Assembly (NCBI GenBank): GCA_022508925.1
Contig: JAFLUF010000014.1
Span: 1 to 35,732, forward strand
Direction of reading: 5' to 3'
DNA: 35,732 nt
From: Oscillospiraceae bacterium
GTDB lineage: Bacteria > Bacillota > Clostridia > Oscillospirales > Ruminococcaceae
Shown here: positions 1-35,732 of the stretch, piece by piece
Layout of the letters: every line of letters begins with the position of its first letter
How positions within the stretch are numbered: position 1 is the stretch's first letter
Position numbers and translations under genes: made by a program
Notes under the pieces: generated by a model
Database searches by the model: none
Seen by the model: only the letters and a program-made list of their open reading frames with translations
What the model was told of the DNA's origin: nothing

Positions 1-512
1 AGCTCCTTTACCGCCACTCCCACAAGCGGCGAGCCTTCGGGCACCTTAAGCTTTATAAGCTCCACCCTGCCCCTGCAGAACGTGTCAATGTTTATCGCGG
101 ACGGAAAGCGCAGAACGCGCGCTATTTCCTCGGCGGCCGCCTGCTCGGGATTTATTACCATGGCGAGTCCCAGCTCGTCCTTGAGAAACGGAGCCTCGCT
201 GCTGTACTGCGGACTTCTTACCCTCGCGATGGTCCTGCAGTTTCCCGCTTTTCTCGCTATAAGACAGCACAACAGATTAAGCTCGTCCGAGCCTGTAACA
301 GCTATCATAAGGTCAGCGCTCTCTATCCCCGCCTCCTGTTGTACAAGATGCGTCGCGCCGTTTCCGTTTACGCCCATAACATCGCATTTCGCGGATACGT
401 CTTTAAGCTTTTTCATATCCGTATCTATGACCGTTATATTGTTTCCCTGCTCGTTAAGCTGCTCGGCGAGAGCCTCGCCGACCTTTCCGCAGCCGATGAT
501 TATAATATTCAA
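1..512 (-). CDS. trkA: TrkA-like K+ uptake regulator, NAD-binding (partial, 3' end outside window)
   Basis: Reading the minus strand from a TTG at 512-510 gives an open frame of about 170 codons that runs off the window. It begins with a Rossmann dinucleotide-binding fold: a hydrophobic strand followed by GCGKVG (residues 7-12) and then VIDTD at the end of the second strand, which is typical of the RCK/TrkA N-terminal domain. Such proteins sit on the cytoplasmic face of Trk/Ktr potassium channels and gate them by nucleotide binding. A GGGGGA ribosome site lies about 10 nt upstream of the TTG, which decides this start. The later part (INIDTFCRGRVELIKLKV) resembles the beginning of a TrkA-C domain. 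It is divergent from the binding-protein gene. The channel subunit is not visible. Whether this is a two-RCK TrkA or a short KtrA cannot be told from the fragment. Confidence 0.85.
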   Translation of the reverse strand, partial: MNIIIIGCGKVGEALAEQLNEQGNNITVIDTDMKKLKDVSAKCDVMGVNGNGATHLVQQEAGIESADLMIAVTGSDELNLLCCLIARKAGNCRTIARVRSPQYSSEAPFLKDELGLAMVINPEQAAAEEIARVLRFPSAINIDTFCRGRVELIKLKVPEGSPLVGVAVKE

Positions 513-681
513 AGGCAGTTTTCCCCCTTGATCCGTAAAGTAGTGGATAAATTTCCGATATTCAATTACTCTATTATAAACTATTTTTGAGCAAATGTCA
601 ACAAATTTCCGAAAACCGCTGAATTTTTCACAAAAAAACTCTCTGAAAATAAGCAAATTGTTTATATTTTATATATGTCTA

Positions 682-710
682 TTGACTTTGCTGTAAATAG
701 ATGTTATAAT
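682..710 (+). promoter_or_regulatory. Sigma-A promoter for the binding protein/HD-GYP/thi genes
   Basis: TTGACT at 682-687 and a perfect TATAAT at 705-710 are separated by 17 bp. The next gene starts at 768 with GGAGGG at 755-760, so the expected leader is about 50 nt. The rest of the 513-767 spacer is AT-rich and holds no other clear feature. Confidence 0.8.
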
Positions 711-767
711 ATTGTAGAATAGTCTCTTTATGCTTAGGATAGGTTTACAGATTCGGAGGGAATTTTT

Positions 768-2012
768 ATGATAACAGGATTTACCGCAAAAATAAGAAAG
801 GTCGTTTCCGTTGTGCTCATGCTTGCGTTATGCGCGGGAGTTTTTTCGGGCTGTGATAAAACAGAGAACCTCGAAGAGGTCAGCCTTTCGCTGTGGTGCG
901 CGAATGACGATATCCCCATGATAACCCAGATGATAGAGGAGTTTAAAGAACATTATAAGGACGAGGCAAATATATCCGTTACCATAAGCGCCGAGGGCGA
1001 GGACACCTGCAAGGACACCATACTCGCCAATCCTCAGGCGGCGGCGGACGTTTTCTCTTTCGCGGCGGATCAGTTCAACTCTCTTTTGGGAGCCGGAGCG
1101 CTTTTAAAGCTTACCGAAAATGTAGACGCGGTTAAAACGGCTAACTCGGCGAGCAGCATAGAGGTAGTGACCGCGCCCGACGGGCAGCTTTATGCTTATC
1201 CCGCGACCGCCAGCAACGGATATTTCCTTTACTATAACTCGAATTACCTCACCAAAGAAGATGTGAAGAGCTTTGACCGTATCCTTGAGGTTGCCGCGAG
1301 CAACGGCAAGAAGGTAACCATGGATATCGGCGGAGGCTGGTATCTCTACTCGTTCTTCAAGGGAGCGGGGCTTGACGTTGAGATGACCGAGGACGGAAAG
1401 ACCAACGTCTGCAACTGGAATACCACAAGCGGAAAATTTACGGGAGTAGACGTAGCGGAAGCCATACTCAGAATTGCCGAGCACGAAGGCTTTTTCGCGG
1501 CAGGCGACGACACGTTCAAAGCGGACGCGAAGAGCGGCTCGGTTATCGCGGGAATAAGCGGAACATGGCTTTCAAATGATATAAAAGAAGCTTTCGGCGA
1601 CGGATATGCCGCGGCGAAGCTGCCGGAATACACTATAAAGGACGACAGCGTGCAGATGCACTCTTTCGCGGGATATAAGCTTATCGGCGTAAGCGCGCAT
1701 ACGGATCAGCCGCTGTGGTCTCAGCGTCTCGCCGAGTGGATAACAAACGAGGAAAACCAGCTTACGCGCTTTAAAACGCGCGGCGAGGGTCCGTCAAACA
1801 TAAACGCCGCTTCCACAAGCGAGGTTCAGGCGTCTATCGCTATCGCGGCGCTAAGCGAGCAGTCGCTGTACGGTCATCTTCAGAATGTCGCGGATACCTA
1901 CTGGACTCCTACCAGCATTTTCGGAAATACGATAGCCGCGAAGAATATGGACAACATTGACCTTCAGGTACTTCTTGACACAATGGTTGCGGGGATCACG
2001 GCAGCGCCCTGA
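768..2012 (+). CDS. Extracellular solute-binding lipoprotein (ABC family 1-like)
   Basis: A 414-residue secreted lipoprotein. Residues 1-28 form a signal peptide with basic residues (K8, R10, K11), a hydrophobic core and the lipobox FSGC, with Cys29 as the predicted lipidation site. The mature part starts with a strand of the type LSLWCANDD and has the general layout of type I/II sugar-binding proteins (family 1, maltose/multiple-sugar class): an alternating alpha/beta pattern, a 'YAYPATASNGYFLYYNSNYL' stretch near residue 140 and a GISGTWL segment near residue 260. Such proteins normally deliver a ligand to an ABC importer, but no permease or ATPase gene is adjacent; the next gene is a membrane HD-GYP sensor, 32 bp downstream and probably cotranscribed. 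That suggests a sensory rather than a transport role (inference). The ligand is unknown. The start has GGAGGG 7 nt upstream. Confidence 0.85.
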   Translation: MITGFTAKIRKVVSVVLMLALCAGVFSGCDKTENLEEVSLSLWCANDDIPMITQMIEEFKEHYKDEANISVTISAEGEDTCKDTILANPQAAADVFSFAADQFNSLLGAGALLKLTENVDAVKTANSASSIEVVTAPDGQLYAYPATASNGYFLYYNSNYLTKEDVKSFDRILEVAASNGKKVTMDIGGGWYLYSFFKGAGLDVEMTEDGKTNVCNWNTTSGKFTGVDVAEAILRIAEHEGFFAAGDDTFKADAKSGSVIAGISGTWLSNDIKEAFGDGYAAAKLPEYTIKDDSVQMHSFAGYKLIGVSAHTDQPLWSQRLAEWITNEENQLTRFKTRGEGPSNINAASTSEVQASIAIAALSEQSLYGHLQNVADTYWTPTSIFGNTIAAKNMDNIDLQVLLDTMVAGITAAP

Positions 2013-2044
2013 GACTGATTTTACATTAGGAAGAATGATTAAAA

Positions 2045-3391
2045 GTGAACAACATTCCGCTTAGAATTTTTGTTATGGTTTTGATTGCGGGAATAATAGG
2101 AATTGTGGGAGTTTCTATTCTCACGATAGATATTACTGTGCTTTCAGACACCTATGAGGTTATTATAAACGACCATACCAAAACCCTTGAGACCACAAGC
2201 GACATAAGGGCGTTGATATATAAGCATCAGTCCGTTATTTCAAAGCATATCTCGGCGGAAGACGAAGAAAAGTTCGGAGAATACGAGGCTGAGGCCGCGG
2301 AAATTGAAAAAAGCATTAAAGACGAGTTTGAAAAGCTCAGACCGAAAATGCAGGACGTTGAGCGCGGACCGATATTTCACGACTCATATTCGGGATTTGT
2401 AGGCTATCTTGCCAACGCCGAACGCGCGGTATATTTCAGCAGAACGGGACAGGACAACACCGCAAACTATTACGTCGTGTATGTAATGGACGCCAGCGTA
2501 AGAAGCGTAAGCGAAGCGTTTGATAAGCTTGACGCGTATGCCGAGTCGGAAATTGAGAGAGCAAGCGGGGAAATGAACGCTTATATAGAGTTCTCAAAAA
2601 TAAGCGCGTTTGTAGCTATTCCCGTTATTGCCGTATCTATGATAATCTGCTCGCTTTTGTGCTTTAAGATAACCTCAAACCTCAACAGCTACAAAAACCA
2701 GCTCGAAATTGATATTGAAAACAAAAACAAAGCTTTGATCGAGCACAACGAGAAAATGCTGAAACTTCAGAATACGACGATCATCGGAATGGCGACGCTT
2801 ATCGAAAGCCGCGACGGAGATACGGGAGAGCACGTAAAACGCACGAGCGTTTATGTCGCTATGCTTGCCCAGGCCGCGAGACAGGCGGGATATGAACGTG
2901 AAACGCTTACAGACAATTACATCGAGTTTCTGATCAAAGCCGCGCCGCTTCACGATATAGGGAAAATAACGGTATCCGATACTATTCTGCTCAAGCCTTC
3001 TCGGCTTACCGCAAAGGAATACGAAAAAATTAAGTGCCATGCCCGCGAGGGCGGACGTATAGTCCGCCAGGTTATCGGCGGCATAGGCGACGAGGAGTAT
3101 ATCAACATTGCATCCGACGTTGCGGCGTATCACCACGAAAAGTGGGACGGAAGCGGATATAATGAGGGACTTTCGGGAACAGATATCCCGCTTTGCGCGA
3201 GGATAATGGCGATAGCGGATGTGTTTGACGCGCTTATTTCAAAGCGCTGTTATAAGGAAAGCTTTCCTATCGACGAGGCGTTCAATATCATAAGAGAATC
3301 TGCGGGAAGCCACTTCGACCCTGCGCTCGCAAGAATATTTCTTGATATCCGTCCGCAGATAGAGGATTATCTCAAATCGTTGGGAGAATAA
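2045..3391 (+). CDS. Membrane sensor HD-GYP phosphodiesterase (cyclic-di-GMP hydrolysis)
   Basis: A 448-residue protein. One membrane segment spans about residues 8-30, an extracytoplasmic, mostly helical region about 31-185 (resembling chemoreceptor four-helix sensor domains), a second membrane segment about 187-207, a short coiled coil about 215-243, and an HD-GYP domain about 245-440. Within that domain the metal ligands and signature residues are visible: H263 in GEHVKR, H303-D304 in HDIGK, H332, H363-H364, the GYP-type loop DGSGY at 368-372 (the strict GYP reads GYN), and D392 in ADVFDAL. HD-GYP enzymes degrade cyclic-di-GMP to pGpG or GMP. There is no GGDEF, EAL or receiver domain. The start is GTG, with AGGAAG about 11 nt upstream; a nearby ATG at 2035 is out of frame. 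It follows the lipoprotein by 32 bp and precedes thiS by 2 bp. Confidence 0.92.
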   Translation: MNNIPLRIFVMVLIAGIIGIVGVSILTIDITVLSDTYEVIINDHTKTLETTSDIRALIYKHQSVISKHISAEDEEKFGEYEAEAAEIEKSIKDEFEKLRPKMQDVERGPIFHDSYSGFVGYLANAERAVYFSRTGQDNTANYYVVYVMDASVRSVSEAFDKLDAYAESEIERASGEMNAYIEFSKISAFVAIPVIAVSMIICSLLCFKITSNLNSYKNQLEIDIENKNKALIEHNEKMLKLQNTTIIGMATLIESRDGDTGEHVKRTSVYVAMLAQAARQAGYERETLTDNYIEFLIKAAPLHDIGKITVSDTILLKPSRLTAKEYEKIKCHAREGGRIVRQVIGGIGDEEYINIASDVAAYHHEKWDGSGYNEGLSGTDIPLCARIMAIADVFDALISKRCYKESFPIDEAFNIIRESAGSHFDPALARIFLDIRPQIEDYLKSLGE

Positions 3392-3393
3392 AA

Positions 3394-3588
3394 ATGGCAA
3401 GAATAAACGGAGAAGAAATCAACGCAAACAGTGCCCTTGTATCCGATTTTTTGGCTGAAAACGGATATGGCACAGAGCGCGTTGCGGTTATGATAAACGG
3501 CGAGATACTTCCGAAGTCCGACTACAACAGTACAAAAATTTCCGACAGCGACGAGGTGGAAATTGTCGGCTTTGTCGGCGGAGGCTGA
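3394..3588 (+). CDS. thiS: ThiS, sulfur carrier for thiazole synthesis
   Basis: A 64-residue ubiquitin-like protein ending in VGFVGGG. The C-terminal Gly-Gly is the site of adenylation and thiocarboxylation by which ThiS donates sulfur to the thiazole ring of thiamine. The internal pattern, with VAVMINGEILPKSDY and SDEVEIVGFVGGG, matches the family, and the length is usual. The gene starts 2 bp after the HD-GYP stop, with GGGAGA inside the end of that gene as ribosome site, so it is cotranscribed and perhaps translationally coupled. Immediately after its TGA begins a large palindromic element. The expected partners ThiF (adenylation) and ThiG (thiazole synthase) are not encoded nearby. Confidence 0.9.
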   Translation: MARINGEEINANSALVSDFLAENGYGTERVAVMINGEILPKSDYNSTKISDSDEVEIVGFVGGG

Positions 3589-3727
3589 AATTTCAGGCTG
3601 TCGATAAGCCCCCATCTGTTTTGTCAGCCGTACCACGGCAACCAGATGGTTAGCCGCGGTACGGCTGGGGTTTGCGCAGCAAACTCCGTTCGCCTGCATC
3701 CGGGGGCTTCTCAACAGCCTGAATTTC
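3587..3727 (+). repeat. Long palindromic intergenic element, copy 1 (thiS-thiH)
   Basis: A 141-bp inverted repeat that starts within the thiS stop codon. The outer arms GAAATTTCAGGCTGT and ACAGCCTGAATTTC pair with one bulge. The next arms, AAGCCCCC and GGGGGCTT, continue the stem. An inner hairpin at 3625-3667 (CAGCCGTACC ... GGTACGGCTG) fills the middle. It shares its ends with copy 2 at 11418-11523: CTGTYGATAARCCCYCATCTG at one side and GGGCTTCTCAACAG at the other. It holds no credible ORF. It could be a MITE-like mobile repeat or a structured RNA; the stems change in a compensatory way between copies. The strand given is relative to the flanking genes. Confidence 0.85.
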
Positions 3728-3747
3728 TCTCACCAATGTTTATTATA

Positions 3748-3771
3748 AAAGCCGTGTCACAGCGGTTTTTT
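3748..3771 (+). terminator. Possible weak Rho-independent terminator before thiH
   Basis: AAAGCCGT (3748-3755), a 6-nt loop, and GCGGTTTT (3762-3769) form an 8-bp stem with two G-T pairs, followed by a run of T. It may reduce read-through from thiS into thiH. The stem is weak, so the call is tentative. Confidence 0.4.
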
Positions 3772-3805
3772 CTTGTTTATGCTTTTAATAAGGAAGTGAC
3801 CCAAA

Positions 3806-4969
3806 GTGGAAAAAATTGACCACATGACCTATCTGCCCGATATGGAGGTCATCAATTCGGATATAGGCGAGCAGGTAATATCAAAAATGCGCGCTTATGA
3901 CTGCGCGAAATATACTGAGACTGAGGTAAAGCGAGCACTTACGGCGGATTATCCGTCTGTCGAGGATTTCGCGGCGCTGCTCTCGCCCGCCGCCGAGCCG
4001 TTTTTAGAGGAAATGGCGAAAAAGGCGACTGTCGAGACCCGAAAGCATTTCGGAAACAGCGTTTATCTGTTTACGCCGCTTTATATCTCGAATTACTGTG
4101 AAAACTACTGTGTTTACTGCGGGTTTAACTGTCACAATAACATACGCCGCGCAAAGCTCGATATGGACGGGATAAGGCGTGAAATGGAGGCTATCGCCCA
4201 AACGGGAATGGAGGAGATACTTATTCTCACAGGCGAAAGCAGAAAAATGTCAGACGTTGAGTACATCGGAAAAGCCTGCTCGATAGCACACGAGTATTTT
4301 AAGAATGTAGGGATAGAGGTTTATCCGATGAATACCGACGAGTATAGGTATGTTCACGAATGCGGCGCGGATTATGTCACCGTTTTTCAGGAGACCTACA
4401 ACTCCGACAAGTACGAAAAGCTTCACCTCGGCGGTCACAAGCGGATCTTTCCTTACCGTCTGAACGCTCAGGAACGCGCGATACGCGGCGGAATGCGCGG
4501 AGTCGCGTTTGCGGCGCTTTTAGGGCTTGACGATTTCCGAACGGACGCCTTCGCGACGGGAGTTCACGCGTATCTGCTCCAAAGAAAATATCCTCACGCG
4601 GAAATTTCTTTTTCCTGTCCGAGACTGAGACCGATAGTAAACAACGACAAGATAAATCCGCGTGATGTTCACGAAAAACAGCTTTTGCAGGTCATGACCG
4701 CGTTTCGTATTTTTATGCCGTTTGCGGGACTTACCATCTCAACGCGCGAGCGCGCGGGCTTCAGAGATAACGTAATCGGAATGTGCGCGACAAAGATATC
4801 CGCGGGGGTTAGTACGGGCATCGGCTCCCACGGCTCTGAGTTGGGGGAGGATTCTCTCGGAGACAACCAGTTTGAGATAAGCGACGGAAGAACTCTCGGC
4901 GAAGTATGCGACGCTGTACGCTCGCGCGGACTTCAGCCGGTTATGAACGACTATGTTTATGTCAGATAA
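3806..4969 (+). CDS. thiH: ThiH, 2-iminoacetate synthase (radical SAM)
   Basis: A 387-residue radical SAM enzyme that cleaves L-tyrosine to dehydroglycine (2-iminoacetate) and p-cresol, supplying the C2-N3 unit of the thiamine thiazole. The cluster-binding CxxxCxxC is visible as C98, C102 and C105 in NYCENYCVYCGFN. Downstream motifs such as ILILTGESR (about 140-148), the GADYVTVFQETYN region and the C-terminal SAGVSTGIGSH agree with ThiH and not with the related CofG/BioB proteins. The length is close to that of E. coli ThiH. The start is GTG, with AGGAAGTGA about 7 nt upstream. It overlaps the next gene by 17 bp. ThiH normally works with ThiG, which is absent from this cluster. Confidence 0.93.
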   Translation: MEKIDHMTYLPDMEVINSDIGEQVISKMRAYDCAKYTETEVKRALTADYPSVEDFAALLSPAAEPFLEEMAKKATVETRKHFGNSVYLFTPLYISNYCENYCVYCGFNCHNNIRRAKLDMDGIRREMEAIAQTGMEEILILTGESRKMSDVEYIGKACSIAHEYFKNVGIEVYPMNTDEYRYVHECGADYVTVFQETYNSDKYEKLHLGGHKRIFPYRLNAQERAIRGGMRGVAFAALLGLDDFRTDAFATGVHAYLLQRKYPHAEISFSCPRLRPIVNNDKINPRDVHEKQLLQVMTAFRIFMPFAGLTISTRERAGFRDNVIGMCATKISAGVSTGIGSHGSELGEDSLGDNQFEISDGRTLGEVCDAVRSRGLQPVMNDYVYVR

Positions 4970-5516
4970 AATGTTTGAGAATTTTGAAAATATTATTTGC
5001 GTTACAAGCAGAAAGCTCTGTGAAATACCGCTTGAAAAACGCCTCGCGGAACTTGCGGAACTCGGGCTCAGGCGTGTTATCCTCCGAGAAAAGGATATGA
5101 GTGAAGAGGAATATATTTCTCTCGCAGAGAAAATTCTTTCGATATCCGAAATCGAGCTTACCGTCCACAATTTCCCGAACACTGCGCGAAAACTTTCCAT
5201 AAGCCGTCTCCACCTTCCGCTTTCGATGCTGACAGAAGAACTGTGCGCGGAATTTGAGACAGTCGGGGCTTCGGTCCACAGTGTTGAAGAAGCTCAAAAG
5301 GCAGAGCGGCTTGGAGCGTCGTATATTATCGCGGGTCATATTTTCGCGACCGACTGCAAAAGAAATTTAGCACCGCGCGGGCTTGATTTTTTAAGCAGTG
5401 TGTGCCAATCAGTCAAAATTCCCGTTTACGCGATCGGCGGTATCACTCCCGATAATTTACGGAATGTGTTAAACTCGGGCGCAAAGGGCGCGTGCGTGAT
5501 GTCGGGGCTGATGTAA
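4953..5516 (+). CDS. tenI: TenI-like thiazole tautomerase / ThiE-family protein
   Basis: A 187-residue TIM-barrel protein of the thiamine phosphate synthase/TenI family. The substrate loop reads LHLPLSML instead of the HxGQxD motif of true ThiE, and the downstream motifs SVHSVEEA (about 110-117) and GHIFATDCK (about 131-139) match TenI of Bacillus subtilis (SVHSLEEA, GHVFETDCK), a thiazole tautomerase with its catalytic histidine in GHxF. IPVYAIGGITPDNL is the family phosphate-binding region. I therefore favour TenI over ThiE, although automatic annotation may say thiamine phosphate synthase. The C-terminus stops at VMSGLM, roughly 20 residues shorter than B. subtilis TenI. The longest start (ATG 4953) overlaps thiH by 17 bp; ATG 4959 or 4971 are alternatives. 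Confidence 0.82.
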   Translation: MFMSDKMFENFENIICVTSRKLCEIPLEKRLAELAELGLRRVILREKDMSEEEYISLAEKILSISEIELTVHNFPNTARKLSISRLHLPLSMLTEELCAEFETVGASVHSVEEAQKAERLGASYIIAGHIFATDCKRNLAPRGLDFLSSVCQSVKIPVYAIGGITPDNLRNVLNSGAKGACVMSGLM

Positions 5517-5569
5517 AAAGTCAACCAAAAGTCTCTGGGGAAAGGGGTTTCCCCGGAAAAGAAACAATG

Positions 5570-5598
5570 AAAAAACTCCGGACACTCCGGAGTTTTTT
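5570..5598. terminator. Bidirectional Rho-independent terminator
   Basis: A perfect 8-bp stem, ACTCCGGA / TCCGGAGT, with a CAC loop is flanked by A5 on the left and T6 on the right, so it works in either direction. It lies between the convergent tenI (ending 5516) and cheD (ending 5653) and closes both transcription units. Confidence 0.88.
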
Positions 5599-5652
5599 CA
5601 TATTATGCGGTTTCAAAATATACTATGTATACAACAAAATGTGCAGCAAAAT

Positions 5653-6132
5653 TCAGAAAGAGGTATTTCCTTTTGTGGTGGAACGAACTTCCATCGTACC
5701 CGTTTCGGGATAGAAGAAAACCGTTCTTCCGTAATTCGACCCGGTGTCCTCCGCAATGATCGGAATCCTCAGGCTCATAAGAGCCTTTTTGACGGCTGCT
5801 ATATTTCTCTCACCGATATTGAACTTATCGTTTGAGATAGAGAACATTGTCGCGCCGCCGGCAATTTTCGCGCGCATACGCATTCTGCTGGCGCCCATTC
5901 CCTCCATCTGCTTTATCATCATAGGTAAAGCCGTGTCCGCAAATCTCATCGGCGTAGACGCGCCGTTTACGGCAAGAGTACTGTCGGGAAGCATAATGTG
6001 AGAAAGTCCGCCTATTCCAGTCTGATCGTCAAGTACACAAATACCGATACATGATCCTAACGCATAGGTCACTAAAACGTCGGGCTTTTTGCAGATCTTA
6101 AAATCTCCAATTCCAATCGTTAAGTTAGCCAT
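5653..6132 (-). CDS. cheD: CheD, chemoreceptor glutamine deamidase
   Basis: A 159-residue CheD. The catalytic cysteine and histidine are visible as C28 in ALGSCIGIC and H45 in GGLSHIMLP, the spacing known for this family. CheD deamidates specific glutamines of chemoreceptors and binds CheC, increasing CheC activity toward CheY-P. It is the last gene of the flagellar cluster; its ATG overlaps the end of cheC by 8 bp, which suggests translational coupling and matches the known CheC-CheD partnership. The bidirectional terminator lies about 55 bp downstream. Confidence 0.95.
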   Translation of the reverse strand: MANLTIGIGDFKICKKPDVLVTYALGSCIGICVLDDQTGIGGLSHIMLPDSTLAVNGASTPMRFADTALPMMIKQMEGMGASRMRMRAKIAGGATMFSISNDKFNIGERNIAAVKKALMSLRIPIIAEDTGSNYGRTVFFYPETGTMEVRSTTKGNTSF

Positions 6133-6748
6133 CTATAACCCCAAGCTTTTTCATTAAAGTATCTAAGGAGTGCATATCGGGAATAAGAATGATGTTTGAC
6201 TTGATATCAATGCCATCGATCACAAACCCGTCGTTTATATACAAAACCTTATCGCCGACCTCGGCAAATGTAGCCACAGGAACGCTCATTACCGCCCCAA
6301 GCATATCCACGCTCATTGACGGAGTGCTCATATCTATTGTAAGGTCTGTAAGCTTTGAAATGGCCTGAAGATACGAGCCTGCCATAATGTTTCCCATTTC
6401 CTTGATCACCGAATAATCCATTTCATCAAGGTCAGCCGCTTTCACATAATCCTTTCCGAGAAAGGTCTTAAGCGCGATATGAGCGAAGCTGTCCTCCAAC
6501 AAAAACATGATTATTCCGCAAATATCAACGGAAAGGTCAACAAGGATGCCCGTTATTATCTTTTCGGCTCCGCCCATTTCTTCGATTACTTCATCAAAAT
6601 CCAGAACCTTTACGTCCGGCACGCGCATCTGAACGCTTTTTCCAAGCATCTGCGACAAAGCCGACGCGGCACTCCCCGAGCCGATGTTGCCTATTTCCTT
6701 AAGGCAATCCAACGCAATCGGAGAAAGATCTCCATAACTACTATACAT
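6125..6748 (-). CDS. cheC: CheC, CheY-P phosphatase
   Basis: A 207-residue CheC with two pseudo-symmetric phosphatase motifs: EIGNIGSGSAASALS with E18 and N21, and EMGNIMAGSYLQAIS with E117 and N120. These Glu/Asn pairs are the residues that act on CheY-P in CheC/CheX/FliY proteins. Both sites are intact. GGGGGA lies 5 nt before the ATG. It is followed by cheD with an 8-bp overlap. With FliY (also CheC-like) the locus encodes two potential CheY-P phosphatases. Confidence 0.95.
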   Translation of the reverse strand: MYSSYGDLSPIALDCLKEIGNIGSGSAASALSQMLGKSVQMRVPDVKVLDFDEVIEEMGGAEKIITGILVDLSVDICGIIMFLLEDSFAHIALKTFLGKDYVKAADLDEMDYSVIKEMGNIMAGSYLQAISKLTDLTIDMSTPSMSVDMLGAVMSVPVATFAEVGDKVLYINDGFVIDGIDIKSNIILIPDMHSLDTLMKKLGVIDG

Positions 6749-6791
6749 AACATTCCCCCGATTTCTTTAATACACCAATAAATCCTCAAAT

Positions 6792-6822
6792 AATGCGCCT
6801 TAAAAAATTTTCAAAGCGCATT
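6792..6822 (-). other. Short inverted repeat between flgG-like gene and cheC
   Basis: AATGCGC (6792-6798) and GCGCATT (6816-6822) form a 7-bp stem with an AT-rich loop. No T run follows on the minus strand, so it is not a good terminator. It could slow polymerase or stabilise the mRNA end upstream of cheC. Confidence 0.4.
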
Positions 6823-6828
6823 GTAAAT

Positions 6829-7629
6829 TTATCTTAAGTTATTCGCTATTCTCGCAAGCTCGTCAGCCGTCGTAACAACTCTCGAGCTTATCTGATATGC
6901 TCTTTGTGTTTCGATAAGCTTTACCATCTGCGTGGCAAGATCTACGTTTGAAACGACAAGCACTCCCTGAAGCTTTTCCTCGAAAGGATTAGCTACCGCC
7001 TCGCCGCTTCTTCCCGTAGCGGAATAGCGGTTTGTTCCGAGAGCGTCAAGTCCGTAAGGGTTCGGAAAGTCGTACACGCCTATCATAGCGTTAAGCGTGG
7101 GATAATCAATGACTGTTCTCGTTTCATCATCAGCGTCAAAGGGAACAACAATACGGTTGCCCTCATAGTCAAGAACATATTCTCCCGCGTCGCTGACAAG
7201 ATACCAGTTTGCTCTTTCAGTGCCGACCTGCGCGACCTCTTCATCGATCTGCGTCATAGCAAACGAGCCGTCTCTGGTATAGTGGGTCTCGCCCCAGCGG
7301 TCCTGAACCGCGAAAAATCCTTCGCCCGCAATAGCGTAGTCAAGCATGATGCCCGTTTCATAGAAATGCGACTCGCTGAACATAAACGCGGTCTTCTGCA
7401 GATAAACTCCATGACCGGTCTGCCAGTCTGTCTCAAGAATATCCTTCTGTCCGTCGTTGTCCGAGTCTACGAAATCTCTGCGGTAGCTTTCGTAAATGCA
7501 GTCCGCAAAATCGGGTCTCAGAGTCTGATAACCGTAAGTATTAAGGTTGGCAATATTGTTGGCATAAACCTCAAGCGCCTTTGCCTGAGCTATCATCGCG
7601 CTTTTTCCGGTATGAAAAGATATATTCAT
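6829..7629 (-). CDS. flgG: Flagellar rod protein, FlgG family (FlhP-like)
   Basis: A 266-residue axial protein. The N-terminal rod/hook signature is present as YANNIANLNTYGYQ (residues 22-35), and the C-terminal FlgG/FlgE signature as SNVDLATQMVKLIETQRAYQ followed by a final helix ending near ARIANNLR. A central GEGFFAVQD and YTRDGSF pair is typical of FlgF/FlgG/FlgE. It builds the distal rod outside the membrane after export by the flagellar secretion system. It lies 18 bp after a related gene; in Bacilli and Clostridia such pairs are called FlhO/FlhP or FlgF/FlgG. GGAGGG precedes the ATG. Confidence 0.88.
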   Translation of the reverse strand: MNISFHTGKSAMIAQAKALEVYANNIANLNTYGYQTLRPDFADCIYESYRRDFVDSDNDGQKDILETDWQTGHGVYLQKTAFMFSESHFYETGIMLDYAIAGEGFFAVQDRWGETHYTRDGSFAMTQIDEEVAQVGTERANWYLVSDAGEYVLDYEGNRIVVPFDADDETRTVIDYPTLNAMIGVYDFPNPYGLDALGTNRYSATGRSGEAVANPFEEKLQGVLVVSNVDLATQMVKLIETQRAYQISSRVVTTADELARIANNLR

Positions 7630-7647
7630 AAACTAAGCCCTCCGTTG

Positions 7648-8385
7648 TTATACCTTCCTGCAAAGACTTGCTTTCTGCTGGTTTATGCTGTCGCATATCT
7701 TGAATATCTCGCTCGAAGCCTCGAAAAGTCTGTTGGCGTTCATCATCATAGACAGCTCGTAGTTCCAATCGACATTCGAGCGCTCATAAGCTCCCTGAAT
7801 GATATCGTACTTCATACCCTCGGGCGGCTCCTGAGCTTCAACCTCGGTGAACATATTCACGCCGAATTTCGTAACGTCAGACTCGGGGTCGATATAACTC
7901 AGCCTTAAGTTGTCGATATACTGACCGTCACGATAGATCGCCCCGTCAACGTCAATGACAAAGTCCTTGGTCCCGAGGTATATCTCGCCTCTTTCTCCAA
8001 GCACTCTTCCCGAGTTAGACAGCGTGAGATATCCCTCGCTGTCAAGCTCCCACTGACCGTTTCTTGTCAGCATATTCTGTCCGTTATAGCCTCTTATGTT
8101 GAAATATACATTTCCCCAGATAGCCACGTCAAACGGACTTTCCGTATACTCAAACGAGCTTTGCTCGAGGTCTGTATATGAAGTATCGACGTAGGTATGA
8201 CCGAAGGTTCCCGAAACCTCCTGACGGTGTTTTACAAGAATAAGCTGCTCGTGAAAGCGGTTTACAAGCACTGTATCTCTCTTATAACCCGGCGTAGTAG
8301 CGTTCGCGAGGTTATTTCCGACACAGTCGAGCTTTCGGCTGTTCATTATCATGCCGTTGCAGGCATAGTAAAAACCTCTGTTCAT
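7648..8385 (-). CDS. flgF: Flagellar rod protein, FlgF/FlgG family (FlhO-like)
   Basis: A 245-residue axial protein beginning MNRGFYYACNGM. The N-terminal signature is VGNNLANATTPGYK (about 22-35), and the C-terminal one is SNVDWNYELSMMMNANRLFEA. I placed the start at 8385 because GGAGGGAG lies directly before it; an upstream in-frame start at 8424 would overlap the sigma-factor gene and lacks a ribosome site. It is probably a proximal rod subunit paired with the next gene. Which of the two is FlgF and which FlgG in function is not certain from sequence alone. Confidence 0.86.
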   Translation of the reverse strand: MNRGFYYACNGMIMNSRKLDCVGNNLANATTPGYKRDTVLVNRFHEQLILVKHRQEVSGTFGHTYVDTSYTDLEQSSFEYTESPFDVAIWGNVYFNIRGYNGQNMLTRNGQWELDSEGYLTLSNSGRVLGERGEIYLGTKDFVIDVDGAIYRDGQYIDNLRLSYIDPESDVTKFGVNMFTEVEAQEPPEGMKYDIIQGAYERSNVDWNYELSMMMNANRLFEASSEIFKICDSINQQKASLCRKV

Positions 8386-8398
8386 AAGCTCCCTCCGT

Positions 8399-9148
8399 TC
8401 AACTGTTTTTAAAATACGGTTCAAGGCGCGCTTTAAGCGAAAGCACCGCCTTTGTATGGATCTGACATATCCTGCTCTCCGTAACTCCGAGAGCCTTGGC
8501 TATATCCGAATACTTCAGGTTTTTGTAATAATAAAGAGTGATGACCTTGCGCTCGTTATCCTTAAGCTCGCTTATCGCCTCCGAAACAACGCTTATCATT
8601 TCCTCGCGCATAAGTTCTTTATCGGTGGCGGTATCCTTTGCCGACGGCTCGTTTATATTATCCTCGTACAAAAGCTCCTCAAAGGACAGCGTGATCGTAC
8701 ACGAGCAATCCGCCATATACTTTATCAGCTTTGCCTCGTCCATTCCGAGGTGCTGGGCAAGCTCCGCCGTTGTAGGCACTCTCCCATATAAATTATACAA
8801 CAAAGAATTCGCTTTGTCAAGGGACTTAGCAAATTTTCTGACATTTCTCGGTATCCAGTCCTGTTTTCTGATATAGTCGATTATCGCGCCCTTTATCTTA
8901 AGCGACGCAAAAGTCTCAAACTTAGCGCCCCTTTCGGAATTGTATTCCTCTATAGCGTCCATAAGCGCGATCACGCCTTCGTTTACTATATCGTCAACCT
9001 CGCCGAACTTTATATACATATTGCGCATTGACAGCGCCACCGTTCTGACAAGCGCCATATTTTTGAGAACGATCTCGTTTCTCAGGGCAATATCTTTATT
9101 CTGCTGATACAATGTGACCTGCTCAGAGCTGTTATATTCGTCTGACAT
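8399..9148 (-). CDS. fliA: Flagellar sigma factor SigD/FliA (sigma-28)
   Basis: A 249-residue sigma-70 family member of the FliA/SigD/WhiG group. Region 2 is recognisable from DDIVNEGVIALMDAIEEYN and FETFASLKIKGAIIDYIRKQDW (the -10 recognition region), region 3 from GRVPTTAELAQHLGM, and the region 4 helix-turn-helix from KYSDIAKALGVTESRICQIH. It directs transcription of late flagellar and chemotaxis genes. AAAGGGG precedes the ATG, and a stack of 7-bp repeats lies immediately upstream of that ribosome site. The gene follows flhA, where flhF and flhG would usually intervene. Confidence 0.93.
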   Translation of the reverse strand: MSDEYNSSEQVTLYQQNKDIALRNEIVLKNMALVRTVALSMRNMYIKFGEVDDIVNEGVIALMDAIEEYNSERGAKFETFASLKIKGAIIDYIRKQDWIPRNVRKFAKSLDKANSLLYNLYGRVPTTAELAQHLGMDEAKLIKYMADCSCTITLSFEELLYEDNINEPSAKDTATDKELMREEMISVVSEAISELKDNERKVITLYYYKNLKYSDIAKALGVTESRICQIHTKAVLSLKARLEPYFKNS

Positions 9149-9162
9149 TGTATCAACCCCTT

Positions 9163-9270
9163 TTAGAGATTAGAAATTAGAATTTAGAGGTTAGAATACC
9201 TTGCGGTCGGTTGAGTTCCGGTGCTTAAGCACCGACCCTAACTTCTTGACTCTGATCTCTAACTTCTAAA
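9163..9270. repeat. Inverted element built of 7-bp TTAGARN repeats with central palindrome
   Basis: The left arm has five consecutive heptads at 9163-9197 (TTAGAGA, TTAGAAA, TTAGAAT, TTAGAGG, TTAGAAT). The right arm carries degenerate heptads of the same family on the opposite strand (about 9237-9270). Between them is a perfect 16-bp palindrome, CGGTGCTTAAGCACCG, at 9219-9234. The element fills the flhA-sigD spacer. It looks like a small mobile or structured repeat; related heptads occur at 31352-31386 and 32912-32932. Confidence 0.75.
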
Positions 9271-11364
9271 TCAAACCGCCCTTGCGCTTCCTCCGAGAGA
9301 AATATTTCCGATCGCCTGGATCTGCGCTGCCGCGTCGATCTCGCTGTACGAAAGCACCGTGATGTTGGAAATAAACTGCTCCGTAAGCTTTTTGAAATAG
9401 ATCCTCACCACAGGCGATGTCAAAATTATTACAGTCGGTATAACGTCCTTGATTTTATCTATTTCGTTATTTGTCGCCGCTACAATGCTCTGGATAATGT
9501 CAGGCGGCATAGCGAGGTAACTTCCCTGCTCGTTTTTCTTTACCGAGCTTACTATCATATCCTCTATCTGCGTATCGAGGGTTATTACTCTCAGCGAATT
9601 TGCCTCGGCAAAGCGGTGAGTAATAGTACGTTTAAGCGACTGTCTGACATACTCGGTCGCGATGTCTATGTCCTTAAGGACGTTGGCGTGGTCGCCGAGC
9701 GTTTCGAGAATAGTCTCCATATCGCGGACAGGAATACTCTCTTTAAGCAGATTTCCCAATACTTTCTGTAAATATCCGACAGATATAACTTTCGGTATTA
9801 AATCTTCCACAACGATCGGATTTGTTTTCTTTACGTTTTCGATCATTGTATTTACGTCCTGACGCGAGAGAAGCTCATGAGCGTAGCGCTTCATGATCTC
9901 GCTCCAGTGCGTTATCATGACCGAAACGGGGTCGATAAGAGTATATCCCGCTACGTCCGCCATGATCTTTTTGTCCTCAGAGATCCACTTAGCGGGAAGC
10001 CCGAACGCCGGTTCTACCGTGTCAATACCCTCGATCTGCGAAGTAACATCGCCCGAGTCGAGCGCGAGATAATGGTCTACAAGGATCTCGCCGCGCGCTA
10101 CTTCCTCTCCCTTTATCTTAATTATATACAAGTTGGGGTTTATTTCGGGGTTATCCGTCATTCTTACAGACGGAATGACCATGCCCATGTCCATCGCGAA
10201 CTGTTTTCGGAAAATAACCACTCGGTCAATAAAGTTTCCGCCGCTCTTTTCATCAACCAGCCTGAGCAGACTATACCCGAACTCCATTTCGATAGGCTCA
10301 ACGTTCAGAAGCTTGAAGACATTGTCGATATCGCGGTAATAGTCATTATCGGTCTTCGGTTTTTCAAGCTCCGCCTGCTCGGCTTTTTGCCGCTCGGCAA
10401 GCTCAAGCTGCGCCATTTTCTTTTTGTTTCTGTTGAGGAATATCGAGCCCGAGATAAGCATTATACCCAGCATAAGCAGAATATACCACGGGAATCCCGG
10501 GATAAACATCATGACCACGACCACAATTCCCGCGATAAGAAGCACAAACGGCTGCTCGGTAAACTGCGCCTTGAGGTCTTTGATAAGGCTGTCCTCGCTC
10601 GCCGCGCGGGTAACTATCATACCCGTAGCAACCGAGATAAGAAGCGAGGGTATCTGCGAGCAAAGTCCGTCGCCGACTGTCGCCAGAGAATAGGTGTTTA
10701 AAATCGTGCCGAAATCTCCGCCATTTTGGACCATTCCGATAATAACACCGCCTATGAGGTTTACAAGCGTAGTAATTATCGACATAATGGCGTCGCCCTT
10801 GACAAACTTCGTAGCACCGTCCATAGAGCCGTAAAAGTCTGCTTCGCGCTGGATATTGCTTCTGCGCTTTTTCGCCTGTTCTTCGTTTATAAGACCCGAG
10901 TTTAAGTCGGCGTCTATCGCCATCTGCTTACCGGGCATAGCGTCGAGCGTAAATCTCGCCGCAACCTCGGATACACGCTCCGAGCCTTTGGTGATAACTA
11001 TAAAGTTTACCAGAACTATGATAATGAATATCAGAAATCCTACAATGGCGTTTCCGCCCATAACAAAGTCGCCGAACGCCTTTATTACTTCTCCCGCGTA
11101 GCCGCTCGAAAGAATGCCGCGCGTCGTGGAGATATTCAGCGACAGTCTGAAAACCGTTGATAACAGCAATACCGTCGGAAATACCGAAAACTCAAGCGCC
11201 TCTTTTATAAACATCGTCATAACGAGGATTATCAGCGAAAGAGCGATGTTTACCATTATAAGAAAATCCAACAGCCAGGAAGGCAGCGGAATAATTATCG
11301 CCAATACAATAAAGATAATGAACAAAACCATAGAGTTGCCCAATATCTTTTTTATCATACTCAC
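9271..11364 (-). CDS. flhA: FlhA, flagellar export gate protein
   Basis: A 697-residue protein with about eight membrane segments in the first 325 residues and a large cytoplasmic C-terminal domain. The family hallmark FRLSLNISTTRGIL occurs near residue 70, and the conserved cytoplasmic loop with ERVSEVAARFTLDAMPGKQMAID and SMDGATKFVKGDAI follows near 130-190. FlhA forms the nonameric ring of the export gate, uses the proton gradient and docks chaperone-substrate complexes. The start is taken as GTG 11364; ATG 11358 is equally possible, since the nearest AAGGA is rather distant (about 15 nt). It is separated from flhB by palindromic element copy 2. Confidence 0.95.
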   Translation of the reverse strand: MSMIKKILGNSMVLFIIFIVLAIIIPLPSWLLDFLIMVNIALSLIILVMTMFIKEALEFSVFPTVLLLSTVFRLSLNISTTRGILSSGYAGEVIKAFGDFVMGGNAIVGFLIFIIIVLVNFIVITKGSERVSEVAARFTLDAMPGKQMAIDADLNSGLINEEQAKKRRSNIQREADFYGSMDGATKFVKGDAIMSIITTLVNLIGGVIIGMVQNGGDFGTILNTYSLATVGDGLCSQIPSLLISVATGMIVTRAASEDSLIKDLKAQFTEQPFVLLIAGIVVVVMMFIPGFPWYILLMLGIMLISGSIFLNRNKKKMAQLELAERQKAEQAELEKPKTDNDYYRDIDNVFKLLNVEPIEMEFGYSLLRLVDEKSGGNFIDRVVIFRKQFAMDMGMVIPSVRMTDNPEINPNLYIIKIKGEEVARGEILVDHYLALDSGDVTSQIEGIDTVEPAFGLPAKWISEDKKIMADVAGYTLIDPVSVMITHWSEIMKRYAHELLSRQDVNTMIENVKKTNPIVVEDLIPKVISVGYLQKVLGNLLKESIPVRDMETILETLGDHANVLKDIDIATEYVRQSLKRTITHRFAEANSLRVITLDTQIEDMIVSSVKKNEQGSYLAMPPDIIQSIVAATNNEIDKIKDVIPTVIILTSPVVRIYFKKLTEQFISNITVLSYSEIDAAAQIQAIGNISLGGSARAV

Positions 11365-11417
11365 AGGCTTTGTTCACCGTCCTTCTCCTGCGAAAATTTA
11401 AATATAACAGCTTATTT

Positions 11418-11523
11418 CACACTGTTGAGAAGCCCTCAGATGTCAGTAAACCGTGCAACAGCCAGCCTTTTGTGGCTGCCGTTTCGCGGCTGACGCCACA
11501 GATGAGGGTTTATCAACAGTGTG
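11418..11523 (-). repeat. Long palindromic intergenic element, copy 2 (flhB-flhA)
   Basis: A 106-bp inverted repeat directly abutting the flhB stop codon (TGA at 11526-11524). The outer arms CACACTGTTGA and TCAACAGTGTG pair perfectly, followed by AAGCCCTCA / TGAGGG. In the reading direction of the genes it begins CACACTGTTGATAAACCC and ends GGGCTTCTCAACAGTGTG, matching copy 1 at 3587-3727 in the same orientation relative to transcription. The outer stem differs from copy 1 by paired changes (CAGG..CCTG against CACA..TGTG). The inner part is shorter and diverged. Confidence 0.85.
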
Positions 11524-12588
11524 TCAAGCGTGAAGCGTTTTGTTCTTTGCCTTATATACGATCAGCAATACCTCCGCCACCGCGTCGTAAAGCTCGATCG
11601 GAATTTCTCGCCCCAGATCCACCTGCGAATACAGCGCCCTCGCAAGCGTCGGGTTTTCTATACACATGACATCGTGGTTTTCCGCGATATCTATGATCCT
11701 CTTTGCCAAATAATCCGCGCCTTTTGCAACAACTACAGGCGCTTTGTTTTCGTCCTGGTCATATTTCAGCGCGATAGCGTAGTGAGTAGGGTTTCTCACG
11801 ACAACGTCCGCCGAAGGAACGTCCTGCATCATTCGCCTCTGCGCCATCTGCTGCTGTCTTTGCTTTATCTTTGACTTTACCTGCGGGTCGCCTTCCATTT
11901 GCTTATACTCTTCCTTGACTTCCTGTTTTGACATCTTGAGCTTTTTCTCAAACTGCCACCACTGAAACAGGAAATCTCCCGCCGCCACAAACACCAGCAT
12001 AATGCATATAAGCATTACCACATCGTAGATCGACAGCGCCGCGTAGGCTATACCCTGCATAATTCCCGCGCCGCTGAGCGCGATTATCCTCGGAAGCCTG
12101 TCGGATACCTCATTGTATACCAGCACACTGACAACAATTACCTCGATAAGCCCCTTCAGAATACCGACGACAGCCTGCATTGAAAACAGCTTTTTTATTC
12201 CCTCAAGTGGATTAAGTCTTGAAAACTTCGGCGCGCAGGCCTTCATCGTAAACAATCCGCGCGTCTGCGCAACAGTCGGTATTATCCCCAAAACCATCGC
12301 AATAAGGCAAATGGGCATTACGACTATCACTACTATTGTAAATATATCCACCACAATGGGCATCGTAGTATCAGCGTTTAATTCATATCTGCCGGCGTGC
12401 TCAAATATATCCGCCGAATAGTTAAGCACGTTTTTTATCATAAACTCGGCCAACAGTCTCATAGCCGTGAAAATTCCGAGAACCGAGGCCGCGGTTACTA
12501 TCTCCTTGGACTGTAGTACATTTCCCTCTTTTCGCTGGTCACGCCGCTTTTTCGGAGTGGCTTTTTCGGTTTTTTCCTCGCCTGCCAA
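11524..12588 (-). CDS. flhB: FlhB, flagellar export specificity switch
   Basis: A 354-residue FlhB. It begins with EKTEKATPKKRRDQRKEGNV, the N-terminal signature, then has four membrane segments (about 33-52, 78-103, 140-160, 187-208) and a cytoplasmic tail with the self-cleavage site NPTH at 266-269. Cleavage between Asn and Pro switches export from rod/hook to filament substrates together with FliK. The start is TTG at 12588, with GGGGTTGAG just upstream. It lies 22 bp after fliR. The element copy 2 begins immediately after its stop codon. Confidence 0.95.
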   Translation of the reverse strand: MAGEEKTEKATPKKRRDQRKEGNVLQSKEIVTAASVLGIFTAMRLLAEFMIKNVLNYSADIFEHAGRYELNADTTMPIVVDIFTIVVIVVMPICLIAMVLGIIPTVAQTRGLFTMKACAPKFSRLNPLEGIKKLFSMQAVVGILKGLIEVIVVSVLVYNEVSDRLPRIIALSGAGIMQGIAYAALSIYDVVMLICIMLVFVAAGDFLFQWWQFEKKLKMSKQEVKEEYKQMEGDPQVKSKIKQRQQQMAQRRMMQDVPSADVVVRNPTHYAIALKYDQDENKAPVVVAKGADYLAKRIIDIAENHDVMCIENPTLARALYSQVDLGREIPIELYDAVAEVLLIVYKAKNKTLHA

Positions 12589-12610
12589 CTAACTCAACCC
12601 CCGCGCGTAT

Positions 12611-13390
12611 CTATCCGGAAAACCCGAAAACAAGCCCGTTCAGGTTCTCCCACAATACGCCCATTATCATTTCCATAAACTCTCCCACAGCCGGCGCGCT
12701 TGCCGTAAGGACAACAAATCCAACCAGCATCTTAAGCTGTATGTTAAGCACAAACACATGGATAGTCGGAACCGCCTTCATAACCACGCCCACGCAGAAC
12801 TCCGTGATGAGCGACGCCGCAATTGACGGCATAGCTAATTTAAGCGCAAGCTCCATTACCTTTTCCATATACATTACAATAATATACAGAATGTTTATAT
12901 TAAAGCTCTCATAACCCACAGGAATACTGTCAAAGGATATCGAGATAAGCTCGATATAGCTTCTGTGGCCTCCGACAGACAAAAAATACAGTATAAACCA
13001 ATAGCTGTAAAAGTTTGTCGTAATACCGACGTTTCCAAATGTCGGATCGTAGCTTTTAGCCATTGAAAGACCGAGCTGCATATCCGTAACCTCGCCCGCC
13101 AGCGAGAAAACCTGAAGCATAAGGTTTACGAAAAAACCCAAGATCGCCCCGACAAACAGCTCCTTTACCAGATCAAAAGCAAACGGAAGCAATCCGTCAG
13201 GTATCTGATACTCAAAATTACCCGCCGCCGTAATTAAAATCGCGAGAACAAACGAGCCGGCCGCCCTGAATGTATTCGGAACACCCCTTCGCGAAAATAT
13301 AGGGTTAAAAGAAAATATCCCGGCGGTTCTCGCCAGAACCATAACAAAAACTACTGCGTCAGTAAATAAGACATTCCATACATCAGCCAC
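12611..13390 (-). CDS. fliR: FliR, flagellar export gate protein
   Basis: A 259-residue membrane protein with about six hydrophobic segments and the family features VLARTAGIFSFNPIFSRRGVPN near the N-terminus, VKELFVGAILGFFVNL in the middle and PTIHVFVLNIQLKMLVGFVVL near the C-terminus. With FliP and FliQ it forms the helical core of the export gate. The start is GTG at 13390 with only a weak GGAAG upstream. It follows fliQ by 27 bp. Confidence 0.94.
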   Translation of the reverse strand: MADVWNVLFTDAVVFVMVLARTAGIFSFNPIFSRRGVPNTFRAAGSFVLAILITAAGNFEYQIPDGLLPFAFDLVKELFVGAILGFFVNLMLQVFSLAGEVTDMQLGLSMAKSYDPTFGNVGITTNFYSYWFILYFLSVGGHRSYIELISISFDSIPVGYESFNINILYIIVMYMEKVMELALKLAMPSIAASLITEFCVGVVMKAVPTIHVFVLNIQLKMLVGFVVLTASAPAVGEFMEMIMGVLWENLNGLVFGFSG

Positions 13391-13417
13391 AGTTTACCAA
13401 CTTCCCACTTACTTTGT

Positions 13418-13690
13418 CTATGTAATCGGAATTCCCGCAAGTTTGTCCATGATCCAATTAAAAAAATCTATGCACTCGTTTGTCATCCACGGCGAGAGGA
13501 AAAACAGCGTAAGACCAACGCAAACCGCCTTTGGCGCAAAAGAGATGGTCTGCTCGTGCACCTGCGTAGCCGCCTGTAAGATCGCTACGATAAGACCCAC
13601 AAGCATCGCGACGATAAGAACCGGCAGCGCCAATTTAAACGCAAGCATTATCGCCTCTTGCATAATCTCCATTACCAGATCCTGAGTCAT
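13418..13690 (-). CDS. fliQ: FliQ, flagellar export gate protein
   Basis: A 90-residue protein with two membrane hairpins (about 16-38 and 48-72) and the conserved stretch VLIVAMLVGLIVAILQAATQVHEQTISFAPK, which defines FliQ/SctS. Length is normal. AGAGG precedes the ATG. It is placed between fliP and fliR as in most flagellar operons. Confidence 0.95.
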   Translation of the reverse strand: MTQDLVMEIMQEAIMLAFKLALPVLIVAMLVGLIVAILQAATQVHEQTISFAPKAVCVGLTLFFLSPWMTNECIDFFNWIMDKLAGIPIT

Positions 13691-13720
13691 AACAAAACCT
13701 CTTTTTCAATACCGGCACTG

Positions 13721-14629
13721 CTACCAGTTATAGCTCGCCACGATCGAGCCTATCATAAGATTCCAACCGTCCGCCAATACAAATACCAATATCTTGAACG
13801 GCATTGATATCATAGCCGGCGGAAGCATCATCATACCCATCGACATGAGCGTCGAACCTACAACGATATCAATTACCAGAAACGGCAAAAATATCATAAA
13901 GCCCATCTGAAACGCGCGCTTAAGCTCGCCTATCATAAACGCGGGAATAATTGTCGTAAGCGGAAGCTCGGTTTCCTTATACTCGTCGGTTATTTCCGCC
14001 GGGACCTCCGTATTGGACAATTCCACAAAAAACTCCAAGTCGTCGTTTGAGGTCTGCTTAAGCATAAAACGCTTCAGCGGAACACTTGCCGCGTCAATGG
14101 CTTCTTCAAGCGTAAGCTCTTCGTTTACATAAGGCTGATACGCGATGTCGTTCATTTCAGTAAACACAGGCGCCATTATAAACAGAGTCAGAAACAGCGC
14201 CAACCCCGTGATGACCGTATTCGGAGGGGTGTTCTGCGTCTGCATGGCAGAGCGTAGAAATCCGAGGACTATCACGATCCTCGCAAAGCACGTCACCATC
14301 ATCAACAGAGACGGCAGCAGCGCGATGATCGTCAGCAGGATAATTACTTCAAGCGGCTGAGAAGCGTCAACTCCGATAAGCTCCTGCAAAACCGAAGCCG
14401 TCGGCGAAGAACCGACGTTCGTCTCAGAATCGCCCACATAATCTCCGGGGGTCGCCGCGCCCTCTTCATCGGAGCTCTCCGCTGTAACCGAGGTATTTTC
14501 CGCATCGACCTGCGAGGCGGCGTAAGCCCTTAGCTCAACCGCCACGAACGTAAACAGAATAGTCAGAAACAGCGAAACGCAAAATTTCAGTATCAGCTTT
14601 TTATCCGCTTCAAATAAACGTTTAAGCAA
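13721..14629 (-). CDS. fliP: FliP, flagellar export gate protein
   Basis: A 302-residue FliP. After a first hydrophobic segment (about 14-35) there is an unusually long Ser/Thr/Glu-rich stretch (about 36-75) before the conserved core, so it is some 50 residues longer than many relatives. The core contains LLPSLLMMVTCFARIVIVLGFLRSAM, TPPNTVITGLALFLTLFIM and the C-terminal LLPPAMISMPFKILVFVLADGW, the usual family blocks. It assembles as the pentameric base of the export gate. The start is TTG at 14629 with AAGGAAGGG upstream. Confidence 0.95.
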   Translation of the reverse strand: MLKRLFEADKKLILKFCVSLFLTILFTFVAVELRAYAASQVDAENTSVTAESSDEEGAATPGDYVGDSETNVGSSPTASVLQELIGVDASQPLEVIILLTIIALLPSLLMMVTCFARIVIVLGFLRSAMQTQNTPPNTVITGLALFLTLFIMAPVFTEMNDIAYQPYVNEELTLEEAIDAASVPLKRFMLKQTSNDDLEFFVELSNTEVPAEITDEYKETELPLTTIIPAFMIGELKRAFQMGFMIFLPFLVIDIVVGSTLMSMGMMMLPPAMISMPFKILVFVLADGWNLMIGSIVASYNW

Positions 14630-14650
14630 AAATAACCCTTCCTTTGCGCT

Positions 14651-14998
14651 TCATTTCTTTTTGTCGAACATATTTCCCATAACCGTCTTCATACTGTCCA
14701 TAAACGACGGGTTTTCCCCGTTTTTATTTTCAATGACGCCGATTATCTCCTCCTCGGTTTGCTCGAGGTCGCAGAGCTTTTCGGTATGATTCGGGGAAAC
14801 TCCGACTACCATGCACTTTCCGCACACGCTTATCAACAGCAGACACTTGTCCTGTCCGATATTTACTCTTTCAAGAATCTTAAGACTTCTGCCGCTGCTC
14901 ATATAAACATGCGAATTCAGCTTTTTCATAAGCCAGAACACCACAAAAACCAGCGCCAGAACGCCGATAAGAGCCATAATCAACTTAAAATATTCCAA
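14651..14998 (-). CDS. fliO: FliO/FliZ-like flagellar biosynthesis protein
   Basis: A 115-residue protein with one N-terminal membrane segment (about 6-24) and a cytoplasmic part containing SSGRSLKILERVNIGQDKCLLLISVCGKCMVVGVSP, the compact beta domain of FliO/FliZ. FliO assists assembly of the FliP ring. Its place just before fliP supports the call. The start is TTG with GGGAGG upstream. It is the first gene after a terminator and a promoter-like sequence, so it may open a separate transcription unit. Confidence 0.88.
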   Translation of the reverse strand: MEYFKLIMALIGVLALVFVVFWLMKKLNSHVYMSSGRSLKILERVNIGQDKCLLLISVCGKCMVVGVSPNHTEKLCDLEQTEEEIIGVIENKNGENPSFMDSMKTVMGNMFDKKK

Positions 14999-15064
14999 AA
15001 AACAGCCTCCCCGATTATCTGCTCTTATGCTTCAGTCTGCTCTGTACAGCCGATAGGCGGTCAA

Positions 15065-15093
15065 TTATTAACCTCTTGATCAAGCCGCGTCAA
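15065..15093 (-). promoter_or_regulatory. Putative sigma-A promoter for fliO and downstream genes
   Basis: On the minus strand TTGACG (15093-15088) is followed after 17 bp by TAATAA (15070-15065). It lies after the cheY terminator and about 65 bp before fliO, the position needed to restart transcription. The -10 is not perfect. Confidence 0.45.
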
Positions 15094-15113
15094 AAATCAA
15101 CATTATAAACTGC

Positions 15114-15138
15114 AAAAAGGCGGGCATCATTACCCGCC
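15114..15138 (-). terminator. Rho-independent terminator after cheY
   Basis: On the minus strand GGCGGG, an 8-nt loop and CCCGCC are followed by TTTTT. The hairpin lies 17 bp after the cheY stop codon and would end the motB-fliM-fliY-cheY transcript. Confidence 0.85.
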
Positions 15139-15154
15139 TGATGATATGCAGAAA

Positions 15155-15517
15155 TCAGCCGAGCACCTTTTTAACAGTCTGGAGAATTCTGTCTGCCTTA
15201 AAAGGCTTTACAATGAAGTCAAGCGCGCCGAGTTTGATAGCCTCGACAACCATCGCCTCCTGACCCATAGCCGAACACATAACGATCTTCGCCATAGGAT
15301 CCGACGCCTTTATATCCTTAAGAGCGTCGATTCCCGTTTTGTTAGGCATCGTTATGTCCATAATAACAAGGTCGGGTTTTTCAGCCGCGTAAACCTCGCA
15401 CGCGATAGCTCCGTCGGCCGCCTCAAGAATGTTGGTATAGCCGTTTTTGGTGAGCGCGTCCTTAATAAGCATTCTCATGAAAGCCGCATCGTCTACAAGC
15501 AAAATCTTCTTATCCAT
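15155..15517 (-). CDS. cheY: CheY, chemotaxis response regulator
   Basis: A 120-residue single-domain receiver. The acidic pocket D9-D10, phosphoacceptor D54 (in VIMDITMPN), S82 and K104 (in VKPF) are all present. Phosphorylated CheY binds FliM and FliY at the motor switch to change rotation. It lies directly after fliY, as in Bacillus. AGGAGA precedes the ATG, and a strong terminator follows. The kinase CheA is not in the window. Confidence 0.95.
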   Translation of the reverse strand: MDKKILLVDDAAFMRMLIKDALTKNGYTNILEAADGAIACEVYAAEKPDLVIMDITMPNKTGIDALKDIKASDPMAKIVMCSAMGQEAMVVEAIKLGALDFIVKPFKADRILQTVKKVLG

Positions 15518-15565
15518 AATTTTGTCTCCTTGATAAAAATTTATAGGTTAAAACTGGAAATTTAA

Positions 15566-16768
15566 TTATTCCTTGCCTAAGCTGTCAACAAACTTGTTCT
15601 TGACAATTTCGGTGATTCTCACCGCGAAGTTATCGTCAATAACCACAACGTCACCGCGGGCGATCAGATTTCCGTTTACCACCACGTCAACAGGCGCGCC
15701 TGCCTGACGTTCGAGCTCGATTATCGTACCCTGAGTAAACTCGAGGATATCCTTTACCTTACGTTTTGCCGTTCCGATCTCCACTGAGATCTCAAGCGGC
15801 ACACCCATAAGCAGTTTTAAGTTATCCTTCTGGTCAGCGGGTATTCCGAAGTCCATCGCGTCAAACTGATGCAGTTGGGCGTTCTGAACATTGACCGGCG
15901 GAGCAGGCATCGGATACGCTCCGTATGCCGCGTACTGGCTCGGATAACCGTAACCGGGCTGAGGATAGCCCTGTGGAGGCATCTGATACATGGGCTGCTG
16001 TGGCTGCGGCATTTCGGGAGGCGGCATCTGCGCCTGAGGAGCAGCCGCCGCAGGACCGGGACTCGGACTCGGACTCGCGGCCGGTGCCGGAGCAGGTGCC
16101 GAAGGAGCAGGTGCGGGAGCCGACGCGCTCTTTTGCTGTTCTTCTTCGGGCGTATCAAACTTCTCCATCATCTTTTTGGAGAGCGTTTTCGCAAGGTCAA
16201 GCGAAAGCACCGACATAAACTCGCTTTCCATAACCCCGTCAACTGTCAGCTTAAATGTAACCGCCACCACCGTAGCATCAAGCGGCATCTCACACAAATC
16301 GCCGAACTTCGTCTGCTCGATTATATACGGAGTGGGAACGGATATATCGACCGTCAGTCCCAGCAGATCGGACAACGCCGTAGCCGACGCACCCATCATC
16401 TGGTTCATTATCTCGCTCACCGCGCTGATATTCAGCTCGTCAAACTCGAAATTCGGGTCAATAACAAGGGGATTTCCCAACAGCTGATTCAAGATAAGCT
16501 GAACGTCGTTCTGCTTAAGAACCATCATGTTCAGACCGTTGATTCCCTGAACATAGACGATCTTGACGCAGATAGCGGGTTCGAGGTTATCGTAATTCAG
16601 GTCGCCGACTTTGACAACGCTTACCTGCGGAGTTGTGATCCAGGTTTTTGCATTGAGAAGCTCTGAAACAGCCGTGGCGGACGCACCCATACTGATGTTC
16701 AGTATTTCGCCGACCGCATCTATTTCGTACGAGCTGAACTCAATGTTCTCATCATTTCCGTTTGCCAT
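15566..16768 (-). CDS. fliY: FliY, motor switch phosphatase (CheC-FliN fusion)
   Basis: A 400-residue switch protein. The N-terminal half is CheC-like with two phosphatase motifs: E21/N24 in EILNISMGASATAVSEL, and E119/N122 in EIMNQMMGASATALSDL. A low-complexity linker rich in Pro, Ala, Gln and Tyr spans about 212-300; the C-terminal part (about 320-398) is a FliN/SpoA domain with GVPLEISVEIGTAKRKVKDIL and GNLIARGDVVVIDDNFAVRI. It forms part of the C ring and dephosphorylates CheY-P. This architecture is typical of Gram-positive bacteria. The DNA for the linker contains GGACTC-type short tandem repeats, so its length may vary among strains. Confidence 0.95.
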   Translation of the reverse strand: MANGNDENIEFSSYEIDAVGEILNISMGASATAVSELLNAKTWITTPQVSVVKVGDLNYDNLEPAICVKIVYVQGINGLNMMVLKQNDVQLILNQLLGNPLVIDPNFEFDELNISAVSEIMNQMMGASATALSDLLGLTVDISVPTPYIIEQTKFGDLCEMPLDATVVAVTFKLTVDGVMESEFMSVLSLDLAKTLSKKMMEKFDTPEEEQQKSASAPAPAPSAPAPAPAASPSPSPGPAAAAPQAQMPPPEMPQPQQPMYQMPPQGYPQPGYGYPSQYAAYGAYPMPAPPVNVQNAQLHQFDAMDFGIPADQKDNLKLLMGVPLEISVEIGTAKRKVKDILEFTQGTIIELERQAGAPVDVVVNGNLIARGDVVVIDDNFAVRITEIVKNKFVDSLGKE

Positions 16769-16781
16769 CAGAAACTATACC

Positions 16782-17771
16782 TCAATTCCCTATAAAATTT
16801 TCTATCATTATTGCTTTTTTACCATTATAGGTGCCGAGCTTTCCGTCGCACCAATCTTTAGTCCCTACCCTTACTATTATGTTTTCACTTATTTTCTTAT
16901 CAAGCGGAATAACATCGTTTACCTGCAGCGTCAGGACCTCGTACATATCGAGGTTTATCTCGCCGAGGATAGCCTTTATCTGCAAGTCCGTCGTGGAAAT
17001 TCCCGTCATAATACTGTCGCGGCGCTCTGTCTCACGCTTTTCGTCAGTCTTACGTTTTGTTATGCTATAGCGGTTTATAAACTTGCCCATGATCTCGTCA
17101 AGATCTATCGCAGGTATACAAACCGAAACTATCGACTTGGTGTTGTTTATCTCAACCTCGAGAGCCACGATTATTACCGTATCTTCATGACCTATCGTCT
17201 GTACTACTCGTGAGTTTGTCTCAATTCCGATAAGCCTCGGCTCAAGATCGATATGCGATATCCACGGCTCCTTGATAAGCTCCGCAAAGGATTTCATCAC
17301 GCCGCTCATTATCGTGGTCTCAATATCGGTAAAGTCACGGTTGGTGTCCGAATATTCGCCTCTTCCTCCGAGAAGTCTGTCTATCATCGTATATGTAACG
17401 GCGTTTGACACCTGTATAATTATATCCGTCTCGTTTATCTCATCATCCTTGATGCCCAGGTCCACCATGCCCATCATAACATAATCAGGCAAGGCGTTGT
17501 TAAACTCGCTGTATCGCTGTTCCTCGATGTTTACCAGCGCGACTCTGCAATACAGTCTGAGCAAACCCGTGAGATACGAGGACATAAGCCTCGCGTAGTT
17601 CTCAAAGATGCTTTCGAGCATTTTTATCTGCTCTTTGGTAAACTTCTTCGGGGCACGGAAATCGTATTCTTTAACCTTTTCTTCGCTTGAAGAAGATACG
17701 ACCGGCTCTACGCCGCTTGCGACGTTTCTAAGCATTTCATCGATCTGTGCCTGCGTCAGAACGTCAGCCAA
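16782..17771 (-). CDS. fliM: FliM, flagellar motor switch protein
   Basis: A 329-residue FliM. The N-terminal ADVLTQAQIDEMLRN is the CheY-P-binding segment. Next come EYDFRAPKKFTKEQIKMLESIFENYARLMSSYL and the CheC-like middle domain, and a C-terminal SpoA domain with LGEINLDMYEVLTLQVNDVIPLDKKI. I chose the TTG at 17771 because GGGGGG lies at 17778-17783, 6 nt before it; a longer frame from a TTG at 17789 would place the ribosome site inside the gene. It follows motB by 63 bp; fliL, often found between them, is absent. Confidence 0.93.
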   Translation of the reverse strand: MADVLTQAQIDEMLRNVASGVEPVVSSSSEEKVKEYDFRAPKKFTKEQIKMLESIFENYARLMSSYLTGLLRLYCRVALVNIEEQRYSEFNNALPDYVMMGMVDLGIKDDEINETDIIIQVSNAVTYTMIDRLLGGRGEYSDTNRDFTDIETTIMSGVMKSFAELIKEPWISHIDLEPRLIGIETNSRVVQTIGHEDTVIIVALEVEINNTKSIVSVCIPAIDLDEIMGKFINRYSITKRKTDEKRETERRDSIMTGISTTDLQIKAILGEINLDMYEVLTLQVNDVIPLDKKISENIIVRVGTKDWCDGKLGTYNGKKAIMIENFIGN

Positions 17772-17834
17772 AACAATCCCCCCAAACAATTCAAATCTAT
17801 TTCAATAAAAGCCGTTGCTCACAGCCCTCCGGGC

Positions 17835-18818
17835 CTATTCGGCTTCGCTGTCGTCGTCAGTGCCTGCTACAAACGCGCTGCTGTCAATTATCGACGGACC
17901 TTCGTTTTCGGTCGGCTGTACCGCTCCGCTGTTATTCAGCTCATCCTCGATAGTTCCGATAACCTTGTCTGCAGAACCGTCGGGCAGCTTGCTTATATCG
18001 GGCTTGGGTGGAGTCTCGGGATCGAACTGACCGCTTCCGAGACCAAAGTCGTGCTCGAGAATATCCTTGATTACATCCGGATCTTCGGTGTTGAGATCGC
18101 TCTTTATAAACATGATCTCGACGCGCCTGTTCTTCGCCATACCCTCGCGCGTGTCGTTCGACTCGATAGGCTCGTTTGGCCCCGCCGCTTTAAGCCTGTA
18201 CTTTGAATATTCAATAGTGTCCTTGCTCAGGAGATGCAAATGTACGCTGTTTGCACGCATCGCCGAAAGCCACATATCCCTTGTCTTATCCGTGCCGTCA
18301 TCGGCGGTATGTCCGGAAATGGTCATAGTCTGTATTGAACCCTGGACAGCCTTTATACCGGGAATGATACCGTTGAGTACCTTTCTGCCGGCTTCTTTAA
18401 GTATATAACTGTTTCCGTCAAAGAAAACGTCGTCGTCAAAACGTATGGTAATGTGCGCCGCGCCGTTTTCAGCCATTATAGAATCGGACAAATTGTTTTC
18501 GTCAATATAATCCACGAAATACTGATACAGCTCCTCAAAGCTCTGCGGCATCTCGCCGTCTCCGCCCTCAAGACTCGGGTCCTCGTCAGTAACTCCGCCT
18601 GTCTCCGAGGCGTTTATATCAAGGTTATCGACCTGCGTATTCAGATACTGACCGCGACTCTGAAACGCCTGGAAAATAAGCTGAAGCTTGGTCTCGTCGA
18701 GGTTTGAGCAGGCGAACAGAAGCACGAAGAACGTAAGCAGCAGCGTAACCATGTCAGCGTATGTATTAAGCCATTCGTTAGCGTTTTCTTCCGACTTTTT
18801 AGGCGGTAGTTTAGCCAT
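17835..18818 (-). CDS. motB: MotB, flagellar stator protein
   Basis: A 327-residue MotB. The single membrane segment (about 20-39) contains the proton-binding aspartate D22 in TYADMVTLLLTFFVLLFA. A peptidoglycan-binding OmpA-like domain follows (about 130-265), with ISGHTADDGTDKTRDMWLSAMRAN and NRRVEIMFIKSD. An acidic, Pro-containing tail of about 60 residues extends beyond that domain and is not part of the core family. AAAGGAGTGAG precedes the ATG. It is separated from motA by 305 bp containing its own promoter. Confidence 0.94.
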   Translation of the reverse strand: MAKLPPKKSEENANEWLNTYADMVTLLLTFFVLLFACSNLDETKLQLIFQAFQSRGQYLNTQVDNLDINASETGGVTDEDPSLEGGDGEMPQSFEELYQYFVDYIDENNLSDSIMAENGAAHITIRFDDDVFFDGNSYILKEAGRKVLNGIIPGIKAVQGSIQTMTISGHTADDGTDKTRDMWLSAMRANSVHLHLLSKDTIEYSKYRLKAAGPNEPIESNDTREGMAKNRRVEIMFIKSDLNTEDPDVIKDILEHDFGLGSGQFDPETPPKPDISKLPDGSADKVIGTIEDELNNSGAVQPTENEGPSIIDSSAFVAGTDDDSEAE

Positions 18819-18932
18819 AACTGCTCACTCCTTTCAGTATGTCCGTCAATGAAAACCTTTACATTTGCATTTTTTGCACACATTAGAGTATTTTGTGCAT
18901 AAAACTTCGCAGTTGCACAATTGCCCACAACA

Positions 18933-18961
18933 ATTATACCATATTTCGCTCGAAAATGCAA
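18933..18961 (-). promoter_or_regulatory. Sigma-A-type promoter for motB-fliM-fliY-cheY
   Basis: On the minus strand TTGCAT (18961-18956) and TATAAT (18938-18933) are 17 bp apart, about 115 bp before motB. A 15-bp motif, read on the plus strand as CACAATTGCCCACAA (18916-18930), begins 2 bp past the -10 box and is shared with the flgB promoter. Confidence 0.65.
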
Positions 18962-18971
18962 ATAGTTTTTT

Positions 18972-18999
18972 TAAAAATTCTGCAAATTTTTATTTGCAG
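18972..18999 (-). terminator. Possible terminator after motA
   Basis: CTGCAAA and TTTGCAG form a perfect 7-bp stem with an A-rich loop, followed on the minus strand by AATTTTT. It lies just before the motB promoter inside the 305-bp motA-motB spacer. A second 15-bp palindrome (TTTATTGGCAATAAA, 19047-19061) is nearer the motA end. The rest of the spacer is AT-rich without any ORF I can support. Confidence 0.4.
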
Positions 19000-19123
19000 A
19001 TATCTAAAGCTGACGTAATAAAGCCGTTTTACAGCATATATTACCATTTATTGGCAATAAATCTCTCTGTTTTGCACAAGCAAAAACACAAAACCAGAAA
19101 TTATTTTGTTGAAAGCTACAAAT

Positions 19124-19915
19124 TTATCCACGCTTATCCGCGGTGTGCTGGCTCTTAGGAAGCATAAATTCAAGCTTTTCCTGAATATACCTCGGGTTGG
19201 AGCCTCCCGCAATCGCCAGAACGCCCTCTTCTATTATCTGCATACAAAGCAGCTCGTCCTCATGCGCGTTTTTCAGAGCCATTCCGATAGGCGCCATGAT
19301 TACGTTAGCGAACAGCGAGCCGTAGAACGTCGTGATAAGCGCCTGCGCCATACCGCCCGTAAGCTTTTCGGGGTGGTCGAAGTCCATCGAGGCAAGCATG
19401 TTGATAAGTCCGATAAGCGTACCCAACATTCCGAACGCCGGGAAGATACTTACGCCCTTTTCAAAGAACGAGCGTCCGTTTTCATGACGTTCACACATAA
19501 ACATAATTGTATCGTCGAGCATTCCGCGTACCTTTTCGGGGTCGTTCGCGTCAACGATAAGCATAAGGCTCGACTTCATAAACGGGTCGGTGCACTGATT
19601 CGCGCTTTCTTCGAGCGCGAGCAGTCCTCTTGTACGCGCGACCTGAGCATACTCAACGATATTTTCTATGTACTTTGTCGGATCGTACTTCTTCGGCTTT
19701 ATCGCAAGCATAAAGCGCTTTCCCAGACCCTTAAGGTAGGACATCGGAAACGATGCCACTAAGCAGCCTATCGTACCGCCGACGGTAATAGCCAGCGAAG
19801 AAATTTCGATAAAGTTCGAAAAGTTCTCGGGCTGTATCTGACCTTCGTTAAACAGGATACCGAAAACTACCAGGCCGAATGAAACTACCCAACCTATAAT
19901 AAGCGAAATATTCAA
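19124..19915 (-). CDS. motA: MotA, flagellar stator protein
   Basis: A 263-residue MotA with four membrane segments (about 3-22, 32-55, 148-172, 183-205). The signature GVSIFPAFGMLGTLIGLINML and the following MAQALITTFYGSLFANVIMAPI contain the conserved prolines of the ion channel. The cytoplasmic loop between segments 2 and 3 carries the charged residues that act on FliG. The start is TTG at 19915 with GAGGGG upstream. It follows flbD by 37 bp. Confidence 0.95.
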   Translation of the reverse strand: MNISLIIGWVVSFGLVVFGILFNEGQIQPENFSNFIEISSLAITVGGTIGCLVASFPMSYLKGLGKRFMLAIKPKKYDPTKYIENIVEYAQVARTRGLLALEESANQCTDPFMKSSLMLIVDANDPEKVRGMLDDTIMFMCERHENGRSFFEKGVSIFPAFGMLGTLIGLINMLASMDFDHPEKLTGGMAQALITTFYGSLFANVIMAPIGMALKNAHEDELLCMQIIEEGVLAIAGGSNPRYIQEKLEFMLPKSQHTADKRG

Positions 19916-19952
19916 AGCTTACCCCTCACTTTTTACTCGGAAAAACCGAAGT

Positions 19953-20177
19953 TTATTCTTTATTTAACAGGCTGTCCTTTGCCGCGTCAAGCCGCGCCCG
20001 GCGCTTTTGCCTGGAATTTTCGTAGATCAGATTCTGAAGCTCGTTCATACTCTCGCGAACGATGTAGCTGTGCCCGTTTTCAAGTACGATAACCGTGTCG
20101 GGCGTTTCATTTACGGTTTCAATAAGCTCCTCATTGAGCATAAAGACCTTACCGTCAAGCTTAGTCAAAAAAATCAT
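19953..20177 (-). CDS. flbD: FlbD/SwrD-like flagellar protein
   Basis: A 74-residue protein beginning MIFLTKLDGKVFMLNEELIETVNETPDTVIVLENGHSYIV. The pattern IxLTKLDG..F.LN.ELIE.....PDT.I.L.NG..Y.V is the FlbD family (B. subtilis SwrD/YlzI), which promotes stator-driven power in swarming. It lies between flgE and motA as in related operons. GGTGG precedes the ATG. The C-terminal basic extension is not conserved to my knowledge. Confidence 0.9.
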   Translation of the reverse strand: MIFLTKLDGKVFMLNEELIETVNETPDTVIVLENGHSYIVRESMNELQNLIYENSRQKRRARLDAAKDSLLNKE

Positions 20178-20203
20178 AAAACCACCGAATTAAATTGAGG
20201 TGA

Positions 20204-20243
20204 TCGGGCACGCTCTCCCGCGCTTGCGGTAAAGCGCGCCCGA
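20204..20243 (-). other. GC-rich hairpin in flgE-flbD spacer
   Basis: TCGGGCACGCT and AGCGCGCCCGA form an 11-bp stem with one mismatch. No T run follows on the minus strand, so it may be an mRNA-stabilising or pausing structure rather than a terminator. The rest of the 134-bp spacer (20178-20311) shows nothing else. Confidence 0.45.
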
Positions 20244-20311
20244 AAACCGTATCATTAAAGGTTAAACAAACGAGTAAGTGCGTTCACACTATAAGATCAA
20301 ACGCCGTCAAG

Positions 20312-22294
20312 TTATCTCTTGAGGCTGAGAAGCTCTTCAAGCATCGTATCCGAAACCGTGATAACACGGGAGTTAGCCTGGAAGCCTCTCTGGGTAGTGA
20401 TCATATCGGTAAACTCCTGCGAAAGGTCTACGTTGGACATTTCGAGAGCGCCCGAAATTATCGTACCCGAGCCTTCCGTACCCGCGATCTTAAGCTTGGG
20501 CTCACCGGAAGCCACTGTTTTCCTGAAGTTCGTGCCGCTTACCTGAGCCAGACCGTTTACGTTATCAAAGGTAACGACGTCGATCCTTCCGAGAACGATA
20601 AAGCCGTGAACAGCGTGCTGACCGACGATCGTTCCGTCCGACTGGATAACGATATCCGAAAGATCGCCGTAGGTCTGCTGCGAGCCGATTCTTCCGTTTT
20701 CGAGAGCAAATGTTCCGAGAGACTTTGCGGTTTCGGTAAAGAAGCTGTCCTTACCGTCCATAGGTCTGATCGCGGGGTTTCCGCCGAAGAACGCCTGTCT
20801 GAATACGGGCTGCCAAACGTTCTGCGGATCCTTCTGGGTCGGGAAATCAGCGCCGTAGTCAAGACCCGAAATATCGTTAAATGTGAGAAGTCTCTTGGCG
20901 TCTCCGTTTGCCGCTTCTCTTATAGCTCTGTTTACGTCGGTAATGGTGCTGTCCGCGCCGACGGTGATCGTAAGGGTGTTTTCGTCCCAGATAGCGCTTG
21001 TATTTCCATAGCCTGCTTTGTAAGAGAATACGACCTTATAGTTGTTTCCGAACGCGCCCGCTTCCTGAACCTGAACATCAAGCGTAACGCCCGTAACCGT
21101 TCCGCCGACAAGCTGAGCATCCACGCCGTTAACCAATTGGTCGAAGATCTCTTGCCTCTTTTCTTCACCGGCGGGAAGCACGAGGTTGTCACAGTTGAGC
21201 TTAGTAACATTCTTGCCTGCCGCGTCAAGCTCGTCTATCTGAGCCTTTATCGCCGCGTTTATATCTGCGGCTGTGCTGTCATAATAAGCCGTGATAGTCC
21301 ACGCGCCTGTGTCGCTGTCGTATACCGCTGTTTCAACAGCGTCCGCATTCGGTCTTTCCGACAGATTGATCTTGACCGTGTCTTTGCAGGTAGGGTCGTT
21401 TACAGAGAATGTCATGTAAGCGTGCTTGGTCATTCCCGCGTCGTCTAAATAAGTTGTGTGGAACTGATACTCGGCGGTCTTCGTTGTAAATCTGAAATCC
21501 TCTACGCGGTTGCTTGCGGCACGCGCCTCTCTGTCGTTGGGGATGTTCTCAAACTCAAACTTAAGCGAAACATCGTCGGGGAGCGTAATGCCGCCCGCCT
21601 GAAGCGCGGTCTGTATCGCCTGCTCGAAATCGTCCTGAGAGTTATACTGTTCGTCGGAATTAAAGAATATGTTGAGGATACCGTTATTATAAGTAGCATA
21701 GGGGAAATCCGCCTCGGTAAAGGTAACGGTCATATCCGTATAGTCCGAGGGAGCGGAAACGGAAATAGTAACGTTTGTTCCGTTTACTCTCTTTGTAGCC
21801 GAAGAGGCGTTGTCGTTAGTCGCGGGGATAACGATCCTGATTATCTCCGAGCTTGCCTCCTGACCCTCGGAATTTCCCATCGTACCGAGTACGTGATAAC
21901 CCGAAGCGTTTACGAGATAGCCGTTGTCGTCTACCGAAAACTTACCCGCTCTCGTGTAGAAAATGTTGCCTGTAGCGTCCTGAACCTGGAAAAAGCCGTC
22001 GCCGTCGAGAGCGATATCCGCCCACCAATCCGACTGGGTAAAGCCGGAGTTTGTCATATTAGGAACCGTAGAGTTAAGTCTTACACCGTAGCCGACCATC
22101 GCGGGGTTTACGCCGCCCAATGTAGCCGTACCGCCGGAAGGGTTTATTTTGTACTGATAGTAAATGTCGCGGAAGGTAACTACGCCCGCCTTAAAGCCTG
22201 TGGTGTTTACGTTTGCGATGTTGTTACCTATAACGTCCATTTTTGCCTGGTGGGTCTTAAGACCCGTAACGCCTGAATACAAAGATTTAACCAT
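20312..22294 (-). CDS. flgE: FlgE, flagellar hook protein
   Basis: A 660-residue hook subunit starting MVKSLYSGVTGLKTHQ. The N-terminal signature is GNNIANVNTTGFK (23-35), followed by the DGDGFFQVQD and YTRAGKFSVDDNGYLVNASGYHVLG region, and the C-terminal signature is SNVDLSQEFTDMITTQRGFQ. The start at 22294 is set by GGAGGT at 22302-22307; an in-frame upstream start at 22309 would include that site. It is much longer than the about 400-residue enteric FlgE because of a large variable middle (about 160-540) that should form outer hook domains. Confidence 0.94.
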   Translation of the reverse strand: MVKSLYSGVTGLKTHQAKMDVIGNNIANVNTTGFKAGVVTFRDIYYQYKINPSGGTATLGGVNPAMVGYGVRLNSTVPNMTNSGFTQSDWWADIALDGDGFFQVQDATGNIFYTRAGKFSVDDNGYLVNASGYHVLGTMGNSEGQEASSEIIRIVIPATNDNASSATKRVNGTNVTISVSAPSDYTDMTVTFTEADFPYATYNNGILNIFFNSDEQYNSQDDFEQAIQTALQAGGITLPDDVSLKFEFENIPNDREARAASNRVEDFRFTTKTAEYQFHTTYLDDAGMTKHAYMTFSVNDPTCKDTVKINLSERPNADAVETAVYDSDTGAWTITAYYDSTAADINAAIKAQIDELDAAGKNVTKLNCDNLVLPAGEEKRQEIFDQLVNGVDAQLVGGTVTGVTLDVQVQEAGAFGNNYKVVFSYKAGYGNTSAIWDENTLTITVGADSTITDVNRAIREAANGDAKRLLTFNDISGLDYGADFPTQKDPQNVWQPVFRQAFFGGNPAIRPMDGKDSFFTETAKSLGTFALENGRIGSQQTYGDLSDIVIQSDGTIVGQHAVHGFIVLGRIDVVTFDNVNGLAQVSGTNFRKTVASGEPKLKIAGTEGSGTIISGALEMSNVDLSQEFTDMITTQRGFQANSRVITVSDTMLEELLSLKR

Positions 22295-22381
22295 ATAATT
22301 GACCTCCAAAAAAACTTAATGTTTCCTCTCCGTGCGCCTGAGCTGAGTCGCAGCCCGGGCAATGAATTCCCGAAGGTCCGT

Positions 22382-22777
22382 TCATATAATCACGGTAGAG
22401 TCAATATTTGTGAAAATATTTCCTTTAAGCTCTTCCTGAGCAATGGTCGTAATGACCTTGTTGTTTCTCACGCTGACAACAAACGCATTATCGCCTACAA
22501 GAATAAGCGCGTCCTGACTTCCCTTATCCGCCGCTATCTCAACGCCCTTGTTGAGCCTGTCGAGTGTGCCGTTTTCGGTTATGTCAATGTTTCTCTCCGA
22601 AATTCTCTGCATTGCGTGCTTTGAAAATTCGACGCCCTGCTTTTCCTCGATCTTCTGCTGTAAAGCCTGTGCAAAGCTTGCTTCATTCGGCTTTTGTACA
22701 GCTTCGCTCGGAGAAACGCCTGTTCCCGTAGTAACGCTGATTTGACTTCGCAGCGCAAGGTATTCGCTAATCAGCAT
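22382..22777 (-). CDS. Flagellar operon protein (TIGR02530-type, between flgD and flgE)
   Basis: A 131-residue protein with a conserved C-terminal half: VEFSKHAMQRISERNIDIT, a KG motif, then DALILVGDNAFVVSVRNNKVITTI and a tail NIFTNIDSTVII. This is the small family regularly found between flgD and flgE in Gram-positive and some other flagellar operons; its function is not known to me beyond that context. The N-terminal third is variable. AAAGGTAGG precedes the ATG. Confidence 0.85.
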   Translation of the reverse strand: MLISEYLALRSQISVTTGTGVSPSEAVQKPNEASFAQALQQKIEEKQGVEFSKHAMQRISERNIDITENGTLDRLNKGVEIAADKGSQDALILVGDNAFVVSVRNNKVITTIAQEELKGNIFTNIDSTVII

Positions 22778-22806
22778 AACTACCTACCTTTCTGCATCAA
22801 TCAGTC

Positions 22807-23586
22807 TTAATTTCCCTCAGTGTTTTCAGAATCGCCTTCAACTCCGCCAACGTCCTCAACATCCTCGCCTTCAGCGCCCTCGGGTGCCTCGCCGCCTTCG
22901 TTGTCGTCAACATAAGCGTAGGTAAGCTCAATGATATCCTCGATAGGTCTGGAGCTTCCGTTTACAACCACATAAAGCTTTCCGCTTATTACTCTGATCG
23001 ACTCGATAAAGCCTGTGTCGATGTAGTTCTTGCCGTCGGGAGTAGTGCCGGAGATCATCGCGTACATTCCGATCATCATGCTCGCTCTCGAAATGCTGTC
23101 GCCAAGAGAATCCGTACCGCTTACAAATCCGGAGCTGCCTGTCGATTCTTCTTGCTTGGGAGTATCCGTAACCGAGGTAACCTTTGACAGATCGAACTTT
23201 TCGCCGTCGATAGTAACGGTATAGCTCTTTCCGTCCGCGTTTTTAACAACGCTCTCCACAACACCTGTTTTTGTAATGATGTTGGCTCCGTCAACTCTCG
23301 AAGCGGTCGCGGTCTTTCCTACGAGACTCGAGGCGTATGTAGCCATTGCGTACTTGCTTACGTCCTGAAGATAACCCATCTGGCTGAACGAAGCGAGCTG
23401 TGAAATAAACTCGGTGTTCGATGTGGGCTCGAGGGGGTCTTGGTTAGACATTTCGGAAACCAGCAGCTTTAAAAACGTATCCGAATTCAAAAGGTCGTTC
23501 TGCTTATCAACAAACTTGTCCTTATATCTTTCGTAGTTTAACTGCATCTGTTCCACAGAAGATAAAACACCGTCTTTGTATGCCAT
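22807..23586 (-). CDS. flgD: FlgD, hook cap (hook scaffolding) protein
   Basis: A 259-residue FlgD. The conserved N-terminal block is DLLNSDTFLKLLVSEMSNQD followed by PLEPTSNTEFISQLASFSQ (about 31-69). The middle part contains SLVGKTATASRVDG and a small beta domain with VTSVTDTP. It caps the growing hook and is needed for FlgE polymerisation. The C-terminus ends in an acidic Glu/Gly-rich tail (about 230-259) beyond the usual domain. GGAGGA precedes the ATG. Confidence 0.93.
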   Translation of the reverse strand: MAYKDGVLSSVEQMQLNYERYKDKFVDKQNDLLNSDTFLKLLVSEMSNQDPLEPTSNTEFISQLASFSQMGYLQDVSKYAMATYASSLVGKTATASRVDGANIITKTGVVESVVKNADGKSYTVTIDGEKFDLSKVTSVTDTPKQEESTGSSGFVSGTDSLGDSISRASMMIGMYAMISGTTPDGKNYIDTGFIESIRVISGKLYVVVNGSSRPIEDIIELTYAYVDDNEGGEAPEGAEGEDVEDVGGVEGDSENTEGN

Positions 23587-23617
23587 TAAATTTCCTCCTT
23601 TTCTTGATTTGTTGAGA

Positions 23618-25192
23618 TCACATCGCCGCGATTATGTCGGCAAATGATCTTCCGTCCTCGGTCTGCTCTTCTTCAGAATCGTTTTCTTGAGCAAAATAAG
23701 GATTTTTCGCGCTTCCTTTGTAGTCCTGCGCGGGGTGGTTCTGCTGGGATTCGCCTACGGTCTGCCAGCTTTCGAGGTTTACGCCGTTGTTTTTGAGATT
23801 GGACTGCATAAGCTCGCTGTTCTGCTCGAGCATTCTCTGCGTTCTCGCGTTTTCCGCCACAATAGTTACGGAAACAGCGCCGTCCGCCGCCTTGGTGAGC
23901 TTTACCGTGATCCTTCCGAGCTCCTCGGGATTAAGCATGAGACTATACTCAGTCTGCTCGCGGTTTTCGGAAATAACCTGCTCTACCATCTGCTGGACCT
24001 GACTTACGACCTCTTTCTGAGATACGACAAGAAACTCGCCGTTGTCCCTGCGTAAAATTACAGAGCTTTCAGTTGTGCCGCCCGTCATTGCAGCAAGTCT
24101 GCCTGTGCCGTCATCTGACTTTGTCTCGGCTTCGGGCTTCTGTTTTGCGTTTTTGAGCATCTCAAGCTCCTCGCCAAGCGCCTTAGCCCTCTCGTCGACT
24201 TCCTTTACGGGTACGCTCTCTTCTGCCTTGAACAGCGTATTATCCTGCTCAGTGGTTTCGGTTTTCTCCGCCTCGTACGTCTTTACCTCGGGCTTTGATA
24301 TCTCGCCGTTCTCAACCGCGTTTCTGATGACTTCCGCCGCTTCGCCGCTAATTGACGTCTGCGCGTTTGCGCTGACTTCCATGCCGGTTTCCTCTGCCGC
24401 TTCAGCCGCCGTCATGCCATAAGCTTCCCCGGCTGCTGCCGTGTCTTCCGCCGCTTCGCTTAACGTTACCGTCTCAAAAACAGCGTTTTCCTCCGGGATC
24501 CGGTCAACCACATCAAAGCTCTCCCACGGTGCCTTTTCCGGAATAGCCGCGTCAACGAAATCGACCTTGCCGATAACATCGGCCTCGCTTATCACATCAC
24601 CCTCGTCCTCGCTCTCGCCCGCAAGCACCCTAAGGATATCCATGATCTCGTTGGAAACATCAACGCTCACAAGACTTGCCAGAACGTTTGCGTCAAGAGC
24701 CTTGTCCTCTTCGTCCTCGTCCTTTTTCGCAAGCTTGCCCATAAGCACCGCAAGCTGAGCCGTAAATTCGTCTCCGAAAATCTCCTTGAGCGCCGCGAGG
24801 ATCTCGTCTTCTTCGTCCTCGTCTTCGTTCGATTTTCTCAGCCGCGCAAGTTCCTTCAGAACCTCTCCGATATCAACGTCCGCCGGAATATCGTCGATTT
24901 TCATCTCGCCTTTTAAGATCTTTTTGGCGATCTCCTTCGGAGTAAGAAAAGAGTATTCATTTATAGCTCCTTCCTTCTTCAGCTCTTCTACGGTAGGAAC
25001 GTCGTACTTGCCCTCGTCAAAGGCTTTTTTCACGTCCTTGAATCTCTCGAGCTTTTCATTTACCTTGGACAGCATTTCCTCAAACTTCGCCATCTGGTCG
25101 TTCTGTGCGGAAACAGCCTTCGGGATCGCCGCGTCGGAGATCATAAAATCGCTTCTGAGATTCTGTTTGCTTGTGTTTACCGTTACTGCCAT
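23618..25192 (-). CDS. fliK: FliK, hook-length control protein
   Basis: A 524-residue protein with a long acidic, low-complexity N-terminal and middle part rich in Glu, Ala and Asp, and a conserved C-terminal Flg_hook domain (about 395-470) with YSLMLNPEELGRITVKLTKA and MLEQNSELMQSNLKNNGVNL. FliK measures hook length and switches FlhB specificity. Position between fliJ and flgD is canonical. GGAGGTGA lies 10 nt before the ATG. Confidence 0.92.
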   Translation of the reverse strand: MAVTVNTSKQNLRSDFMISDAAIPKAVSAQNDQMAKFEEMLSKVNEKLERFKDVKKAFDEGKYDVPTVEELKKEGAINEYSFLTPKEIAKKILKGEMKIDDIPADVDIGEVLKELARLRKSNEDEDEEDEILAALKEIFGDEFTAQLAVLMGKLAKKDEDEEDKALDANVLASLVSVDVSNEIMDILRVLAGESEDEGDVISEADVIGKVDFVDAAIPEKAPWESFDVVDRIPEENAVFETVTLSEAAEDTAAAGEAYGMTAAEAAEETGMEVSANAQTSISGEAAEVIRNAVENGEISKPEVKTYEAEKTETTEQDNTLFKAEESVPVKEVDERAKALGEELEMLKNAKQKPEAETKSDDGTGRLAAMTGGTTESSVILRRDNGEFLVVSQKEVVSQVQQMVEQVISENREQTEYSLMLNPEELGRITVKLTKAADGAVSVTIVAENARTQRMLEQNSELMQSNLKNNGVNLESWQTVGESQQNHPAQDYKGSAKNPYFAQENDSEEEQTEDGRSFADIIAAM

Positions 25193-25273
25193 TATTCATT
25201 TCACCTCCCTTTATTAATAAAATAATTTATATCAAGGCTTAACGCCGTGATAACTTATTGAATCGGGGAAATC

Positions 25274-25732
25274 TCAGCCGAGGCTCTCGATTTTCTCCCT
25301 CACCGTCTGACCGCTTACAAACTCCTCGATAAACTGCTCGTTTTCCTTTACCTCCGCGGCGTGATATTCCTCAAGCTGTTTTTCCTCGAGCATCTCGAGC
25401 GTCTTTACGTCCTTTGTCGCGTCAACCACGACCGAAAGCTGTTTTTCTATCTCAGCCTTCTTTTCAATGATCTGCTGTTCGCGAATGTGTGTATCCTGCT
25501 GAAGCGTTACTATATAGCGCTTTCTAACGGCGATCTCGGTCGCCGCCGCGCCCTTCATGCACACCTCAGTCAGCTCGCTGCTCTGCTGCGCGGTAGTTTT
25601 TTTCAGCTCCTCAAGCGAGCCCTCAAGGCGCTTTAAGTCACCCTGCAAAACCGCCAGAGCGTTTTTCTGCCTGTCAAGCTCCTGTTCGCGGTAGTCTTTA
25701 AGCCTTTGCAGGGTAAACTGAAATTTCTTCAT
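25274..25732 (-). CDS. fliJ: FliJ, flagellar export chaperone/ATPase stalk
   Basis: A 152-residue, almost wholly coiled-coil protein beginning MKKFQFTLQRLKDYREQELDRQKN, the typical FliJ start. It forms the stalk in the FliI hexamer and links it to FlhA. It follows fliI by 39 bp and precedes fliK. The upstream ribosome site is weak (GGTGATGTGA). Confidence 0.9.
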   Translation of the reverse strand: MKKFQFTLQRLKDYREQELDRQKNALAVLQGDLKRLEGSLEELKKTTAQQSSELTEVCMKGAAATEIAVRKRYIVTLQQDTHIREQQIIEKKAEIEKQLSVVVDATKDVKTLEMLEEKQLEEYHAAEVKENEQFIEEFVSGQTVREKIESLG

Positions 25733-25771
25733 TTCACATCACCATTCTAACACTAACACGCTGTGCGAAGA

Positions 25772-27097
25772 TCACTCCTGAGACTTTTTGTCTCCCACAG
25801 CGTCCATAAGCATTTTAACGGTCTCCTCCAGCGGAAAGCTCTCCTTCGTACCCTGCATAAGAAAGCCGTTTATCGCGTCAATTTTCTTTATCGCCTCGTC
25901 AAGCTGGGGATTTGTCCCGTGCTTGTACGCGCCTATCGAAATAAGGTCGTAGTTCGCGTTGTAAAGCGAAAGCAGATTTCTCAGCTTTCCCGCCGCCTGA
26001 TTGTGCGCGGGCGTTGCTATCTCGCTCATAAGTCGCGAAACGCTCGAAAGAACGTCTATCGCGGGATAGTGGTTCTGCGCCGCTATCTTTCGCGAAAGGA
26101 TAATATGTCCGTCGATAATTCCGCGAACGGTATCCGCTATCGGCTCGTTTGTATCGTCACCCTCTACAAGCACCGTGTAAATTCCCGTGATAGAGCCCTC
26201 CGGGAAATTTCCCGCACGCTCCAGAAGCTTAGGCATCGCGCTGTAAATAGACGGCGTATAGCCTCTCGCTATCGGCGGCTCGCCTGTCGAGAGTCCTACC
26301 TCGCGAAGCGCCATGGCATAACGCGTCAGGCTGTCCATCATAAGCAAAACGTCCATGCCCTGCTTCATGAAATACTCCGCGATAGCCGTAGCCGTAAGCG
26401 GCGCCTTAGAACGAAGCATCGCGGGTCTGTCCGAGGTCTCGACTACAAGCACCGACCTTGCCATTCCTTCTTCGCCCAAGTCGCGCTCGATAAACTCTCT
26501 TACCTCGCGTCCTCTTTCTCCCACCAGCGAGATCACATTTACGTCCGCCTTGACCTTTCGGGCTATCATTCCCATAAGCGTGGATTTTCCCACGCCCGAG
26601 CCTGCGAAAATTCCCATTCTCTGACCCTTGCCCATGGTAAGCGTGCCGTCTATCGCTCTTACCCCAAGCTCTATCGTTTCACGAATGGGAGGTCTTACAA
26701 ACGGGTTTACGGGGATACCGGTAATGGAGACCTCTTCGTCACAATCCACCTCGGGCTTTCCGTCGAGAGCGTTTCCCATTGCGTCAATGATACGTCCCTT
26801 AAGACCCGCGCCAACCTTGACCATAAGCTTGTCGCCGGTGTTGTCAACTATCGAGCCGGGACCTATCCCCTCTATCTCTGTATAAGGCATAAGCAGGATG
26901 TTGCTTTTGTTAAATCCGACAACCTCCGCTTTTATAAAGCTTTTCATATCCTTCGAAAAGATCCTGCAGACGTCTCCGACGCTTGCGGTAGGTCCGCTTG
27001 CTTCTATCGTAAGTCCGGATATCTTCTCGATCTTGCCCATATAGCGGAACAGCTCTGCGTTGTTTATATCATCACGAAACCCCGCTAAATCAAGCAT
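25772..27097 (-). CDS. fliI: FliI, flagellum-specific export ATPase
   Basis: A 441-residue F1-ATPase-like protein. Walker A is GSGVGKST (166-173), followed by VISLVGERGREVREFIERDLG. Walker B is in MDVLLMMDSLTRYAMALRE. The motif PPIARGYTPSIYSAMPKLLERAGN is diagnostic for FliI/SctN. It energises or organises export with FliH and FliJ. GGAGTGG precedes the ATG. The opposite strand carries an equally long open frame, which I regard as a codon-bias shadow. Confidence 0.96.
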   Translation of the reverse strand: MLDLAGFRDDINNAELFRYMGKIEKISGLTIEASGPTASVGDVCRIFSKDMKSFIKAEVVGFNKSNILLMPYTEIEGIGPGSIVDNTGDKLMVKVGAGLKGRIIDAMGNALDGKPEVDCDEEVSITGIPVNPFVRPPIRETIELGVRAIDGTLTMGKGQRMGIFAGSGVGKSTLMGMIARKVKADVNVISLVGERGREVREFIERDLGEEGMARSVLVVETSDRPAMLRSKAPLTATAIAEYFMKQGMDVLLMMDSLTRYAMALREVGLSTGEPPIARGYTPSIYSAMPKLLERAGNFPEGSITGIYTVLVEGDDTNEPIADTVRGIIDGHIILSRKIAAQNHYPAIDVLSSVSRLMSEIATPAHNQAAGKLRNLLSLYNANYDLISIGAYKHGTNPQLDEAIKKIDAINGFLMQGTKESFPLEETVKMLMDAVGDKKSQE

Positions 27098-27124
27098 TTT
27101 ACCACTCCATTTATTATATCGGCA

Positions 27125-27161
27125 AATTTTCCGGAAATCTTAGCGAATTCCCCGGAAAATT
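27125..27161 (-). other. 10-bp inverted repeat in fliH-fliI spacer
   Basis: AATTTTCCGG (27125-27134) and CCGGAAAATT (27152-27161) are perfect inverted repeats around a 17-nt loop in the 94-bp spacer upstream of fliI. There is no T run, so it is unlikely to terminate. It may be an mRNA structure or a protein site. Confidence 0.5.
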
Positions 27162-27191
27162 CATCTGCCGCCGGCATATTCCTTTAAAACA

Positions 27192-28184
27192 TCATTCGCC
27201 CTCGTCAACTGACTCCTGCTCGTCAGTCCCGGGGTCTAATATCGACTTTTTCCTTGTGCGCTTTTTGGGAGTCTCATCGCGGAATCTTCCGTCGCCAAGC
27301 TCTTTTATCATCTTGAGCTGTGTCGTAACTCCCGCGTCGGTTATCTCATCGCCGTTATCAACAATGACCGTTCCCGGGTCGCCGTTTGCCAGAAGCTCGA
27401 CCTCGACATGCGCAAGTCCGCCGCAAAGCTCCCTGAGATACTCATAATCTCCCGAAAGCTCGGTTGTCGCCTCGTTTTCCTCAAGAGTAATGCGAATGAC
27501 CTTTGAGTTGCGGAAATCCTTAGCCGCCTGTTTTATCAGCTTTTTAGCGACAGTCCCGTCTTTAACACTCATTGAACCCAGCGTGACTTTATTCGCTATA
27601 TCCATAACGGTATCGTAAATTTCCTTTTCATACCGTTCGAAAAGCCTGATCTTCTCCTCGTTTATCCTGTCCGAAAAATCCCTCGCCTCATCGAGAATAC
27701 CCTTGCCCTCTGACATTACAAGCGACTTTCCGTCCTTTTTTCCCTGCTCAAAGCCCTCGGCTCTCGCCTTTATAAAAACGTCGCCGCGCTTTTTCTCCGC
27801 GTCGCTCTCGATCTCCTCGGCCCGTGCCTCGGCGTCTTCGATGATCCCCTCGGCTCTGCGCTTTGCCTCAAGGATGACCTCCTTGCCCTGTTCGATATAC
27901 TGTTCTTTCAGGTTCGCAAGCTCACGCTGTTTCTGCTCAACATCGCGAAGCGCCGCGATAAGCTCGGCTTCCTTTTTTGCCAGTATATCCTCTTTTGAGA
28001 CCTTCGGCTCTGTATTATGCTCGTGATGTTTCTCGGTATTATCCCGAGACTGATTTTCAGCCGTCGCGGCTTCCTTTTCCTGTATATCCTCAACAACCGC
28101 CGCTTCGCTTTTGTGAACGGCAACAGAATTCGAGATGTCAATCCCGCCGCCGTAGCGCACGGAATTATACTTGTATATTGCCAA
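27192..28184 (-). CDS. fliH: FliH, export ATPase regulator
   Basis: A roughly 330-residue protein with a variable N-terminal part, a long charged coiled coil (about 65-190, rich in Glu, Lys and Ala) and a C-terminal FliH/SctL domain (about 195-300) with VMDIANKVTLGSM and ELLANGDPGTVIVDNGDEITDAGVTTQLKMI. It binds FliI and recruits it to the C ring. The tail is basic, then acidic (KKRTRKKS, DEQESVDEGE). Start choice: GAGGTG lies 6 nt before the TTG at 28184; a GTG at 28193 is inside that ribosome site, and a TTG at 28187 is also possible. Confidence 0.88.
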   Translation of the reverse strand: MAIYKYNSVRYGGGIDISNSVAVHKSEAAVVEDIQEKEAATAENQSRDNTEKHHEHNTEPKVSKEDILAKKEAELIAALRDVEQKQRELANLKEQYIEQGKEVILEAKRRAEGIIEDAEARAEEIESDAEKKRGDVFIKARAEGFEQGKKDGKSLVMSEGKGILDEARDFSDRINEEKIRLFERYEKEIYDTVMDIANKVTLGSMSVKDGTVAKKLIKQAAKDFRNSKVIRITLEENEATTELSGDYEYLRELCGGLAHVEVELLANGDPGTVIVDNGDEITDAGVTTQLKMIKELGDGRFRDETPKKRTRKKSILDPGTDEQESVDEGE

Positions 28185-28263
28185 CAAATTCACCTCTTAC
28201 TCGATTTGCTTACACATTTGCGCAGCAGTAACGCTCCATATATCCGCGCACATCCGCGGCAGA

Positions 28264-29292
28264 TCACGCGATGATCTCGTCCTCGCTGCCGCGGCTGATA
28301 GTGATCGTACCCTCCTGCTCGAGACGCCTGATGATGGCGACGATCCTCTGCTGAGCCTCGTCAACGTCACGCATACGCACGTTGTGCAGATACTCGATAT
28401 CCGCCTGAAGATTCTCTCTCGCACGGCTGGAAATGTTCGCGAAGATACACTCCGCGACCTCCTGCGTAGAGCCCTTGATAGCAACCGCCAGATCCTTCGC
28501 ATCCACCTGCTTGACAAACTCCTGGATATCCTTGGAATCGAGACGTACGATATCCTCGAATACGAACATCTTCTGCTTGATAAGGTCGGCGAGCTTCTGG
28601 TCGCGCGCGCCGAGTTCGTCGAAGATATACTTTTCCGTCGCTCTGTCGACGTTGTTCATGATCTCCGCGACATAGTTGATACCGCCGACCTCCATGCTGT
28701 CCGTAGAAGCAAGCATCGCGAACTTCTTTTCAAGCGACGACTCTATCGACTTTACAACGTCTGGAGAAGCTCTGTCCATCGTAGCTATTCTTTCTACGAC
28801 CTCCACGCGCTTTTCCTTCGGAAGCTCCGACAGGATAGCGGACGCCTGGTCTGCTCTCGCGTAGGAGAGAATGAGCGCGATGGTCTGCGGGTGCTCGTTC
28901 TGAACGATAGCCAGCAGGTTTTTATAGTCTGCCTTTCTCACGAAATCAAACGACTTCGACTCAAGCTGTTTGGTGATCCTGCTTAGCAGCAGATCCGCCG
29001 ACTCTTTGCCGAACGCCTTTTCAAGAACGTTTCTCGCGTAGTCGAGTCCGCCCTCGGTGACAACCTTTTGCGTAAGGCACAGCTCGTAAAACTCGTTGAG
29101 GACCTCCTCGACCGTATCGATCGAGTGAAACTCCATACGCGCAAGCTCTACCGAAACGCTCTCAACGTCGTCATCGGACATATGCTTATATATTGCCGAA
29201 GCATTTTCAGCTCCCATTGAAGCAAGCACAAGCGCCGCCTTTTTGGACGGAGTCAGCTCCCCGTTATTCGCCGCCTTTTCCGAACCCGCCAT
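28264..29292 (-). CDS. fliG: FliG, flagellar motor switch protein
   Basis: A 342-residue FliG beginning MAGSEKAANNGELTPSKKAA. The EHPQTIALILSYA motif of the middle domain is present near residue 125, as is the C-terminal torque domain with MFVFEDIVRLDSKDIQEFVKQVDAKDLAVAIKG, which carries the charged residues that meet MotA. The start at 29292 is set by AGAGGT at 29300-29305; the longer frame from a GTG at 29301 overlaps that site. It follows fliF by 42 bp. Confidence 0.95.
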   Translation of the reverse strand: MAGSEKAANNGELTPSKKAALVLASMGAENASAIYKHMSDDDVESVSVELARMEFHSIDTVEEVLNEFYELCLTQKVVTEGGLDYARNVLEKAFGKESADLLLSRITKQLESKSFDFVRKADYKNLLAIVQNEHPQTIALILSYARADQASAILSELPKEKRVEVVERIATMDRASPDVVKSIESSLEKKFAMLASTDSMEVGGINYVAEIMNNVDRATEKYIFDELGARDQKLADLIKQKMFVFEDIVRLDSKDIQEFVKQVDAKDLAVAIKGSTQEVAECIFANISSRARENLQADIEYLHNVRMRDVDEAQQRIVAIIRRLEQEGTITISRGSEDEIIA

Positions 29293-29334
29293 AATCAACA
29301 CCTCTGTATCAAACTAACATTATCCAAGAACAAA

Positions 29335-30996
29335 TTACGCGTCTTCTTTAAGCATATTCTTGATGATCGATGCAACGATCTCGGGATTTGTCTTGGCAAA
29401 CTCAGAGATCTCGCGCTTGAGTATCGTCTCACGCGACTCCTTGCCCGCTTCTTCCGTAAGGCTCGCGATATTGAAGTCCACCTCTCCGGGAGTCTCGTCC
29501 ATCATCTGCGTTCCCATTACGCCGGCATACTGTGCCGAAGCCGCCGCAGCAGCCTCCTGGCGCTTGATTATCTTCTTCTTGCGGCTTCTGCTTACAAACA
29601 GCGAAGCTATAAGCAGTATAACAAGAATAATTCCGAGCGCGATAACGACAAACAGCAGTATATTTCTGTATGTATCAACAGGTCTTGTGACAACTCCCGT
29701 GAAATCTCCGCCCGCCGTCGAGCCGCCTCCGGCTACTCCGTCAAGCGAGAACACGGTGTTCCATACAGCGACGTTTTCCACGTCGGTGTTCGCCGCCTTT
29801 GCCACCATTCTCTCGATATCCTCGCGGTCCGCCGCCGTCAGATCGCCCGAGTTTATGGCAAGACCGACCGACAGACTTTTTATCTCATAGCCGTTCTTTT
29901 CAATGTAGGTCTTTATGTTCGTAACGTCGTACTGAATTTCGTCTTTCCTATAATAATAGGACTCTCCGTCCACAAGCCCGTCGATAGTGGGATAATCGGG
30001 AGACAGATCGCCGTTCGGCGTAACCCCGACAAGTCCGCCCGAGTTCTCTCCGTCTATCCACTCTATAACGTGATCCTCGTGGTTTGCCACGCCCGTATTG
30101 GTTCCCTCAACGGGGAAATATTCCGTGCTTTCTACCCTTTTTATGTCGAAATCAAGGTCAGCCGCGACATTGAGCGTATAGCCGTTCGGGCCGAAGATAT
30201 TCGACATCATTTCTTTAAGGTCGGCTTTAAGCGCCTCGGTTATCTGAAGCGTAAACTGCTGTCTTCTGCGCGCGATGTTGATGCCCGAAGCGTCAACCGC
30301 GCCGCTTTTCTCCTCTTCCTCCGAGACCCACTCATAAGGGCGTCCCTGCGTGTCCACAACTGAAATATTATCTATAGTAAGACCGTCGACGCTCGTTTCA
30401 ATAAGTCTGAAGATAGCTCTAACCTCGGCGTTCGTCAGCTCGTCGTTGCCTCTGAGCTTGAGAGTGACAGAGACCCTCGGCTCCTCATCCTTACTTGTGA
30501 TAACATAGTTCGGCGTCTGCGGGATCTCAAGTATAGCCGTCGCCTCAGCCACAGGATCAAGCTTGGAAAGAGTCGTCGCAATGCGCTGCTCTCTCTGCTG
30601 ACGCATAACCTCGCGCTTATCCGTATCCGTACTCCACAGATCAACGCCGTCGTTCCATATATCGTAGTTCGACGCGTTTTTCGGATAACCCGCCACAAGC
30701 AGGCTCATTCTCAGATCATCGACCCTGTCCACGGGTACAATAATATCGCCCGAAGCGGTAGTCCTTACACCCGTAACCCCCTGCTCCTGTATAATAGCAA
30801 CGATCTCGCCCGCCTCGGTGCTTGTCAGCCCCGAATAGAGCGTAGCCTCGTCCTTATGGTTGAGCAGGATCGCAAGAATGATTATGATAGCGATAAGCGC
30901 AACGGGAATAGCCGCAACCATAATTTTCACCGCGGTGGAAAAACCCGTCCATTTATCCTTTACAAATACCGTAACCTTTTTTACTCTTTCGCCCAT
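29335..30996 (-). CDS. fliF: FliF, MS-ring protein
   Basis: A 553-residue protein with two membrane segments (about 24-46 and 442-468). The periplasmic-side (here extracytoplasmic) ring-building domains lie between them, including TLYSGLTSTEAGEIVAIIQEQGV near the start and a YscJ/FliF core with ATAILEIPQTPNYV. The C-terminal tail ends REISEFAKTNPEIVASIIKNMLKED, the FliG-binding helix. It forms the membrane ring on which rod and switch are built. AAAGGTGG lies before the ATG. Confidence 0.95.
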   Translation of the reverse strand: MGERVKKVTVFVKDKWTGFSTAVKIMVAAIPVALIAIIIILAILLNHKDEATLYSGLTSTEAGEIVAIIQEQGVTGVRTTASGDIIVPVDRVDDLRMSLLVAGYPKNASNYDIWNDGVDLWSTDTDKREVMRQQREQRIATTLSKLDPVAEATAILEIPQTPNYVITSKDEEPRVSVTLKLRGNDELTNAEVRAIFRLIETSVDGLTIDNISVVDTQGRPYEWVSEEEEKSGAVDASGINIARRRQQFTLQITEALKADLKEMMSNIFGPNGYTLNVAADLDFDIKRVESTEYFPVEGTNTGVANHEDHVIEWIDGENSGGLVGVTPNGDLSPDYPTIDGLVDGESYYYRKDEIQYDVTNIKTYIEKNGYEIKSLSVGLAINSGDLTAADREDIERMVAKAANTDVENVAVWNTVFSLDGVAGGGSTAGGDFTGVVTRPVDTYRNILLFVVIALGIILVILLIASLFVSRSRKKKIIKRQEAAAAASAQYAGVMGTQMMDETPGEVDFNIASLTEEAGKESRETILKREISEFAKTNPEIVASIIKNMLKEDA

Positions 30997-31017
30997 CTTA
31001 TTTTTATGCCACCTTTA

Positions 31018-31335
31018 TTATACCTGCATATTTATAATGGAGTTGTAAGCGCTTACAACCTCGTTCTTTACCGTAACCAGCATCTCAACAGCCATGTTCG
31101 CTTTCTGGATGTTGGCCTGGACCTGCGCGAGGTTGTCAATGTTGCCGAGCATAAGGTCGATCATATCGCGGTCTACCTGCTCATTAGTATCGATCACGTT
31201 GTCCACAAGACCTCTGAAAATATCAAGGAAAGACGCGCTGTCTACATTGACTACCGCGTACTTCTGCGTGTCCATATCCTTCATTTTCGTCATCGGTTCC
31301 ATACGGCCAAGCGATACAAAAGGCACAAATTCCAT
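31018..31335 (-). CDS. fliE: FliE, hook-basal body adaptor
   Basis: A 105-residue protein with the C-terminal FliE pattern VQANIQKANMAVEMLVTVKNEVVSAYNSIINMQV. It joins the MS ring/export gate to the proximal rod. AGGGAG precedes the ATG. Directly upstream of that ribosome site are five TTAGARN-type heptads, the same arrangement as before sigD. Confidence 0.93.
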   Translation of the reverse strand: MEFVPFVSLGRMEPMTKMKDMDTQKYAVVNVDSASFLDIFRGLVDNVIDTNEQVDRDMIDLMLGNIDNLAQVQANIQKANMAVEMLVTVKNEVVSAYNSIINMQV

Positions 31336-31351
31336 AATTATGTACTCCCTT

Positions 31352-31386
31352 TTAGATATTAGAAGTCAGAGGCAAGAGGTAAGAAC
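31352..31386 (-). repeat. TTAGARN heptad repeats upstream of fliE
   Basis: Five consecutive 7-bp units read on the plus strand: TTAGATA, TTAGAAG, TCAGAGG, CAAGAGG, TAAGAAC. The first matches the consensus best and they decay along the array. The sequence TCTAAAAGGG on the minus strand joins the array to the fliE ribosome site, as also seen at sigD. The remaining flgC-fliE spacer (to 31442) has no other feature. Confidence 0.65.
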
Positions 31387-31442
31387 GACCGCCGAAAAGC
31401 AATCGCCGCAACTCTCTTCCCGTTCATACGCCAAAGCAATCA

Positions 31443-31901
31443 TCAGCCCTGACCTATTCTCAGCGCCGAAGAAGCCATAGCCTTTACAAGGTTGAACACC
31501 TCGACATTGGCGTTATACATATTGGAGGCTTCCATAGCGTCCATTTCTTCTACCGCAACGTCAACGTTGCTCTCATAAACATACCCGTACTCGTCCGCGA
31601 GAGGATTGTTCGGGCTGTAAACGGGAGTGACCGGCGTCGGGTCCTCAACTACCCGCGAGCACTCCACACCCTTGAGCTGAACATAGTAAAAGCGCTTTGC
31701 CTCGTGCTGACCCATTTTAGTCCACAAAATTCTCTTAAACGATTTGTCCTCGTTGAAAACGACCATCTGACGCTTGTAAACGTCCTCGGCGTTTGTCGCG
31801 TAGTCGTCCGCGTTAGCTACGTTCTGCGCGATGATGTCAAGCCTGAACTGCTGCGCGGTCATACCCGAGACCGGGATATCAAACGAACTTAAAAAAGCCA
31901 T
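31443..31901 (-). CDS. flgC: FlgC, proximal rod protein
   Basis: A 152-residue rod protein beginning MAFLSSFDIPVSGMTAQQFRLDIIAQNVAN, with the C-terminal SNVDVAVEEMDAMEASNMYNANVEVFNLVKAM typical of FlgC. It polymerises outside the membrane after export. GGAGGG precedes the ATG. It follows flgB by 19 bp. Confidence 0.95.
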   Translation of the reverse strand: MAFLSSFDIPVSGMTAQQFRLDIIAQNVANADDYATNAEDVYKRQMVVFNEDKSFKRILWTKMGQHEAKRFYYVQLKGVECSRVVEDPTPVTPVYSPNNPLADEYGYVYESNVDVAVEEMDAMEASNMYNANVEVFNLVKAMASSALRIGQG

Positions 31902-31920
31902 TTTTTACCCTCCTTAATAA

Positions 31921-32286
31921 TTACTTGGTGACAAGGGCGCTTCTCATGCGCGAGAAGCTTCCGTTCATCTCATTTATAAGCATATCGAACTGATAGCTTA
32001 TCTTCGACAGCTCGGCGGCCTGCGTGTCGTGGTCAACGTTGTTTCCGTCCGCCTGGTCGTCCGTGACTGTATCAACAACTATCCGCTGCGCAAGGTTAAG
32101 CTCCTTCTTAACGCTGCCGTCGGCGCGCAGTTTATCCCTCAGCACGCCGTGAAAAGTAAGATATTTGCAGTTATAATCGGGCGTATCCTCGTTTGCGATA
32201 TTCTGCTCGATTATCTGCATCTTCTGCCACAAAACCGTCATTCCCTGCTCGGTTATCCTGAAGGCAGTCGTATCAAAAAGAGCCAT
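31921..32286 (-). CDS. flgB: FlgB, proximal rod protein
   Basis: A 121-residue rod protein with the N-terminal motif QIIEQNIANEDTPDYNCKYLTF and a C-terminal helix KISYQFDMLINEMNGSFSRMRSAL. It is the first gene of the flagellar cluster; AGGGGG precedes the ATG and a good promoter lies about 85 bp upstream. Confidence 0.94.
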   Translation of the reverse strand: MALFDTTAFRITEQGMTVLWQKMQIIEQNIANEDTPDYNCKYLTFHGVLRDKLRADGSVKKELNLAQRIVVDTVTDDQADGNNVDHDTQAAELSKISYQFDMLINEMNGSFSRMRSALVTK

Positions 32287-32334
32287 AACAAAACCCCCTG
32301 CTGAAAAATTTGCTTACTTCATACCGTTTTAAGG

Positions 32335-32367
32335 CGCAATTATCCCATAAGTCGCAATTGCCCATAA
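32335..32367 (-). promoter_or_regulatory. Tandem operator-like repeats in the flgB leader
   Basis: On the plus strand CGCAATTATCCCATAA (32335-32350) and CGCAATTGCCCATAA (32353-32367) are direct repeats. The second begins 2 bp from the -10 box of the flgB promoter and matches the motB site CACAATTGCCCACAA at 13 of 15 positions with the same spacing to its -10. The placement over the start of transcription suits a repressor site or an initial-transcript signal. Confidence 0.55.
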
Positions 32368-32369
32368 TC

Positions 32370-32398
32370 ATTATACAACATATTTTTAAAAATTTCAA
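32370..32398 (-). promoter_or_regulatory. Sigma-A promoter for the flgB flagellar operon
   Basis: On the minus strand TTGAAA (32398-32393) and a perfect TATAAT (32375-32370) are 17 bp apart. A second, weaker minus-strand pair (TTGTAA, 16 bp, TATAAT at 32526-32521) lies further upstream in the AT-rich divergent spacer. Confidence 0.75.
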
Positions 32399-32576
32399 CA
32401 GCTTTTTTAAATTTTTCACCAAGCCGTCAAAAATACTGCAAAAAAAGCGCTGTTTTTTTGGCACATAGCTCTAAACTCACAAAAAAATATATGAATTTTA
32501 GTACAATTATACAACCGAAAATTATAATGTCGCTGACAAATTTTACAAATTTTACGAAAAAAATTAAAAATCCCGC

Positions 32577-32605
32577 TTGACAAAAGCGGAATGATATGGT
32601 AGAAT
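32577..32605 (+). promoter_or_regulatory. Sigma-A promoter for the trp operon
   Basis: A perfect TTGACA (32577-32582) and TAGAAT (32600-32605) are 17 bp apart. Transcription should start near 32612 and run into the T-box leader. Confidence 0.85.
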
Positions 32606-32611
32606 AACGTT

Positions 32612-32906
32612 GTTAATTGAATATGCCTTACAAACCTATGAAGCAGAGATAAAGGTGTTTGCAGCACTCACAGAGAGCGGTCGTTGCTGAGAGTACCGCA
32701 GAAAGCGAAGCATCAAATGGACTGCCGAGGGCGCGAGGAAAACCGCGGTAAAGCGGCGAGTATTCCGCGACGTGCGCGAGCGTTAATCGCAGGGGTATGT
32801 CAGTACCCGCAGAGAGCGCGGATATTCCGCGAATTAAGGTGGTATCGCGGCGATCTATTCACCGTCCTTATGACAGGCAAATGCTGTCACAGGGGCGGTT
32901 TTTTAG
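32612..32906 (+). ncRNA. Tryptophan T-box leader RNA
   Basis: The leader between promoter and trpE has the parts of a T-box: an AGAGA-type Stem I base near 32645, an apical region with AGAGAGCGG, a specifier TGG (Trp) followed by A at 32718-32720, further stems, the conserved T-box AAGGTGGTATCGCGG at 32836-32850, and an intrinsic terminator. Uncharged tRNA-Trp would pair with the specifier and the T-box and stabilise the antiterminator, so trpEGD is read when tryptophan is scarce. The specifier is inferred from position and from the downstream genes. The 5' limit is the predicted promoter start. Confidence 0.9.
32861..32906 (+). terminator. T-box-controlled terminator before trpE
   Basis: ACCGTCCTTATGACAG pairs with CTGTCACAGGGGCGGT around a short loop, followed by T6. 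It competes with the antiterminator that includes the T-box sequence. Confidence 0.88.
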
Positions 32907-32911
32907 TTTTT

Positions 32912-32932
32912 TTAGAGATTAGAGATTAGTTG
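32912..32932 (+). repeat. Short TTAGARN heptad run upstream of trpE
   Basis: TTAGAGA, TTAGAGA and TTAGTTG lie between the T-box terminator and the trpE ribosome site (AAAGGAG). They belong to the same heptad family as at 9163-9197 and 31352-31386. Confidence 0.55.
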
Positions 32933-32945
32933 AAAGGAGCACCAA

Positions 32946-34412
32946 ATGTTGGTACCAAGTCTTGAAGAAGCGAAAGAATACGCCGAGTACAGCAGGATCC
33001 CCGTCAGGCGCGAGATCCTCTCGGATATCAGGACCCCCATAGAGGTCCTGAAGATACTCAAGTCCGTAAGCAAGCACGTTTATATCCTCGAAAGCGTGGA
33101 AAATCAGGAAAAATGGGGACGCTATACTTTTCTGGGATATGATCCCACGCTTGAGATATCCTGTATAAACGGAAGCATGACCGTAAAAAACGTGCTTTCG
33201 GGAGAAAGCAAAACATTTGAGGTCAAAAGTCCCGCCGAGTATATCCGAAAGCTGATGGGAGAGTTACTCTCGCCCGCGATCCCGGGATTTCCGAGCTTTA
33301 CGGGCGGCTTGGTCGGGTATTTCGGATATGACTACATCAAATACAGCGAACCCCGCCTGAAGCTTGACGCGCTCGACGAGGAGCATTTCAAGGACGTTGA
33401 CCTTATGCTGTTCAACAATGTTATAGCGTTTGACAATATCCGCCAGAAAATAATACTTATCACAAACATCTCGGGCAATAACATAGACAGCGATTACAAG
33501 AGAGCCGAGCAGGAGCTTGACAAAATGGCGCGGCTTATCATTGACGGAAAGCCCGAGCAGGACAAAAAGGCCTGCCTGAAAAGCGAGTTTAAGCCCCTGT
33601 TCGACAAGGAGCAGTTCTGCGAAATGGTGGAACGCGCCAAGAAATACATTTATGAAGGCGATATCTTTCAAGTTGTATTGTCCAACAGGCTCGAGGCGGA
33701 ATTTGAGGGCAGTCTGCTGAATACCTACCGAATGCTGAGGACAACAAATCCCTCGCCGTATATGTTCTATTTCTCAAGCGACGATATGGAGGTCGCGGGG
33801 TCGAGTCCCGAAACGCTCGTAAAGCTTGAAAACGGCGTGCTTCACACCTTCCCTCTCGCGGGAACGCGCCCGCGCGGAAAGACCGAGGAAGAGGACAAAG
33901 AGCTTGAGCGCGGACTTCTCGCGGACGAAAAGGAGCTTTCCGAGCACAATATGCTGGTAGACTTAGGCAGGAACGACCTCGGAAAGATATCGGAATTCGG
34001 CTCGGTAGAGGTCGAAAAGTATATGTCGATAGAGCGTTATTCGCACGTAATGCACATCGGCTCGACAGTCCGCGGACAGATACGCAAGGAATTCTGCGCG
34101 CTCGACGCGGTCGACGCGGTCCTTCCCGCGGGCACTCTCTCGGGCGCGCCGAAGATACGCGCCTGCGAGATAATAAACGAGCTTGAAAACAACAAGCGCG
34201 GTATCTACGGCGGAGCGATAGGCTACATTGATTTCCACGGAAATCTTGACACCTGCATCGCCATCCGCCTGTGCTTTAAGAAAAACGGAAAAGTCTTTGT
34301 GAGAAGCGGCGCGGGGATCGTCGCGGACAGCGTACCGGAAAACGAGTTTACCGAGTGTATAAATAAGGCCAAGGCGGTTGTAAACGCGCTCGAAGCCTCA
34401 CGGGAGGTGTAA
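32946..34412 (+). CDS. trpE: TrpE, anthranilate synthase component I
   Basis: A 488-residue enzyme that converts chorismate and ammonia or glutamine to anthranilate with TrpG. The N-terminal tryptophan feedback site is recognisable in YILESVENQEKWGRYTFLGYDP. The catalytic domain contains GDIFQVVLSNR, AGSSPETLVKLENG, TFPLAGTRPRGKTEEED and LPAGTLSGAPKIRACEII (near 393-410). Length is usual. AAAGGAG precedes the ATG. It is the first gene of the trp operon, controlled by the T-box, and ends 2 bp before trpG. Confidence 0.96.
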   Translation: MLVPSLEEAKEYAEYSRIPVRREILSDIRTPIEVLKILKSVSKHVYILESVENQEKWGRYTFLGYDPTLEISCINGSMTVKNVLSGESKTFEVKSPAEYIRKLMGELLSPAIPGFPSFTGGLVGYFGYDYIKYSEPRLKLDALDEEHFKDVDLMLFNNVIAFDNIRQKIILITNISGNNIDSDYKRAEQELDKMARLIIDGKPEQDKKACLKSEFKPLFDKEQFCEMVERAKKYIYEGDIFQVVLSNRLEAEFEGSLLNTYRMLRTTNPSPYMFYFSSDDMEVAGSSPETLVKLENGVLHTFPLAGTRPRGKTEEEDKELERGLLADEKELSEHNMLVDLGRNDLGKISEFGSVEVEKYMSIERYSHVMHIGSTVRGQIRKEFCALDAVDAVLPAGTLSGAPKIRACEIINELENNKRGIYGGAIGYIDFHGNLDTCIAIRLCFKKNGKVFVRSGAGIVADSVPENEFTECINKAKAVVNALEASREV

Positions 34413-34414
34413 AT

Positions 34415-34984
34415 ATGATCTTGCTTGTTGATAATTATGACAGTTTTTCCTATAATTTATATCAGCTTATCGGCTCAATAGATCCCGATATCAGAGTCAT
34501 ACGCAACGACGAGCTTACCTGTGAGGAAGCCCTCGCGCTTGATCCCTCTCACATCATCATAAGCCCCGGACCGGGCAGACCGCGCGAAGCGGGGATATGT
34601 GAGGAGCTTGTTTTAAACGCAGCGGGAAAAGTTCCCGTTTTAGGCGTATGTCTCGGACATCAGGCCATATGCGAGGCGTTCGGAGCGAAAATAACCTACG
34701 CGAAAAAGCTTATGCACGGAAAAAAGTCCGTAATAGAATACGACCGCACTTCGCCTATGTTTTCGGGAATAGACACTTTTTTGGAGGTAGCGCGGTATCA
34801 TTCACTCGCTGCGGACGAATCAACAATGCCGGACGAACTTAAAATAACCGCGAGAACAAATGACGGAGAAATTATGGCTGTCGAGCATAAAAAATACCCC
34901 GTTTTCGGACTGCAGTTCCACCCCGAAAGCATACTTACTCAAAACGGCAGGATAATCGCCGAAAACTTTCTGAAAATAAGCTGA
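34415..34984 (+). CDS. trpG: TrpG, anthranilate synthase glutamine amidotransferase
   Basis: A 189-residue class I glutamine amidotransferase. The catalytic triad is visible as C79 in GVCLGHQA and H169/E171 in QFHPES, with the oxyanion loop SPGPGRPREAG near 50-60. It supplies ammonia to TrpE. It may also serve p-aminobenzoate synthesis (PabA), as in other bacteria with one such subunit. GGGAGGT in the end of trpE is its ribosome site. Confidence 0.95.
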   Translation: MILLVDNYDSFSYNLYQLIGSIDPDIRVIRNDELTCEEALALDPSHIIISPGPGRPREAGICEELVLNAAGKVPVLGVCLGHQAICEAFGAKITYAKKLMHGKKSVIEYDRTSPMFSGIDTFLEVARYHSLAADESTMPDELKITARTNDGEIMAVEHKKYPVFGLQFHPESILTQNGRIIAENFLKIS

Positions 34985-35284
34985 TATTTTTCGGTATTTT
35001 CGAGCTGAATTAATCATGAAATATTTCCGTAAAAAACCGCGCCGAAAACCGGCTTGAATTTCTTATATTTTTTCAAATAATTTTTATTGGAGAAATTACG
35101 ATAATACAGCCAAATATTCAGGATAAAAAATACAGTTTTAAAGAGTATTTTTTCAGGCAATAAACCGCTTGATTTTTCGGGAATTTTTTACGGAATTATT
35201 TGCGGTATTTTTTAAAACAATAAAATAATATTTTCGCTTTGATTTTTTATTGAAAATCAGCAAAATTAAACGGAGGAAAATTCA
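34985..35284 (+). other. AT-rich trpG-trpD spacer
   Basis: 300 bp with no supported gene. A weak hairpin, GCCG-AAAAC-CGGC, lies at 35041-35053. Imperfect repeats of the form CGGTATTTT / CGGAATTATTT recur, and GATTTTTTATTGAAAATC (35241-35258) is a small palindrome. I saw no convincing promoter, although AT-rich -10-like stretches are common. GGAGG lies before trpD. Confidence 0.6.
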
Positions 35285-35732
35285 ATGATAAAAGAAGCAA
35301 TTGTTAAGATCGTTGACAAGCAGGATCTGACCTACGACGAAGCTTATCGGGTAATTACAGAAATTATGTCGGGAGAGACTACTCCCACACAAAACGCGGC
35401 ATTTCTCTCGGCTCTCTCGACAAAGAGCACCAAAGCCGAGACTATCGACGAAATAACAGGCTGTGCCGCCGCTATGCGCGACGCCGCCACAAAATTTGAA
35501 AACGACCTCGACCTGCTCGAGATCGTCGGCACGGGCGGCGACAACGCTCACAGCTTCAACATCTCCACGACCTCGGCAATCATTATAGCCGCTTCGGGGA
35601 TAATGGTAGCCAAGCACGGCAACCGCGCGGCTTCGTCGCTTTGTGGCACCGCGGACTGTCTTGAAGCTCTCGGAGTGAACATCGACCTCGACCCCGAAAA
35701 GTGCCGCGAGCTTCTTGAAAATGTCGGCTTCT
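35285..35732 (+). CDS. trpD: TrpD, anthranilate phosphoribosyltransferase (partial, 3' end outside window)
   Basis: The first 149 residues of TrpD. The PRPP-binding motif GTGGD is at 82-86, followed by NISTTSA, then the anthranilate-binding KHGNR at 110-114, and [11 protein letters not shown]. It transfers phosphoribose to anthranilate, the second tryptophan step. The family often has KHGNRSVSS and GSAD; here AASS and GTAD are read. GGAGGAAAA precedes the ATG. The remaining C-terminal part lies beyond the window. Confidence 0.95.

Follow-up and report, generated by a model that had tools for sequence, protein, structure and literature searches.

What are the two palindromic elements that lie behind genes in a 35,732-nucleotide stretch of DNA from an Oscillospiraceae bacterium (the window), and what has shaped their stems? 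The original prediction placed them behind genes read as thiS and flhB, described common ends and paired differences in the outer stems, and proposed selection on a folded form, either as a structured RNA or as the hairpin substrate of a transposase, for instance of the REP/RAYT type. The common ends and the paired outer-stem differences were found in the sequence as described. A covariance model (R1), built from 18 copies of the window's genome with both window copies included, has its only window matches at E ≤ 1 at these two places, with a weaker reading of each on the opposite strand. The parts of the two elements are as follows, where LE is the left end, RE1 an internal inverted copy of that end and RE2 the outer end.

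3586–3588, + strand: TGA stop of the gene upstream of the thiS copy (thiS as first read), from sequence and translation
3594–3721, + strand: thiS copy, palindromic body from LE to RE1, from sequence; R1 match at 3589–3726, + strand, 109 bits
3594–3611, + strand: thiS copy, LE, CAGGCTGTCGATAAGCCC, from sequence and the conservation boundary over 155 flanks, some counted on both strands
3626–3666, + strand: thiS copy, central hairpin, from folding
3667–3687, + strand: thiS copy, extra hairpin module, GGGGTTTGCGCAGCAAACTCC, from sequence and comparison of copies
3704–3721, + strand: thiS copy, RE1, GGGCTTCTCAACAGCCTG, from sequence and the conservation boundary
3722–3750, + strand: thiS copy, expected place of RE2, none recognisable (score 7.0, shuffle p = 0.15)
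11389–11417, − strand: flhB copy, expected place of RE2, none recognisable (score 6.0, shuffle p = 0.24)
11418–11435, − strand: flhB copy, RE1, GGGCTTCTCAACAGTGTG, from sequence
11418–11523, − strand: flhB copy, palindromic body from LE to RE1, from sequence; R1 match at 11413–11528, − strand, 105 bits
11506–11523, − strand: flhB copy, LE, CACACTGTTGATAAACCC, immediately after the TGA, from sequence
11524–11526, − strand: TGA stop of a 354-aa open reading frame at 11524–12588 (flhB as first read), from sequence

Both elements had been said to begin at or directly after a TGA stop codon. This is accurate for the flhB copy, which starts on the next base, but in the thiS copy five bases separate the TGA (3586–3588) from the conserved left end at 3594. 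On the quoted strand, the folds are far more stable than those of 200 dinucleotide shuffles (z = −9.5 for the thiS copy and −6.8 for the flhB copy). The stems are nevertheless imperfect: a single T/C mismatch recurs in 120 of the 128 distinct copies. No Rfam family reaches its gathering score within the window.

The two palindromes belong to a dispersed family. The search of the genome and its relatives with a covariance model, which the original prediction had proposed, returned many further copies. The window's genome gave 93 R1 rows at E ≤ 0.01, of which 42 are other-strand repeats, leaving 51 distinct places, a lower bound reached with 150 of 745 first-look candidates scored. The motif CTTCTCAACAG occurs 23 times in this genome, compared with a single occurrence of its reversed control. 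R1 matches were obtained in 38 of the 43 genomes of the genus (E ≤ 0.001; 78 candidates scored per genome). Among 197 genomes sampled from the order, the sole match at E ≤ 1e-5 was the window's own and the other 196 gave none, in a shallower search (17 candidates per genome among the matches listed, with stricter filters) that rare or diverged copies could escape. Comparison at the sequence level thus describes a family that is spread through one bacterial genus. One match was also found in the metagenome-assembled genome SUG235, and a 14-base left-end pattern gave a single match in each of 2 out of 24 genomes of other families.

The extent of the element is not that of the palindrome. In 155 flanks, some of them counted on both strands, strong conservation reaches no more than a few bases past the arms, and many copies in other species carry the second end, RE2 (ACTTTTTCTACARRCTG), downstream of the palindrome. 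RE2 lies about 25–40 nt beyond the palindrome, most commonly 27–30 or 39–41 nt from RE1. Read from these alignments, the palindrome is part of an element whose unit extends to RE2. The full unit would run from LE (CAGRCTGTCGATAARCCC) through the central hairpin or hairpins, RE1 and a linker to RE2, over some 130 nt or more. The presence of the palindrome varies between sister species: sites in genome G006 lack it together with roughly 20–30 nt beside it at L006, L021, L068 and L082, and with less at L088, and at some other palindrome-free sister sites the difference extends past the element (L002, L015, L076 and the thiS site). In the two window copies, RE2 is unrecognisable when the tails are compared with shuffles. 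They are placed in the family through the shared body, without a readable RE2 or a demonstrated duplication, and are most likely old members in which RE2 would have decayed.

Two side observations concern these sites and ends. The thiS-site probe (the protein encoded at 2045–3391) was a poor one, as its C-terminal half matches many places, and the usable sites are those of G006 and G022. Both (L173 and L174, offset about 3005) carry a different inverted-repeat sequence, AAAGTC followed by a TTGAAAGGGAGT stretch, which may belong to another repeat family. The R-box sequences of integron attC sites are RYYYAAC and GTTRRRY; compared by eye, the ends of the present family stand in the opposite order.

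The flanks of the full units show what happened at the target. Among the 50 copies in which RE2 can be read, 24 carry direct repeats on both sides that score higher than the 99th percentile of 1467 shuffled pairs, 19 surpass the highest control, and 26 have no duplication, fractions that describe copies fetched from strong matches and are not genome-wide rates. The 50 were drawn from 128 distinct usable copies, the others being duplicates or having an unreadable RE2. In 22 of the 24 the repeats are flush with both ends, no gap exceeding 2 nt. Whole hairpins of 20–29 nt with differing sequences make up 20 of the 22, and the other two are an 11-nt match and a decayed 17-nt match. The duplications come from G013 (13 of 17 copies), G017 (3 of 8), G063 (2 of 2), loci labelled G000, the window's genome (1 of 5), G006 (0 of 2) and the remaining loci (5 of 16). 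The loci labelled as the window's genome comprise 29 usable copies, five with a readable RE2, and their one duplication is weak.

The duplicated hairpins resemble terminators. Each of the 20 flush hairpins is bordered by TTT behind the right copy or by AAA ahead of the left copy, with both present in 11, compared with 65 of 305 control places. The stem runs for 6 bp or more without a break in 16 of the 20 left copies and 14 of the 20 right copies. A second, overlapping set of 50 copies has stems of 8 bp or more in 14 left and 11 right flanks, against 1 and 3 per 1000 base-shuffled flanks; there, repeats with a score of 10 or higher appear in 16 of 50 copies when RE2 is taken as the end (30 nt) and in 0 of 50 when RE1 is (24 nt). 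LE and RE1 had also been tried as the two ends of the element, and a scan for a short target duplication there gave nothing convincing, as expected if RE1 is not an element end. The best reading of the flanks is that the element homes to terminator-like hairpins, which probably act as terminators, and duplicates them whole. At L264 and L265, paired stem changes distinguish the two target hairpin copies, which were presumably identical when the insertion took place.

Two insertion sequences (ISs) of the genus have ends similar to those of the family. The IS at L126 (G033) is 1551 bp long, runs from CAGTCTGTATATAAACCCC to GGGGTTTTTGGACAAGCTG and contains an uninterrupted 476-aa frame, whereas that at L124 (G020) is 1532 bp long with a broken frame. 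Each is flanked by complete palindrome copies, the same target scar as that of the miniature elements. The L126 transposase is a member of the IS1182 family (NF033551, 379 bits, cut-off 270), and the LE and RE2 consensus of the family, compared by eye and without a statistic, is similar but not identical to the L126 and L124 ends. DUF772 transposases are found in 13 of the 43 genomes of the genus, the window's genome not among them. A search with the L126 transposase matches 12 of the 43, with at least 57% identity in G033, G020, G019, G008, G066 and G030, mostly as fragments, and the only uninterrupted full-length relative is in G033. These transposase searches found no related enzyme in G000, G006, G013 or G017. 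G013 and G017 are the source of most duplications, yet lack a match; their partner transposase may have been lost or may lie in assembly gaps. At two further places, L246 (the L139 place) and L256, IS1182-type ends enclose 374 and 787 bp that contain transposase fragments; inverted repeats adjoin them, and both are apparently internally deleted ISs.

What has been observed directly is the family, the full unit in other species, the flush duplications of whole hairpins and the IS1182-type elements with similar ends and the same scar. The explanation that we favour, with a probability of roughly 0.9, is that the family is an IS1182-related MITE (a miniature, non-autonomous transposon) that targets terminator-like hairpins, and that the window copies are likely old members. 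An IS1182-type DDE transposase would be supplied in trans and would most likely recognise LE and RE2. The target would be recognised as a cruciform, and LE and RE2 would be joined to the two 5' feet of the extruded hairpin, typically a terminator behind a gene. Repair after this presumed strand joining would leave a complete hairpin on either side, and the covariation of the stems would stem from copying between the arms. The original prediction is partly supported: it described a family with real covariation, and a hairpin element moved by a transposase was one of its two options, the likely enzyme being an IS1182-type DDE transposase in place of the suggested REP/RAYT type, for which no Y1_Tnp was found in the window's genome.

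That copies lie just behind genes and close to stop codons agrees with such targeting and would be explained by it. A gene reads into at least one side in 97 of the 111 copies with two called neighbours, and 11 copies lie inside a called open frame; gene calls are open frames alone, and some of the counted copies are orthologues. A stop codon lies −3 to 11 nt from LE in 29 of 69 genes reading into LE, compared with 9 of 52 at the same distance from the estimated RE2 end (Fisher p = 0.005). One possibility, by analogy with IS1272, is that LE comes nearer to stop codons through hairpin replacement.

The covariation on which the original prediction was based is real. When 128 distinct copies are compared in one orientation, complementarity far exceeds that of shuffles at many arm pairs, with z values of 8 to 12.5 at several positions, and a few inner arm positions are kept unpaired. 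In the 18 copies, six pairs have two-sided changes, a number reached by 2 of 500 shuffles, and pairing falls when the partners are slid; further pair types do not exceed shuffles (264 of 500 reach the observed number). The copies being related, neither the z values nor these shuffle counts are to be read as probabilities. Selection on the folded form in place, by contrast, is unsupported, because, in 11 orthologous copies of G000 and G006, each of the 12 altered arm pairs has its change on one side only; the 11 were hand-picked from 25 alignments that include chance coding-DNA pattern hits, double readings and poorly alignable copies. Eight of the 12 are paired in G000 only, three in G006 only and one in neither. 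The palindrome (49/1173, 4.18%) and the tail (12/286, 4.20%) diverge alike, and the flanks stand at 484/8422 (5.75%). Left out of the set were L066 and L071 (L019), which are true but poorly aligned copies, the short reading of L001, and L081 at 1505, which is shared but has no spanning match. The set includes L080 (the L013 locus), whose reversed tip counts as several substitutions, and L077, whose orthologue is distant (82.6%).

Several copies show changes of another kind. At L091, differences at two sites make RE1 of G000 perfectly complementary to LE, and the copy has no RE2; two of the eight G000-only pairs lie in this copy. The central hairpin tip is reversed between the orthologues L013 and L202 (G006), with AGCCTTTGTGGCT in one and AGCCACAAAGGCT in the other. 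Copies and orthologues also differ by the gain or loss of hairpin modules, roughly 21–28 nt long, that adjoin the central hairpin (3667–3687 in the window, L004, L010, L012 and L021, the last with three modules). We read the L091 match, the L013 tip and the L004, L010 and L012 modules as copying between arms during replication. It is also conceivable, though we think it rather unlikely, that the body itself acts as a folded single strand, with arms matched in the mobile phase, modules and tips swapped, and hairpin-templated rewriting beyond point mutation; the matching may then result from recognition that depends on structure, or from one arm serving as the template for the other. In the LE and RE1 arms, oriented and reduced to 96 distinct haplotypes, A.C mismatches outnumber G.T mismatches at 11 of the 14 positions (p = 0.057, sign test); on the complementary strand, A.C mismatches of the arms become wobble pairs.

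If the copies were gene-end hairpins or structured RNAs whose fold is kept by selection as a terminator, stabiliser or regulator, this would account for the strong covariation, the very stable folds, the genes reading into most copies, the excess of A.C mismatches and the slightly lower divergence of palindromes than of flanks. We nevertheless regard it as improbable: the orthologues change one arm at a time with palindrome and tail diverging equally, copies are dispersed and variably present between sister species, target hairpins are duplicated on the flanks, no Rfam family was recovered in the window, and the further pair types in 18 copies stay within shuffles. Still less credible is the view that the palindromic body is a hairpin unit in its own right, captured by or hitch-hiking in IS1182-type MITEs and partly spread or changed by hairpin template switching. 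Most copies in the window's genome keep the body but have no readable RE2, a picture that a body-based search favours, and the reversed L013 tip, the mobile modules of L004, L010 and L012 and the L091 arm match would suit it as well. However, LE resembles the L126 IS end and is flush with the duplicated hairpin, which indicates that the body contains one true element end.

That the elements are of REP/RAYT or IS200/IS605 type, folded single-stranded DNA moved by a Y1 transposase, has hardly any likelihood. Imperfect hairpins that keep their mismatches would agree with it, but no Y1_Tnp (PF01797) was detected in the window's genome (89.85% complete), in a search of this genome alone whose control responds in 5 of 14 known genomes. 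Moreover, flanking duplications of 20–29 nt, as found here, are not expected from the Y1-transposase mechanism.

What stands out in this probable IS1182-related MITE family is that complete terminator-like hairpins of differing sequence are duplicated flush with the element. The duplication suggests a way of settling behind genes with the terminator left intact, and structure-guided target choice by a DDE transposase becomes testable on a small substrate. The family also cautions against taking covariation in a bacterial repeat as proof of a functional RNA. Among the open-licence papers that our searches brought up, beyond which reports may exist, we met none of this family or of IS1182 MITEs with whole-hairpin duplications.

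Among known repeats, REP/RAYT elements are extragenic imperfect palindromes near gene ends. The present family is like them in this and differs in its long target duplications and in a host genome where no Y1 transposase was found. BOX elements have a modular anatomy of hairpins and variable internal modules. As far as the excerpted account goes, BOX, RUP and SPRITE, repeats of Streptococcus pneumoniae (PMC10969869), are likewise short and mostly intergenic with hairpins, a likeness at the level of description, in a different host. MITEPye1 of Paracoccus yeei shares with the family IS1182-like terminal repeats, direct repeats and a long stem-loop fold, and is preferentially intergenic; the available part of its description reports 1–3 copies in chromosomes, as opposed to at least 51 places in the window's genome, and whole-hairpin duplication was not met in that part (PMC11578231).

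Hairpin targeting with hairpin deletion is already known in the IS1182 family from IS1272, which targets stem-loops and terminators (PMC4923244, PMC5678879). In the accessible sections of these reports, the stem-loop targets of the staphylococcal IS1272 and TnSha1 have no sequence consensus, several are terminators, and the stem-loop is reported to be deleted or replaced with no duplication of the target. The model in PMC5678879 includes a possible pathway b, in which joining at the 5' feet of the stem-loop may duplicate it whole, and the flanks of our family copies are consistent with that outcome as far as the excerpt describes it. The likeness to IS1272 and TnSha1 thus lies in the same-family transposase of the related IS of the genus and in the targeting of stem-loops and terminators, whereas here complete hairpins are duplicated, not removed, by MITEs that carry no transposase.
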